From Candidatus Aerophobetes bacterium Ae_b3b (GTDB lineage: Bacteria; Aerophobota; Aerophobia; Aerophobales; AE-B3A): DNA of 59,586 nt. The stretch spans positions 1-59,586 of the forward strand of contig NJBP01000006.1 in assembly GCA_005223085.1 (NCBI GenBank). Direction: 5' to 3'. This document shows, one piece after another, positions 1 to 59,586 of this stretch; within the stretch, counting starts at the first letter, position 1; every line of letters begins with the position of its first letter. The translations under genes and the position numbers were made by a program. Under the pieces are notes generated by a model. It did no database searches. It had not been told where the DNA came from and saw only the letters and a list, made by a program, of their open reading frames with translations.

Positions 1-228
1 GTGAGTCTTTGTCCTCAAAGAGCCATAAGCATTGTCTGGGGCAAGGCTGATATTAACCAGGCAAGATGCACCAACTGTCATTGGTGCCAGGAGATCTGCT
101 CTACGGGGGCAATTAAAGAAGAGGTTAAAGCCATTTCCTTAGATGAACTAAAACTGATCTTCCAAAATTTGGAAGAAGAAATAAACAAAACCGTGCAAAG
201 GCTCAAAAAGCTAGAAAATAAAAGATAA
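1..228 (+). CDS. Ferredoxin-type 4Fe-4S protein, C-terminal fragment
   Basis: The reading frame is open at the window edge, so the 5' end lies outside. It begins with the Cys-Pro that usually closes one 4Fe-4S motif. A second cluster motif, CTNCHWCQEIC, follows at residues 23-33, then a 35-residue charged tail that could form a coiled coil. The spacing resembles the C-terminal dicluster ferredoxin module of DUF362 proteins as well as free-standing ferredoxins, so I give only the general class. It would carry electrons in the cytoplasm. The gene ends just before a DUF89 remnant. Confidence 0.6.
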   Translation: MSLCPQRAISIVWGKADINQARCTNCHWCQEICSTGAIKEEVKAISLDELKLIFQNLEEEINKTVQRLKKLENKR

Positions 229-237
229 AATGTAAGA

Positions 238-333
238 ATGAAAACCTACTTGGATTGTATCCCTTGTTTCTTCAGGCAGGGACTGGAGGCTGCTCGAATG
301 GTCACAGAGGATGAGGGAAACCAAGGGATCTAG
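238..333 (+). pseudogene. DUF89 family N-terminal remnant
   Basis: An ATG-initiated frame of 31 residues begins MKTYLDCIPCFFRQGLEAA, which is the characteristic start of DUF89 (ARMT1-like metal-dependent damage-control phosphatase) proteins, usually about 280-290 residues. It stops after QGI at 331-333. The next 120 bp hold no recognisable continuation before the glutaredoxin gene. What is seen is a family-typical start followed by a stop; that it is a decayed remnant after an internal deletion is inference. Confidence 0.55.
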
Positions 334-458
334 GATGCAAGGCAGGGGATATAGTCCTAAAAGGACAAGTTACCAGCGCTGCTATTCATTCAGTCAGTTT
401 TCAAAGGAGAGATCTGGAGGCAGGTGTTAAACTTGAGTTTTAACTAGAGGAGACTAAT

Positions 459-716
459 ATGGGAACGAAAAGGTATCCCCGGGTCATTTTATTCTCTTCA
501 GGATCCTGTCCCTGGTGTAGTCGAACCAAGAGTTATCTTCGCCAGAAAGGAATCAGGGTAAAAGAGGTAAGAGTGGATAAGGACCCGGATGCCGCTAAAG
601 ATGTAGTAAGAATGACCGGTCAGATGGGTGTACCGGTTCTTTTAATCGGCACGACAAAAATGGTGGGATTTGATAAGGGAAGAATAGATCGACTGTTAGG
701 ATTAAAAAGAAGCTAG
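459..716 (+). CDS. Glutaredoxin-family protein
   Basis: The 85-residue product has a thioredoxin fold with the redox motif CPWC at residues 17-20. A cis-proline stretch (MGVPVLLIG) follows, then VGFDKGRIDRLLG, typical of NrdH-like and bacterial glutaredoxin-like proteins. It should act as a cytosolic dithiol reductant, perhaps with a thioredoxin reductase encoded elsewhere. The ATG at 459 is preceded by the Shine-Dalgarno sequence AGAGGAG. Length is normal for the family. The 209 bp after it to the CDF gene hold nothing I recognise beyond a 9-codon frame at 730. Confidence 0.85.
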   Translation: MGTKRYPRVILFSSGSCPWCSRTKSYLRQKGIRVKEVRVDKDPDAAKDVVRMTGQMGVPVLLIGTTKMVGFDKGRIDRLLGLKRS

Positions 717-925
717 AAAGGAGAAAGACATGTCAGAGATGACATTTTTGGAGTAGAGAAGCTAAAGTTGAAGCTTAGACATCATCCAGTTAAAATCACT
801 TTTCAGTCAGAACCGGCACATAAAGCGATTTTCTGAAGATTGGCTAGGGAAAGGTAAAAGACTCTCAGGTAAGAATTATCAAAAGACTTAATCAGAATGA
901 GAGGGGTGCATTAGTTGAGGGGATA

Positions 926-2125
926 ATGATGGAAAGGAGTGAGAGGACATCCTTATTTTCAGTAGGAATGAATATCATCCTGTTTTTTCTTAAGTATTTT
1001 TTAGGGGTATTTTCAGGAAGTCTCGCTCTAATAGCCGACTCTATACATTCTATCTCTGATGTCATTGGCTCAGTAGCAGTTTTTATCGGCCTAAAGATTT
1101 CTAAGAGGAAAAGCAAAGCTTTCCCCTACGGACTCTATAAAGTGGAAAATCTAATTGCCCTAGTTAGCTCCCTTCTCATTTTCTTCGCCGGTTACGAGAT
1201 CATTACCTGGGCAGTCAAGGGCAAGGGAGCCCCTCTGCTAAAGAATTTATCCCCTACCCTAGCAGGTATTCTTTCGATTTTGGTCATCGTCTACGGTTTC
1301 ATGCGATACGAAAGAAAGATAGCCAAGTCGACCGGCTCTCCCTCGCTTGCCGCTGATGCTGAAGAGTACAAAACAGATTTATATTCCACTCTAGTGATTC
1401 TGGGTAGTTTTCTAGGTAGTTTTCTCGGGATACATCTGGACCGAATCGCCTCCGTTATAGTCTCAGTATTTATCTTTAAGGCCGGCGGAGTGCTTTTCAT
1501 AAATGCGATCAAGGTCTTACTAGATGCTTCGCTCGATTTTGCAACTCTGGACAAGGTCAAAAGTGTTATATTAAAAGAGCCCCGGGTGGATGAGTTAAAG
1601 TCACTTACCGGAAGAAATTCCGGTAGATACAAGTTCATTGAGGCAGATGTTACTCTTAGGGTGACAGATCTAGAAAGAGCACACCAAATAAGCCAGAGAT
1701 TAGAAGAGAAGATAAGAAAAGATATTCCCTACGTAGATCACATCCTCATCCACTATGAGCCTATCAAAAAGGAATTCAGCCATATTGCCATTCCCTGCAT
1801 AGCCAAAGACAACCAAGTAAGTGAACACTTTGGTGAGGCACCTACTTTTCTTATACTAACGGTAAAGTTTAAGGATAATTCCTTAGTCCGGCAAAATAGT
1901 TTGACGAACCCTTATCTATTAGAAGAGAAAGGAAAGGGCATACTGGTAGCTGAGCTTTTAGTGAAAAACGGTGTGGACAGGGTGGTGGTAAGGGAAAAAT
2001 TCCGTGGCAAAGGACCAGAATATGTCTTTCGGGAGGCTGGCGTGGAGGTTACCGTCACCAAGAAATCTGATTTAAAAAAGGTAATGGCTGAATTGAAAAT
2101 AAAGGCCGGTCTAGTAGCTGATTAA
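926..2125 (+). CDS. CDF cation efflux protein fused to NifX-like domain
   Basis: Residues 10-210 are a cation diffusion facilitator membrane domain with about six helices. The metal-binding stretch of helix 2 is visible as ADSIHSISD (D38, H41, D45). A cytoplasmic CDF C-terminal domain follows at about 210-285. Residues about 288-390 match the dinitrogenase iron-molybdenum cofactor (NifX/NifB C-terminal) fold, starting FSHIAIPCIAKDNQVSEHFG with the usual SEHFG signature. It should export divalent metal (Zn, Fe, Mn or Co; not resolvable) from the cytoplasm, with the NifX-like part as a possible metallocluster or metal sensor (inference). ATG at 926 or 929 are both possible. Confidence 0.85.
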   Translation: MMERSERTSLFSVGMNIILFFLKYFLGVFSGSLALIADSIHSISDVIGSVAVFIGLKISKRKSKAFPYGLYKVENLIALVSSLLIFFAGYEIITWAVKGKGAPLLKNLSPTLAGILSILVIVYGFMRYERKIAKSTGSPSLAADAEEYKTDLYSTLVILGSFLGSFLGIHLDRIASVIVSVFIFKAGGVLFINAIKVLLDASLDFATLDKVKSVILKEPRVDELKSLTGRNSGRYKFIEADVTLRVTDLERAHQISQRLEEKIRKDIPYVDHILIHYEPIKKEFSHIAIPCIAKDNQVSEHFGEAPTFLILTVKFKDNSLVRQNSLTNPYLLEEKGKGILVAELLVKNGVDRVVVREKFRGKGPEYVFREAGVEVTVTKKSDLKKVMAELKIKAGLVAD

Positions 2126-2438
2126 AGATAAAACCCACCATTTTTCAAGCCTGCAAGAAGAGTCGTTTGGTTTCATTACCGGAGGCTGCCAAGCTCGAGT
2201 CCAAAAAACTGGGTGGATCTATCTCTCCTACCTCATATAATCGCATCACTGTGGGTTTTGTGGCAGTAATTTGGAGAAACTCATTACCATCGCTGGAAAC
2301 TTGGTGGGTCAATCTGGATCGCCGACTGGGTGATGATTGCCTCAAGGCTGTCAACGGAAAATCGCTTTAGTTCGGCCACTTGCTCCGACGATTGAGAACA
2401 GCCAACCATTGAGGCTCAAGGATTTTTGGTAGATTCTG
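2126..2438. other. Intergenic region, no gene recognised
   Basis: This 313-bp gap lies between the convergent ends of the CDF gene and the symporter gene. Two overlapping frames of 67-69 codons, one on each strand, span it, but neither has a recognisable motif or a convincing ribosome site. I see no strong terminator hairpin. Confidence 0.4.
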
Positions 2439-3926
2439 TTAAGAGCTCTTGAAAACGGAGTCAAAGAGATCAAAGAATTTGGCTATGCGTTTTTCCGGTG
2501 GTGGTGAAGTTAAATAACTAACTACTATGAGAGTAGCCGTTGCCACAATTAAACTGGGCAGGATGGGTAAAGATCCTAATGAAAACCCTTTGGGGAGAAC
2601 TCCATAAATAAGCAAAACGGCCACTGCCTCGCCGGTGAGGATGGAGCTAATCGCCCCCCATTTAGTGGCTCTTTTCCAGTAAAGGGCAGCAATAGTTGCT
2701 GGATAAAGCACTCCTATCCCGGTAAATGCAGAAGCGGTGATAGCGACCAGAGTGGAGACCGGCCTTAAAGCAATAACGAACCCAAATACACATAAAATTA
2801 TCGTTATTATCCGTCCCATTGTCACCTGGTGCTGGCTAGTGGCCTTTTTATTGATGAAGGGAACGTAAAGATCTCGGGTGAGGATTGAGCTCAGGGCAAG
2901 CACCTGAGAGTCTGCCGTGGAAATTAATGCGGCAAGCGATCCAGAGAGGATGATGGCTACCAGCCAGGCTGGAGCAAACTTGACCATTAAGAGAGGAAGA
3001 ATTTTATCCACCGCCGGTCCCTCCAGGCCCGGGATAACGGTATACCCCATGGCTCCAATCCAGACGGGGAAAAAGAAGACCACTAAACACACCAAGGGGA
3101 ACAGAATCATCATTCGCTTGATGACGTTTACATTTTTGGGAATATACATCCGCATCCAAAGATGAGGCATCAAAGGATCAGCCACCACCCACAGCAAAAG
3201 AAAACCAAACCACACCCCAGGAGAGAAAAACTCTCCCACCCCCGGTCTTGAAAGATGCTCTGGGCTTTCGGCGGCAAGCCTTTCCACCACCGAAGGCAAC
3301 CCCCCCACGTTTTTAACCACCAGGCCAAAGGCTATAGCCAGACATCCCAGCATCATTATTCCCATGAAGGTATCGGTCCAGGCAACACTTCTCATGCCTC
3401 CTAAAATCAAAACAATCATAAAAAGAGTGATAAGACCTGCTCCGGCAACATAAGGAATCACTCCCTGGGATAACTCCTCCAGGACATATCCGGCTCCCAT
3501 AGCTTGAACGGCCAGATAGGGCAGGACAAAGATCACCATTACCACGGCATAAATTATTTGCAGCTCTTTACCGAACCGATCTTTTATTAACTCTGGAGGT
3601 GAGACATATCCGAATTTTTTACCCAGGAGCCATACCCGGTATCCAAACACGTAGAAGTTTATGGAGATGAGAGCCGTTCCCACCCCGATTGGTCCATACC
3701 ATCCCAGCCCTCGGCTATATCCCCATCCGGCACATCCCAGGAAAGTGAAAGCACTGCAAAGGGTAGCAAAATAGGTAAAGAGAGTAACGAAGCTGCCCAT
3801 AGTTCTACTTGCGGCAAAATAATCCTCTACAGTTTTTCTGCCAATTCGGTAGCCATAAAGTCCTAGAAAAGCTATTAAGGCCAGGAAAGTTATAAGAATG
3901 GCAAGTGAGGTAGTAATCTCGGACAC
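2439..3926 (-). CDS. Sodium:solute symporter (SSS family)
   Basis: A 495-residue membrane protein of about 13 helices with SSS (SLC5-like) hallmarks: an early GYRIGRKTVEDYFAASRTMG stretch, the glycine-rich helix around GWGYSRGLGWYG, and ISTADSQVLALSSI in the conserved helix 8 region. It should import a small organic solute with Na+; the substrate cannot be read. The frame is open back to 4070, but the start is placed at GTG 3926: GGGG lies about 7 bases upstream, and this puts it 9 bases after the stop of the small partner gene. The longer frame would overlap that gene and adds a Cys-rich, non-membrane N-terminus unlike the family. Confidence 0.85.
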   Translation of the reverse strand: MSEITTSLAILITFLALIAFLGLYGYRIGRKTVEDYFAASRTMGSFVTLFTYFATLCSAFTFLGCAGWGYSRGLGWYGPIGVGTALISINFYVFGYRVWLLGKKFGYVSPPELIKDRFGKELQIIYAVVMVIFVLPYLAVQAMGAGYVLEELSQGVIPYVAGAGLITLFMIVLILGGMRSVAWTDTFMGIMMLGCLAIAFGLVVKNVGGLPSVVERLAAESPEHLSRPGVGEFFSPGVWFGFLLLWVVADPLMPHLWMRMYIPKNVNVIKRMMILFPLVCLVVFFFPVWIGAMGYTVIPGLEGPAVDKILPLLMVKFAPAWLVAIILSGSLAALISTADSQVLALSSILTRDLYVPFINKKATSQHQVTMGRIITIILCVFGFVIALRPVSTLVAITASAFTGIGVLYPATIAALYWKRATKWGAISSILTGEAVAVLLIYGVLPKGFSLGSLPILPSLIVATATLIVVSYLTSPPPEKRIAKFFDLFDSVFKSS

Positions 3927-3934
3927 TTTATCCC

Positions 3935-4174
3935 CTATTTCTCCGGAGGTTTTGGCCAATAAAACCTGGCAAAGGCAGCGGCAATAACAACGTAGGCTAT
4001 TATAAGCAAGACATCGTAAAGAAACCAACCCGGAAGCCAACCCCCTATCAATGGGCGGTGGCTGCCCCATGACCAGAAATCATGGTACAATATGAATATA
4101 ATGGCGAAAAGGATATACCAGATGAGAGCTTTCTTGGTATGAGGTAGCCAGAAAGGTAAGCCTTTTTTCTTCAT
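3935..4174 (-). CDS. Small membrane protein, DUF3311-like symporter partner
   Basis: The 79-residue product has two hydrophobic segments (about residues 17-31 and 49-69) separated by a loop HRPLIGGWLPGWF. This resembles DUF3311 and related small proteins encoded directly upstream of SSS symporters. It sits in the same operon, 8 bp before the symporter start. A role as an accessory subunit is inferred from the arrangement. Length and topology fit; sequence similarity is modest. Confidence 0.65.
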   Translation of the reverse strand: MKKKGLPFWLPHTKKALIWYILFAIIFILYHDFWSWGSHRPLIGGWLPGWFLYDVLLIIAYVVIAAAFARFYWPKPPEK

Positions 4175-4219
4175 AGATTTGGATGCTTGGCGTCTTTGAG
4201 GAAGATTTCCTGATTCGGG

Positions 4220-5308
4220 TTACATTCGCTGTACCAGTCCCTCAATATCTACATACTGACTCACCAGCTTCTCGGTTTCTTTTACTTTATCCTCATCAGT
4301 GGAGCGAATTTTGACTCTTCGCTCATGGATTCTCTTGGTGGTGGTGTAGGTATCGTTTCCCGAGGCCAGTATAGAAAAATTGCAACTTTTCATCAATCTC
4401 CGAATCTTTATATGGGGAGCGAATCCCCCAGTAAGAACCATCCCGGCAACTTCAAAATTATCCTCTATTTCCGATTTACTTCCCGCGATAATGGCAAGGA
4501 TAATGTCATCTCTATCTCCCGGAACAATGACGAGACTGTGAGACTTGATGTGTCCCAGAGCATGATAAGGTTCCATGGCCGCAACCAATATATTGACTAC
4601 CTTGTTGTCGAGATATTCTTCTCCACAAAGGACCCTACTTTGGCTGGCTTCCTGGATTTGTTCCATGGTGGGATAGGTCAAGGATTGCTGGAAGGGTATT
4701 ACACCAAACAACTTAATTCCTTTTCTTTCCAGGCCCTTTTGAGTTATGGCTTTTATTTTATCGTATTTAGCAGGGAGAACCTTATTGATAACCACACCCA
4801 GCACTTCAACCCCTTCTTGATCAAAAAGAGCTTTATTTATAACAATTTCATCAATGGGTCGGCCAATTCCTCCAATGGATATGAGAAGAACTTTTGATCC
4901 CAATAGTTTTGCTACCGAGGCATTAGAAAGGTCAATCACCGCTCCCACTCCGGCATGTCCGGTTCCCTCGATAAGTATTAGTTCCTTTCCTTTACGTATT
5001 CTTTCAAAAGCGCCCCGGATCTGCTGAACTAGTTTTTCTTTGTTCCCTCTCTCAATGTACTCTTCAGTAAATCCCTTTTTCACAACGATAGGATTCATGT
5101 CTCCCAGATTATCTTTCATTCCACAGACATCCCTCATCAGAGCCACATCTTCGTCTATTTCATACCCCTCTCTCAGGATGTAGTGTTGGCCCACTGGCTT
5201 CATAAAGCCTGCCTTAGGAAATTTCTTTCTAAGAGCTTGAAGAAGTCCTAGAGAAAGGGTAGATTTACCATCGTTTTGTCTCGTAGCTGCGATAAATAGT
5301 GATTTCAT
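4220..5308 (-). CDS. BioD-like P-loop protein with DRTGG domain (Pta N-terminal type)
   Basis: This 362-residue cytosolic protein starts MKSLFIAATRQNDGKSTLSL, a BioD-type P-loop with GKST at residues 14-17. The first 210 residues are the dethiobiotin-synthetase-like NTPase (AAA_26), with IEGTGHAGVG as the second conserved block. Residues about 215-325 form a DRTGG domain (LVIVPGDRDDIILAII, then VLTGGFAPH). The same pair forms the N-terminal part of long phosphotransacetylases, but the catalytic Pta domain is absent, as in stand-alone COG0857 proteins. A regulatory or nucleotide-sensing role is likely but unproven. It has its own promoter at 5401-5429 and may lead the symporter genes. Confidence 0.75.
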   Translation of the reverse strand: MKSLFIAATRQNDGKSTLSLGLLQALRKKFPKAGFMKPVGQHYILREGYEIDEDVALMRDVCGMKDNLGDMNPIVVKKGFTEEYIERGNKEKLVQQIRGAFERIRKGKELILIEGTGHAGVGAVIDLSNASVAKLLGSKVLLISIGGIGRPIDEIVINKALFDQEGVEVLGVVINKVLPAKYDKIKAITQKGLERKGIKLFGVIPFQQSLTYPTMEQIQEASQSRVLCGEEYLDNKVVNILVAAMEPYHALGHIKSHSLVIVPGDRDDIILAIIAGSKSEIEDNFEVAGMVLTGGFAPHIKIRRLMKSCNFSILASGNDTYTTTKRIHERRVKIRSTDEDKVKETEKLVSQYVDIEGLVQRM

Positions 5309-5400
5309 CCCCCACCTTCTCTGTCGAGGGTATTTGGCCTCTCGACTCCACTATCGAGTAATTCAGACTTTTGAACTATCAGACGAAATTCAACAAAGGG

Positions 5401-5429
5401 ATTATATCAGCCTCGATACGCTCTGTCAA
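5401..5429 (-). promoter_or_regulatory. Sigma-70 promoter for the BioD/DRTGG gene
   Basis: On the minus strand TTGACA (5429-5424) and TATAAT (5406-5401) are separated by 17 bp, a full consensus match. The predicted transcript starts near 5394, about 85 bases before the ATG at 5308. The leader contains complementary GTCGAG/CTCGAC arms that could fold. Confidence 0.7.
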
Positions 5430-5569
5430 TTTTTAGCTGGACTGCCATTGTTGATTTCATGGTTTTACAAATTCCTCATTCATGCTATAATAATTAGCTC
5501 CAACCACTACTTTGCAAAGAATTCATGAGATTTATACGCGTATTGAGGGGAAGAGTCCCGAGATATTTC

Positions 5570-5598
5570 TTGACTTTGATTCTTGAGCTGGCTATAAT
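5570..5598 (+). promoter_or_regulatory. Sigma-70 promoter for the DUF2062 gene
   Basis: TTGACT (5570-5575) and TATAAT (5593-5598) are spaced 17 bp apart, about 90 bases upstream of the DUF2062 start. The rest of the 5309-5688 gap shows no gene. Confidence 0.65.
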
Positions 5599-5688
5599 TG
5601 GACTATCCTAAAGACTGACCACAAAAAAAGAGGACGATAAAAATAAGAATCAACCTAGAGTACGGTTTTGAATATAGAGGAAGAAAAA

Positions 5689-6171
5689 ATGAGGGCCAAA
5701 AGGTGGTTTTCTTTATCTGGTCTTAAAACGCTCATCAAGAAACTGGTGCGAGTCGATGATTCTCCAAAAAGAATAGCCCGAGGAGTGGCCATTGGTGTTT
5801 TTTGGGGAATCCTTCCTACCTTTGGATTCGCTATACTCTTTTCCTTACCTACGGCAGTCCTTTTTAGGGCAAACAAATTCTCCGCTATTCTGGGTACTTT
5901 CGTTGCCAATCCTTTCACCACACCCTTTATATACGCCTTTGAATATAAAATTGGTCAGCTAGTTTTGAGAGCTACTCCCTTGCCTTTTTCCTGGAGTCTT
6001 TTCAGATTAGAAAATCTACTAAACTTAAGTAGATCGCTTTTAGTGGGAAGCTTCCTTTTAGCCACCGGTATGACACTCCTAACTTATTTTTTAACCTTCA
6101 GGATTGTCCTTGGGTACAGGAGAAAAAAGTCATTAAAAGCGACATCCAGCAAAATGGCCCCTGGTCTATAA
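5689..6171 (+). CDS. DUF2062 domain membrane protein
   Basis: The 160-residue product carries the DUF2062 pattern: [19 protein letters not shown], then a hydrophobic segment, then [21 protein letters not shown], and a final helix near residues 120-145. The family consists of small inner-membrane proteins of unknown function. ATG 5689 is chosen because AGAGGAAG lies just upstream; a TTG at 5668 would extend it by 7 residues. Its 3' end overlaps the 3' end of ruvB by 6 bp in convergent orientation. Confidence 0.8.
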
Positions 6172-7194
6172 AGGTAACTCTGTCTGTCTTTCTTCCTGCT
6201 TTCTTTTCTTGAAATATTGATATAGAAGGTGGGTAGCCACTCTTCCCTTGGGAGTGCGATTGATAAATCCTTCCTGAACCAGATAAGGCTCGTAGACCTC
6301 CTCAATAGTTTCAGGCTCCTCATTTACCACCATGGCCAACGTTTTCAGTCCTACCGGCCCTCCATTGAATTTATAGAGGATGGTCTCCAGAATCTTTCGA
6401 TCCATGCTGTCGAGGCCCTTTCCATCTACCTCCAGCATAGCCAGGGCCTGATTGGCCATTTTTTGGGTTACAATGCCCTCTCCCTTTACCTGGGCATAGT
6501 CTCTTACCCGGCGAAGAAGCCGATTAGCAATTCTGGGGGTACCTCGCGATCGACGAGCTATCTCCCGGGCACCCTTTAGCTCAATCTCTATCTTTAAAAT
6601 TGCCGCAGACCTCAGGACTATCTTATATAGATCTTGTTTTCCGTAAAAGTCCAGCCGGCTCACTACTCCGAATCTATTGCGTAAAGGGGAGGTAAGAAGT
6701 CCAGCTCTGGTGGTTGCTCCCACTAAGGTAAAGTGAGGAAGAGATAGTTTAACCGACCTGGTACGGGCCCCTTTTCCTAAAATTATATCTACTTTGAAGT
6801 CCTCCATAGCTGAATAGAGCACTTCCTCAACTTGGGGCGGAAGGCGGTGAATTTCATCTATGAAAAGGACATCTCCATCCTGAAGTTCGGTATTGGTAAG
6901 GATCTTAGCTAGATCACCGGGACGATCTATAGCTGAACCACTTATAGATTGAATCCCCCCTTCCATCTCGTTGGCAATGATATAAGCCAGGGTGGTTTTT
7001 CCCAGACCGGGAGGTCCGTAAAGGAGGGTGTGGTCTAGAGCGTCACCTCGCTGTTTTGCCGCCTGGATGAAAATCCCTAGATTTTCCTTTATTCTACTCT
7101 GTCCAACGAACTCCGCCATCTTCTGGGGACGAAGGATAAATTCAAATCCACTTTCTTCTTCCTGCAGAATAGGGATACTGATCCTTTCTTCCAT
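6166..7194 (-). CDS. ruvB: Holliday junction DNA helicase RuvB
   Basis: This is a full-length 342-residue RuvB. It has Walker [10 protein letters not shown] at residues 60-68, Walker [12 protein letters not shown] at 108-118, the sensor stretch [11 protein letters not shown] and the C-terminal winged-helix domain with [16 protein letters not shown] and FINRTPKGR. It forms the hexameric motor that drives branch migration of Holliday junctions with RuvA. It follows ruvA after 119 bp on the same strand. ruvC is not next to them. Confidence 0.97.
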
Positions 7195-7313
7195 TATCCT
7201 CCCTTTAATCTCACCAGGCTGGATTTATAGTGTCTTTTCGAAGGCATCCCCATACTATTTTAATCATTAGTAAAGCGCGAAATCGTTTCTCTCATTCTGA
7301 TCCCTGACTCTTG

Positions 7314-7889
7314 TTATATATGCCTTAGAGCTTCCCGGATTAATCCGGCTAAATCTACTCCTTCTTCAGTTGATCTCAGAGCTTCTTTTACCGCCTTTTC
7401 GGCTTCTTTTCGGGTATATCCCAGGGAAATCAGCGCGGACAGGGTATCCTTGGTTATAGTTTCTTTGCCCGGCTCCACTATCTCCTCTTCTTCAACTCTT
7501 TCTTTCAATTCTAGAATTAACCTTTGGGCAGTTTTACCTCCTATGCCAGGAACATGAGTTAAGGTGGCTAGATCTCCCTTTTTTATAGCCCTCTTGAACT
7601 CAGAAGGTGAAATCCTGGAGACAATCCGCAAAGCCGACTTAGGACCTATTTTAGAAATCGAGATGAGGAGGCCGAAGAAGTCTCTCTCCTCCTGGGTAAC
7701 AAAACCATACAGGGTAAGTCCATTCTCTCGCCAATGTAGATAGGTATTTATCTTTATTTCTTTTCCTTCTGGAGGAAGGAGATCGAAGCTGGATAAGGGT
7801 ATATTAATTTCGTATCCCACTCCTCCGACCTCCACAATGATAAAGGCAGGAGATTTATACTTGAGGATCCCTTTAAGGTAATGGATCAT
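7314..7889 (-). CDS. ruvA: Holliday junction DNA helicase subunit RuvA
   Basis: The 191-residue protein has the RuvA layout: an N-terminal OB fold (MIHYLKGILKY, then VGGVGYEI), tandem helix-hairpin-helix motifs (ISKIGPKSALRI and LTHVPGIGGKTAQRL) and a C-terminal UBA-like domain (ALISLGYTRKEAEKAV). It binds the four-way junction and loads RuvB. Its start lies 8 bp after the stop of the KorD-like ferredoxin gene, so the three genes look like one operon. Confidence 0.97.
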   Translation of the reverse strand: MIHYLKGILKYKSPAFIIVEVGGVGYEINIPLSSFDLLPPEGKEIKINTYLHWRENGLTLYGFVTQEERDFFGLLISISKIGPKSALRIVSRISPSEFKRAIKKGDLATLTHVPGIGGKTAQRLILELKERVEEEEIVEPGKETITKDTLSALISLGYTRKEAEKAVKEALRSTEEGVDLAGLIREALRHI

Positions 7890-7897
7890 TGGCTAGC

Positions 7898-8101
7898 CTA
7901 TTTATAGACAGTAATACTCACATCCGGACAGACGAGTGCACACAAGCTGCATCCAGTACAGTCTCCTGGATTTTTAAAGACTGCCGGATGGTAGCCTTTG
8001 TCATTAAAATTAGAATCAAGCTGGATTAAGTTTTTGGGACAGAACTTGACGCAGAAACCGCATCCCTTGCATCTCTTAGCATCAATTTCGATTTTGGGCA
8101 C
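7898..8101 (-). CDS. KorD-like 4Fe-4S ferredoxin subunit
   Basis: A dicluster ferredoxin of about 67 residues, with CKGCGFCVKFCPK as the first cluster motif and CTGCSLCALVCPD as the second. Opening with PKIEIDAKRCKGCG and ending right after the second cluster are typical of the delta subunit of 2-oxoacid:ferredoxin oxidoreductases (KorD/VorD). The GTG pair at 8101/8104 is chosen because AGGAAG lies about 8 bases upstream. The frame is open to 8242, but that adds a hydrophobic stretch foreign to the family. The alpha, beta and gamma subunits are not adjacent; a gamma-like subunit lies at 26387. Confidence 0.8.
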   Translation of the reverse strand: MPKIEIDAKRCKGCGFCVKFCPKNLIQLDSNFNDKGYHPAVFKNPGDCTGCSLCALVCPDVSITVYK

Positions 8102-8165
8102 CACTGTTCTTCTCTTCCTGTAAAAGAAACGAGATATTACTGTCGTAAATGAATCTCCATTTTCC

Positions 8166-8194
8166 ACACTATCACATAAATACAGAAAAGTCAA
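8166..8194 (-). promoter_or_regulatory. Probable promoter of korD-ruvA-ruvB
   Basis: On the minus strand TTGACT (8194-8189) and TAGTGT (8171-8166) are spaced 17 bp apart, about 65 bases before the GTG start. The -10 box is weak. Confidence 0.45.
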
Positions 8195-8235
8195 GGCAGA
8201 AAAGAGAAAGACAATGAAAAAACAAGACAGACATC

Positions 8236-8263
8236 TTGACACTTTTAAAAAATTGTTTATAAT
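8236..8263 (+). promoter_or_regulatory. Promoter of the RpiR-family regulator
   Basis: TTGACA (8236-8241) and TATAAT (8258-8263) are spaced 16 bp apart, 45 bases upstream of the ATG at 8308. Both boxes match consensus. Confidence 0.7.
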
Positions 8264-8307
8264 AAAACTAAGTTCCTTCTATATCTTTTTTGAAAGAATT
8301 GAGTTCT

Positions 8308-9183
8308 ATGCCCAGAAGAGCCTTAAGCAAAACCAGGGGTCCACAGAGGAAAGAAGGCACATTATTAACGAGTATTCGCTCAATATATCCTTCTTTGTTC
8401 TCCGCAGAAAAAAAGGTAGCTGACTTAATCTTAAAACGGCCTCAAAAGGTTGTACATCTTCCTATAGGAGAAGTTGCTAGAAGAAGCGGCGTGGCAAAAT
8501 CAACTGTGGTAAGATTTTGTCGCTCTCTTGGGCATAGCGGGTACAGTGAGTTAAAAATTTCTTTAGCCCAGGACTCAGTTCCCGAAGTAAAATACATTCA
8601 TCAAGATATAAAGCCAAAAGATGAGTCAGCTACAATTACGCAAAAAGTTTTCCATGCTAATATCCAGGGACTAGCCGATTCGTTGAAGATACTGGACCGT
8701 AAAGAAGTGAAGAAAGCAGTAGAGGATCTGGCTAATGCCAAAAAGGTTCTATTTTGTGGAGTGGGTACTTCAGCTCCAATAGCCGAAGAAGCTTACCATC
8801 GTTTTCTCTATTTAGGTATTCCCTGCGTATTTTCTGGAGACCCCCATCTTCAAATAGGACTGGCTCTGTCTTTAACGAAACAGGACGTTGCAGTGGGGGT
8901 CTCGCATAGCGGAAGTACCGAAGATACTCTCAAACCTCTTAGGTTAGCCAAGGAGAATGGTGCTACTGTTATATGCATTACCAACTATATTAACTCTCCT
9001 ATAGCTCAGCTTGCCGATATTAAGCTAATCACTTCTTTTCGGGAGATTATTTTTCGTATTGCTGCCATGGCTGCTCGGGTAGCCCAACTCACCATCATAG
9101 AGGCTTTATATGTAAATGTGGCCATAAAAATGAAAGATAAGGCTGTACGCAACATAGAAAAATTAGAGAAGTTGTTGAGGTGA
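8308..9183 (+). CDS. RpiR-family transcriptional regulator
   Basis: The 291-residue protein has an N-terminal RpiR helix-turn-helix domain (IGEVARRSGVAKSTVVRFCRS) and a C-terminal SIS sugar-phosphate-binding domain (about residues 125-265, with GVGTSAPIAEEA and GVSHSGSTEDTL). Such proteins sense a phosphosugar and usually repress an adjacent sugar-use operon. It lies directly upstream of and parallel to the ABC transporter genes starting at 9555, so it probably regulates them (inference). ATG 8308 is preferred; a TTG at 8290 is an alternative. Confidence 0.9.
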   Translation: MPRRALSKTRGPQRKEGTLLTSIRSIYPSLFSAEKKVADLILKRPQKVVHLPIGEVARRSGVAKSTVVRFCRSLGHSGYSELKISLAQDSVPEVKYIHQDIKPKDESATITQKVFHANIQGLADSLKILDRKEVKKAVEDLANAKKVLFCGVGTSAPIAEEAYHRFLYLGIPCVFSGDPHLQIGLALSLTKQDVAVGVSHSGSTEDTLKPLRLAKENGATVICITNYINSPIAQLADIKLITSFREIIFRIAAMAARVAQLTIIEALYVNVAIKMKDKAVRNIEKLEKLLR

Positions 9184-9554
9184 GGAAAGAAAGTCGAGTT
9201 ACTTCCTTGTCAAATAAAGCTATGTGTAACGACATAATAACTTGCGCATATTTAAGTTTAATTTCGAATCAATAGAAAATCTCAAAGCAGTTTTAATTCC
9301 TTGTTTTACAAAACAGGTATAACCAAAGATGCATTTAGTATTATGCATAAATATTTAAGACGCTTCATATAATAAGGTAGGATGATAGATATGTTTGTAG
9401 GCAAAAAGCTGGAGATTAAGGCCGGAAAGGAGGTGAAAAAATAATTTTAGAAAGGAGGGTAACATTTTAGCGGAACGAAGTTGAAGCTCTAAAAGGGTAA
9501 AACAAGTTAAAAACTATAAGAACCAAAACAAACATATTAAGGAGGAGGAAAATT
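9184..9554 (+). promoter_or_regulatory. Regulatory region before the first sugar ABC operon
   Basis: This 371-bp gap contains an inverted repeat TGTTTT-AC-AAAACA at 9302-9315 and two copies of ATGCAT at 9329-9334 and 9343-9348, all candidate RpiR operator parts. A TATAAT-like box lies near 9367. A 20-codon frame begins at 9381 behind a weak ribosome site; I do not call it a gene. AGGAGGAGG sits right before the ATG of the binding-protein gene. Confidence 0.45.
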
Positions 9555-10850
9555 ATGAAGAAACTACTATTGCTTTCACTCGTGTTAGTTATCTCCGGTT
9601 TGATTTTTGCTGGTGGTATGGCAGAAGGAAAGGAAACCGTGGTTTGGTGGCATCATATGCCATTAGATGGAGCTCAGGGTAAGTTGTTTCAGAAGTATAT
9701 GGAGGAGTTTGAAGCAAAAAATCCGGATATCGATGTGGTAATGGAATCAATCCCGCATGCACAGTATATTACTAAACTCCCCACTGCGATTGCGGCTGGT
9801 GAAGCACCTGATCTCTTTGGTCTTTCCTATCGTCAGCTCTATACTTACTATGAAAATGGTGTTCTGACTCCAATGGATAGGATTGCTTTTGATGCAGCGG
9901 GTGTGACATCTCTGGAAGAACTGAAAAAGCAATGGGCGCCGGGAGCACTTGAAGTTTATCAGGTGGGTGACAACTATTATGGTTTGCCTTTTCAGTTCAA
10001 TATTTACGCTTACGTAATTAATACAAAACACTTCAAGGAAGCCGGGTTAGATCCAGATAAAGATTATCCGAAAACCTGGGATGAGGTGTATGAAGTTGCC
10101 CAAAAATTGGTTATAAAAAAGGATGGTCGAATTGTACGGCAGGCGATATCTTTCCCGTTTGTTCATTCGGCCGCCTGGTATATGCTTGAACTTGAGCCGA
10201 TTATGCGGGAGCAAGAAGGCTCTATCCTCAATGAAGATCAGACTGAAAGTCTGGTAAACAGCGAAGCTGGAATTAAAGCGATGGAAGAGATTAAGAGGAG
10301 ATTTGATTTAGGGGTTGCTGACAAAGATATTGCGGCTGTTTTAGATTACTATAACGAGGGGTTTCCAAAAGGCGAGTTTTCAATGATAATCGGTGGGAAC
10401 TGGGGTCCTCCTCGCTGGTATATAAACTTCCCAGACATTACTGAAGAAGGAGATTTTAAAGCTATCCCTTATCCAACCTATCCCGGGAAATCGACCGCAA
10501 TCAGCACGACAAGCTGGGCATGGGTGGTCTTCTCTCGGAGTGAGCACAAAGAAGCTGCCTGGAAACTGACGAATTACATTACTTCTATGCCCTCAAGAAA
10601 CATCATAGAAACTGGTGACATTATCCCAAGAGCCGGGTGGTCAGAGACAGAAGGCGCTAAAACCATCCCACAAGCTAAGTTCTGGGAAGAGATGCTCCAG
10701 TACTCGGTTCCTCTGGCGAACTTCAAAAAATATCCTGAGGTCTCAGAACCCCTGAAACGGGCAATGCAGGATATTCTGCTGTCAGGAAAGGATATCAAAA
10801 CAACGCTTGATGCCGTGAAAAAAGAAATTGATATGGCATTGGAAGACTAA
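9555..10850 (+). CDS. ABC sugar transporter, extracellular binding protein
   Basis: This 431-residue family-1 solute-binding protein begins with a signal peptide (MKKLLLLSLVLVISGLIFAG) and lacks a clear lipobox cysteine. The mature part opens ETVVWWHHMPLDGAQ and contains PDLFGLSYRQLYTY and SFPFVHSAAWYM, as in sugar (maltose or oligosaccharide type) binding proteins. It should capture a carbohydrate outside the membrane for the two permeases that follow. A strong hairpin after its stop probably raises its expression over the permeases. Confidence 0.9.
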   Translation: MKKLLLLSLVLVISGLIFAGGMAEGKETVVWWHHMPLDGAQGKLFQKYMEEFEAKNPDIDVVMESIPHAQYITKLPTAIAAGEAPDLFGLSYRQLYTYYENGVLTPMDRIAFDAAGVTSLEELKKQWAPGALEVYQVGDNYYGLPFQFNIYAYVINTKHFKEAGLDPDKDYPKTWDEVYEVAQKLVIKKDGRIVRQAISFPFVHSAAWYMLELEPIMREQEGSILNEDQTESLVNSEAGIKAMEEIKRRFDLGVADKDIAAVLDYYNEGFPKGEFSMIIGGNWGPPRWYINFPDITEEGDFKAIPYPTYPGKSTAISTTSWAWVVFSRSEHKEAAWKLTNYITSMPSRNIIETGDIIPRAGWSETEGAKTIPQAKFWEEMLQYSVPLANFKKYPEVSEPLKRAMQDILLSGKDIKTTLDAVKKEIDMALED

Positions 10851-10862
10851 TCGGGTTTCCGA

Positions 10863-10893
10863 AACTCAGGGCAGGTTTTTCCTGCCCTGAGTT
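10863..10893 (+). terminator. Perfect hairpin between binding protein and permease genes
   Basis: Arms of 13 bp (AACTCAGGGCAGG and its exact complement) flank a TTTTT loop. No U-run follows, so it more likely stabilises the upstream mRNA end or partly attenuates transcription, as in mal operons, than fully terminates. Confidence 0.7.
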
Positions 10894-10974
10894 ATTTAAT
10901 GTGGTATCGGTATCATTTAAAGGATCAAACAAAATCCTTGAATTGTGAATTAAAAGGAAGGTAGGAGGCCAAGC

Positions 10975-11859
10975 ATGGCAGCTAGGCCTGTTCCATATTT
11001 TATTAGAAAACGCCGATTGACGGGTTTTCTATTTTTTTTGCCGGCATTGATTTTCATTATAATCTTTTTATTAGGACCGATCATTGTTGCAATAGGAATT
11101 AGTTTAACTAAGTACTCCATTTTATCCGCACCAAAATTCGTCGGTTTCAAAAATTATATCAGAATTTTCAACATGCCAACTTTTTGGAAATCATTAAGTA
11201 TAACAGGGATCTATATTGTATCTCGTTTGTTCTTTATTTTTTTAATTGCCTTTTTTATGGCTACTATCATTAACAAGAGAATTCCTCTTGCTGGATTTTT
11301 TCAGTCAGCTTATTTCATGCCCTATGTTTTCCCTTTAGCAGTCACAGCAATCGTCTGGAAGATCTTTTACAGACCTTTTGGTTTTATTGAGAGCTTGACC
11401 AATTTATTTGGTATAGAAGTAATTGGCTGGCTTTCCTCAGAAAGAACAGCACTGATTGCCGTCACCATTACCACAGTCTGGTCTGCGGTGGGCTATTATT
11501 CAGTTATTATTCTTGCTGGTTTGCAAACCATTCCAAAGGCAGCGCTTGAGTCGAGTGCTATAGATGGTGCTAATAGATTTCAGACTTTCTTTTATATCAT
11601 TCTTCCTCTGTTAAAGCCGACTCTTTTCTATTTTATCGTGGTTGGAACCATCAATTCAATCCGAGGCTTTTCTCCTTTCTTAGTTATGACTCAGGGAGGA
11701 CCAGGAGATGCGACCCGGGTGATCGGATATATGATTTATGAATACGGTTTTGTTTATCTGAAAATGGGGATCGGGTCTGCGATGTCTGTTATTCTTTTAA
11801 TTATTATCCTCATTTTCACATTGATTCAGAGAAAATTCTTTAGATATGAGGGGGGTTAA
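10975..11859 (+). CDS. ABC sugar permease, MalF type
   Basis: The 294-residue product has six predicted helices and the ABC-permease EAA loop (ESSAIDGANRFQTFFYIILP, about residues 196-215). It pairs with the next gene as the transmembrane heterodimer for the binding protein at 9555. AGGAGG lies just before the ATG. The ATPase subunit is not encoded in this operon. Confidence 0.92.
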   Translation: MAARPVPYFIRKRRLTGFLFFLPALIFIIIFLLGPIIVAIGISLTKYSILSAPKFVGFKNYIRIFNMPTFWKSLSITGIYIVSRLFFIFLIAFFMATIINKRIPLAGFFQSAYFMPYVFPLAVTAIVWKIFYRPFGFIESLTNLFGIEVIGWLSSERTALIAVTITTVWSAVGYYSVIILAGLQTIPKAALESSAIDGANRFQTFFYIILPLLKPTLFYFIVVGTINSIRGFSPFLVMTQGGPGDATRVIGYMIYEYGFVYLKMGIGSAMSVILLIIILIFTLIQRKFFRYEGG

Positions 11860-11860
11860 G

Positions 11861-12709
11861 ATGCTTAAAAAAATTAGGAAGTCCAAAAAGACGGAAAAAG
11901 TAATTGAGGGAATGCTTTTTATTGTTGCTGCAATTATCGCTCTTATGTTTTTATTTCCAATGGTTTATACAGTGATCTCTTCCTTAAAACCATTGGAGGA
12001 TATCACAAGTGTTCCTATGCGGTGGATACCAAGAGAGATTCGTCTGCGGAATTTTATCGAGCCCTTTATAGAGAAGAATTTTGGAATCTATTTTTTTAAC
12101 AGTGCCCTTGTAACTACAACAGTTACCTTTTTATCCCTATTTTTTTGCTCTCTCGCTGGATATAGTCTAACAAAATTCGACTATAAAGGAAAAAATTTTT
12201 TCTTCATTCTGGTTCTGATGACTATGATGGTTCCCATTGAGATAACCATTGTTCCCTTAGCTATCATTGTCAGGAAATTGGGCTGGATGAATAGTTATCC
12301 TGGATTAATTGTTCCTGTAGCGATTACACCATTTGGTATCTTCTGGATGCGGCAGTTTATGATTACTATCCCTAAAGATTATGCTGAAGCAGGAAGGATA
12401 GATGGCTTAAGTGAGTTTGGGATATTTATGAAGTTGATTCTTCCTCTCTGCAAGCCCGCTCTGGGAGCTCTGGCAATTTTTACTTTTATGGGGAATTGGA
12501 ATAGCCTGATCTGGCCGTTGATTGTTGCGTCTAAGGACCAATATAGGACCATTACTGTCGGTCTGGTTGCCTTTGAAGGAGAGTTTTTCACTCCCTATAA
12601 TCATCTTTTTGCCATGTCAGTGGTTGCCGTCCTCCCGACCTTGGTGATCTTTTTAATTTTACGAACCAAACTCATCAAAGGTCTGGCTATGGTTGGTATT
12701 AAAGGGTAA
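11861..12709 (+). CDS. ABC sugar permease, MalG type
   Basis: This 282-residue protein has six predicted helices and an EAA loop, AEAGRIDGLSEFGIFMKLIL. The ATG at 11861 is chosen because GAGGGGGG lies 5 bases upstream and the upstream gene stops at 11859; an in-frame ATG at 11846 would place that ribosome site inside the gene. It is the second membrane half of the importer. Confidence 0.92.
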   Translation: MLKKIRKSKKTEKVIEGMLFIVAAIIALMFLFPMVYTVISSLKPLEDITSVPMRWIPREIRLRNFIEPFIEKNFGIYFFNSALVTTTVTFLSLFFCSLAGYSLTKFDYKGKNFFFILVLMTMMVPIEITIVPLAIIVRKLGWMNSYPGLIVPVAITPFGIFWMRQFMITIPKDYAEAGRIDGLSEFGIFMKLILPLCKPALGALAIFTFMGNWNSLIWPLIVASKDQYRTITVGLVAFEGEFFTPYNHLFAMSVVAVLPTLVIFLILRTKLIKGLAMVGIKG

Positions 12710-13086
12710 GTACAAGATTGATCGCACGTTTCTGCCCCCGCATGGCAATCGCCTGATCTGGCTTATCAATTACCTTGCTAAGCTCTTCATGGTTGCCTCT
12801 GCAGGCATAAGTTCGGAAAAACACTCGATTCTTTTTTGCCCCATAGATAACTTGATGAGCGGGACAGTTTCTGCATCGTCTTCGTAACTTTTTGCCCCGA
12901 GGAGAGACGAAAAGATTCTGCTCTTTCCATATTGCCGATCTTGGTGCTTTTCATCTTCTTAAGGGGGAGATTCATCGAAGGGGTGACTCTCGCTGGTTTG
13001 AAATAACTGAACAATTCAAAAATTATAGATTGTTGATATAAAATTCGATGCAACGTTAGCTAAATTGCCAGGGAGAGGAAGCCAAT
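12710..13086. other. Gap with a possible decayed minus-strand coding remnant
   Basis: No intact gene is seen. On the minus strand one open frame without a start codon (about 12940 down to 12704) has protein-like composition and a zinc-finger-like pattern: RRCRNCPAH, then FFRTYACRGNHEE. It ends in a stop overlapping the 3' end of the permease gene. I do not recognise the family, and it may be chance. Confidence 0.3.
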
Positions 13087-13971
13087 TTGCCAATGGAATC
13101 CATGATGAGGATATCTCGTGTCGGTATCTCCACCTGGGTATACTTTTGGAGACCGCTAACAGAAGTATTAAAGGACATTGTAGAAGCCACCTATCCTTAC
13201 GTGGAGATATGGGCTGATAAAACGCATTTAGACCCCAGAATTTCTCCTGATCTTTCAGCGGTGAAAGATTTGTTGAATAGCCTTCATCTTAAGGTACACT
13301 CATTGCATGCTCCCTTTTCAGGTGTCAATATTGCTTCGCTAGATGAGGAGGAAAGAAAAAATTCTCTAGAGCATATAAAAAAATCAATGGAATCCTGCTC
13401 AGAAATAGAAGGAGAGATAGTAATTATCCATCCCTTTTCCACTGAAACATCTGGCGATGATCAAAGCTACCTCAGAGCAAAAAATAAAACGGAAGATTCT
13501 CTTTGTACATTAGCAACTTTCGCAGAAAAATTAGGAATAAAGCTCGCCGTTGAGAACATGACTGGGAAAAGACGCGTTGGGTCTGATATATCAGAGTTAA
13601 TTGAATTAGTTACAAAAATAAATAACCCTTGCCTAGGCTTGTGTTTGGACACTGGACATAGTTTTGTGGGAAAAGAAGATGTCGATCTTTCAAAGAATGT
13701 TTTGGAGTGCGGAAGGAATTTATTTGCCCTCCACATTCAAGATACAGACGGAAAAAAGGATCGACATTGGCTACCCGGCCAAGGCATCATCAACTGGGCA
13801 CAGTTTATGAAAGATCTTGTCTCCATTGACTACCAGGGAGTTCTAACCTTAGAGATTTCTGGCAGTCCGGAATTTGCAGAGAGAAATGTCGATCATATAC
13901 TCCCGAAGGCTATGGAATCAATCAAAAATGTCTTGAAGTTACGAGAGAGCATAGGGAGAAGGAGAAGCTGA
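13087..13971 (+). CDS. Sugar phosphate isomerase/epimerase (xylose-isomerase-like TIM barrel)
   Basis: A protein of about 294 residues with AP-endonuclease-2-like TIM-barrel signatures: ISTWVYFW near the start, LKVHSLHAPFSG, EIVIIHPFS, KLAVENMTG with a metal-ligand Glu, LGLCLDTGHSF and LTLEISG. These residues coordinate a divalent metal in the family. A role converting the sugar imported by the upstream ABC system is likely. TTG 13087 has GAGAGG about 9 bases upstream; in-frame ATGs at 13093, 13102 and 13105 are alternatives. Confidence 0.85.
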   Translation: MPMESMMRISRVGISTWVYFWRPLTEVLKDIVEATYPYVEIWADKTHLDPRISPDLSAVKDLLNSLHLKVHSLHAPFSGVNIASLDEEERKNSLEHIKKSMESCSEIEGEIVIIHPFSTETSGDDQSYLRAKNKTEDSLCTLATFAEKLGIKLAVENMTGKRRVGSDISELIELVTKINNPCLGLCLDTGHSFVGKEDVDLSKNVLECGRNLFALHIQDTDGKKDRHWLPGQGIINWAQFMKDLVSIDYQGVLTLEISGSPEFAERNVDHILPKAMESIKNVLKLRESIGRRRS

Positions 13972-13973
13972 TC

Positions 13974-15083
13974 ATAAATTCGAAACAAAGAGTTCTTGCG
14001 GCTATAGCTCATCAGCAGCCAGATAAGGTACCCGTTGACTATTGGGCAGTTCCTGAGGTTGACAAGATTCTATTAGGGAAATTCCAGTTAGGAAATAGAG
14101 AAGAGCTTTTAAATAAGCTCCAGGTGGATTTTCGTTACGTTAAGCCAGTCTATGCCGGCTCAGGTTTTAAAGAAGAATCTGATGAAAGTCTGCATAGAGA
14201 GCTTTCCGATGGAACTTTTGTCGACATCTGGGGAGTGAAGCGAAAAAAGGTCAACTGGGGCAGAGGAAGTTACCTGGAGATGATTGAATCACCCCTAAGA
14301 GATGCAAGTAGCGTGAAGGAAATCGAAAATAATACCTGGCCCCGTGTGGAAGACTTTGATTATCAATCAATCTCCCGACAATGTTGTAAGTATAAAGATC
14401 TAGCCATTATCTTAACCGGAGACAGATTAACTACTCGGGCAAGTGTATTTAAGTTAGCCATGTATCTTAGAGGGATGGATAAATTCCTCATGGATCTAGT
14501 ATTAAATCCAAAGTTAGTAGAGGCTTTGGTAGGGAAATTATTGGAGTTTCACCTTGAACATAACCGGCGAATCTTCGAAGCCGCGGCTAAAGAAATAGAC
14601 ATATTCATGTTAGGAGACGATTTTGGCAGCGAAAATGGGTTGCTTATTAGTCTCCCCATGTTCCGCAGATTCTTTAAGCCGGCCTTGCGATGCCTGATTG
14701 ACTCAGCTAAAAAATTTAATTTGAAGACCATGCTCCACTCGTGTGGCGCAGTAAGGGAGATAATTCCAGATCTTATCGGAATGGGCCTTGATATATTAAA
14801 CCCTATTCAAATCCGGGCTAAAGGTATGGACCCTGAAGACCTTAAAAGGGAGTTTGGGAGGGATATATGTTTTCATGGTTCCATAGATGTACAAAAAGAG
14901 CTGCCTTTCCGAACTCCGGAGGAGATAAGAAAAATCGTTAGATCACGAATCAAAATTCTGGGAAAGAATGGGGGGTTTATCTTAGCTCCCTCTCATAATT
15001 TGCAGCTAGACATCCCGATTGACAATATAGTTGCCATGTATGAAGCAGAACGGGAATATACCAAGCTAGAGCCTAAAACTTAA
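13974..15083 (+). CDS. Uroporphyrinogen decarboxylase-like protein with apparent AUA start
   Basis: The protein is of the URO-D superfamily, which also contains cobalamin/CoM methyltransferases. The frame begins [ATA]NSKQRVLAAIAHQQPDKVP, a typical family N-terminus, 2 bp after the upstream stop and 9 bases after AGAAGGAG. No ATG, GTG or TTG lies there; the first standard start is GTG 14124, which would delete 50 conserved residues. The central motif HSCGAVREIIPDLI (a zinc-site HxCG pattern of MtaA-like members) and the C-terminal GGFILAPSHNLQLDIP are present. The context of sugar import suggests a carbohydrate- or C1-linked role rather than heme synthesis, but the substrate is unknown. Confidence 0.8.
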   Translation: MNSKQRVLAAIAHQQPDKVPVDYWAVPEVDKILLGKFQLGNREELLNKLQVDFRYVKPVYAGSGFKEESDESLHRELSDGTFVDIWGVKRKKVNWGRGSYLEMIESPLRDASSVKEIENNTWPRVEDFDYQSISRQCCKYKDLAIILTGDRLTTRASVFKLAMYLRGMDKFLMDLVLNPKLVEALVGKLLEFHLEHNRRIFEAAAKEIDIFMLGDDFGSENGLLISLPMFRRFFKPALRCLIDSAKKFNLKTMLHSCGAVREIIPDLIGMGLDILNPIQIRAKGMDPEDLKREFGRDICFHGSIDVQKELPFRTPEEIRKIVRSRIKILGKNGGFILAPSHNLQLDIPIDNIVAMYEAEREYTKLEPKT

Positions 15084-15128
15084 GGCCAATTTTTAAAAAA
15101 TAACCGATTCTCACCCACCAAATCTCAA

Positions 15129-16364
15129 TCACCTTTTTACTGCCCATATTGCCCTTACTCCAATTAATTGGATTATAGCTACCAGGACAAAAAGCAATTT
15201 CCAGTTCCCTCCGGTAAGAGTCAATATTGCTCCCAGTACAACTGCTTGTAGAGCAGCAAACATGTAGGCTACCCATTCCATGATCCCGGCTGCTGTTCCG
15301 GTCTGATTTTTCCCGGCAAGATCGGCACATAATGCCCAAATGGGACCTTCGCCTCCAAAAATAGATAGTCCCACCAAAAATAGAAAAATGCCGCCAAGGA
15401 CTAAATTGGCCGGAGGAATAAAACCCATCATCACGGTACATGCGGCTGCCGTCATCAAAAGACTGCTCGCCATTTGGTATCGCTTAGCCCCGAAAAATTT
15501 ATCGCTAATCCATCCTGATAGTACAGGTCCGATGCCCATCCCCAAGGGCAGAGCTAAAGATAGAGCAGCCACTTTCATAATGGAAAATCCTAAAGCTTCA
15601 GAGTAATAAAGAGGTATCCAGGTAAGAAAAAAATAGCGGGTCAGGTGAGCTGTGCCCACCGCCAAACAAGCCAGATCAAACTTCCGGTTCTTTAAAACAT
15701 TGAAATATGGCTTAATTCCTGTTATTTTCTCTAGTTCTTCCTTCTTTTCTTCCCCATAATCCTCCAGACCTACCTCATGGGGGTAGTTTCTTACCGTAAA
15801 GAAATAAACCATGGACATCACGCCGAGAAATAAAGGAGGAATTCGAAAAATTCCGCGCCAGCCCCAGTGAACTCCTACCCAACCTCCAAGCAGCCAAATC
15901 ATTACCGTTGCCCAGCCACAGGAGGATAAAAGAACTCCCATGGCAAATCCTCTTTGTCTGCTAGGCCACCAATTGGCGACTAATCTGGTGCCAGGGGACC
16001 AGCCCATGGCTTGAACAAAACCATTAATTGCCCAGGGGAAGGCCAAGCCCCCCACCGTTCTGGCAAAGCTACAAAGCCAGTTAACCCCAAGACTCAATAG
16101 GCCGCCTGTGGTTACCAGTAACCTTCCCCCAATTTTATCGCTCAGCCGACCCCACAGAAGGTGGCTAAAACCATAGGTCCAGAAGAGGCAGGCTGAAATA
16201 AATCCCAATTGGGCCTCGGTCCAGCCGAACTCTTTTTTCAGCAAAGGAATAGCAAGGGCAATATTCTGACGACCGGCATAGTAAAAAAAGTAGAGCAACC
16301 CAAAGCCCAGTAAGACCCGCCATTGCCATCTCCTGAATTTATTTTTGTAACTTCTATTTTTCAT
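15129..16364 (-). CDS. MFS transporter, organophosphate/anion-type
   Basis: This 411-residue protein has about 12 hydrophobic segments. It carries GRLSDKIGGR between helices 2 and 3, the MFS signature, and ANWWPSRQRGFAMG in helix 4-5, common in GlpT/UhpT-like and hexuronate/anion-cation symporter members. It should import an organic anion or sugar phosphate; the substrate is not resolved. It converges on the URO-D-like gene and may belong with the carbohydrate genes. Confidence 0.85.
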   Translation of the reverse strand: MKNRSYKNKFRRWQWRVLLGFGLLYFFYYAGRQNIALAIPLLKKEFGWTEAQLGFISACLFWTYGFSHLLWGRLSDKIGGRLLVTTGGLLSLGVNWLCSFARTVGGLAFPWAINGFVQAMGWSPGTRLVANWWPSRQRGFAMGVLLSSCGWATVMIWLLGGWVGVHWGWRGIFRIPPLFLGVMSMVYFFTVRNYPHEVGLEDYGEEKKEELEKITGIKPYFNVLKNRKFDLACLAVGTAHLTRYFFLTWIPLYYSEALGFSIMKVAALSLALPLGMGIGPVLSGWISDKFFGAKRYQMASSLLMTAAACTVMMGFIPPANLVLGGIFLFLVGLSIFGGEGPIWALCADLAGKNQTGTAAGIMEWVAYMFAALQAVVLGAILTLTGGNWKLLFVLVAIIQLIGVRAIWAVKR

Positions 16365-16405
16365 CTTTTCCTTTGGGGTAGGTGAAAAAGTGCTCAGGAG
16401 GTAGT

Positions 16406-16828
16406 CTAGGAGTTAATTGAATAGGGATTGAAATCTAATGGCTTTAGGAGATTCCTGGCCAATTTTGCACTTTGGTCCAAATAAAATAGATGAGTGGGAC
16501 AGCTACAGTCGCGGGAGCCAAATTTCTTAGCCACCAGGGGTGGGTTGGGTCTTTCAAGGATCTTTCTTGCGGTAAGACATTCAATTCGCCTATCCTCGGC
16601 GATCCATACTTCCTTTATCCTGGCTTCCCACTGACTCAGTAGATAGTCTATGTGCCAGAATTTTTTCTTTCTCTTCCTAAGATGTCTTGCAATTCTTGTC
16701 CCAAGACTATTCTGGCCAGATCCCACATATAGATAGTATCCTTTCTTAAAATTTATCTTTCCTAGTTTACCCACAGAAATTCTTTTATCACTGATAAGTT
16801 CCATAATTATAGCATAGGTGCCCCTCAT
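16406..16828 (-). CDS. GIY-YIG-like DUF123 nuclease-domain protein
   Basis: A 140-residue protein of the DUF123 family, a GIY-YIG-related domain also found fused to endonuclease III. The core reads GYYLYVGSGQNSLGTRIARH, then FWHIDYLL, and a Cys-containing RDCSCPTHLFYL. It may process DNA or RNA, but no member here can be assigned a substrate. It starts MRGTYAIIMEL, as usual for the family, 42 bp upstream of the MFS gene on the same strand. Confidence 0.8.
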   Translation of the reverse strand: MRGTYAIIMELISDKRISVGKLGKINFKKGYYLYVGSGQNSLGTRIARHLRKRKKKFWHIDYLLSQWEARIKEVWIAEDRRIECLTARKILERPNPPLVAKKFGSRDCSCPTHLFYLDQSAKLARNLLKPLDFNPYSINS

Positions 16829-16863
16829 CTGCTTACCCCAATCTACCTATGAGGATATTTTTG

Positions 16864-16965
16864 ATGGTCAACAAGGCGGTGGCACTTGTCCAAAAGGTTG
16901 GGCACGAGCTTGTCGCTACTGCTGATGCTCTAGGGTTACCCCACCGCGTGGCTGCTACTTTATGA
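16864..16965 (+). other. Short frame of 33 codons, not recognised
   Basis: Between the DUF123 gene and the glycosyltransferase gene, an ATG frame encodes MVNKAVALVQKVGHELVATA and more, ending in LPHRVAATL. Its composition is protein-like and it could be a remnant of a larger gene, but I recognise no family and see only a weak ribosome site. Confidence 0.2.
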
Positions 16966-16971
16966 AGCCCA

Positions 16972-18183
16972 TCAGCTACAAAGCTCCCCTATTAATCTCA
17001 GGTAATCCTTGAAATGGCGGGTGATGAGAAACTTGTCCCTAACCGCTTCCCTACCAGCCTGTCCCATTTCTCGAGCACGGGAGCTATTTTGTAATAGATA
17101 CTCAACCTTATCTGCTGCCTCCTCAATTGAGTTAACTAAAAATCCATTTTCACCGTGCTTTATCTGCATTCTTATCCCTCCAACGTTACCTGCCACGACA
17201 GGACGAGCTTTCCACAGAGCTTCGGTAACTGTCAATCCAAATCCTTCTTTTAATGATTTTTGAATTACAATGTCAGCACCTCTTTGCAGGGCATTTATCT
17301 CAAAAAAGCTTTCGGGGGCGAGGTTCAAAATATGAATATCCGGATCGCCTCCGGCTTCCTCCTTTACCTGCTTAAGAACCTGGGAACCTTCCGGGTCATC
17401 CTTTGCTTCCCCTCCTGCCAAAATCAATCGACAATCGAACCTTTTTTTAACCCCTCGATATACCTTTATTACCCCTATAGGGTCCTTAAAATAATCAAAA
17501 CGGGAGACCTGAAGCAATATGGGTTTATCCTGGGGGATTTTTAATTTTCTGAATACCCTTTTTATCTGGTCAGTTGAAAGCTCCTTATTTTTCTCACTTA
17601 AAGGGTCTATGGAAGGAGGAATTATATAATAAGCTAAAGGTAAAGGTTGAATAAAATCCTCGATGGAAAATATAGCAGCATCGTATCTTGCAATATAAGA
17701 GTATAGAAAATCCCACACCTTTTTATCTGGATGGGAAAGATCTATATGACACCTCCAGATCCATTTGTTATCTTCTTCAACCTTAATCAGGGCTGCAGGT
17801 TGTGGATCGTGAATCACCACCACATCTGAAGTAAGGTCAATCCTTTTAATATTTTCTTCACTTACTCTCCGGTACTCATTCAGCATATCCTGGGTTATAT
17901 TCTGTTTTTCTCGGAAAGAGCGCCCCTGCAGCAAATTATGAAAAAACTTAGTCGTCCAAAAGAACTTTTCTGTTCCCTGGATTACCTCCCAGCGGCAAGG
18001 AATACCTACGAGGTTGAATAAAGGCACCAAACTTCGCAAAATCTCTACCACTCCTCCACCCTTATGGGTTGAGTTGATATGCGTGACCGAGACACCCTTA
18101 ATTTTATCCGCAAGTACCAGTATTTCTTCAATTTCACCGGACCCCACAATCTTTTCATATGCCGACAGATGAGAAACTACCAT
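16972..18183 (-). CDS. treT: TreT-like trehalose synthase, GT4 glycosyltransferase
   Basis: This 403-residue GT-B glycosyltransferase has VSVTHINSTHKGGGVVEIL at its start, VVIHDPQPAALI, the GT4 core PILLQVSRFDYFKDPIGVI and LRLILAGG-like RLILAGGEAKDDP, and the donor-site acid cluster KSLKEGFGLTVTEALWKA. These match trehalose glycosyltransferring synthases, which join NDP-glucose and glucose reversibly. It is the last gene of the ABC operon running from 21260, the same linkage as the treT-malEFG clusters of thermophiles, so the imported sugar may be trehalose or maltose (inference). Confidence 0.85.
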   Translation of the reverse strand: MVVSHLSAYEKIVGSGEIEEILVLADKIKGVSVTHINSTHKGGGVVEILRSLVPLFNLVGIPCRWEVIQGTEKFFWTTKFFHNLLQGRSFREKQNITQDMLNEYRRVSEENIKRIDLTSDVVVIHDPQPAALIKVEEDNKWIWRCHIDLSHPDKKVWDFLYSYIARYDAAIFSIEDFIQPLPLAYYIIPPSIDPLSEKNKELSTDQIKRVFRKLKIPQDKPILLQVSRFDYFKDPIGVIKVYRGVKKRFDCRLILAGGEAKDDPEGSQVLKQVKEEAGGDPDIHILNLAPESFFEINALQRGADIVIQKSLKEGFGLTVTEALWKARPVVAGNVGGIRMQIKHGENGFLVNSIEEAADKVEYLLQNSSRAREMGQAGREAVRDKFLITRHFKDYLRLIGELCS

Positions 18184-18193
18184 ATCTTTATCC

Positions 18194-19054
18194 TTACTCT
18201 TTAATTGAGCCTGCTAAAATTCCTCGTACAAAATAACGCTGCAACCCAAAAAAGACGGCAAGCGAGGGAACAATGGAGATAAATACCGCTGCGGTGAGGA
18301 GTTCCCAATCCTGGCCGTAGGAGCCAACCAAACTGCTTATCTGAACAGTAATGGGTGCCACATCGGGTGTTCCTCCCAGGTAGATAAGGGCGACCAGAAG
18401 GTCATTCCATACCCACAAGAATTGAAAGATGGTAAGGGAGGCAATAATAGGCACAGAAAGCGGCAGTACAATATACAAAAAAATATAAAATGGGGGTGCC
18501 CCATCGATAGAAGCAGAATCAAAAAGCTCTTTGGGTAGTCCTGAGATGAAATTGTAGAGCATATATATTGCCAGAGGAAGCCCGTAGCCGCTATGCGCTA
18601 ACCAGATCCCCGGGAAGGTGCCGGCAAGACCTGATTTATTAAAAATCTGCAAAATTGGAATAAAGGTCATCTGGAGAGGAACCATCAAAAGTGCTATTAT
18701 AATCATAAAAACAAAGGTACGGGCAAAAAATCTCATCCAGGCAAGAGCATAAGCTGCAAATAACGCTATGCCCAGAGGTATTAGCGTAGCGGGAAGGGTG
18801 ATGAGGAAGCTGTTTAAAAAGGCTCTTCCTATACCCAAGCGGCTCAGAACCACCTCATAATTTCTTAAGGTAAGACGAACCGAGCTAAATATACTTTCAA
18901 ATACTGTCCACCAGCCGCTATTTGCTACATCCTGAGCCGGCCTAAAGGAGGTAACCAGTACCCCAATGGTGGGAATCAACCACAAGAGAGCAATGAAGAT
19001 AATTACCGTGTGCAAAAGTCCTCGAGATAGGCTTCTGCTCATCTTTTCTGTCAC
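18194..19054 (-). CDS. ABC sugar permease, MalG type
   Basis: The 286-residue protein has six predicted helices and an EAA loop FDSASIDGAPPFYIFLYIVLPL. It is translationally coupled: its ATG overlaps the stop of the upstream permease by 4 bp. It forms the membrane channel with that protein, for the binding protein at 19986. Confidence 0.92.
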   Translation of the reverse strand: MTEKMSRSLSRGLLHTVIIFIALLWLIPTIGVLVTSFRPAQDVANSGWWTVFESIFSSVRLTLRNYEVVLSRLGIGRAFLNSFLITLPATLIPLGIALFAAYALAWMRFFARTFVFMIIIALLMVPLQMTFIPILQIFNKSGLAGTFPGIWLAHSGYGLPLAIYMLYNFISGLPKELFDSASIDGAPPFYIFLYIVLPLSVPIIASLTIFQFLWVWNDLLVALIYLGGTPDVAPITVQISSLVGSYGQDWELLTAAVFISIVPSLAVFFGLQRYFVRGILAGSIKE

Positions 19055-19917
19055 CTTCTCTCCTCTCTTCTAAACCGACGCAGGTTAAGGAGCATCACGG
19101 GAAGGACAAGCAACAGCAAAACTACAGCAATGGCGCTTGATCTACCAAAGTTTCTAAACAGAAACATTTCTTTATACATACGGTTGGCAATGACTTCGGT
19201 GCCGAAGTTACCGTTGGTCATAACATAAACAATATCAAATATCTTGAGCACAAAGACTACCATGGTCGTAGCCAGTACGATGACGGTGGGCACAAGTAAG
19301 GGGAGAATAACTTTCCAGAAGACCCCCCATTCTCCAGCTCCATCAATCCGAGCTGCTTCTAAAAACTGTTTAGGAATACTTTTATATGAGGCTGAGAGTA
19401 CCACCATACAAAATCCTGTCCATACCCAGACCCCAACTGCTACAAGACAGAGATTATTAATCCAGGGTTTTTCAATCAGCCAGGCTACCGGAGGCAGGTG
19501 AAATGTATCAAGGAGAGCATTGAGAATACCAATCTGAGGAGTCCCTCCAGGTTTAAAAGCATAAACAAACTTCCAGATAACGCTAGCACTTACAAAAGAG
19601 ATAGCCATAGGCATGAAGATGATGGATTTAACAATAACCTCATATTTTACCCGGTCAAAAAGTACCGCCAGAATGAGTCCCAGAAATACCGTCACGGTGG
19701 TGAAGACTGCCACCCAGAGAACATTGTTGCGGAATGCTGTTAGCATGACCCGGTTGGTGAAAACATAGATATAGTTACCTGCTCCCACAAAGACTTGGGA
19801 ACGTTTGCCAAAAAAGGAAAGATACAAGGTATGAAAGGAAGGGTAAACGAGAAAAAAACCGAGTATAGCCAAGGCTGGAATCAGGTAAAACCAGGGAGTT
19901 AACCTCTTGGTATACAT
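19051..19917 (-). CDS. ABC sugar permease, MalF type
   Basis: A 289-residue permease with six predicted helices and an EAA loop LEAARIDGAGEWGVFWKVIL. ATG 19917 (MYTKRLTPWFYLIPALA) is chosen over GTG 19971, because the extra 18 residues are unlike the family and include a small hairpin (AGCCG/CGGCT) that lies in the intergenic region. No ATPase gene is in the operon. Confidence 0.9.
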   Translation of the reverse strand: MYTKRLTPWFYLIPALAILGFFLVYPSFHTLYLSFFGKRSQVFVGAGNYIYVFTNRVMLTAFRNNVLWVAVFTTVTVFLGLILAVLFDRVKYEVIVKSIIFMPMAISFVSASVIWKFVYAFKPGGTPQIGILNALLDTFHLPPVAWLIEKPWINNLCLVAVGVWVWTGFCMVVLSASYKSIPKQFLEAARIDGAGEWGVFWKVILPLLVPTVIVLATTMVVFVLKIFDIVYVMTNGNFGTEVIANRMYKEMFLFRNFGRSSAIAVVLLLLVLPVMLLNLRRFRREERR

Positions 19918-19985
19918 TTTTATCTCTTTTTGGAGGGAAAGGAATGTGCGACCACTTGTACGTAGCCGCACATTCGGCTTTAGAC

Positions 19986-21260
19986 CTATTCCTTATAAGC
20001 GTCAACCGCTGTTTCTTCAATTCTTTCCAGGACAGAATCCAGATCTTCACCACCTACGTAGTCCAGTATACCGCTCCAGAAAGAACCAGACCCTACCGCA
20101 GCAGGCATTAGATCAGACCCATCAAAGCGAAATGTTTCAGCACTGGCTAATACCTCGGCAGCCTTACGAGTGAGATCATCAGGATAGGCATTGGGATTCA
20201 CCCTTCTGTTAGCTGAGAGCTTCCCCAGCTCGGCTACCCAGATCTCCTGAGCACCAGCAGTTGCCAGATAGCGCATGAGAGCTTGTGCTTCTGGAGTGTC
20301 CTTGAACACCGCAAACATATCAGCAGCCCCCAAAGCAGGGGTTCCGTAGTCTAGATCAATGGACGGGAAGGGGAAGAAGCTAAAGTCTACCCCTGGTTGA
20401 AGGTCAGGATTGTACTTCAGAATGAAGCTCTTGATAAAGGTGGCCTGTTTGTGCATATATGCACGAGGGGGAGTGGTAAACAGCGCATTGGGAGCCTCAC
20501 CAAAGCTAGTGGTGAGTGCGGCTGCCGCCCCCCCATATACATATTTCTCATTTCGGGCAATCTGACCAAAAAGCTCCCAGGCACGCTTCACCATTGGATC
20601 TGTCCAGGATATTCCGTGATTGACCCACTTATCGTAAACCTCAGGTGAGGCGACTCGCAGCATAATGTCCTCGATCCAGTCAGTTCCGGGCCAGCCGCTG
20701 GCAGCCCCGGATTCAAGTCCAATAGACCAGGGAGCTTTTCCCTGAGCAGCGATTTTATCGGAAAGAGCTATCAGTTCCTCCCAGGTTTGGGGTATCTGGT
20801 AACCTGCATCCGCAAATGCCTTGGGACTATACCAGACCAGACTCTTGAGATCTGCGGAGATGAAAATGGCATATACAGTTTTCCGGTAGCTTCCCAGATC
20901 AATCCAGGTTTCGGCATATTCGTCCTGTAATTTGCTCATATCCATAAACTGGCTAAGATCAACCAGTGCCCTTATTTTGGCAAATTCCTGCATCTGACCA
21001 GGATTGGGCAAGGCAGAAATATCGGGAGGATTACCGGCTGCCACTCGGGTAGTAAGGACTGTCGGAAGATCGCGCGTACCGGTAAATTCCACTCTAATTC
21101 CGGTTTTTGCTTCAAAAGGTTCCAGCATCTTCATAAAAGCATCTCTTTCACCACCTCCCCATATACCGAGCATGGTCACAGTCTTTTCAGCAAAACCTGT
21201 GGTAGAGACTCCTCCTAGCAACAATCCCAAAATTAAGAGAAATATAATCTTTTTACCCAT
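19986..21260 (-). CDS. ABC sugar transporter, extracellular binding protein
   Basis: A 424-residue family-1 solute-binding protein with signal peptide MGKKIIFLLILGLLLGG and probable cleavage near TTGFAEK. The mature chain opens KTVTMLGIWGGGERDAFMKM and contains PPDISALPNPGQM and QIPQTWEELIAL. ATG 21260 follows AAGGAGGAAGAGA; a TTG at 21281 would include that site in the gene. It is the first gene of the second sugar operon. Confidence 0.9.
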   Translation of the reverse strand: MGKKIIFLLILGLLLGGVSTTGFAEKTVTMLGIWGGGERDAFMKMLEPFEAKTGIRVEFTGTRDLPTVLTTRVAAGNPPDISALPNPGQMQEFAKIRALVDLSQFMDMSKLQDEYAETWIDLGSYRKTVYAIFISADLKSLVWYSPKAFADAGYQIPQTWEELIALSDKIAAQGKAPWSIGLESGAASGWPGTDWIEDIMLRVASPEVYDKWVNHGISWTDPMVKRAWELFGQIARNEKYVYGGAAAALTTSFGEAPNALFTTPPRAYMHKQATFIKSFILKYNPDLQPGVDFSFFPFPSIDLDYGTPALGAADMFAVFKDTPEAQALMRYLATAGAQEIWVAELGKLSANRRVNPNAYPDDLTRKAAEVLASAETFRFDGSDLMPAAVGSGSFWSGILDYVGGEDLDSVLERIEETAVDAYKE

Positions 21261-21442
21261 TCTCTTCCTCCTTCGGTTCAACTTTGTACTTTAAAACTCA
21301 ACTGGTCCCTTTATTTCCTCACCTCCTCTGAACCTTTACTTTTTTCTTGCCTTTCTCTATCAGAGCTTCGGTAACAGAACGTGTACGCGATTAAAAACTT
21401 TCTTTAAAACTAATAGGTAAAATTTTCTAAGAAAGCAATTGT

Positions 21443-21470
21443 AATTTACCGTGATTTAGAACCCTGTCAA
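21443..21470 (-). promoter_or_regulatory. Promoter of the second sugar ABC operon
   Basis: On the minus strand TTGACA (21470-21465) and TAAATT (21448-21443) are spaced 16 bp apart. A near-palindrome CGCGTACACG just downstream (about 21380-21389) could be a LacI-type operator, which is speculative. The leader is about 180 bases. Confidence 0.5.
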
Positions 21471-21509
21471 CTAATTGGACAATCAAGACACTCTCTTCTT
21501 TTGTCTCGC

Positions 21510-22544
21510 TCATCCTAAAGATCCGACTGCCTCTCCCCTTACCCCTTTTCTCATCCTCTCGCTCTCTTTAGTTAATCTTTCCAAATTTTCATTGGTTAGG
21601 ATCTCTACCCGAGGATAAGGACTTATGTGAGTTAACTTTTCCTTTAGACTTTGAGGCCAATTTTTTGCCAGCTTGAGGACCCCTTCTTTTCCTTCCACAG
21701 AGAAAACCTCTCCCAGAATTTCCAGAGGAAGAGTGTGAGGCGAGATGCAAGCAATCTGGGCTGCCTTGAGCGCATAACTGTTGCCATTGAAGGAAATACT
21801 AACCCCTCCTCCTTCGCTTACCAACCTCAATGCCTCTACGTCGGTGATGCTGTCTCCTACATACATTACCTGCGAAATTTCCCGGCCTTTTAACGAATCA
21901 ACCACAGCCTTAGCTTTTTCCATTCCCCCTATGGGCCTTGTCTCTTTTATTATCTTGCCGCATTCCAGAGAAGGAATTTCCTCCTGGAAGACTTCCTCCA
22001 GCCGTGATATGGTCCTTCTGGTTGATGGTAAAAGATCCTCTTTTTCCCTTACTCCTGAAAGATCAATAAAAGGCAGTTTAAGTATTTCCTGAAGAAGAGC
22101 TTTCAGCCTTCTTATCTCCTCGAAAGAGATCTGGTACCTATCAAGATCGAGGAAAGTAGAATAGGTATTCTTGACGGGAAAACCTACAAAGTCACAAAGT
22201 GCTTCTATATAAGGCTGATAGCTGGTGCTGATGATAAAGGTGGGCATCTTTTGGTTCAGGTGAGAAAGAGTCTCTTTAGCTCCAGGGATTAAGAGAAGAT
22301 GACTGGCAGAATACTCTTTTATCCCTTGATTGGTGGCTCCATAAGCTTTTAAAAAGGGCAAAATGAGGCTCAAAGTGGTGCCGGCTTTGTATCCTTTTCT
22401 TTTGATAACATCGGCCAGAAAATCATCGTACTTACTTATTAAGGAGAAAAACCTTCCTCCTTGAGGGATAAAATATTCTGAAAGCTCCAGGGCATTATCG
22501 TTCCTGGTTAAGGGACCTTCACAATCAATGCATATCTGTCTCAC
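21510..22544 (-). CDS. HAD-superfamily phosphatase, COG4030-like
   Basis: This 344-residue protein opens VRQICIDCEGPLTRNDNALE, where the nucleophile Asp is in the motif DCEGP rather than the common DxDxT. Later blocks are FIISTSYQPYIEAL (motif II Ser) and MYVGDSITDVEALRL (motif IV Asp pair). This pattern fits the COG4030 group of predicted phosphohydrolases, first noted in archaea. Substrate unknown. GTG 22544 follows GAGGAG by 6 bases and overlaps the upstream formyltransferase gene by 20 bp, suggesting coupling. Confidence 0.75.
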   Translation of the reverse strand: MRQICIDCEGPLTRNDNALELSEYFIPQGGRFFSLISKYDDFLADVIKRKGYKAGTTLSLILPFLKAYGATNQGIKEYSASHLLLIPGAKETLSHLNQKMPTFIISTSYQPYIEALCDFVGFPVKNTYSTFLDLDRYQISFEEIRRLKALLQEILKLPFIDLSGVREKEDLLPSTRRTISRLEEVFQEEIPSLECGKIIKETRPIGGMEKAKAVVDSLKGREISQVMYVGDSITDVEALRLVSEGGGVSISFNGNSYALKAAQIACISPHTLPLEILGEVFSVEGKEGVLKLAKNWPQSLKEKLTHISPYPRVEILTNENLERLTKESERMRKGVRGEAVGSLG

Positions 22545-23379
22545 AGTTAATCTCCTCATTCAGGCAATAGCCCTCAATTATCTTGCCTCCCCTCATTAGT
22601 TTCTTTCCTCTTAGCTCGATTTTTTTATTAGACAGAGCTTTTAAGGTATGAACTATCAAAGGAAGCTCTCGCCTCACCCCTTCTTTTCTTATTTCCTTAA
22701 ACAAGGGCTCGTTTTCTCCTTCTTCTCTTTTTATCGTTTCCAGAGGTTTTCTCTTAAGCTTTTCTTCTAATTTTTCCCATAAGAAATCAAATTTTCCACC
22801 CTTTATGGGGAAAGTGCAATAAGTCAAAGGGGGACCGGCATCGAGCTCAGGAGTAACCAGATGCATCATTACTCCCGTTTGCCGCTCATTTTTTTCAATT
22901 AATTTCCAGATTACCTCCTGCCAGGTTCCCCGGGGACCTCCGGGGGCAGCCGGATGAAGATTTATCATAGGATATTTTCGACAAAGTTTTTCTCCTACGA
23001 TCAGCATGTAACCTGCCAGAACGATAAGATCAATCTCAAATTTATCTATTCTTTTTATCACCTCCTCATCGTAGAGGCTGCGCCAATGGCTAATCAATTT
23101 TGGCTTACCCCTTTTTTCCTGGACTAGAGCCTTTCTTCTCATCTCGGGCCGGAAATTCCTCGAGGAAAAAGATACCAAATCGATTCCTAACTTCTCTACC
23201 AACTTAAAAAATAAGTCGCTTTCCCTGGCCTCCCCCTTGGCTCTGTTGCTGAAAACAAAACCAATATGTAAGCTGGGCAGCCTGTCCTCTTTGATGCTAT
23301 CAGAAACTACCCTCAAAAGCTCTCGGGCTGCCTTATCTCTTCCGGTAGAAAACCATCCGATTTTATAATAGCTCATCAT
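22525..23379 (-). CDS. Formyltransferase-family protein (PurN/Fmt fold)
   Basis: The 284-residue protein has the formyltransferase core: LIVLAGYMLIVGEKLCRKYP, MINLHPAAPGGPRGTWQEVI with the catalytic His region, and TGVMMHLVTPELDAGPPL. It is longer than PurN, and the usual catalytic Asn context is not obvious, so the formyl acceptor is uncertain. It could be a PurN relative in purine synthesis or a formyltransferase for a modified sugar. It is coupled to the HAD gene. Confidence 0.75.
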   Translation of the reverse strand: MMSYYKIGWFSTGRDKAARELLRVVSDSIKEDRLPSLHIGFVFSNRAKGEARESDLFFKLVEKLGIDLVSFSSRNFRPEMRRKALVQEKRGKPKLISHWRSLYDEEVIKRIDKFEIDLIVLAGYMLIVGEKLCRKYPMINLHPAAPGGPRGTWQEVIWKLIEKNERQTGVMMHLVTPELDAGPPLTYCTFPIKGGKFDFLWEKLEEKLKRKPLETIKREEGENEPLFKEIRKEGVRRELPLIVHTLKALSNKKIELRGKKLMRGGKIIEGYCLNEEINCETDMH

Positions 23380-23680
23380 ATACCTTTATTAGCCGCAAGA
23401 TACTCAAGGGGGGAAATATCCCCCCTCGACGGCTCGAGCAAGTCGAGCCTGCTCCCCTCTTTTTTCTGATATTTGGTCTGCCGAGGTTTACTTGATAATA
23501 ATTCAGAGAGATTATTGAAATTCCTATACCTCAAAATTGCCAGGATTATCACCCCAAGTTACCTCTTTTCCGTCATTGCGAGTTTGTCGAAGACAAACGT
23601 GGAAATCTTACCTATTTAGCTGGCAAAATTTCTTCTGAAAATGAGTCACCAAGATATAAATTCCCCAGGACTAAAAATAA
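23380..23680. other. Intergenic hairpins and a REP-like sequence
   Basis: Three structures are seen. GGGGGG/CCCCCC arms lie at 23408-23425. A 7-bp stem GGCTCGA/TCGAGCC with a 5-base loop at 23431-23449 is followed by a T-rich run at 23459-23465, terminator-like on the plus strand. At 23570-23609 a CGTCATTGCGAG-type sequence with internal TTTGTCG/CGA...ACAAA complementarity resembles REP-like sequences widely scattered in bacterial genomes. There is no gene. Confidence 0.5.
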
Positions 23681-24637
23681 TCACCTACCCTTTTTGGTGA
23701 ATCCAGACAGGATCTCCTGGCCGGGATAGGTCTTCCTCCCGAATCCTCTTATGCTCTGGGAAGCAGCAAGGGTAGCTAATCTGGCGCATTCAGCCAAAGA
23801 AAGTTTTTTTAAAAGTCCGGCGAGAAATCCTGCCGCATAAACATCACCAGCTCCGGTGGTATCCACTATCTTTCCTTCTTGGGGAAAGATCTCTAGTTCT
23901 TCTTCCTGACAGAGAATATAGGAGCCCTTTTCTCCTAGCTTGCAAGCAACGATTTCTATTCCTAGCTTGAGTAGCTCCTTGCATCCTTCTTTATAGTCGT
24001 GGTGAGTTAAGATCTCAACTTCTCTCCCGGTGGAAAAGAGGATAAAGGTACGCTCCAGAATAGGAATGAGCTCTTTCATTCCCTTACTGGCGTGGGGTTC
24101 GCCAGGATCAAAGCTTATCTTAGCCCTGGTTTTCCTGGCAATTGTCTTTTGTGCCTTAAAAGGCACATCACCCAGGAAGGAACTCATATGCAAAAACTCG
24201 GCTTCATTTACATACTCGGGGTCAAGGTCAGAGTCGGAAAAGGTGTCGTTTGTATGGGGAAGGATAATGATACTTCTATCCTTTCTCTTACCCAACAGGA
24301 CAACACATAATCCACTTCTTCCCTCCCGTTTGATCTTTTCAGTATTTACCCCCACCTTCATCAGTCCTTCCAGCAAGAAGTCTCCTTCCCCATCTTTTCC
24401 CACTTTACCCAGATAACCACAGGAAAATCCCATTTTAGCCAGGGCATAGATGGTATTGGCTGCTGAGCCTCCTCCATTTTTTATCCTCAGTTTAGCCTTA
24501 CTTTTTAATGAATTTAAAAGATCCTCAAACTCGTGGTAGCTACCAACTCTTTCTCTTCCTGCCTCCAATCCTAAAAGGAGGGGGTCAACCTGGTAAATCA
24601 AATCCACATTTAAGGCTCCCAGACCTACCACATCCAT
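23681..24637 (-). CDS. PfkB-family sugar or nucleoside kinase
   Basis: The 318-residue protein begins MDVVGLGALNVDLIYQV. It has the first PfkB signature KNGGGSAANTIYALAKMG (about residues 53-70) and the second, VDTTGAGDVYAAGFLAGLL, whose Asp in GAGD is the catalytic base. It phosphorylates a sugar or nucleoside with ATP; ribokinase- or adenosine-kinase-like members cannot be told apart here. It is transcribed toward the formyltransferase-HAD pair. Confidence 0.88.
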   Translation of the reverse strand: MDVVGLGALNVDLIYQVDPLLLGLEAGRERVGSYHEFEDLLNSLKSKAKLRIKNGGGSAANTIYALAKMGFSCGYLGKVGKDGEGDFLLEGLMKVGVNTEKIKREGRSGLCVVLLGKRKDRSIIILPHTNDTFSDSDLDPEYVNEAEFLHMSSFLGDVPFKAQKTIARKTRAKISFDPGEPHASKGMKELIPILERTFILFSTGREVEILTHHDYKEGCKELLKLGIEIVACKLGEKGSYILCQEEELEIFPQEGKIVDTTGAGDVYAAGFLAGLLKKLSLAECARLATLAASQSIRGFGRKTYPGQEILSGFTKKGR

Positions 24638-24791
24638 TTAATACTCCTGCGTGAGCAATAGCTTTCCCATGATAGCATCTAGCCATGGGACGGTCAAGCA
24701 TCGGTCTTCTAGCCTTGAAATTGACATTTTCTGGTGGCTGTAGTAGGATAGCTTAGCCTTACTAAAGCATTCAGCTTTAAGCAATCAGCAA

Positions 24792-24954
24792 GTAAATACT
24801 CAGTGAACCCCGTCATCGCCAGCGAAGCAACCTCGGTAGTCGCCGGTAGCGCAGGCTGAAGCCTGCGCAAAATCTTATCCTGCGTTTATGCGCACCCTAA
24901 AGGGTGCGGCTACTCGCAGTCAACAACATAGAACGTCCTTCACTGAATATTTAC
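24792..24954. mobile_element. MITE copy 1, directly upstream of the phosphomannomutase gene
   Basis: A 163-bp element bounded by inverted repeats. The left end is GTAAATACTCAGTGAA, and the complement of the right end is GTAAATATTCAGTGAA (15 of 16 identical). It contains two strong hairpins, GCGCAGGCT/AGCCTGCGC (24849-24868) and CGCACCCT/AGGGTGCG (24891-24908), both shared with the copy at 34184. It encodes no protein. No clear target duplication is visible here. It ends 15 bp before the ATG at 24970, so it forms the gene's upstream region. Confidence 0.8.
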
Positions 24955-24969
24955 ATTGAGGATGAGGTT

Positions 24970-26385
24970 ATGGGAAAGATCAAATTTGGTACCGATGGCT
25001 GGAGGGGGGTAATTGCTGATGATTTCACCTTTGACAATGTAGCTAAAGTTGCCCAGGCCATTGCTGATTACTACCAAACCCGACCGGAGAGGAAAAAAGG
25101 GTTGGCCATAGGATATGACACCCGCTTTTTGTCCCGGGAATTTGCTGAGGAAGTAGCCCAGGTCCTCGCCGGTAACGGTCTTTCGGTAATGCTTTCTCCA
25201 GAAGATATTCCCACCCAGTGTGTTTCCTTCGCCATAACCCATAAGAATCTAGCAGGAGGGGTAATGATCACCGCCTCTCATAATCCTCCTAAGTTTAACG
25301 GGGTTAAAATCAGGGGATCCTTTGGAGGCTCGGCCCCTCCCGAGACCACCAACGCTATCGAATCCTTTCTTGATAAACACCAGGTGAAAAAGATTTCCCT
25401 AAGAGAAGCTGAAAAAAAAGGACTTTTAAAAAAAGAGGATCTGGTGTCCAGTTATCTCCAGAAGGTTGAATCCTTTTTGGACATGGATCTAATAAAGAAG
25501 GCGCATCTTAAAATCATCCACGATCCTATGTACGGTACCGGAGACAGTTTTGTGGAAAAAATCCTTGCTTCATCAAAATGTGAGGTAATCACCATTCACC
25601 ACAAATACAATCCCGGGTTTGGTGGGATAAATCCTGAACCTATTGAGGAGAACCTGGAGGATCTGAAAAGGACGGTGATAAAGGAGGGGGCAGATTTAGG
25701 AGTAGCCACTGATGGGGATGCAGATAGATTAGGAATAGTGGATAATGAGGGAAGATATCTTACCCCTCACCAGGTTTTCTCCCTTCTTCTTTTATACCTG
25801 GTAGAGGAAAAAAATCTCCGAGGGGGGGTAGTAAAAACTGTCTCTTTAGGTTATCAGCCAGAAAGAATAGCCAGAGAGTTTAATCTATCTTTAGATGAAG
25901 TACCGGTAGGCTTTAAATATGTCTGTGATAAGATGCAGGAAAAGGATATTCTTTTCGGGGGTGAGGAAAGTGGAGGATACGGCTTTCGGGGCTATCTCAT
26001 GGAGCGAGACGGCATTCTTTCGGGTCTTCTTTTTGTGGAGATGATTACCAGAATAAGCTCACTCCTTTCTGCAATTCTAAAACAAATGGAGGATAGATTT
26101 GGTGCCTCTTTCTTCAAAAGGATAGATTTTGCCGAGGCAAAAGTGAATAAACCAGAGATGATAAAAAAACTTTCTTCCCCACCCTATTCGACTTTAGGTG
26201 GAATACCCATCAGACGGACTAAAACCATCGATGGGGTCAAATTCTTCATGGAAGATGATAGCTGGCTTCTTATTCGACCCTCAGGGACCGAACCCAAAGT
26301 GAGGGTTTATGCTGAGGCCTCCAGCCAAAGCCAATTAGATAGAATCATAGAAGAAGGAGTAAAGATGGCTCGGGAGGCAATTTAA
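24970..26385 (+). CDS. Phosphoglucomutase/phosphomannomutase
   Basis: This 471-residue alpha-D-phosphohexomutase starts MGKIKFGTDGWRG. It shows the phosphoserine loop TASHNP (Ser103), the Mg-binding DGDADR at 248-253, the sugar-binding GEESGGYG, and the phosphate-binding RPSGTEPKVRVY near the C-terminus. It interconverts hexose 1- and 6-phosphates. ATG 24970 follows GAGGATGAGG. The frame extends upstream into the MITE (GTG 24904), but those 22 residues are unlike the family. The next gene starts one base after its stop. Confidence 0.95.
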   Translation: MGKIKFGTDGWRGVIADDFTFDNVAKVAQAIADYYQTRPERKKGLAIGYDTRFLSREFAEEVAQVLAGNGLSVMLSPEDIPTQCVSFAITHKNLAGGVMITASHNPPKFNGVKIRGSFGGSAPPETTNAIESFLDKHQVKKISLREAEKKGLLKKEDLVSSYLQKVESFLDMDLIKKAHLKIIHDPMYGTGDSFVEKILASSKCEVITIHHKYNPGFGGINPEPIEENLEDLKRTVIKEGADLGVATDGDADRLGIVDNEGRYLTPHQVFSLLLLYLVEEKNLRGGVVKTVSLGYQPERIAREFNLSLDEVPVGFKYVCDKMQEKDILFGGEESGGYGFRGYLMERDGILSGLLFVEMITRISSLLSAILKQMEDRFGASFFKRIDFAEAKVNKPEMIKKLSSPPYSTLGGIPIRRTKTIDGVKFFMEDDSWLLIRPSGTEPKVRVYAEASSQSQLDRIIEEGVKMAREAI

Positions 26386-26386
26386 A

Positions 26387-26923
26387 ATGTATGAAGAACT
26401 CATAATAGCTGGATTCGGAGGGCAGGGAATAATCTTTGCCGGAAAACTCCTCGCCCACGCCGGATTAAAGGAGGGTAAAGAAGTGGTCTACTTTCCCTCC
26501 TATGGAGCAGAGATGCGGGGAGGAACAGCCAATTGTACAGTGATAGTTTCAGATTCGCTTATCGCTTCCCCGGTGGTGGCTAATCCTCAAAATGCACTTA
26601 TGATGAGTCATCCTTCCTATCTTAAGTTTCTTCCTCGCATTAAAGCAAAAGGAAGGGCTCTCATCAATAGTTCTCTCGTTAAGGAGGAGCTTTTTCGTGA
26701 GGACATAGAAATAATCAAGATTCCGGCCAACGAAATAGCCGAGAGAATAGGTAGCTCTCGCATTGCTAACATGGTTGCTCTGGGAGCCTGGGTCAAAAAA
26801 ACAGAGGTAGTTGAGGTAAAAAGTCTAATTCACTCCTTTAAACAAGTGATTTCAGCCGATAAGTTGGATCTTCTCTCCTTGAATGAGAAGGCCTTAAGAG
26901 AAGGCGAGCAATTTGTCTCGTAA
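26387..26923 (+). CDS. 2-oxoacid:ferredoxin oxidoreductase gamma subunit
   Basis: The 178-residue product has the gamma-subunit (POR_N-partner, PF01558) signature LIIAGFGGQGIIFAGKLLA at residues 5-23 and SYGAEMRGGTANCTVIVSD. It should be the KorC/PorG-type subunit of an enzyme that converts 2-oxoacids to acyl-CoA with reduced ferredoxin. Its alpha and beta partners are not in the window; a KorD-like ferredoxin is 18 kb away. It sits in an unusual operon between a hexomutase and xerD. Confidence 0.88.
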   Translation: MYEELIIAGFGGQGIIFAGKLLAHAGLKEGKEVVYFPSYGAEMRGGTANCTVIVSDSLIASPVVANPQNALMMSHPSYLKFLPRIKAKGRALINSSLVKEELFREDIEIIKIPANEIAERIGSSRIANMVALGAWVKKTEVVEVKSLIHSFKQVISADKLDLLSLNEKALREGEQFVS

Positions 26924-27782
26924 TTCAATTGAGCCCTTTATTGACTATTTGAGCATAGAAAGGGGTCTTTCTCCTAATACTTTACAGGCTTATAGAAGAG
27001 ATCTTTGTCAGTTCAGAGATTGGTTAAAAAAAGAGTTTCTCCAGGTGGACTCAGCCCTGATCGGAAATTACTTGGCCACTTTAAGAGAAAAAGGGAATAA
27101 GTCTCGCACTCTAAATCGAAAACTTTCCGTGGTGAGGATGTTTTATAAGTTCCTTTACACAGAGGGAAAGATCGATCATAATCCAGTAGAGGGAGTTAGC
27201 TCTCCTCGGTTGGGAAGAAAGATTCCTTCTTTCCTTTCCGAGAAAGAAGTCGAGGCCCTTTTGGAGGCTCCATCTGTCGATGAACCATATGGATCCAGGG
27301 ATAGGGCCATCCTGGAGGTTGTATATGGAGCTGGCCTTCGTATATCGGAGTTAGTTAATCTTAACCTCACCGATTTAAATCTTAAAGGGGGATGGGTAAA
27401 AGTCTTAGGTAAAGGCTCCAAGGAACGTATTGTCCCTCTGGGAAGAGAGGCTTGCCGATGGGTGAGGATCTATTTGAGAAAAAGAAGGATAGAAACCACC
27501 GATAAGCTGTCCTTGTTTTGTAACCGTTATGGAAAGCGCCTTTCACGACAGGCCTGCTGGAAGATTACCAAAAAGTACAGTCAAAAATCTGGTATAACTA
27601 AAAAGATCTCGCCTCATACTCTTCGCCACTCTTTTGCCACTCATCTTCTCTCCCGGGATGCTGATCTTCGTTTCGTACAGGAACTTCTAGGACATACCAA
27701 CATTTCTACCACTCAGATCTACACTCACATAACCCAGGAACGCTTGAAAAAGGTCTATAAAAAATACCACCCTCGAGCTTGA
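26913..27782 (+). CDS. xerD: Tyrosine recombinase XerD/XerC
   Basis: This 289-residue recombinase has the SAM-like N-terminal domain (FIDYLSIERGLSPNTLQAY) and a complete catalytic set: Arg143 in GLRISELV, Lys in GKGSKERIVPL, His235 and Arg238 in SPHTLRHSFATHLL, His261 in LGHTNIST and nucleophile Tyr270 in QIYTH. The length is that of chromosome-dimer resolvases. It starts at TTG 26913, overlapping the upstream gene by 11 bp. Confidence 0.88.
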   Translation: MSRNSIEPFIDYLSIERGLSPNTLQAYRRDLCQFRDWLKKEFLQVDSALIGNYLATLREKGNKSRTLNRKLSVVRMFYKFLYTEGKIDHNPVEGVSSPRLGRKIPSFLSEKEVEALLEAPSVDEPYGSRDRAILEVVYGAGLRISELVNLNLTDLNLKGGWVKVLGKGSKERIVPLGREACRWVRIYLRKRRIETTDKLSLFCNRYGKRLSRQACWKITKKYSQKSGITKKISPHTLRHSFATHLLSRDADLRFVQELLGHTNISTTQIYTHITQERLKKVYKKYHPRA

Positions 27783-27857
27783 GCCTTCCTTGACAGCGAG
27801 GCTCAATCTGATATTTTAAGCAAAAGGAGCTATTTTAATTTCAGTTGTACGCCAAAA

Positions 27858-30461
27858 ATGCAGATAATCACCACTCATACAGGAACGGACTTTGATGGCC
27901 TTGCTGCCACGGTGGCGGCAAGGAAACTTTATCCTGAAGCCAAGATATGCCTTCCTGGATCGGTAGCCAAGGAAGTAAGTCAATTTATCTGTGTTTATGG
28001 AAAGATATTGCAGGATGTCGCTGTAAAAAAAGTTAACCTTGATACTGTAGATCGTCTCATCCTGGTAGACACCCGCTGGATTAATCGTATAGGGATTTTC
28101 CGTGAGCTTATCGGAAAAAGGCAAGTGGAAATTCACCTATATGACCATCATCCTCCTCATCCTCAGGATATAAAGGGGGATGGGGGCGTGTGCCAAGAAA
28201 TAGGTGCTACCACTAGTATCTTGGTCCATATAATAAAGGAACAAGGTATTTCTATTGCCCCGGCGGAGGCGACTCTTTTTGCTCTAGGAATTTATGAGGA
28301 TACTGGCTCTTTAAGTTTTACCTCAACCACCTCTTTGGACCTTGAGGCAGCGGGATTTCTCCTTTCTCAGGGAGCTAGCCTCGAGCTTATCTCCAGTTTC
28401 TTAAATGAACAACTCACGGAAAAGCAGAACTTGCTTCTCAATGATTTCTTGAAAAAGGCTAAAACGAGGCTAATTAACGGGGTTGAGGTGGTGGTAATAG
28501 TTACTGAAATTGACGAATTTGTAGGAGGACTTTCCCTTCCTCTACATAAGCTCATCGATTTGAGAAACCTGGAGGTGGTTTTTACTCTCATAAAGTCCAA
28601 AGATCGAACTTATCTCCTCGGTAGGAGCAGAACTCCCTCGGTCAACGTAAGTGAGATACTTTCCGCTTTCGGGGGAGGTGGACATAACTTCGCTGCCTCA
28701 GCCTTGATTAAAGAAGGTAATCTCAAAAGACTCGAGCACAAGCTCTATCAAGTTCTCGAAGATAGAATAGAACCACGGGTCACCGTAAGTGAGGTAATGA
28801 GTTCTCCCGTCAGGACAGCCTCATCTGTGACTTCACTTAAGGAGGCAAAAAAGATACTAAATGAGTACGGGGTGGAGGATCTTCCGGTGATGGATGACGG
28901 AAAGGTGGTAGGAATAATTTCGCGAAAAAAAATAGACTATCTTATGGCTCATGATTGGGGAAAAATTCCCTTAAAAAGTTACCTTTCCCCTAAAGTTGCG
29001 GTTATCTCTCCCTCTGTCTCGATTAAGAAAGTTCAACAGGTTATGATAGAGGAAGAAACCCGAAGACTTTTGGTCATGGAAGGGAAAAAGCTGGTAGGGA
29101 TTGTTACCGGTTCCGACCTCTTAGAGGCTTTTCATGGGAGAAAAAAGAACCTGAGGGTAAGCAAAAACAAGGAGAACCTTAAAAATTCGCTTGAGACAAG
29201 GGTTCCCAAGAAAGTTCATCGAATTCTCAGACAAGCTGGCCAGATAGCTGCCGAGCTAGGATACAGGGCCTTCATAGTAGGCGGATTCGTGCGTGATCTC
29301 TTATTGGGGATAGAAAATCTAGATGTAGATTTGGTCATTGAGGGAGATGGGATCGAGTTTGCCGCTCAATTTGCCAGGGCGTTGGACGGAGAGGTAAAGA
29401 AGCACACCGAATTCAGAACAGCCGTTCTCACCCTTCCCGACGGTTTTAAACTGGATATTGCCACTGCCCGCAAGGAGTTTTATCCGGGGCCGGCTGCCCT
29501 GCCTGAGATTGAACCAGCTTCTCTGCAGGAGGACCTTTCTCGTCGGGATTTCGTCGTAAATACTATGGCCATCGATCTTGCCCCTGAAAAATTTGGAAAT
29601 CTGATAGATTTCTTTGGCGGACAGCTTGACCTTGAGCAAAAGAAGGTGAGAGTTTTACATGAAGATAGCTTTATCGAAGATCCTACCAGAGTCTTTCGTG
29701 CAGTAAGATTCGAGCAGAGATACGCCTTTACCTTGGAGGAGCGTACGGCTAGGCTAATGGGGGAAGCCCTTGGAAGTAAAGCTCTGAGCCGATTAAGTGG
29801 AGAAAGGATTCGGGAAGAATTGATTCAAATTCTAGAGGAAGACCGACCGGGTAAAGTTATTCATCGGATGCAACAACTGGGTGTTCTTGAGGCCGTTCAT
29901 CCTAAGCTCCAGCTTACCCCGGAAAAAGAAAAAAAACTGGACTATCTAGTAGATATCTTTGCCCGTTTCCAGATTCTTTTCTCCAGAGAAGTCAAGAGGT
30001 GGCTGATTCGTCTGCTGTTGTTACTAGATAATATGAGTCAGGTTGAGGTAGAAAAATTCTGTCAGAGATACCACTTTAGTAAAGAAGAAAGGGATTCCCT
30101 TATCAGTGGTAGACTTGAGGCAGAAAAGATAGTCAGGGGGCTAAGTATTCCCGGACCACTTGCTCCGAGTCTTATTTACCATTTGCTTGAGCCCTTTTCT
30201 CAGGAGGTTCTATTATTTGCTATAGCTAAAACGAGAGATAGAATGCTGGAACGCCGGATATTCCATTATCTAGCAAAATTGAAGCAGGTGAAAGTCGAGA
30301 TAGACGGAAATGACCTTAAACGTCTGGGCTACTCACCTTCTCCAAGATTCAGCCAGATTCTGGAGGAGCTAAAAAAAGCTCGATTGGACGGAAGGATAAA
30401 GACGAAGAAAGAAGAAATAAAGTACGTAAGGGATAATTTTCCCCTCAAGGAAAAAAAATGA
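27858..30461 (+). CDS. DHH-CBS tRNA nucleotidyltransferase (A- or CCA-adding)
   Basis: An 867-residue multidomain protein. Residues 1-310 are a DHH phosphoesterase domain (THTGTDFDGLAATV, then LYDHHPPHPQ, then a DHHA1 part with GGGGHNFAASA). Residues 315-430 hold two CBS domains (SSPVRTASS, LPVMDDGKVVGIISRK, GIVTGSDLLEAF). From about 450 comes the class II nucleotidyltransferase head: AFIVGGFVRDLLLG, with DVDLVIEG as the metal-binding DxD, and LSRRDFVVNTMAIDL. This order matches the A-adding enzymes of deep-branching bacteria such as Aquifex, so a separate CC-adding partner may exist. It acts on tRNA 3' ends. Confidence 0.9.
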   Translation: MQIITTHTGTDFDGLAATVAARKLYPEAKICLPGSVAKEVSQFICVYGKILQDVAVKKVNLDTVDRLILVDTRWINRIGIFRELIGKRQVEIHLYDHHPPHPQDIKGDGGVCQEIGATTSILVHIIKEQGISIAPAEATLFALGIYEDTGSLSFTSTTSLDLEAAGFLLSQGASLELISSFLNEQLTEKQNLLLNDFLKKAKTRLINGVEVVVIVTEIDEFVGGLSLPLHKLIDLRNLEVVFTLIKSKDRTYLLGRSRTPSVNVSEILSAFGGGGHNFAASALIKEGNLKRLEHKLYQVLEDRIEPRVTVSEVMSSPVRTASSVTSLKEAKKILNEYGVEDLPVMDDGKVVGIISRKKIDYLMAHDWGKIPLKSYLSPKVAVISPSVSIKKVQQVMIEEETRRLLVMEGKKLVGIVTGSDLLEAFHGRKKNLRVSKNKENLKNSLETRVPKKVHRILRQAGQIAAELGYRAFIVGGFVRDLLLGIENLDVDLVIEGDGIEFAAQFARALDGEVKKHTEFRTAVLTLPDGFKLDIATARKEFYPGPAALPEIEPASLQEDLSRRDFVVNTMAIDLAPEKFGNLIDFFGGQLDLEQKKVRVLHEDSFIEDPTRVFRAVRFEQRYAFTLEERTARLMGEALGSKALSRLSGERIREELIQILEEDRPGKVIHRMQQLGVLEAVHPKLQLTPEKEKKLDYLVDIFARFQILFSREVKRWLIRLLLLLDNMSQVEVEKFCQRYHFSKEERDSLISGRLEAEKIVRGLSIPGPLAPSLIYHLLEPFSQEVLLFAIAKTRDRMLERRIFHYLAKLKQVKVEIDGNDLKRLGYSPSPRFSQILEELKKARLDGRIKTKKEEIKYVRDNFPLKEKK

Positions 30462-31099
30462 AAGTACTTCTGTTATTTTCTTCTCTCATAATCTTACTTT
30501 TCTCTATAATTCTGCATGAATGCGCCCATGGACTTGCAGCTGAGCATCATGGTGATCCCACGGCAAGACAGGCAGGCAGGATTACCCTCAATCCCATTCC
30601 TCATCTGGACCCTATTGGTTCCATACTTCTGCCATTCATTATGATCATGATGAGCCTTTTTGGAGCTCCGGGGTTCATATTTGGCTGGGCCAAACCAGTT
30701 CCCATAAATCCCTATAATTTAAATGATCCCAAGCGAGATATGATGTGGATTGGACTGGCAGGTCCGGCCACCAATTTCAGCATCGCTCTTCTTTTAGCTC
30801 TTCTTTTTCGCGTTCTTGCTTTTCAGGCATCTCTAGCAGCGATCATTCTTTTTTACGGAGTTACCATCAATCTTCTGCTGGCTATCTTTAATTTAATTCC
30901 CATTCCTCCCCTTGATGGCTCCCGAATTTTGACCGGGATTCTCCCCGAGGAGTACAGTTACCGATTGAGCAGAATTGAACCCTTTGGTTTCATCATCCTC
31001 ATTATCTTGCTTATAAGTGGGATTTTCAACTTCATCTTCATGGGGGTCCTCAAGTTAAGTATACTTCTTACCGGAATGCCCTGGGGCCTTTTAGGATAG
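30458..31099 (+). CDS. Site-2 protease family (M50) membrane protein
   Basis: The 213-residue protein carries zinc motif HECAH in the first helix, then GHPT-like GDPTARQAGRITLNP, FGWAKPVPINPYNL, and the third ligand in NLIPIPPLDGSRIL. This is the short YwhC/YdgI-like group of M50 peptidases with about six helices, acting within the membrane on unknown substrates. Its ATG overlaps the stop of the nucleotidyltransferase gene by 4 bp. Its last 54 bp are repeated at 34148-34325. Confidence 0.9.
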   Translation: MKVLLLFSSLIILLFSIILHECAHGLAAEHHGDPTARQAGRITLNPIPHLDPIGSILLPFIMIMMSLFGAPGFIFGWAKPVPINPYNLNDPKRDMMWIGLAGPATNFSIALLLALLFRVLAFQASLAAIILFYGVTINLLLAIFNLIPIPPLDGSRILTGILPEEYSYRLSRIEPFGFIILIILLISGIFNFIFMGVLKLSILLTGMPWGLLG

Positions 31100-31102
31100 T
31101 TT
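31049..31102 (+). repeat. Direct repeat A, 3' end of the M50 gene
   Basis: The last codons and stop of the M50 gene (CTCAAGTTA...GCCCTGG...TTTTAGGATAGTTT) recur at 34148-34325 with a few substitutions, once the inserted MITE is removed. The two copies bracket about 3.05 kb. Confidence 0.75.
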
Positions 31103-31330
31103 AGTCAGATTTTCCACTTTGCCATGACCCGGTGACCATTATCTGAAATGGCTGGCAAATACTGAAGGGGGTGATAAGAATACTCAATCAAATCTTCTGA
31201 AACAAGTTTTTAATGAGGGTTCTCTTGTGTTTAATAATGTTGTCATTGGTAGGTTAGGACGCGCTCTTGCTTCTACCTCCAAAAGAAACATTATTTGACA
31301 GAGAGAAACAAAGAAAAAAAGGAGGTTAGA

Positions 31331-31597
31331 ATGCAAGGTAGCAAACTTTACGTAGGAAATCTCAGTTTTTCTGTAACTAAGGAGCAGTTGGAAGAGTTGT
31401 TCTCCAGTCATGGTGAAGTTAAGCAAGTTAACATAATTGAAGGTAGAGGTTTTGGATTTGTTGAAATGTCTAGCTCATCAGAAGCTGAAAAAGCAAAAGA
31501 AGCACTGGACGGTTCCGATTTCAAAGGACGTAACTTGAAAGTTGACGAAGCTCGCCCACCTAGAAGTAGAGAAAAAAGGGATTATCGAAGATATTAG
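31331..31597 (+). CDS. RRM-domain RNA-binding protein
   Basis: The 88-residue product is a single RNA recognition motif: RNP2 is KLYVGNLSF (residues 4-12) and RNP1 is GRGFGFVEM. A basic tail RPPRSREKRDYRRY follows. It resembles the small single-RRM proteins of cyanobacteria and other bacteria, often cold- or stress-linked RNA chaperones. ATG 31331 follows AAAGGAGG; an upstream frame start at 31295 is ignored for that reason. A hairpin follows the gene. Confidence 0.92.
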   Translation: MQGSKLYVGNLSFSVTKEQLEELFSSHGEVKQVNIIEGRGFGFVEMSSSSEAEKAKEALDGSDFKGRNLKVDEARPPRSREKRDYRRY

Positions 31598-31631
31598 AAT
31601 AACTGAGAGATAATCCAAATTTAATGGCAAA

Positions 31632-31660
31632 CCCCGTTAGATGCTCGCTATCTAACGGGG
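31632..31660 (+). terminator. Hairpin after the RRM gene
   Basis: A perfect 11-bp stem (CCCCGTTAGAT and its complement) with a 7-base loop lies 35 bp after the RRM stop. No T-run follows on the plus strand, so terminator strength is uncertain. Confidence 0.55.
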
Positions 31661-31982
31661 TAAATCTAGTCACCAAGTCACAGATTTCGCCAGGTCCAAT
31701 GATCACCCTGTCCTCGGCTATTCCCAATCAATGACCGTCTCTATCCAAGAGAAACGGCAAGTTGGTCGTTTCTTTGATGAGACCAGGCTTTGTTGGACTG
31801 ACTACAGTAATCGCTAATCGTGACCTGGATCTTTTTGTTTGGGCTCTGATGACGTTCTGTCCAATTATCTTAGATGGGGGTGTATCCATTTTTTCCGTTT
31901 TCTGTCTAAGTTGCTCACCACAATTGGTGCAAAACTTTAAGGTCTCTGAAATAAGATGCTCAGCATGCATAAATAGAAAAAG
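31661..31982. other. Gap before the peptidase gene; weak zinc-ribbon frame
   Basis: On the minus strand a frame at 31970-31728 would encode 80 residues with FCTNCGEQL near its start, reminiscent of a zinc ribbon. It lacks a second cysteine pair and a convincing ribosome site, so I do not call it. Nothing else is recognised. Confidence 0.3.
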
Positions 31983-33230
31983 ATGAAAAGAGCCGTTGTA
32001 ATTAATGCGATTTCTATTGTTTTAGTGTTATTCTTAAGTTCAAAGGTTCCTGCTGAAGAGCCTTCCCAGCACAAAAATAATCCTTTTACTAAATACCAAA
32101 CCGAACATTATGAAATAATAACTGACGTGAGCTTCGGGATGGCTAAAAAGGTAGGAAACGATATGGAGGCCATCCTCCAAGAGTATTCTAGAATTTTACC
32201 CTTTCCTGAAGAACAGCTACCTTCCAGTCTGTTTAGGGTGAGAATATTCCTCAGGAAAGAAGATTTCCAAAAGTATTGCCGAGAGGCTCTTGGTTGGACA
32301 TATGATCCTAAGAGCTTCGTTTACTATCATTGTCGGAATCTCGAGGAAAGGGAAGCGGTTTGTTTTCTACTACCTGAAATCCCATTCTTCAGAAGACTAC
32401 ATCATGAAGCCTTTCATCAATATTTTCGCCATTTCATTTATTATCCACCTCAGTGGCTTAACGAAGGATTAGCAGAGCTATTTGAGGCAAGTCCTATGAC
32501 AGAGCAAGGAAGACTACAAATAAAGCCTAGTCCAGGATGGGTAAGACGGCTAAAAGAGGATGTACTGATTTCCAAAAAACATCCATATATTGATCTCAAG
32601 AGTTTGCTTACCATGAGTAAGAAGGAATGGCTGAAAAATTCTGGTTCAACTCGGGCGGAATCTTGGGCTTTCTGCTACTACCTTTTAAAATCAGAAAAGG
32701 CTCAATTGGCTCGTTACTTGGACAATTGCATTGAGGTATTAAATCCGGATGCCTCCCGGGAAGAAAATACCAATAACGTATTCCAAGGAGTTTTTGCCAA
32801 GATAAATTTGCCACGATTGGAAAAAGATTGGGTGGAGTTTATCCGAAAAATACACCCGGCCGAAGGATATGGCTTCTTTGAGAAAGGGCAAGGATTGTTA
32901 GGAAAAAGGAAGTACCAGGAGGCCTTGACTGAATTCAACAAGGCTATTGAGATGAATGATAGCTACGACAGATACTATTATTTTCGGGCCCTGACATACT
33001 ATTCCCTAAAAAGATATGACCAGGCAATCAAAAATTTGAAAAAGGCTTTAAATATCTTTCCTGAATATACTGCTGCACTTTTCCTTTTGGCTAAGGTCTA
33101 CCAGAAAAAGAAAGATTATGTCAGGGCTAAGGAAAGTCTCCTGAAGCTCATCGAGTACGAATCTGTCTATAAAGATGAAGCAGAAAAATTGCTTGATGAG
33201 ATCAATCAGAAATTAAGGCAGAAAAATTAA
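31983..33230 (+). CDS. Secreted metallopeptidase (MA-like) with TPR repeats
   Basis: This 415-residue protein has a signal peptide (MKRAVVINAISIVLVLFLSS). A gluzincin-type domain follows: HEAFH at residues 141-145 with the third ligand Glu161 in WLNEGLAELFE. From about residue 295 tandem TPR units follow (GLLGKRKYQEALTEFNKAI, YSLKRYDQAIKNLKKAL, KKDYVRAKESLLKLI). It should act outside the cytoplasmic membrane; the TPR tail may recruit substrates. It lies inside the 3-kb segment bounded by the M50-end repeats. Confidence 0.82.
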   Translation: MKRAVVINAISIVLVLFLSSKVPAEEPSQHKNNPFTKYQTEHYEIITDVSFGMAKKVGNDMEAILQEYSRILPFPEEQLPSSLFRVRIFLRKEDFQKYCREALGWTYDPKSFVYYHCRNLEEREAVCFLLPEIPFFRRLHHEAFHQYFRHFIYYPPQWLNEGLAELFEASPMTEQGRLQIKPSPGWVRRLKEDVLISKKHPYIDLKSLLTMSKKEWLKNSGSTRAESWAFCYYLLKSEKAQLARYLDNCIEVLNPDASREENTNNVFQGVFAKINLPRLEKDWVEFIRKIHPAEGYGFFEKGQGLLGKRKYQEALTEFNKAIEMNDSYDRYYYFRALTYYSLKRYDQAIKNLKKALNIFPEYTAALFLLAKVYQKKKDYVRAKESLLKLIEYESVYKDEAEKLLDEINQKLRQKN

Positions 33231-33296
33231 ACGTAGATCTCCTTTTTGTTTAGGTTACAGGAAACTTGCTCAAATTTTTGGCAACTTTCTTGTTCT

Positions 33297-33545
33297 CTAC
33301 CGGGGAAGGAAAGATGGAATACGCATGAGAAAGGCGTCCTCCTTGCCCGAACCGAAGGAGGTTGTGCGCCCCGTTACATACACGTTACCTTGGGCATCGA
33401 TGGCAACCCCGTAACCGCGATCGTCCTCACCGCCTCCCCAGAACCTCAACCACGTCGGCTCAATAGTATCAAGTGCGAAGACCCTTGAGGCAAGGGAAAG
33501 CACCAGCCATCCCAGAAAGAGTGTCCTGGCAGTGTTTACTTTCAA
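33297..33545 (-). pseudogene. Truncated SBBP/beta-propeller-repeat secreted protein
   Basis: The frame starts at TTG 33545 after AGGAGGT. It encodes a signal peptide (LFLGWLVLSLASRVFA) followed by one complete repeat of the SBBP type, GGGEDDRGYGVAIDAQGNVY, then VTGRTTSFG. It stops after 82 residues. Intact relatives have many such repeats forming a propeller, so this looks like a 5' remnant. It faces the 3' end of the MA-like peptidase gene. Confidence 0.6.
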
Positions 33546-33550
33546 CTTTA

Positions 33551-34150
33551 CTACCTCCTGGCATACTTTAAAGACAAGCTCCATAGCGATCTCGAAAAGA
33601 TTGCCACAAATTCGAGCAAGTTTCGTTTTCTCCCCCAGGGGCAAGAATAATGCCTATCTGGGATCTGCAGCCGCAAATATGCTGGCCCGTTGGGGTGATC
33701 GTAATTACTGCCGGTCCCACCATTCGGTTTGAGAATAAAGAACTCATCACACCATCCTGGATCTAAAGCTATAGACTTGCAAATCGTATCATAGAAGGAC
33801 TCCTTGGTGATTGAAGCCACTGATTTCTCGAGAGGCGGTGTTTGCTGACCTGTTTCAGGAGCGGCTGCCTCGGCTTACCTTTCTCAGTGGATCCGCACTT
33901 TCACTCCCAAACCGGGTCCCTCAGTGTAGTGATAGTAGGTGATCGTGTTCTTACCCGGTGTGACCATAGACATAATGTCGCAGTAAGAGTCTTTGCCGGT
34001 GACCTCACGAACCTCTTTCCCCTTAACGTAGTCGTTGATGACCCCACCGAGCTCCTGGTCAAAGCGCACAAATTTCCAAGCGTACTTTCCGTTGACCTTG
34101 AGCCAGGCCGCCCTCCCCCACCTCTTGTGGGTTTATGAGCAATCAGACTC
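33551..34150 (-). other. Degenerate coding remnant(s)
   Basis: No intact gene. Short minus-strand frames read like pieces of a secreted protein: WGRAAWLKVNGKYAWKFV through MVTPGKNTITYYHYTEGPG ending at 33884, and LDPGWCDEFFILKPNGGTG continuing after a shift as VITITPTGQHICG. They cannot be joined without frameshifts. Family not recognised; pseudogene status is inferred. Confidence 0.35.
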
Positions 34151-34325
34151 AAGTTAGGTATGCTTCTTACCGGAACGCCCTGGGTAAGTATTCAGTGAAC
34201 CCCGTCATTTTTGGTAGTCGCAGGCTTTAGCCTGCGCACCCTAAAGGGTGCGGCTACCCTGAAAATTCAATGTGACACGGCGTTTACTCAAGCATTTACC
34301 GCCCTGGAGGGTTTTTAGGATAGTT
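34148..34325 (+). repeat. Direct repeat B, M50 3' end copy split by a MITE
   Basis: The flanks 34148-34183 and 34308-34325 together reproduce the final 54 bp of the M50 gene including its stop region, with about four to six differences. The copy ends exactly where the purM remnant begins. Confidence 0.72.
34184..34299. mobile_element. MITE copy 2 with 8-bp target duplication
   Basis: A 116-bp non-coding element with imperfect inverted ends: GTAAGTATTCAGTGAACC on the left, against the complement GTAAATGCTTGAGTAAAC on the right. It is flanked by the direct repeat CGCCCTGG at 34176-34183 and 34300-34307. Internal hairpins CGCAGGCT/AGCCTGCG and CGCACCCT/AGGGTGCG are shared with the copy at 24792; the two stems overlap by two bases here. 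The uninterrupted M50 sequence at 31049 acts as the empty-site reference. Confidence 0.85.
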
Positions 34326-34444
34326 TCACCTAAGATTCGGCAAGACCTTTTTTATTTTAACGCCTCTTTTTCCGCGAGCAATTTCACCGATGATCTTTGC
34401 CTTTTCACCCCGGCTTGACGATAAGTTACTGACTGCTCAGTCAT
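34326..34444 (-). pseudogene. purM: purM remnant with large internal deletion
   Basis: Nine bases after the purF stop an ATG (34444) opens MTEQSVTYRQAGV, the typical start of phosphoribosylaminoimidazole synthetase (AIR synthetase). About 13 codons later a different frame reads KIIGEIARGKRGVKIKK and ends VLPNLR-stop at 34326, which resembles the family C-terminus. Some 300 internal codons are missing and the joint is out of frame. purF-purM is a common operon order. The frame from the ATG stops at 34352. Confidence 0.7.
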
Positions 34445-34453
34445 TTTATTATT

Positions 34454-35845
34454 CTACGCACCCACCCTTTTGGTCTCAAATATATACTTAGTGCGGGGAC
34501 GAACCTCCAGAGGATAATTACCGCTAAAGCAAGCAGTGCAATAATTCTTCGGATTCTTGACGCAACTGAGAAGTCCTTCTAAACTCAGGTACCCAAGACT
34601 ATCTGCCCCCAGCTTCTGTCTTATCTCCTCTACACTGTGAGAGGAAGCGATGAGCTCTCTTTGAACCGGCGTATCAATTCCAAAAAAGCAGGGAAATTTG
34701 ATTGGGGGAGAGGAGATGCGGAAATGAACCTCTTTTGCTCCTCCTTTTCTTAAGAGACGAATTATCTTCTTGGAAGTGGTGCCTCTGACGATAGAATCAT
34801 CCACCAGAACAATTTTTTTCCCCTGGAGAACGTCGCGTATAGGATTTAACTTTATCTTCACCTCGATGTCCCGAATGAACTGGATGGGCTGGATGAAGGT
34901 TCTTCCTATATAGTGGTTTCTGGTTAACCCCATACCATAGGGAATACTACTCTCTCGAGCATAGCCCAAAGAGGCCGAGACTCCTGAATCTGGAACAGGA
35001 ATCACCAGATCTGCCCGGGATGGTTTCTCCTGAGCCAGGCGCCTTCCTAATCTCTCCCTTACCCTATGAACGCTCTCTCCAAAGACAAGACTATCAGGAC
35101 GGGCAAAGTAGATGTGCTCGAAGATACACTGGGCAATTCTTTCCTTTGGTCCTAGAGAGAAAGATTTTAACCCCTCTTCCCCTATCACCAACATCTCCCC
35201 AGGCATTATCTCTCTTAGGTATTTCGCCCCCAGAAGGTCAAAGGCACAGGTCTCTGAAGCCAGAAGAAAACTCTTCCCCAACCTGCCCAAAACAAGAGGG
35301 CGAAATCCCTGGGGATCTCGGGCTCCAATAAGTTCATGGTCAGAAAGAAGAAGCAGGGAATAGGCGCCTTTTACTCGCCTTAAGGCTTCCAAAAGAGCCT
35401 GCCTTTTCCCTAGAGACTTGGCAAACTTGGTGAGTAAATGCACGATGATCTCGGTATCCATAGTGGACTGAAAAATCGATCCCCCTGATTCAAGTTCTTC
35501 TCTTAGCTCTTGCGCATTGATAAGATTTCCGTTGTGAGAAAGAGCAATTCCCTTTCCAAAAAAACTCACCAGCAAGGGCTGCGTATTGGCCAGGCTAGTT
35601 GAGCCCATGGTTGAATAACGATTATGCCCGATAGCCAGACGGCCGGGAAGAGATCTTAATACATCATTATTAAAAACTTTGTCTACCAGGCCCATTCCCC
35701 GATGAGTAGCCACATTAAATCCATCTGAAGAGACTATTCCTGCGCTCTCCTGTCCCCGGTGTTGAAGAGCGTAGAGTCCGAGGTAAGTCAGTCTGGCTGC
35801 CTGGCGATGGTTATAGATCCCGAAAATGCCGCATTCTTCGTGCAA
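34454..35845 (-). CDS. purF: Amidophosphoribosyltransferase
   Basis: The 463-residue enzyme catalyses the first step of purine synthesis, making phosphoribosylamine from PRPP and glutamine. The N-terminal glutaminase has its nucleophile Cys at position 5 (HEECGIFG), LQHRGQESAGI and GHNRYSTMGS. The C-terminal phosphoribosyltransferase has IVLVDDSIVRGTT. A late YCTACFSGNYP pair of cysteines suggests the Fe-S type found in Bacillus. TTG 35845 follows AAAGGAGG by 7 bases; the frame's first ATG at 35926 would bury the catalytic Cys. The following purM is only a remnant. Confidence 0.95.
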   Translation of the reverse strand: MHEECGIFGIYNHRQAARLTYLGLYALQHRGQESAGIVSSDGFNVATHRGMGLVDKVFNNDVLRSLPGRLAIGHNRYSTMGSTSLANTQPLLVSFFGKGIALSHNGNLINAQELREELESGGSIFQSTMDTEIIVHLLTKFAKSLGKRQALLEALRRVKGAYSLLLLSDHELIGARDPQGFRPLVLGRLGKSFLLASETCAFDLLGAKYLREIMPGEMLVIGEEGLKSFSLGPKERIAQCIFEHIYFARPDSLVFGESVHRVRERLGRRLAQEKPSRADLVIPVPDSGVSASLGYARESSIPYGMGLTRNHYIGRTFIQPIQFIRDIEVKIKLNPIRDVLQGKKIVLVDDSIVRGTTSKKIIRLLRKGGAKEVHFRISSPPIKFPCFFGIDTPVQRELIASSHSVEEIRQKLGADSLGYLSLEGLLSCVKNPKNYCTACFSGNYPLEVRPRTKYIFETKRVGA

Positions 35846-35955
35846 GACCCATCCTCCTTTGGTTATTCTATAACTTCCCCCCACCCCTGTCAAATCAAAA
35901 GGCCCTTTCCAGAAAGCCAGCTTCAAACTTTTTCCGGAAACTGGGGGTTAAGAAT

Positions 35956-35984
35956 TTGACAAAGAGGCTCGTCTATTGTATAAA
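35956..35984 (+). promoter_or_regulatory. Promoter of pheT
   Basis: TTGACA (35956-35961) and TATAAA (35979-35984) are spaced 17 bp apart. The predicted start of transcription near 35991 leaves a leader of under 20 bases before ATG 36009. Confidence 0.65.
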
Positions 35985-36008
35985 AGTGACCAAACCGGAA
36001 AAATAAAG

Positions 36009-38357
36009 ATGAGAGTGTCTTATCAGTACCTCAAAAAAATAGTCGATTTTACTTTTTCTCCGGAGGAGCTAGCTGAGCAGCTAACCAACCTCGGTCTTGA
36101 GGTAAGATTAGTGGAGCCCTTCGGTAAACTCGAAAAGATTGTAGTAGGGAGGATTCTTTCCCTTGAGCCTCATCCTAATGCGGATAGGATAAAGCTGGTT
36201 AAGGTAGATGTAGGAGGCAAAGTTATCCCCCTTGTCTGCGGTGCGCCTAATATAAAACCGCACTTGATGGTCCCGGTAGCCTTGGAGGGAGCAGTGCTTC
36301 GGGGGGGAATAAAGGTAAGAAAGGTAAAAGTGCGGGGAGTGGATTCTCCGGGAACAATCTGCTCAGAGGATGAGCTTGGATTGGGTAAGGATCAATCAGG
36401 AGTTATGGTGCTTCCCTCGTATCTTAGCTCAGGAATAAATCTATCTGAAGCTTTGGACCTGGAAGATACCGTCCTGGATCTTGAGATAACGCCTAACCGC
36501 GGCGATTGCCTTTCCATACTGGGAATAGCAAGGGAAATTGCAGCCCTCACTCACCACCCACTACATTTACCTTCTTATAGGATAAGAGAAGAGAAGGTAA
36601 GCTCACTTGAGGAGGTTCAGATAGAGATAAGGGATAGCGATCTTTGTCCTTACTACAGCGCTCGCCTGATAAAGAATGTAAAAGTGGGGCCTTCTCCTCT
36701 TTGGCTTTGGCAAAAGATTGTGCTCTCTGGAGCCAAACCCATTAATAATGTAGTGGACATTACTAATTATGTTTTGTGGGAGATGGGTCAACCGCTTCAT
36801 GCTTTTGATTATAGGCTCATTACCGACCACAGGATAATGGTTCGCCGGGCAAAAAATGATGAGATTCTAATTACTCTGGATGAAATCGAACGAGAGCTTG
36901 ATGAGGATATGTTGGTTATCGCTGACGCAGCAGCACCGATTGCCTTAGCTGGAGTTATGGGAGGACAAGATTCTCAGGTTACTCCAGCTACCCAAGATGT
37001 TCTTCTGGAAGCGGCCTACTTTGATCCGGTGGGTATCCAGCGAACCTCCAGAAGAATAGGTTTGAGCACTGAGGCTTCCCATAGATTTGAAAAAACCGTG
37101 GATCCTTCAGGAGTAAGGAAAGCTCTGGATAGAGCCGCTTTTCTTCTCCAGGCAGTAGCTGGGGGGAAGATTGAGGGACCCATCCAGGAGGCAGGATCGC
37201 TGCCGGCAAAGAAACGATGGACTTTTCTTCGTCCTTCTCGGACCCGCCGAATTCTGGGAAGCCAGATCTCCTCGGGTAGAATGAAGCAGATTCTCGAGAG
37301 TCTACAATTTGACGTCGAGGAGAAAGAGAAAAGCTGGAGGATAGGTATCCCCTCTTTTAGACCTGATATCAACAGGGAAATAGATCTCATTGAGGAAATA
37401 GCCAGGTTTTATGGATATAATCGGTTAAGGATAAGCTTTCCCCCTTTAGGAGGCGAGGAATCTCGCGAGCCTCTTGAGGAACTTTATAGAAAAAAGATAA
37501 GGGAAATCCTTAAAGGGTTGGGGTTCTATGAAGTTATAGCAAGTGGCCTCAGTGAAGAAAGTCTCTTTAAGAAGGCCAGTTTTTCCCTTAAGGAGGAAAT
37601 AAAGATCAGAAATCCTCTATCTACGCAAGGACAGATTCTAACCAGCCATCTTTTTCCTCGTTTATTAGCAATTGTCAGTCATAATCTCAATCAGGGGATA
37701 GAGGAATTGCGTATTTTTGAATTAGCACCTATCTTCAAGAAAGATCATCCTTTCCAGGAAACTCCTTTTTTGGCCGGGTTAGTTTCGGAAAAAGGGTTTG
37801 ACTTTCTTTCTTTGAAAGGAATAGGGGAAACTCTCCTGGATGGTCTGGACATAAAGGAAGTGGAATATACCCCCGGTGATTGTCCTTACCTTTCTCCTCA
37901 ACAGAGAGCTGAAGTTAAAAAGGGGGAAACCCCCATTGGGAGACTGGGAAGACTTAACCAGAAAATCGCCGAAAACTTCCAGCTCTCTTTCCCCCTATAT
38001 CTATTTGAGTATGTTTTTCCTTATCTTCTGTCTTCTCATAGCCTGGAAAAGAGATTTAAACCGCTTCCAAAGTTTCCTTCTATTCGACGTGACTTGGCTC
38101 TGGTGGTGAAAGAAGAAATCCCAGCCGAAAGAGTTAAAGAGAAGATTATCAAGGCAGGAGGAAAGTGGTTGGAGAAAACTGAGCTTTTTGATATTTATCG
38201 GGGAGGATCTATTCCTCCTCATTATAAAAGTCTTGCCTATTCTTTGACTTTTCGACGTTCGGATAGAACCTTAAAAGATGAGGAGGTAGATAGCATTCAG
38301 CAAGCCATAGTGAAGTTATTGAAGGAGCAGTTAGGAGCTAGTCTCAGGCGAGAGTGA
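36009..38357 (+). CDS. pheT: Phenylalanyl-tRNA synthetase beta subunit
   Basis: This 782-residue subunit shows the full bacterial order: the N-terminal B1 part (MRVSYQYLKKIVDF), a tRNA-binding OB domain (VVGRILSLEPHPNADRI), B3/B4 editing domain, B5 domain with DINREIDLIEEIARFYGYN, the catalytic-like core, and a C-terminal FDX-ACB domain (FPSIRRDLALVV). ATG 36009 is preferred over TTG 35976, since the promoter overlaps the latter. The alpha subunit gene pheS, usually directly upstream, is not adjacent; purF diverges instead. Confidence 0.96.
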   Translation: MRVSYQYLKKIVDFTFSPEELAEQLTNLGLEVRLVEPFGKLEKIVVGRILSLEPHPNADRIKLVKVDVGGKVIPLVCGAPNIKPHLMVPVALEGAVLRGGIKVRKVKVRGVDSPGTICSEDELGLGKDQSGVMVLPSYLSSGINLSEALDLEDTVLDLEITPNRGDCLSILGIAREIAALTHHPLHLPSYRIREEKVSSLEEVQIEIRDSDLCPYYSARLIKNVKVGPSPLWLWQKIVLSGAKPINNVVDITNYVLWEMGQPLHAFDYRLITDHRIMVRRAKNDEILITLDEIERELDEDMLVIADAAAPIALAGVMGGQDSQVTPATQDVLLEAAYFDPVGIQRTSRRIGLSTEASHRFEKTVDPSGVRKALDRAAFLLQAVAGGKIEGPIQEAGSLPAKKRWTFLRPSRTRRILGSQISSGRMKQILESLQFDVEEKEKSWRIGIPSFRPDINREIDLIEEIARFYGYNRLRISFPPLGGEESREPLEELYRKKIREILKGLGFYEVIASGLSEESLFKKASFSLKEEIKIRNPLSTQGQILTSHLFPRLLAIVSHNLNQGIEELRIFELAPIFKKDHPFQETPFLAGLVSEKGFDFLSLKGIGETLLDGLDIKEVEYTPGDCPYLSPQQRAEVKKGETPIGRLGRLNQKIAENFQLSFPLYLFEYVFPYLLSSHSLEKRFKPLPKFPSIRRDLALVVKEEIPAERVKEKIIKAGGKWLEKTELFDIYRGGSIPPHYKSLAYSLTFRRSDRTLKDEEVDSIQQAIVKLLKEQLGASLRRE

Positions 38358-38363
38358 GGGGAC

Positions 38364-38480
38364 TTGACAAAAATTAAAAAATTTTTTATATTATAATCGT
38401 CTAATAGTTAGCAGCGAATCACCTGGTGAAATTAAAATTACCAACCTGGCACTTGACAGTTAAAAATAATAGTATATACT
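38364..38480 (+). promoter_or_regulatory. Tandem rRNA operon promoters
   Basis: P1 has TTGACA at 38364-38369 and TATATT at 38387-38392 (17-bp spacer). P2 has TTGACA at 38453-38458 and TATACT at 38475-38480 (16-bp spacer). Tandem promoters are usual for rRNA operons. The 16S gene begins about 55 bp after P2. Confidence 0.75.
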
Positions 38481-38535
38481 ATAACTAGATCTTTGAAAAC
38501 TTGGTAGAGCAGATAGCCCCTAAAGAAAAAAAAAC

Positions 38536-40141
<1,606 letters not shown>

Positions 40142-40199
40142 AAGGGATAGAAAAAAAGTTTACCCAAAGCTATCTGCTCTGCCACTCTATTTTTTTGTC

Positions 40200-40276
40200 G
40201 GGCTCATAGCTCAGGTGGCTAGAGCGTACCCCTGATAAGGGTAAGGTCCCTGGTTCAAGTCCAGGTGGGCCCACCA
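40200..40276 (+). tRNA. tRNA-Ile(GAT)
   Basis: A 77-nt cloverleaf in the 16S-23S spacer with anticodon GAT at 40234-40236, T-loop GGTTCAAGTCC and an encoded CCA end. Confidence 0.95.
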
Positions 40277-40277
40277 T

Positions 40278-40353
40278 GGGGATGTAGCTCAGGTGGGAGA
40301 GCGCCGCTTTTGCAAGGCGGAGGTCGGCAGTTCGAATCTGCTCATCTCCACCA
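40278..40353 (+). tRNA. tRNA-Ala(TGC)
   Basis: A 76-nt cloverleaf one base after tRNA-Ile, with anticodon TGC at 40311-40313, acceptor arms GGGGATG/CATCTCC and an encoded CCA end. Confidence 0.95.
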
Positions 40354-40459
40354 ATGCGGTAAAGTAGCATTGGTCTAAGTTTTGGAGATTTTTGTCATTA
40401 ATGTAATGAGGTAAATCTCTTTGCTCTTTGATAACTGCATAGTGATGGGTTACTCTTTA

Positions 40460-43507
<3,048 letters not shown>

Positions 43508-43575
43508 TTGAGTAACCTATCCTGTGCAGTTATCTAAGGGCAAGCACTCTAGATTGATTTAGGTTGAGTAATTTT

Positions 43576-43693
<118 letters not shown>

Positions 43694-43713
43694 TTTTTTA
43701 TTAGGTTTTGATC

Positions 43714-43742
43714 TTGACTTTTTTCCTTAATCTGCCTAAAAT
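43714..43742 (+). promoter_or_regulatory. Probable promoter of tRNA-Asn
   Basis: TTGACT (43714-43719) and TAAAAT (43737-43742) are spaced 17 bp apart, ending 9 bp before the tRNA. Confidence 0.5.
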
Positions 43743-43751
43743 AAGTTAGCT

Positions 43752-43826
43752 TCCCCGGTAGCTCAATGGTAGAGCGGGTGGCTGTTAACCACTAGGTTGT
43801 AGGTTCGAGTCCTGCCCGGGGAGCCA
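43752..43826 (+). tRNA. tRNA-Asn(GTT)
   Basis: A 75-nt cloverleaf with anticodon GTT at 43784-43786, acceptor arms TCCCCGG/CCGGGGA and encoded CCA. Its 3' half is overlapped antisense by the end of the serine recombinase gene, marking it as the likely integration site of the neighbouring element. Confidence 0.95.
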
Positions 43827-45309
43827 CTCCGGATATAATACGAACCGCAGGGATTTGATAATATGGCTGTATGCGATTGGGAGAGTGAACCTTGATAGTC
43901 TTAATTACTTTCCTCAATAAAGTCCGTTTTTCAGAGACTCTTGCCCCTGATATGACTTCTTCAAGTTTGCTCACAGCCTGCCATACGTCCTCAAACGTGA
44001 TCGGCTGATATTTGTTTTGGGTAACGTCTTCCTTCACCTGAGTCATCTGTTGCTCGAGAAGCTTGAGCTCCTCTGCGATGTTTCTCAGCCGTTGGCCACA
44101 GAGGGTCTGATCCAGTGTGCCTGACTCAAAGGCGGCCAGGTATCGGTTAATGAGCTCTTTTTTGTGCCTAATTTGCTTTTCGTAGTTTATCATCTCAGCT
44201 TGCTTTTTGGGGAGGTTGTTGGCTTGCTTGGCCCTGACGCGCTCAAGTAATCCCTCGATAAGTTTCCGGTTAAGGAAAATCCTCTTTATCTGGTCGATTA
44301 TAGCCCTTTCCAATCTTTCCTTGGGCAGACTCTCAAGATCGCACTCTCCGGACTTGAGCTTTTCAGAGCAGGCATAGTAAGAATAGACTCTGTTCCTTCC
44401 GTGAGCGCTCGCTCCCACGAGTCCCTTCCCACAGCGAACGCAGCGGAGTAAACCCGACAATGGATAATCACTTCCGTTGGATCGACGCAGGGAAGGATTA
44501 TCTCTTCTTTCGGCAAGAATTTCCTGGGCCTTGGCAAATTGATTTTCAGTAATGAGAGCTCGGTGTATTCCAGGAAAGATTTCTCCATCCCACCTGATCT
44601 TTCCCACATACACAGGATTGGTGAGGAGGTTAAGAATACAAGAGGCTGAAAAGGGGATTCCACTTCTTGTTCTTAAACCTCTCCCGCTAAGTTCCATAGC
44701 AATAGACTTTGCCCCAAGCCTTCTTTCGGTGTAAAGGTGAAAGACCTTTTGGACAATGGAAACCTCCTCAGAGTGAGGTATGATACCCCTTGTCGCCTTG
44801 TCATGCCGATAGCCAAAGGGAGTATATCCTCCACACCAGCCGCCCTGAGCTGCCCTTTCCCTCATTGCCTTCTTGGTTCGCTCGGAGTTTCTTCTACTTT
44901 CTGCCTCATTTATTGCTCCCCGAATGTGTGCCCAGGTGATTCCGTCCACACTCTCAAGGTCAAGATCCTCATCGGTTGCCTCAAGCCGCACTTCCCACTC
45001 CTTAAGAAGATCAGTTAGATAGAGCTGATCGGCAAGGTTACGACATAGCCGATCCATCTTAACCACCACCACGGCTCGGATAATATGGTGTTCAGCATCT
45101 CCTAAGAGCTCCTTCAAGGCAGGACGGTTAAGATTGGTCGCTGATGCCTGGTCAGATTAAATTCTACGGAGACGATAGCCTTCCTGCCTCCGGGATGCAA
45201 CGTATTCCCGAATTCTCTTTTCCTGAGCAGGAAGGGAATAGCGCTGGCGGATTTCGTCCGTACTTATTCTTGTATAACCTCCCACGCCAATTATCTCTGT
45301 GTTATTCAT
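43792..45309 (-). pseudogene. Large serine recombinase broken by one in-frame stop
   Basis: The frame from ATG 45309 encodes the N-terminal catalytic start GYTRISTDEIRQRYSLPAQE with nucleophile Ser16, then meets TAA at 45159-45157 (codon 51). It then continues in the same frame as SDQASATNLNRPALKELLGD and on for about 450 residues. Later parts are the resolvase motif VVVKMDRLCRNLADQL, the recombinase domain (GGYTPFGYRHD), a zinc ribbon (CVRCGKGLVG through ACSEKLKSGEC) and a coiled coil. The last codons lie antisense in tRNA-Asn. Only one substitution separates it from an intact gene, so decay is recent or the stop is read through or an error. Confidence 0.85.
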
Positions 45310-45475
45310 GGTTCTTACTCCCTCTGAGATAGTCATAGATCATTGAGGCCAAAATATCAAGAGCCTCGGAGACAGCCTCTTCTTTGAGAGGCTCAAAGTG
45401 AACGTCAATCTCAACGTCTTGGCCATCTTGTCTTTTCGATGATTCTCGTCTAGGCTTTTGCATCTTGGTCGCCAT
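45302..45475 (-). CDS. 57-residue ORF upstream of the serine recombinase
   Basis: ATG 45475 encodes MATKMQKPRRESSKRQDG, then an acidic helix-rich part (FEPLKEEAVSEALDILASMI) ending YDYLRGSKNHE. Its stop overlaps the recombinase ATG by 8 bases, typical of translational coupling. Short ORFs in this position occur with other large serine recombinases. Function unknown. A 7-bp hairpin AAGAGAG/CTCTCTT lies at 45481-45499, just upstream. Confidence 0.6.
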   Translation of the reverse strand: MATKMQKPRRESSKRQDGQDVEIDVHFEPLKEEAVSEALDILASMIYDYLRGSKNHE

Positions 45476-45609
45476 GTCTTAAGAGAGATAGACTCTCTTC
45501 TTGAGGCATTCTGACCTTGGCGACCTTAACGTGCCTTACGCAAAAGCTTATCGGCCCTCAGCGGTCTTGGGTGATCTTCTAGCCTCCGTGGATTCTATTT
45601 CACTGGTCT

Positions 45610-45789
45610 TCAAGAAAGGGCAATGGAGATCGTCTTTCCATCAGCGGCAACTCTCATCATTGCCTTACAAACTCTGCACTTTATCTCAAGCAGTCCCCCT
45701 AAATGGGCCTCTTTTAGGAGAAAGTGGCCACATCGGGGACAGTGAATTTCTCCGAAGGACTCTTCAAGATTCTTTCTTGGTGGCATCAT
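45610..45789 (-). CDS. Com-like zinc-ribbon protein
   Basis: The 59-residue product has CPRCGHFLLKEAHLGG and EIKCRVCKAMMRV, the four-cysteine pattern of the phage Mu Com family, small proteins that bind mRNA in Mu. In other genomes Com-like proteins occur in prophage and mobile regions. Its start lies inside the 3' end of the winged-helix gene. The frame is open to 45867, but only the part from ATG 45789 resembles the family. Confidence 0.7.
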   Translation of the reverse strand: MMPPRKNLEESFGEIHCPRCGHFLLKEAHLGGLLEIKCRVCKAMMRVAADGKTISIALS

Positions 45790-46096
45790 CCTTTTTACTA
45801 CCCTTGTTGGAGAAGGCAAAACCGGCGAGGAGACCCACAGCCAAACCCAAAAGAAAAATCCATCCATAATCTTTATGGTTGTTATTGCTCACGTTCTCCA
45901 ATTTCTTCCTCGCTTCACTGGAAAGTTGAAACTCATACCGGTAAGGCCCCCCATCCTTGGCAAGAACTCGTTTGTCTTCAAGCCGGCGCAAAACTTGATG
46001 AGCAAAGGTAACCGGGACTCCAAAACGGTTGGCCACATCCGCTGAGGTTACGGATCCATTCTCAATTACAAATCCTAAAATCTGCGTTTGAGTCAT
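45764..46096 (-). CDS. Winged-helix protein with a membrane anchor
   Basis: The 110-residue protein begins with a winged-helix domain (QILGFVIENGSVTSADVANR, then GVPVTFAHQVLRRLEDKRVL). A single hydrophobic segment WIFLLGLAVGLLAGFAF follows near residues 79-95, then a short lysine-rich tail. It could be a membrane-tethered regulator. It is first in a minus-strand run leading to Com and the recombinase genes, consistent with an integrated element. Confidence 0.65.
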   Translation of the reverse strand: MTQTQILGFVIENGSVTSADVANRFGVPVTFAHQVLRRLEDKRVLAKDGGPYRYEFQLSSEARKKLENVSNNNHKDYGWIFLLGLAVGLLAGFAFSNKGSKKDDATKKES

Positions 46097-46360
46097 TTTT
46101 TTCCTCCCGCGTACAATTATAACATATGTATGGAAAATGTCAACCCTTCCGCTTTGTTTCCGATGATTAATCTGGTTTATGGAACAAGGTTATATGACGC
46201 AATGACCAAGATTTGTTTACTTAACGTCCGTTATAATTGGTGGGGAAAAAGCCGAGAGAACAGCACTTGAATAAAAAAGGAGGATGAAGGCTTTGACCAT
46301 CACGTGGGGATACTTTGGACGCGTGAACTTTCCATTTGTTGAAAATAGCGTTAAATCAAG

Positions 46361-46414
46361 AATTGGACAGTCCAATTCTGTCCAATTGGGCAATTTTTGG
46401 ACACCACTTGGACA
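46361..46414. promoter_or_regulatory. Cluster of five TTGGACA-type repeats
   Basis: Within 54 bp, TTGGACA occurs at 46363, 46397 and 46408, and its complement at 46369 (as AGTCCAA) and 46379. The first pair forms the 17-bp palindrome AATTGGAC-A-GTCCAATT (46361-46377). Spacing is irregular. Such arrays serve as operators or replication iterons. No gene for a binding protein is evident beside it; the 265-bp space before it (46097-46360) holds nothing else I recognise. Confidence 0.5.
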
Positions 46415-47098
46415 TGAATTAATTGCTGTTAATTTGAGCTGTTGGGTCAAATAGTTTGAAATAAAGAAAAAACCACAGATAAGACTCTGTCGTGAGCTTT
46501 GTGATGAGAATCACAATGATAGTTCAGAAAAATAGACATATTTATTTTGTTACACATATCTAATCTCAGTGCTTGCACCTGGTTACCATGTTATCTTTAA
46601 ATGTTGAGCCGTGAAAAACCTGAACATTCCCCAAATTTTTACGTGACTTTTCCCAAGGCCCTGAATTCAAGACGCATTAAGAAAATAACAAAGTGGAAGA
46701 GAATTTTCTGTATGACAAAGCTTAAGACTTTAGATAGACCCTCGCCAAATTCCCAGTAAAGATAAGAAATATTCCTCATGACTTTTACAAAAGGGAGGAG
46801 CTGCAGAAAACAAAAAGACTAGCTTAGGAGATTAGATGAGCGCACAATCTTATACAAATGTATTGGTAGAGCTTGGTTTTTCCTAATTCTAGGGGGTCTT
46901 TCTGGAAAGGTTTGTCAACATTAATTAGAAAAGACGACAAAATGTCGTCAATTGACAACCTAAAGTATTGATAAAATAAGGATTTTAGTTCAGAGGAAAG
47001 TAGTGAATGTCGCACTTTTAGGCAGAAGACGACAAAATAGGAAGTAATTTTAATAAAAATTTCTTCGGGGCGGTAAAGGAAGCACTGTCTAAAACTGG
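46415..47098. other. Gene-free stretch with a palindrome
   Basis: About 680 bp of AT-rich DNA without a credible gene. It contains the palindrome GACGACA-AAA-TGTCGTC at 46933-46949 and one copy of a diverged repeat. The 102-codon minus frame at 47129-46824 has no recognisable content. Confidence 0.4.
46931..46997 (+). repeat. Diverged dispersed repeat, copy 1
   Basis: The stretch from AAGACGACA through GATAAAATAAGGATTTTAG and TTCAGAGGAAAG recurs, with many changes, at 48907-48979 in the same orientation. Confidence 0.5.
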
Positions 47099-47126
47099 AA
47101 GAGCAGGGCTTAATCGCCCTGCTCTT
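47099..47126 (-). terminator. Hairpin after the acidic secreted protein gene
   Basis: A perfect 11-bp stem AAGAGCAGGGC/GCCCTGCTCTT with a 6-base loop lies 60 bp downstream of the stop at 47186 on the minus strand. The T-richer side is on the plus strand, so direction is uncertain. Confidence 0.55.
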
Positions 47127-47185
47127 CATTCTTTGTTCTTATGCTCTAAATCAGCATACGTCTCCGATCGGCGGCACTTCTGGTT

Positions 47186-47569
47186 CTAGTCCTGATCCTG
47201 ATCCTCGTCCTGATCCTCGTCCTGATCCTCGTCCTGATCCGGCTCTGGCGCTGCTGGGTCTTCTATCGCTCCCGGGTCTTCTATAGCTCCCGGGTCTTCT
47301 ATCGCTCCCGGGTCTTCTATCGCTCCTGGGTCTTCTATCGCTCCTGGGTCTTCTATCGCTCCTGGGTCTTCTGGCCCTGGCTCCGTTCCCGGTGTTGCCT
47401 CTTCCGCTGGTGCTGTTGCCTCTTCCGCTGGTGCTGTTGCCTCTTCCGCTGGTGCTGTTGCCTCTTCCGCTGGTGCTGTTGCCTCTTCCGCTGGTGCTGC
47501 GCCAGATATTGCAACGGCGGAACCAATTACCAGGAGTACAACGAGCCCTAATACTAAAGCTTTTTTCAT
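47186..47569 (-). CDS. Secreted acidic repeat protein
   Basis: The 127-residue product has a signal peptide (MKKALVLGLVVLLVIGSAVA). The rest is low-complexity: five APAEEAT heptads, a short linker PGTEPGPEDP, six IEDPGA hexads, then a tail built of DQDE units. Net charge is strongly negative. No enzyme domain is present; a role as an extracellular, perhaps Ca2+-binding or matrix, polypeptide is speculation. AAGGAGG precedes the ATG. It is the first minus-strand gene downstream of the c-di-GMP riboswitch. Repeat number is likely variable by slippage. Confidence 0.75.
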   Translation of the reverse strand: MKKALVLGLVVLLVIGSAVAISGAAPAEEATAPAEEATAPAEEATAPAEEATAPAEEATPGTEPGPEDPGAIEDPGAIEDPGAIEDPGAIEDPGAIEDPGAIEDPAAPEPDQDEDQDEDQDEDQDQD

Positions 47570-47869
47570 GCTTTTTCACCTCCTTCTTGAGATACTTTGA
47601 GCATTCTTAGTTATCTGCTTATCTAGAGTTCTCAATTGATCGAAGAGTGAAGATGGGACAGTTTTAAATCCCGAGTAGCCTGTCTAGAGGGTGCTAGCTA
47701 TCCTGCTAGGGAGGCATGGCACTCTGGGTAAAGGTGGTTTGCCTGGTCCTCTGGTAGTTTAGCTAGCTCAAAAGGTTCAGGAGCAATGGGAAAGCGTCTG
47801 GGGGGAGAAAAATGGAAGATCTCGGAAATTTGGGGTATAGAGCAGGATGAGCTTGAGGAGAAAAGAGGT
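47570..47869 (-). other. Long leader region of the secreted protein gene
   Basis: No gene is seen. A nested structure is possible at about 47683-47735: CTAGC/GCTAG inside GGGTGC/GCAC complementarity. A weak local promoter (TTGAGA, 16 bp, TAACTA) lies near 47635-47608 on the minus strand, so the secreted protein gene may not depend only on the riboswitch promoter. Confidence 0.35.
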
Positions 47870-47995
47870 TACATACAAGTGAACAACCCCACAGCAAAGC
47901 TGTGGGACATCCTCAACTGCATGGATAACGGGACTCCGTCCCCTTATAACCCCTGCCATTCATCCCCTCAGCAAGCTGAGGGGTATTCTGGCATT
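47870..47995 (+). mobile_element. IS200/IS605-type right-end or omega-RNA-like remnant
   Basis: The segment has a hairpin CCCACAGC-AAA-GCTGTGGG (47890-47908), a GGGACTCCGTCCC stem (47937-47943 region) and a final CATTCATCCCCTCAGC-AA-GCTGAGGGG followed by TATTCTGGC. The CATTCATCCC-hairpin-GGG-TTCTGGC pattern is typical of right ends of IS605-family elements, which overlap the 3' end of TnpB-associated omega RNA. No tnpA or tnpB is present, so it is a solo end or remnant. Identification rests on remembered consensus. Confidence 0.5.
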
Positions 47996-48000
47996 TTTTT

Positions 48001-48037
48001 ATAAAAAAGCCCCTTCTTTTCTGGAGAACGGGCTTTT
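48001..48037 (-). terminator. Intrinsic terminator behind the c-di-GMP riboswitch
   Basis: On the minus strand AAAAGCCC-TTCT pairs with GAA-GGGGCTTTT around a short loop, followed by TTTAT. It lies 7 bases after the aptamer and is the likely expression platform. Confidence 0.8.
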
Positions 48038-48044
48038 GACGTCA

Positions 48045-48131
48045 AAGAGCTTCGGCAGCCTGGCCATCGTCTCTCGGCGACCCATGGCTTTGCGTCGTAC
48101 CCTTGCGGATAGTTTGCCTTTGTCGGCTCTT
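48045..48131 (-). ncRNA. Cyclic di-GMP-I (GEMM) riboswitch aptamer
   Basis: On the minus strand the outer stem AAGAGC/GCTCTT encloses the GEMM-I core: GGCAAAC, a stem capped by the GNRA loop GCAA, then GACGCAAAGCC, ATGGGTC-loop-GAC as the second stem, and the tetraloop-receptor side ATGGCCAGGCTGCCGAA. These match the class-I consensus closely, including the ACGCAAAGCC and GCCAGG-TGCCG blocks. A consensus promoter lies upstream and an intrinsic terminator directly downstream. The next gene on this strand encodes the acidic secreted protein, 430 bp away. ON or OFF behaviour cannot be read with certainty. Confidence 0.9.
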
Positions 48132-48194
48132 AAGAGACCAGCTTTTCATGCACACCAATTTCTATTGGCAAGAACTTGTTTCACCCTGTTTCAA

Positions 48195-48210
48195 TTGTAT
48201 TATAATACAA
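48195..48210. promoter_or_regulatory. Palindromic operator candidate, riboswitch promoter
   Basis: The perfect 16-bp palindrome TTGTATTATAATACAA covers the minus-strand -10 box. The identical sequence is at 48760-48775. Flanks are shared too (TTTCAA on one side, AAA on the other). Confidence 0.75.
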
Positions 48211-48226
48211 AAAAATTTTTTGTCAA
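48199..48226 (-). promoter_or_regulatory. Promoter of the c-di-GMP riboswitch transcript
   Basis: On the minus strand TTGACA (48226-48221) and TATAAT (48204-48199) are spaced 16 bp apart. Predicted transcription begins near 48192, about 60 bases before the aptamer. Confidence 0.8.
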
Positions 48227-48394
48227 GAGGAAAGTTTTTCAACTAAAAACTGGATATAGGTTTTGGCTTGCGAATAATCTACTTTTGGCCGGTGAGCCTT
48301 CTATTTTAGAAGAACAGAGAGGCAAAATAAGATAGGATTTGAAGATAATTGAGGAAACTGTGGTAAACTTAAAGGATTAACTTCTTTGCAAAGC

Positions 48395-48730
48395 TCAATT
48401 CGAAGTCTTTTGTTTTTGATATTTCGTCTTTTTTTGAAGAAAAAGAGCTCGATTCAAATCTTCCTCAGCGATGAAATTCTCATTAAGAAGAATTTCTCCT
48501 AACAGTTTATTTTTCCCCTCTTTTTGCTGGACTTCCAGGCTCTTGCTAAGTTCTTTATTATTCATACAGCCAATCTCACACAGTATCTCTCCCAGCTTCT
48601 TTCCCATAAAGTATTCCTCCAAGATAGAAAGTATCACAGCACTTTTGCTTTTTCTCTCTTTTCTTGCCTTGTCTTTGGCTGCATTAATTAGGTGCCTATC
48701 TTCCGCAGTATAGTAGATAGTGGTCTGCAT
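48395..48730 (-). CDS. RHH DNA-binding protein with tandem MshEN-like c-di-GMP domain
   Basis: The 111-residue protein starts MQTTIYYTAEDRHLINAAKD at ATG 48730, behind GGGAGA. Residues 1-41 match a ribbon-helix-helix domain: beta strand TTIYYT, then two helices with RKSKSAVILSILEEYF. Residues 44-100 hold two MshEN/GspE-N units: KKLGEILCEIG-x6-LSKSLEVQ and LLGEILLNENFIAEEDLNRALFLQ. MshEN binds c-di-GMP through RLGxxLVxxG motifs. Here the first unit fits with K for R, while the second has L for R and N for G, so binding is plausible but weakened. The -10 box of its promoter lies in the shared palindrome, suggesting autoregulation. Confidence 0.75.
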   Translation of the reverse strand: MQTTIYYTAEDRHLINAAKDKARKERKSKSAVILSILEEYFMGKKLGEILCEIGCMNNKELSKSLEVQQKEGKNKLLGEILLNENFIAEEDLNRALFLQKKTKYQKQKTSN

Positions 48731-48759
48731 TGTTTTCTCCCAGATATAATTATTTTCAA

Positions 48760-48775
48760 TTGTATTATAATACAA
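48760..48775. promoter_or_regulatory. Palindromic operator candidate, RHH-MshEN gene promoter
   Basis: The perfect palindrome TTGTATTATAATACAA includes the -10 box TATAAT of the minus-strand promoter of the RHH-MshEN gene (weak -35 TTTCCA 16 bp upstream). It lies 30 bp before the ATG. It is identical to the copy at 48195-48210. Confidence 0.75.
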
Positions 48776-48906
48776 AAATTCTTTTTGGAAAGCCATGGGA
48801 TGACCCTATGTAATAAAAGTTAATACTCTATTCGATAAAGAGGATTCTTGGACAAAGTCACCTTATGAATTCTTTTGTTTAGTTAAAATGACCTTGGCAT
48901 ACTTAA

Positions 48907-48979
48907 CGGGGAAGACGACAGAGTACCGTCAATTTGTAAAGACGAGTGTAGATAAAATGAGGATTTGAGTTTAGGGGAA
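48907..48979 (+). repeat. Diverged dispersed repeat, copy 2
   Basis: It reads AAGACGACAGAGTACCGTCAA, then GATAAAATGAGGATTTGAG and TTTAGGGGAAAA, paralleling 46931-46997. Its right end runs into the 3' end of the serine hydrolase remnant. Confidence 0.45.
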
Positions 48980-49418
48980 AATGGTCTGTAAGATTATTTT
49001 AGCAGGGGGAGGAAGGGTGTCAAACATATTCATTTTAGATATTTCTCCCCACGCGTCAATGGTAAAGCTAGCCATGGGTTTCCCTCTCCTGACATCCGCA
49101 ACCCGATCACGCCAAGTCACCTGGAAAGTGTCAAAATGCCAGTGTTTTAAGTCACCAACTAGAGCCGGGCTAAAATGGAGGACAAGGTGGTTTCCCTCAA
49201 CAGTGACCTTGATCCTGCCGTAGTATCGTTCTCATACGTGCCAGTCTAAGCGGCAAGGGGCAGCGTGGGTACGGTACCTGCCAGTCTTTCATGGACTCCC
49301 GGATGTACGCATCGAGGTCGTTGAACAGGCCCTCTTCGGCAGGCAATGAGGCGACAATTGAGAGCAGGAAAAGCAGAAACAGCAATGCGAACCTGATTTT
49401 GCATAATACTTTACTCAT
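48971..49418 (-). pseudogene. Serine hydrolase remnant lacking its catalytic domain
   Basis: ATG 49418 encodes a signal peptide (FALLFLLFLLSIVASLPA) and the usual mature start LDAYIRESMKDWQVP. The frame then shifts. Another frame continues with GTYEN, then YGRIKVTVEGNHLVLHFSP and LKHWHFDTFQVTWRD to a stop at 48971, a typical C-terminal DUF3471 domain of beta-lactamase-family hydrolases. The SxxK catalytic domain of some 350 residues is missing. It is a paralog of the genes at 49542 and 57329. Confidence 0.75.
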
Positions 49419-49541
49419 AATTTGCCCCTTTCAGATCAATTTAAGGCAAACTTCTTCGGCGCTTACACTTTGCCGCGGAGCTCATTTTTTGTAAACGGAC
49501 GCGTGAACGCTCAAAGGTAGAACCGGCACCTCTCTTGTAAT

Positions 49542-51116
49542 TCACTGCGTACGGACAAAACGGCCATTCCTTCCGCCAAAATCCAGACTCTTAACCAGAA
49601 CTTCATAGGCCCTGCCGTCACTACCGATATTAAAAATCATCCCCGAATTGGTCTTTTCATCTTTAAAAATATTCCCGTTCCAATGGGTTAACTTGTAGGG
49701 AACCTTATTGTGCCCCATGTACAAGGACAGCCCATGATTTCTCTCAACGACTCTGATCTTACCGTAATAAGAGTTCTCATATTCTCCAACGTAGCTAGAG
49801 CTTGGCAATCCGGGCGTTTTAGGCGAGGGGGTTTTTGGCAGATGTTCAAATGGATCCAATATCGATTCTACCAAGGCTTTTTCAAATTCTTCTTTCACGA
49901 TGGGCCACCAGTCTGTCTCATTCTTCCCGGCAAAGAACAGGTCGTTAAATGTCTTGGTCAGAGCAGTGTGTAAAATATGACCCTCCGGGAAGGCATTGGT
50001 CAAAATGACAATACCCACCTGTTCGGAAGGAATCAGAAAAGTGCTGGTACTGATACCGGTTCCGAAATCGCCTCCATGGTGCACCACCTTGTGTCCCTCT
50101 GAATAATCAACAAACCAGCCAAGCCCGTAGCAGGATAAGCCGTTATCTGATGAATGGATAATAGTCTGAGGCTTGTGAGTTTCTTTTAACGCTTCGACAC
50201 AGATGATCCTCTTCCCTTCAAAATCCCCTCCCGCCAGCTGCATGCGAACCCATTTGACCATATCGCTGATCGTAGAGCTGACCCCACCGGCCGGAGATTG
50301 AGCATCTGGTCGGCGTAAGGCCTGAGGAATCATCTTATCATTTTTCCGAACATGACCTGTGACCCTGTTCTCTGCTTTCTCAACATCGGCAAAATGGGCA
50401 CTCGTTGAGCTCATGTCGAGCGGGTTGAATATTCTCTCTGCCACCAAGTCCGACCACTTCTTGCTGACAGCTTTCGCGGCGGCTTCACCGGCGGCAGTGA
50501 CCAGAAAATTCTGATAGCCGTAACAGGACCGGAAACCAGCAATAGGTCTTTGATAACGAAGCCGGTAGAGAATTTCCTGACGGTCATATTTGAACTCCGA
50601 TTCCAGTTTATCGCCTATGTACTCGGGTAATCCGCTTCTATGCGACAAAAGATCCCGGATGGTAATCTGATCCACTACCCAGGAATCGTAGAGGTGAAAC
50701 TCGGGATAGTGGTCGATTACTCTTTCATCCCACCCCAGTAAGCCATCGCCAACCATGGAAGCAATGGTGGCCGAGGTAAAAGATTTGGATATAGAGGCCA
50801 GCTGAAAAATAGTGTCGGCGTCCACGGCCTCAGGAGATCCTACTTTTCTGATCCCGAAACACTTCAGGTATTGGACCTTGTCCTGATACACGACGGCAAT
50901 AGCCATGCCCGGAACACCACTTCGCTTGAATGTGCTTCTTGCGTACGCGTCAAACTGAGGCAGAATCTTCTTTACACGATTGGCATCTGCCTGCAACGAC
51001 TGTATGGGCGAGACATCACTCACGGAAAAGAATAGTAGTAACAGGATCCACGAAAGCGTGCACCCCAATCTTCGCTGGAAAGAGAAATTTTTCTCTCTGC
51101 CTTCAACAGTATTCAT
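49542..51116 (-). CDS. Serine hydrolase, beta-lactamase/PBP4* family, with DUF3471
   Basis: A 524-residue exported protein: a signal-anchor segment at residues 19-33, then the penicillin-binding fold with SISK (Ser108, Lys111), YQN (201-203) and HHGGDFGTG replacing KTG. From about residue 425 a DUF3471 beta domain follows (GEYENSYYGKIRVV). Such proteins are esterases, D-aminopeptidases or cell-wall peptidases, rarely true beta-lactamases, so substrate is open. It is one of several paralogs in this 10-kb cluster. Its promoter region (51117 onward) is AT-rich but unremarkable. Confidence 0.88.
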   Translation of the reverse strand: MNTVEGREKNFSFQRRLGCTLSWILLLLFFSVSDVSPIQSLQADANRVKKILPQFDAYARSTFKRSGVPGMAIAVVYQDKVQYLKCFGIRKVGSPEAVDADTIFQLASISKSFTSATIASMVGDGLLGWDERVIDHYPEFHLYDSWVVDQITIRDLLSHRSGLPEYIGDKLESEFKYDRQEILYRLRYQRPIAGFRSCYGYQNFLVTAAGEAAAKAVSKKWSDLVAERIFNPLDMSSTSAHFADVEKAENRVTGHVRKNDKMIPQALRRPDAQSPAGGVSSTISDMVKWVRMQLAGGDFEGKRIICVEALKETHKPQTIIHSSDNGLSCYGLGWFVDYSEGHKVVHHGGDFGTGISTSTFLIPSEQVGIVILTNAFPEGHILHTALTKTFNDLFFAGKNETDWWPIVKEEFEKALVESILDPFEHLPKTPSPKTPGLPSSSYVGEYENSYYGKIRVVERNHGLSLYMGHNKVPYKLTHWNGNIFKDEKTNSGMIFNIGSDGRAYEVLVKSLDFGGRNGRFVRTQ

Positions 51117-51600
51117 TGGTAACCTCCCTTGATGTCAAAGAGTACTCTCAAAACTACAAGATCTTTTTAATTAATTATGGCACATATTAACAACTGCTTT
51201 TTCCACGCTCTCTATAACTTTAGACTGCAGACTACCCCCTGATAATTGGACAGATTGGGTTAGCACAGGCTGACAAAGACAGCTACTTCATACTCTGAGG
51301 CAGGATCTCCGCCCAAAAACATCCGTTTCATGCGAGGGTCAGGACCAGCACAGGAATCCAGGCCCTGACCTTATTTAACATACTATCGACAAAATGACCG
51401 ATTGGGATACTTCTTCATCTGTTCTTAGTGCCAGAATAATTCCAACTCGATGGGGATGGCTGGCCAGGGTTTCTCTACTACACAGGACATCGAGATCAAG
51501 AATTCCGCCCTTGGCATGTGCACAGAAGTGCCGCTTTCTACCATAAAGAATGGGTGCCTACAAAAGCCAGCGCCCATTCTTCAAGGATTGAAGCTATTAG
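51117..51600. other. Gene-free stretch
   Basis: No credible gene on either strand. Short minus-strand pieces have protein-like composition but many stops, consistent with decay of a longer gene that ended in the sulfatase-like fragment beside it. Confidence 0.35.
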
Positions 51601-51954
51601 TTACTTATCAGTGAAAGGATGTTCTACCTTCTCAACGACAACCTTAAAGTTGGGATTTACCTGTTTCCATAAGGGTTCTGTCCAAGAGGTGGCTTTACAG
51701 ACTCCACCTTTTCATAAATCGTATTTGGGATCGGCGTATTTATCAAAGAAGGCAGTCAGGCGCTCATCGAGCTCTTTCTTGACAGAAGTTCTCGAGGAAG
51801 GAGAACCTGAATCATGCCTGCCACCGACAAACGAGAAAATCACTAGTGGCAGAGTCTGAACGGTCATATCCAGAGCTGATTTCACACCACTAATGTGCTG
51901 CTGTTGCCCCTTGTAAGGGACAGTTCTCTTGGCAAACCTAACTCTGCCCCGCAT
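51601..51954 (-). pseudogene. Sulfatase C-terminal fragment
   Basis: A minus-strand frame contains ELDERLTAFFDKYADPKYDL, followed by an in-frame TGA where relatives have Trp and then KGGVCKATSWTEPL. FF-x-x-YADPKYDLWKGG is a hallmark of the C-terminus of many secreted sulfatases. The catalytic N-terminal part with the formylglycine site is absent. The frame ends at 51601. Confidence 0.5.
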
Positions 51955-52041
51955 CCAAACCCGGACTCATCCCTTTGTTTGGATTCACAGAAGGAGAGGG
52001 GTCTAGGTTGCGATGCGGAACCGTCCTCTAATTTCTGGAAA

Positions 52042-53190
52042 TTAATGAATAATATCTATTAGCTCCTGCAAAAAAGACTCATAGACCTCAACGTCTTCTT
52101 TGGCGCCCAACTGATTGAAGAATAGCACGATGGTAGTATCTGTTCCAGGATCATAGGCTATCCTGCCATAGTATCCGGTTGTTGCTCCGGCATGGCCGAT
52201 AAACCTGTCTCCTACCTTATCGACTCCCAGCCCATACTCGAATTTGCCCGGCAGTGCTGCTGCTATCTCAATCCAGCTCATCATCTCTTTATATGTCTTC
52301 TTACCTAGCAGCACCCCACGCCCCAGCGCTCTTGCCCATTTTTTTTGATCCTGTAGGTTAGAAACCATATTCCCTGAAGCCCCTAAGAGCCATATGGCAG
52401 GGTCGGTGGTCGCGTCGATTGTTGTACTCTCAAGCACAGCATAACCGTGTAGGTGATCTCCTCTTATGTCTGGTTGGGTTGCGAAAACTGTATGCCTCAG
52501 ACCGAGCCTGTCAATTATCTTTTCCTCAATCACCACCCCAAGATCCTTTCCTGTAACCTCTTCCACAATCATGCCAAGCAGCTTATAGTTAGTGTTAGAG
52601 TAATGCGCACCTTTGCCGGGTTGGTTATAGGGTTTATGAGCCAGTGATACCTCCACTATCTCTTGCGGAGACAGCCTCTTGGAAAGATTCTCTTCCACTG
52701 CCTTCCTGAAGACGGGATCATCGTTTTCTGCATCAAATATCCCGCTTGAATGATTTAGGAGTTGACGCACAGTTACTTTGCTGCCTGTTGGCATAAATGA
52801 CAGATACTTGTTCGCAGTCTCATCAAGCCCTATCTTACCCTCATCTACAAGCTGAAGTACCGCAGTTGCAACAAATGTCTTCGTAATACTACCGATACGT
52901 GTCTTGTCTTTTATTTGCGCAGACTGCCCTGTTTCTATGTCTGCTTTGCCCTTTGCCACGACCCAGGTTCCTTCGCCAGGAGCCCAAACACCCACAATAG
53001 CCGCCGGAGAACGCGACTCTTCCATTGCCTTATCCAGAGTCTTCTCCATCTTCTCCTGCGTTTCCCTGTCGAATTCTTTCTCTAGAGCCCAACCGGATAC
53101 ACCTAGAGTGAAAAGCAGTACCAGCATACCCCAAATGATTACAGAGGTAATCCAATGTTTTCTTCTTCTCACAATCCACCTCTTTTTCAT
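52042..53190 (-). CDS. Serine hydrolase, D-Ala-D-Ala carboxypeptidase/beta-lactamase-like
   Basis: The 382-residue protein has an N-terminal membrane segment (residues 12-33) and the catalytic motifs SITK (Ser101, Lys104), HYSNTNY (YxN) and GHAGATTGY (HxG). Length and order match class C beta-lactamase-like D-Ala-D-Ala carboxypeptidases of family S12. ATG 53190 follows GAAGGAAG and lies at the stop of the CPBP gene; the frame could start at 53229 but would overlap that gene. It probably acts on peptidoglycan or another envelope ester or amide. Confidence 0.88.
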   Translation of the reverse strand: MKKRWIVRRRKHWITSVIIWGMLVLLFTLGVSGWALEKEFDRETQEKMEKTLDKAMEESRSPAAIVGVWAPGEGTWVVAKGKADIETGQSAQIKDKTRIGSITKTFVATAVLQLVDEGKIGLDETANKYLSFMPTGSKVTVRQLLNHSSGIFDAENDDPVFRKAVEENLSKRLSPQEIVEVSLAHKPYNQPGKGAHYSNTNYKLLGMIVEEVTGKDLGVVIEEKIIDRLGLRHTVFATQPDIRGDHLHGYAVLESTTIDATTDPAIWLLGASGNMVSNLQDQKKWARALGRGVLLGKKTYKEMMSWIEIAAALPGKFEYGLGVDKVGDRFIGHAGATTGYYGRIAYDPGTDTTIVLFFNQLGAKEDVEVYESFLQELIDIIH

Positions 53191-53192
53191 AA

Positions 53193-53978
53193 TTATCTTC
53201 CTTCGGGTAGGCGTTTTCTCAACCCCCAAAAAACTACTGCCAGAGCGATAAAGACAATTGTCAATGCAATTCCGGATTCACCGATTACGTACTTGGATAA
53301 GGATGATGTCTCGGTGGTAAGCGGGTCAAAGAGTCTCTGGATATAAAGATTGTGACTAGCATGAAGAAGTACCGCTGGCCAGACACTGCCCGATTTTAGC
53401 CTTAACCAACTTATGGTAAAGGTCATTGCAGTAACTGTTACTACGAAAAGCAAGAGCTGAGGGGCCATTGGCATTGTCGCCAGATATATACCGTAAATGA
53501 TCAAGGGAAAGTGCCACACCGACCAGATTATGCCGGTGATCAAACAGGTTGCTGTAAAATTTGTCACCTTATATAACTGCGGCACTAAGAATCCGCGCCA
53601 GCCGATTTCTTCCCCTGAAGCAAAGGCTACGTTAAACAGCGTGCCTATAGCAATCAGTCTAAAGGGGTCAAAACGATAATCAAGATTAATACCCGCAAGT
53701 CCCGACAGCCAGATAACTGCGTAAGCAACGGTTGCGTAAGCAATGGGCAAGAAATACGCTAAGCCCAACCACCCCACGCGGCCTGGCCTCCAACCGATAC
53801 CTGATATACCTTTCTCATATATAAAAGAAGTAGTTATGCCTGAAACCCCAGGACACCACATCAGATAGAACATAACAAGGGAAGGATTAAGGCCCAAATC
53901 CTTTGAACGGACGATTAGATAATAGCCTATCAAGCTGAGAAGAAATGTAAGGATTACGTAGGTGGTGATTTTCTTCAT
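53193..53978 (-). CDS. CPBP-family intramembrane metalloprotease
   Basis: A 261-residue protein with about seven hydrophobic segments and the ABI/CPBP motifs: GEEIGWRGFL (EExxxR), WSVWHFP (FxxxH type) and HASHN in the last conserved helix. These residues form the glutamate protease site of Rce1 relatives. In bacteria the family often guards against bacteriocins or processes membrane peptides. It is tightly coupled to the S12-type hydrolase downstream and follows dacB. Confidence 0.9.
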   Translation of the reverse strand: MKKITTYVILTFLLSLIGYYLIVRSKDLGLNPSLVMFYLMWCPGVSGITTSFIYEKGISGIGWRPGRVGWLGLAYFLPIAYATVAYAVIWLSGLAGINLDYRFDPFRLIAIGTLFNVAFASGEEIGWRGFLVPQLYKVTNFTATCLITGIIWSVWHFPLIIYGIYLATMPMAPQLLLFVVTVTAMTFTISWLRLKSGSVWPAVLLHASHNLYIQRLFDPLTTETSSLSKYVIGESGIALTIVFIALAVVFWGLRKRLPEGR

Positions 53979-54000
53979 AATAGCCTCCAGTCAAACATAC

Positions 54001-55569
54001 CTAGTTATTTGTATACATAACTTCACAGATTCTCCCCTGGTCGCTTCCAATTCTCCCCAAATCATCAACCGTCTGCATAGGGGTGTTATTGACGTATAAA
54101 GCAAATACCAATTCGCGGCCTTTTGCAGTGGTCATATACCCAGCCAGGCCTTTGGCTATCATAATAGGCCTATCGTTTAATAGGTTTCCCCAGATGAGTG
54201 TACCTGTCTTGGCAAAAACCTTACCGCGTGCTGCGTTATCCGGTCCGGCAAAATGAGTGAGGGAACCATCCACACCCAGAATCGGAAGGGCATCATAGAA
54301 ATATTCGAAGTGGGGGCTTTTGCGCATGAAACTCAAAAGCTGAACCACTGCGCGCGGACTGATAAGATCGCTCCTATCCCCGCCTGCGCCGTCACTTATG
54401 GATATGGCTTCGGTCTGGATACCCATCTTCCTGAAAATATCACGTTCTATAGCCAGGCCTTCTTCAAGGGTTTTCTTACCATTCTTGACTGCGATAAGAA
54501 GCGGTGTCATATTCGCGCCAAGGTTGTGGCTGACCTCGAGGATAAGCTTTACTAACTCCGTATACGGGGGTGACACTAATAGCGCGACACGCTCAGTCTC
54601 TTTATAGGTCCCACTTTTGGGGAGTTTATGAGATGGATTAATCCCTGAAGGTGCGGCTTCGACCTTAACACCTGCTCGCTCAAGCGCTTCGATAAGAAGA
54701 GTCCGGGCGAACGAATCCGAATCTTCAACCCCGTAAACGCGGATTACGGGCTGATACCCCTCGGGCACCTCACCACGTACAATTATGCGGTCCTCGGACG
54801 GAGAAATAATTTCAATCTGAGGCTCTTTGTTGGAAGAGACAGTATTTACCTCTGCCTCTACCTGGTAGGTAATGGTTCGGGGCCTGTAGTCAACCGATGC
54901 GCTCTCACCGAGTTTAGACGGTGTTATGATGAAATCGATAATATTGTCGTTTATTATCATAGGGGTTCTTGTTATGCCTGCGGGTGAGGTTATTGTTTCA
55001 AAAAGGCGGTTATCAATGATGACATCTCCTTTGACATACTTGATACCTGAAGCAGCTACTTGTCTTGCTAGCTCATTTAAGCCTGCAAGCGGATCAGTTT
55101 CTGTCAATATGGCTTCAAATATTCCGTCCATGCCTGCTTCTGTATGGTCCATATTGGTATATGCGATTCTCTCATCGGGGGTAGTGCGGCCGCCCATTGT
55201 AACATCACCGCTGGCCACAAGTATCAGATCTCCATATAAGGTGCCTTGAGAATCAACCTTGCCCCTGCGATATATGGGTGTCTGGAAGCGGTAATCTGGC
55301 CCGAAAGTATGAAGTCCTGCCGTCATAGTAAAGAGTTTAGTGGTAGAAGCAGGAACAAAGAGTTTATCCGCATTCAGCTCCGAAATGACTTCGCCTGATT
55401 CAAGATCTTTTACCAGAATACCCCAAGAGGAACCTTCATATAGCGGAGCGGTTATGATCTTCAAAACACCTTCCGAAAGTCCCCTTTCCGCCAATAAAGA
55501 ACCCGACTTCATTAAGAGAGATGCCGCCGCCAGAATTATGACCAACAACATTACCATTACTCTACGCAT
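54001..55569 (-). CDS. dacB: D-Ala-D-Ala carboxypeptidase/endopeptidase, PBP4 (S13)
   Basis: A 522-residue exported class C penicillin-binding protein. After a signal peptide (residues 1-28) come SxxK in PASTTK (Ser75, Lys78), the inserted domains typical of S13 (about 100-340), SISDGAGG in place of the SxN loop, and AKTGTL. It trims or cuts peptidoglycan cross-links in the periplasm. It is 22 bp upstream of the CPBP gene, so dacB, the protease and the S12 hydrolase look like one envelope operon. Confidence 0.92.
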   Translation of the reverse strand: MRRVMVMLLVIILAAASLLMKSGSLLAERGLSEGVLKIITAPLYEGSSWGILVKDLESGEVISELNADKLFVPASTTKLFTMTAGLHTFGPDYRFQTPIYRRGKVDSQGTLYGDLILVASGDVTMGGRTTPDERIAYTNMDHTEAGMDGIFEAILTETDPLAGLNELARQVAASGIKYVKGDVIIDNRLFETITSPAGITRTPMIINDNIIDFIITPSKLGESASVDYRPRTITYQVEAEVNTVSSNKEPQIEIISPSEDRIIVRGEVPEGYQPVIRVYGVEDSDSFARTLLIEALERAGVKVEAAPSGINPSHKLPKSGTYKETERVALLVSPPYTELVKLILEVSHNLGANMTPLLIAVKNGKKTLEEGLAIERDIFRKMGIQTEAISISDGAGGDRSDLISPRAVVQLLSFMRKSPHFEYFYDALPILGVDGSLTHFAGPDNAARGKVFAKTGTLIWGNLLNDRPIMIAKGLAGYMTTAKGRELVFALYVNNTPMQTVDDLGRIGSDQGRICEVMYTNN

Positions 55570-55652
55570 ACCTTACCTCCGTTATTGTGTGTCTTCGAGA
55601 TGGGTCCTTCCCATCGAAACCTATGACCTTCCCCCATTAATAGTACCACTTT

Positions 55653-56414
55653 TTAAGTTAGAGTCACGGGAACGATAGTCTCAGGAGCAGGTGGCCGATA
55701 GTTTAGGGCACTATGCGGTCTCACCTGATTATACTCCTTCCGCCACTGTTCAATGAGTATCTTGGCTTCAGTCAGTGTTGTAAATATCTCCCGATTAAGT
55801 AACTCATCTCTTAATTTCCCATTAAATGACTCTATATATCCATTTTCCCAGGGACTTCCTCGCTCAATAAAGAGCGTATTTACTTCTAGATCGTTCAATC
55901 ATCTGCGTACGGCCTTGGCGGTGAATTCCGGGCCATTGTCGAAACGAATGTACTCAGGAATACCCCTCAACATAAACTGATGAAACAACTGCTCGATAAC
56001 TTCTTGAGAAGTGATCCGCCTCTGAGTGAGAATCGTCAGGCACTCCCTGGTGTACTCATCAATGATAGTAAGTATCCTGAATGCTCTTCCCTTGAGCTGT
56101 CCTGGCTACCATAAGGTCATGGCTCCACACATGATCCTTATATTCGAGATCTTAAGCCTCGTGCATGAGCCATCATTGAGCCAGAGCCTGCCCCGTTTTG
56201 GCTGCTTTTGTGACACCTTCAGGCCCTCTCTTTTCCATATTCTCTCTACTCTCTTGTGGTTCACTTTCCAACCTTCCTGTTTGAGTAGGGCTGTTATCCT
56301 CCGATACCCATATCTATCATATCGTGTTGCTAGTTCAATGATACGAGCTACTAATCTTTCCTCGTCATCTTTGGTGCGTGAACTATGACGCTGCGTACTC
56401 CTGACCTGTCCCAA
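55653..56414 (-). pseudogene. IS3-family transposase OrfB, fragmented
   Basis: Pieces in different frames reassemble the rve integrase core: YDRYGYRRITALLKQEGW and VNHKRVERIWKREGLKV (HTH_21 region), then TIIDEYTRECL (first Asp), IRFDNGPEFTAKAV (second Asp) and GYIESFNGKLRDEL (Glu), ending RPHSALNYRPPAPET. At least one stop and frameshifts interrupt it, so it cannot make active transposase. Confidence 0.8.
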
Positions 56415-56540
56415 AAACCGACACGCCCGTCTCTTAAGAGACTTTAAGAGTCTTTAAGACCTTACCTATCATCTTGCGTCTCTTCAACGGGCTTAGGAGT
56501 TTCCCCGGCATGCGTCCTTGAGGATCGCATTATCCTCGCG

Positions 56541-56780
56541 AAAGATCTGCTACTAACCTCTTGAGACGGCTATTCTCCTCCTCAGAGTTCTTCTGAGTCG
56601 CTTAACCTGCTCAATCCTCATGCCACCGTACTCTCTTCGCCAGCGATAATAGGTCTGTTCGGTTACCCCTATCTTCCTAGCAGCTTCGCCTATCGTTGAT
56701 CCCTCACTGACAAGAACTTCTGCTTCTCGGACCTTCTGGATGATTTGCTCTGGTCTGTAGCTTCTTCTCACCATTCCCAT
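56541..56780 (-). pseudogene. IS3-family transposase OrfA, frameshifted
   Basis: The frame begins MGMVRRSYRPEQIIQKVREA and has the HTH_8/HTH_Tnp_1 pattern GEAARKIGVTEQTYYRWRRE. After RIEQVKRL a one-base shift changes the expected leucine-zipper part, which continues in another frame as EENSRLKRLVADL. Confidence 0.75.
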
Positions 56781-56840
56781 ACCCCCTTTTTCGATCCTTA
56801 GTCTAACACAATAACTGGACCGATTCTAGGGGGGCAGGTC

Positions 56841-57018
56841 AGGATAACAAAAAGTGTAAGAATGGCTGCGATGACCGGCATAACGAGGAGCAAGATGAGC
56901 GGTAAAGGCACGGTAATGCTCGTGAAAAACCGCTCAACCAGATTGGTCTGGTTCATCATCATAGACAGAAGGAGCACGAATAATAACATCAGAATGGCAG
57001 CAGAACCTGCGATCCACC
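56841..57018 (-). repeat. Truncated copy of a serine hydrolase membrane tail
   Basis: This 178-bp stretch is nearly identical to 59251-59428 (a handful of substitutions). On the minus strand it encodes WIAGSAAILMLLFVLLL and FFTSITVPLPLILLLVM, two membrane helices. It is cut on one side by the IS3 element and on the other by unrelated sequence. Confidence 0.85.
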
Positions 57019-57093
57019 GGCATTCTCTGATCCACGCCATCCCGGCCTGGTATCCGCTTTTCAAGCCCATCCCGATCCTGCTGATCCTGGGGA

Positions 57094-57360
57094 TCATCTT
57101 TCTGGGCAACCGGGTGAGCCGGCTTTCTCGTATACCCCCTTAAGTTTTCGCATATCCGTCCTCAAATACCGCTGCAAGGCCGAGTTGGTGCCGTGCATGG
57201 TTGCCTCTTTGATTTCCTCTGGGCTGAAGTACCCCTGTAGGCGCTGGCCATGCCGTGCCGGGTGCCGCCATACAGATCCACCTCCCTGATGCCAGGCTTC
57301 AGCGTAGGCCTTGGTGCAGAGCTTTAAACTATTTCCTGGCGACCTTCTGGAACACAATGT
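57094..57360 (-). pseudogene. Tyrosine integrase C-terminal scrap (tentative)
   Basis: A minus-strand frame reads FSPEEIKEATMHGTNSALQR, then YLRTDMRKLKGVY. This resembles the end of phage-type tyrosine integrases, where a late His-x-Thr block precedes the nucleophile Tyr. No catalytic Arg-His core precedes it. It overlaps the last codons of the hydrolase gene at 57329. The identification is tentative. Confidence 0.35.
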
Positions 57361-58906
57361 CGTCCACACCCGTCTGAAGAGGGAGTGCAAGTCTGTCGAT
57401 GTCGCCATTTTTATTCAGCAGGAAAGTTACGTTTCTCGCATCAAAATAGACGAGGAGATGGTCGGGATCCTCGTCGGAAATCCTGAAGGTGTCATAATGA
57501 TAATGTTCTATGGGCACGGTTCTGTCCCTGAATTTGATGTTCAGCCGTTTGCCTTCCTTCCCAATAATGATCTCGCCATAGGCCGGGTGCCTGTAATGAC
57601 CCGCATAGTCCACAAGGGGATGACTGGGGCGGGTGTTCTTTCGGTGTTGCTTTTCGGCCTCTGCCTCCGCCTCCTTCTTTTTTTCCCAGTTTTCACGTTC
57701 CCCCGTCATGAGCCTTTTGCCCCAGTCGATCGGCTTGAGGCCCAGGAGCCGGTCGAAAATATTGAAGGTCATTACGTAGGTCAAAGAGGTCCCATTCATA
57801 TTTGTAAGCACAACAACGCCAATCTTCTCTTTAGGTATGAAACTGACCAACGATGTAAAACCGGGTACATTTCCCCCGTGATTAACCATGTAATGACCGC
57901 GGTAAGGTTGAATGAACCAGCCCAGGCCATAGCTGATCGTTGGCGTTTCATCGTAGATGAGAAATTTAAATACTGAGTCCAATGGTATGACCATCTGGGG
58001 AGCATGCATCTGAAGCAGTGTTTCTCTGGCGATAATCTGCTTACCGTCGACCTTGCCTTCGGCCAAGTGAAATCGGACGCACTTGGCCATGTCCGTGAGG
58101 TTGGAGTTGATGGAGCCTGCGGGACCGTTGGCGGTCATCTTAAAGAACGGAATCCGTTTAATGTCGATATCTGAAAGTTTTTCAGGGAATTTCTTCACGC
58201 TATTGATGTTCATCGAGTATGGGAGAGCATAATCCGGATATTTCTGTAATTCCTCGATCGAAAAATTGCTGCTTTTCATTCCCAGCGGCATGAATATCCT
58301 TTTCTTCACAAATTCTTCCCACGTTTCCCCGGTAAGCTTTCTCACGAGACATCCGGATGCCTGGTACATCAAATTGTTGTATTGAAAACGTTCCCGAAAT
58401 CCATAACTCAGTTGAAGATATTTAATTCTTTTGGTCGTCTCTTCAGCGGTTAGTCCTGCATTGTACCACACGAGGTCGTGCCTCGGAAGGCCCGAACGGT
58501 GCGAAAGCATATCCCGGGGGGTGATATGCCCGGTCAGGTAATCATCATACATCCTAAACGTTGGCAGATAGTTGCGAACCGGCTGGTCAAAATCCAGCTT
58601 TTTCTCGTCCGCCAGCATACCCAAGGCCAGGACGGTAAAAGACTTGCTAACGGAACCGATACCGAAAATCGTGTTCGACGTTACTTTCAGTTTCTTTTCC
58701 ACGTTCCGATAGCCGAAACCCTCTGAAAAAATGACTTTGTCATTTTTCACGATCAGAACGGCGACAGCCGGCACGTTCCAGTTCCTCATTTCCGTTTTAA
58801 TCAAGTTCCTTAAATCATTTGGTTCAAATTTATCCTCGGCCATTGATGCAGAACCAACGAAACATAACGTTATGAACAGAACCAATGAAAGAGCTTTACG
58901 CTTCAT
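57329..58906 (-). CDS. Serine hydrolase, beta-lactamase/PBP4* family, with DUF3471
   Basis: A 525-residue exported protein with a signal peptide (residues 1-23) and motifs SVSK (Ser85, Lys88), QYNN (YxN) and NHGGNVPGF (HxG). Residues about 430-520 are a DUF3471-type beta domain (DYAGHYRHPAYGEIII through HYHYDTFRIS). Same family as 49542 but clearly diverged, so an old duplication or separate acquisition. AGGAGG lies 8 bases before the ATG. Its GC content looks higher than its neighbours, hinting at transfer. Confidence 0.88.
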   Translation of the reverse strand: MKRKALSLVLFITLCFVGSASMAEDKFEPNDLRNLIKTEMRNWNVPAVAVLIVKNDKVIFSEGFGYRNVEKKLKVTSNTIFGIGSVSKSFTVLALGMLADEKKLDFDQPVRNYLPTFRMYDDYLTGHITPRDMLSHRSGLPRHDLVWYNAGLTAEETTKRIKYLQLSYGFRERFQYNNLMYQASGCLVRKLTGETWEEFVKKRIFMPLGMKSSNFSIEELQKYPDYALPYSMNINSVKKFPEKLSDIDIKRIPFFKMTANGPAGSINSNLTDMAKCVRFHLAEGKVDGKQIIARETLLQMHAPQMVIPLDSVFKFLIYDETPTISYGLGWFIQPYRGHYMVNHGGNVPGFTSLVSFIPKEKIGVVVLTNMNGTSLTYVMTFNIFDRLLGLKPIDWGKRLMTGERENWEKKKEAEAEAEKQHRKNTRPSHPLVDYAGHYRHPAYGEIIIGKEGKRLNIKFRDRTVPIEHYHYDTFRISDEDPDHLLVYFDARNVTFLLNKNGDIDRLALPLQTGVDDIVFQKVARK

Positions 58907-59115
58907 GTCTACTTCCTCCTTTCCTTTTGAGTCTCCCGTCTAATCATAAAAGCAAATCGTTCGTCATTTTAGCGGGAACGATAGAACTAACCCGCTCGCG
59001 GTTACACTTTTGCCAGCTTTACCCGCTATTGCCCCCCGGCTCGGAATTTTAGACGCGTCGCCTACCGCGAGTCGGGTTGAGTGATGGGTTAGGTGTTTAA
59101 GTCGTCCCTGTCTTT

Positions 59116-59586
59116 TTAAAACTTCCATCCAAGGAGGTTATAGAAATCCAACCACCATATGAACGCAACAAGTGCTGCTGTAACAAGTGTATAGTGTATC
59201 CGATCCTTGAATGCCCAATATTTTTTCAGCCAAGCAAGTACAGCGAGAGGGATAACAAAAAGTGTAAGAATGGCTGCGATGACCGGCATAACGAGGAGCA
59301 AGATGAGCGGTGGAGGCACGGTAATGCTCGTGAAAAACCGCTCAACCAGATTGGTCTGGTTCATCATCATGGACAGAAGGAGCACAAATAATAACATCAG
59401 AATGGCAGCAGAACCTGCGATCCACCGTGCTGTTCGTCTGAGAGTCCGGATACCCCTCTCTTTCAGTTTTCGCCGCCTACTGATGATGGCCCGTACGGGC
59501 CAGATAAAAACCGATAGAAACACGGCCAGGCAGATGGTTTTCACCACATCGGTAAACCGGGTCGTTGCGCGAAGCGGAATCCGTTT
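59116..59586 (-). CDS. C-terminal membrane domain of a serine hydrolase, cut by window end
   Basis: The minus-strand frame is open to the window edge, so the 5' part lies outside. The visible 156 residues hold about four hydrophobic helices (TICLAVFLSVFIWPV, AAILMLLFVLLLSMMM, PPLILLLVMPVIAAI, HYTLVTAALVAFIWWLDFYN). Such tails are found at the C-terminus of some beta-lactamase-family membrane proteins, which fits the neighbourhood, but the catalytic part is not visible. A broken copy lies at 56841. Confidence 0.6.
   Translation of the reverse strand, partial: KRIPLRATTRFTDVVKTICLAVFLSVFIWPVRAIISRRRKLKERGIRTLRRTARWIAGSAAILMLLFVLLLSMMMNQTNLVERFFTSITVPPPLILLLVMPVIAAILTLFVIPLAVLAWLKKYWAFKDRIHYTLVTAALVAFIWWLDFYNLLGWKF
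59251..59428 (-). repeat. Intact copy of the duplicated membrane-tail segment
   Basis: It matches 56841-57018 almost base for base, within the partial gene at the window end. Both copies are in the same orientation, 2.4 kb apart. Confidence 0.85.

Follow-up and report, generated by a model that had tools for sequence, protein, structure and literature searches.

Transcription factors that bind c-di-GMP are structurally diverse, and several of them were discovered one by one. As described in the available parts of the report on CdbA and CdbB of Myxococcus xanthus, an RHH fold and a c-di-GMP receptor can be united in one small protein, in which c-di-GMP is bound by the RHH regions that also bind DNA; those parts describe no MshEN domain, place CdbA on direct repeats at over 500 sites, and report no linkage to riboswitches (PMC7156744). 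MshEN domains are known from the ATPases MshE, PilF, and PilB, where two 24-residue motifs make up the fold (PMC5013675). For control of one gene by two c-di-GMP layers, tfoY of Vibrio cholerae is a precedent: it is controlled at a promoter by the c-di-GMP-binding regulator VpsR and by the c-di-GMP riboswitch Vc2, VpsR being an unrelated master regulator on other promoters of the gene (PMC7371385). The pili of Clostridioides difficile are controlled through a c-di-GMP riboswitch (PMC6837544), and an RHH-MshEN regulator is not reported in the parts at hand (PMC6837544, PMC6200980). Finally, tandem c-di-GMP riboswitches place several c-di-GMP-I aptamers near one gene, and a 2025 survey lists transglutaminase-like genes among the targets (PMC4759541, PMC12452182).

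In this study, we analyzed a window of 59.6 kb, the whole stretch of DNA at hand, from an organism placed in Candidatus Aerophobota. It encodes a predicted 111-residue RHH-MshEN protein next to a c-di-GMP riboswitch. The protein shares with CdbA the combination of an RHH fold and a c-di-GMP receptor, and with MshE, PilF, and PilB the two motifs and the fold. In contrast to these ATPases, the MshEN partner is an RHH unit, and both motif arginines are replaced (by K and L). Unlike at tfoY, the gene for the predicted regulator is itself part of the riboswitch cassette or adjacent to it. Similar to C. difficile, c-di-GMP riboswitches precede surface or pilus genes, in the genome of the window too (GspE and PilT homologs), whereas, unlike the known tandem riboswitches, those of Bipolaricaulota have a regulator gene between two aptamers. 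A transglutaminase-like target gene is also present in a second Aerophobetes genome (G002:C75). In the open-licence literature on MshEN with RHH or transcription regulators, we found no published RHH-MshEN protein, an absence that is no proof, and no open-licence paper was found that joins either phylum name with c-di-GMP or riboswitches.

Architecture of the RHH-MshEN protein

The RHH-MshEN gene lies at 48398–48730 on the minus strand, as judged by homolog starts, profile matches, and the structural model with Foldseek. The homologs, gathered by sequence and profile searches, begin at the same methionine, M(Q/M)xxxYY, and do not support the upstream in-frame ATG at 48796 as the start. A scan of the genome contigs with a single protein query found none, whereas an alignment query did match. 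Pfam gave no match above the cut-off for the window protein, and neither domain was identified by Pfam alone; six of the 12 homologs gave weak RHH_1 matches (best E 0.0018). A profile of the 12 homologs matched PilF (6f8l, 1.5e-16), PilB (5tsg, 1.5e-7), and c-di-GMP-bound MshE (5htl, 5.6e-6).

Based on the AF2 model (pLDDT 84), residues 1–8 are extended and are followed by two RHH helices (residues 9–25 and 29–41), the strand and two helices expected of an RHH unit, and then by four MshEN helices. In Foldseek searches, the second half of the protein aligns best with MshE and PilF in their c-di-GMP-bound form (rmsd 0.7–1.2 Å over 52–56 columns, identity up to 42%); superposition of the model on c-di-GMP-bound MshE gives 1.0 Å over 53 columns. 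For the N-terminal half, the matches are CopG (TMt ~0.7), VapB, Arc, and CdbA. Because each half is short, no Foldseek E-value is below 0.1, with a probability of 1.00 for MshE and PilF.

The published MshEN motif, RLGxx(L/V/I)(L/V/I)xxG(L/V/I)(L/V/I)xxxxLxxxLxxQ, occurs two times per domain (PMC5013675). The window protein contains it twice, as KLGEILCEIGCMNNKELSKSLEVQ and LLGEILLNENFIAEEDLNRALFLQ, with K45 for Arg in the first motif and L76 for Arg and N85 for Gly in the second. In the motif register, the spacer between the motifs is 7 residues instead of the expected 5. Among 79 proteins, the MshEN ligand-site positions G47, L50, L65, Q68, G78, L81, L96, and Q99 are 95–100% conserved. Similarly, Q2, T4, and Y6 are nearly invariant (95–100%) across these 79 proteins, and we take them to be the strand residues that in RHH proteins would face DNA; RHH dimers insert this strand into the major groove. 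Collectively, profiles and model indicate an MshEN domain attached to an RHH fold, as the first-pass annotation had claimed; the profile matches to PilF and MshE and the model superpositions support that claim. With its separate predicted MshEN domain, the protein is not a CdbA-type receptor. The best explanation is that it is a small predicted transcription regulator composed of an N-terminal RHH DNA-binding unit and a minimal MshEN c-di-GMP receptor.

Riboswitch transcript and genomic linkage in two phyla

On the minus strand of the window, the RHH-MshEN gene comes first, and behind it lie a promoter, the riboswitch leader, and the gene for an exported repeat protein. The riboswitch noted at first pass is real: the c-di-GMP-I-GGC aptamer (Rfam RF03167) at 48050–48127 scores 61.4 bits, above the gathering score of 59. 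Directly after it, an intrinsic-terminator-like hairpin with a T run occupies 48003–48037 (minus strand, −15.4 kcal/mol). In folding, the leader can form a 7-bp antiterminator (48050–48032), though a weak one (−3.2 kcal/mol), and the terminator hairpin persists when P1 is forced open. The probable target of the riboswitch is an ORF at 47186–47569 (minus strand), starting ~430 nt beyond the hairpin, for an exported low-complexity protein of 127 residues with AEEATAP and EDPGAI repeats.

An orthologous locus is found in the Aerophobetes MAG G002 (NJBQ01000079, contig C104). Promoter, aptamer, and terminator are kept there, as is most of the ~350-nt leader (79% mean column identity), including a similar terminator-like hairpin. 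The G002 ortholog of the exported protein keeps the ATGAAAAAAGCT start and continues differently. The window leader also contains a hairpin-rich insertion of ~125 nt (47873–48000; CCCCTCAGCAAGCTGAGGGG and CCCACAGCAAAGCTGTGGG) that is absent from the G002 ortholog and resembles a small mobile element; its first hairpin was not found again in the other loci compared.

The surroundings hold further features. A 74-nt direct repeat (46931–47004 and 48912–48985, 73%) flanks the cassette; it contains the inverted repeat GACGACA...TGTCGTC, has TTGACA in its first copy, and recurs as a third partial copy at 47025–47039. Two neighboring genes, 49542–51116 and 52042–53229, encode exported serine hydrolases resembling beta-lactamases or penicillin-binding proteins, the former assigned by Pfam and the latter by sequence only.

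Searches of 17 Aerophobota and 100 Bipolaricaulota genomes recovered RHH-MshEN genes from 4 and 70 of them, respectively; the genomes are incomplete MAGs, and absences are soft. For Bipolaricaulota, we scanned 208 kb around 81 RHH-MshEN copies from 63 genomes at Rfam gathering thresholds and counted as linked a same-strand c-di-GMP-I or c-di-GMP-I-GGC aptamer at most 400 nt upstream or 500 nt downstream. A riboswitch lies upstream of 45 of the 81 copies (median 59 nt) and downstream of 39 (median 61 nt), on both sides of 32, and on either side of 52 (39 genomes). All 92 aptamers in the 208 kb are on the strand of the RHH-MshEN gene and none is antisense; in 88 kb of flanks, every c-di-GMP aptamer adjoins an RHH-MshEN gene. 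A typical order is promoter, riboswitch, RHH-MshEN, riboswitch, and next gene, with gaps of 10–100 nt. By a crude test, the ORF that follows the downstream riboswitch starts with a hydrophobic, signal-peptide-like stretch in 27 of 34 cases, against 26 of 62 control ORFs; three of the exceptions are another RHH-MshEN gene. Some of these genes carry Ig, PKD, DUF11, or CBM96 domains (Pfam). At one Bipolaricaulota locus (L151), two RHH-MshEN genes alternate with three riboswitches ahead of a surface-like protein of 1530 residues.

The order in Aerophobota is looser than in Bipolaricaulota. In G006, two c-di-GMP-I-GGC riboswitches share a 6.4-kb contig with the RHH-MshEN gene, and in G002, the gene is immediately upstream of pilT and pilB. 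A c-di-GMP-II aptamer right after the G006 gene (L036, 5203–5288) scores 42.7 bits, below the gathering score of 53.5, and was set aside as linkage evidence. In G000, the genome of the window, c-di-GMP-I-GGC riboswitches also lie upstream of GspE/PilB- and PilT-like genes (C6 24959–26842 and C9 2171–2977).

Collectively, these arrangements are best explained by a conserved cassette that combines RHH-MshEN with c-di-GMP-I riboswitches and with exported surface protein or type IV pilus genes. This cross-phylum linkage, found outside the window, is a stronger finding than the palindrome described below. The idea of the first-pass annotation that two layers read one messenger gains from the order of riboswitch and RHH-MshEN genes, which recurs in a second phylum; the palindrome supports it less well.

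A different account of the linkage is that the protein is chromosome-associated in the manner of CdbA and not a local repressor, riboswitch linkage reflecting co-expression with surface genes. In the available parts of its report, CdbA, an RHH protein that binds c-di-GMP, occupies over 500 sites with little effect on transcription (PMC7156744), and no conserved operator was found across the two phyla. However, c-di-GMP binding by CdbA overlaps its DNA-binding region, as far as that text describes it, whereas the window protein has a separate conserved MshEN domain, and the tight one-target cassettes suggest local control. We therefore consider this account improbable, the weakest of those weighed here.

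The palindrome pair as a candidate operator

The first-pass annotation had described identical palindromes over two minus-strand −10 boxes, and both copies proved exact. The 16-bp TTGTATTATAATACAA lies at 48195–48210 and at 48760–48775. The first copy covers the TATAAT (48204–48199) of the riboswitch promoter, TTGACA-16-TATAAT (48226–48199, minus strand; −35 TTGACA at 48226–48221), whose −10 begins 77 nt upstream of the aptamer. The second covers the TATAAT (48769–48764) of the RHH-MshEN promoter, where the 16-nt spacing is the same but the −35 is weak (TTTCCA, 48791–48786). In the 2.04-Mb genome (88.6% complete), the exact sequence has these two copies only, with an expectation of 0.0004 from dinucleotide composition, and the next best sites carry two mismatches. 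The window contains three perfect 16-bp palindromes, two of which are these copies. The inner 10 bp, TATTATAATA, form an ordinary extended −10 box that is also found at other promoters; the outer arms are the distinctive part.

The shared block is bigger than had been claimed. Both palindromes sit within a 39-nt direct repeat (family D5; 48189–48227 and 48754–48792, minus strand) with 87% identity. Its inner 25 nt, which include the palindrome and its ATTGAAA flank, are identical in both copies (TTTTTGTATTATAATACAATTGAAA on the minus strand), and the five differences are all found on the side of the −35 and spacer (p ~0.0035 under random placement). Over the spacer and the 10 nt downstream, the two promoters match at 23 of 26 positions, whereas the 253 pairwise comparisons of 23 consensus promoters from this genome give 8.9 ± 3.2, with a maximum of 19.

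This similarity is also what a copied or gene-converted promoter would leave behind. The repeat would then contain no operator, the regulator would act elsewhere or through another sequence, and the palindrome would be an accident of the extended −10 (TATTATAATA) with T-rich and A-rich flanks. The 87% identity of the repeat agrees with this reading, as do TATTATAATA-type −10 regions at unrelated promoters. Additionally, the G000 RHH promoter is closer to the G002 riboswitch promoter (20/26) than to the G002 RHH promoter (14/26), as expected if it was copied from the riboswitch promoter; such local copying would account for much of the identity. However, palindrome and flank are free of differences, all of which lie on the −35/spacer side; the RHH copy retains the whole palindrome although it lacks a good −35; and G002 has similar elements at three promoters that otherwise differ in their flanks. 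We regard duplication without an operator as possible, and as a less probable reading than an operator.

The view that the palindrome is an operator of the RHH-MshEN protein is supported by its position over the gene's own −10 and by the location of the sole other exact copy at the next promoter. Related elements are present in other Aerophobota. In G002, TTGTATTATA(A/C)TATAT, partly similar to the window element, is found at the RHH-MshEN promoter (TTGTATTATACTATAT) and at the orthologous riboswitch and adjacent pilT promoters (both TTGTATTATAATATAT), and related −10 regions lie at the RHH promoters of G006 (TTTGTATATAATATAATTGAAA) and G012 (TTTTTCTATTATAATATAC). From −35 to −10, the orthologous G002 riboswitch promoter has one difference from that of the window; it does not conserve the palindrome's right arm (ATATTAGAA vs ACAATTGAA). 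The RHH-MshEN and pilT leaders of G002 share a second element, TTTCAATYCCCATAAARGCAAACTA, shortly before the start codon (L037, C111).

Similar elements also occur at promoters of other kinds. Versions with two mismatches precede ZapA and LacI genes in G000. Elements of the TTGTATTATAATAT type lie upstream of Rex operons in G002 and, in G009, upstream of MarR and antiporter genes; no RHH-MshEN gene was found in G009. At these near-match sites (Rex, MarR, ZapA, LacI, and antiporter promoters), Rfam detected no riboswitch. Because of these matches, including those in G009, the TTGTATTATAAT element was rejected as a diagnostic of a regulon. The first-pass annotation had held that a palindrome common at unrelated promoters would refute its proposal; the exact form is absent from such promoters, and versions with one to three mismatches are present.

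Because comparable elements lie at promoters of Rex and MarR genes, another reading is that the palindrome is the operator of a Rex-, MarR-, or PerR-like regulator and that the RHH-MshEN gene belongs to its regulon. We consider it unlikely, as the exact sequence has only two genome copies, both flanking the RHH-MshEN gene. The Rex operator consensus is 18 bp long, which does not fit the 16-bp spacing of the palindrome, and Rex was set aside as its owner. Separately, MarR-type genes with a doubled −35/−10 block (TTTTATTATAATA and TTGTATTATAATATAT) were observed in G000 (L144, C31 4777–4836) and G009 (L224, C86 2108), which suggests MarR autoregulation at similar −10 palindromes.

In Bipolaricaulota, the regions upstream of RHH-MshEN genes show no enrichment of inverted repeats (17 observed vs 17.7 shuffled), although the strand residues Q2, T4, and Y6 are the same. 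A palindromic operator was sought in these regions and not found. Of the operator proposal, what stands is that the exact sequence occurs at these two promoters only; near-matches elsewhere and the lack of conservation in Bipolaricaulota weigh against it. Since the points for an operator have to be set against the near-matches, the Bipolaricaulota result, and local copying, we hold the palindrome to be a plausible candidate site for the RHH-MshEN protein, at somewhat under even confidence.

Proposed circuit and its significance

Sequence features and their uniqueness, domain architecture, aptamer, and genomic linkage are established here by computation. Tentatively, the most likely role of the −10 element is that of an operator for repression of both the RHH-MshEN gene and the riboswitch transcript. 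A dimer of dimers of RHH-MshEN would occupy the palindrome and block RNA polymerase at both promoters, repression being proposed because the palindrome lies over the −10. Binding of c-di-GMP by the MshEN domain would change this occupancy, and transcripts that escape the regulator would be read again by the riboswitch. DNA binding, the palindrome as the site, repression, c-di-GMP binding, and the sign of both layers are what we infer in this scheme. In Bipolaricaulota, where the regulator's own mRNA often carries the riboswitch, RNA control would sit above protein control. One signal may thus be read twice, by the predicted protein and by RNA.

On balance, and with slightly more confidence than doubt, we propose that RHH-MshEN proteins are the first transcription-factor family with an MshEN receptor, encoded in riboswitch, RHH-MshEN, riboswitch, and surface-protein cassettes in Bipolaricaulota and in rearranged form in Aerophobota, and that they form a nested circuit. 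If so, synthesis of the regulator would itself be riboswitch-controlled, and a single surface gene would be governed by nested protein and RNA receptors of one messenger. The c-di-GMP-binding transcription factors would gain a minimal, recognizable architecture of ~110 residues, an MshEN domain joined to an RHH unit. The conserved pairing offers a natural system for asking why a protein and an RNA read one messenger on the same gene; candidate reasons are ultrasensitivity, sign-sensitive filtering, and different affinity ranges. It also suggests that c-di-GMP controls surface proteins and pili in two little-known candidate phyla.
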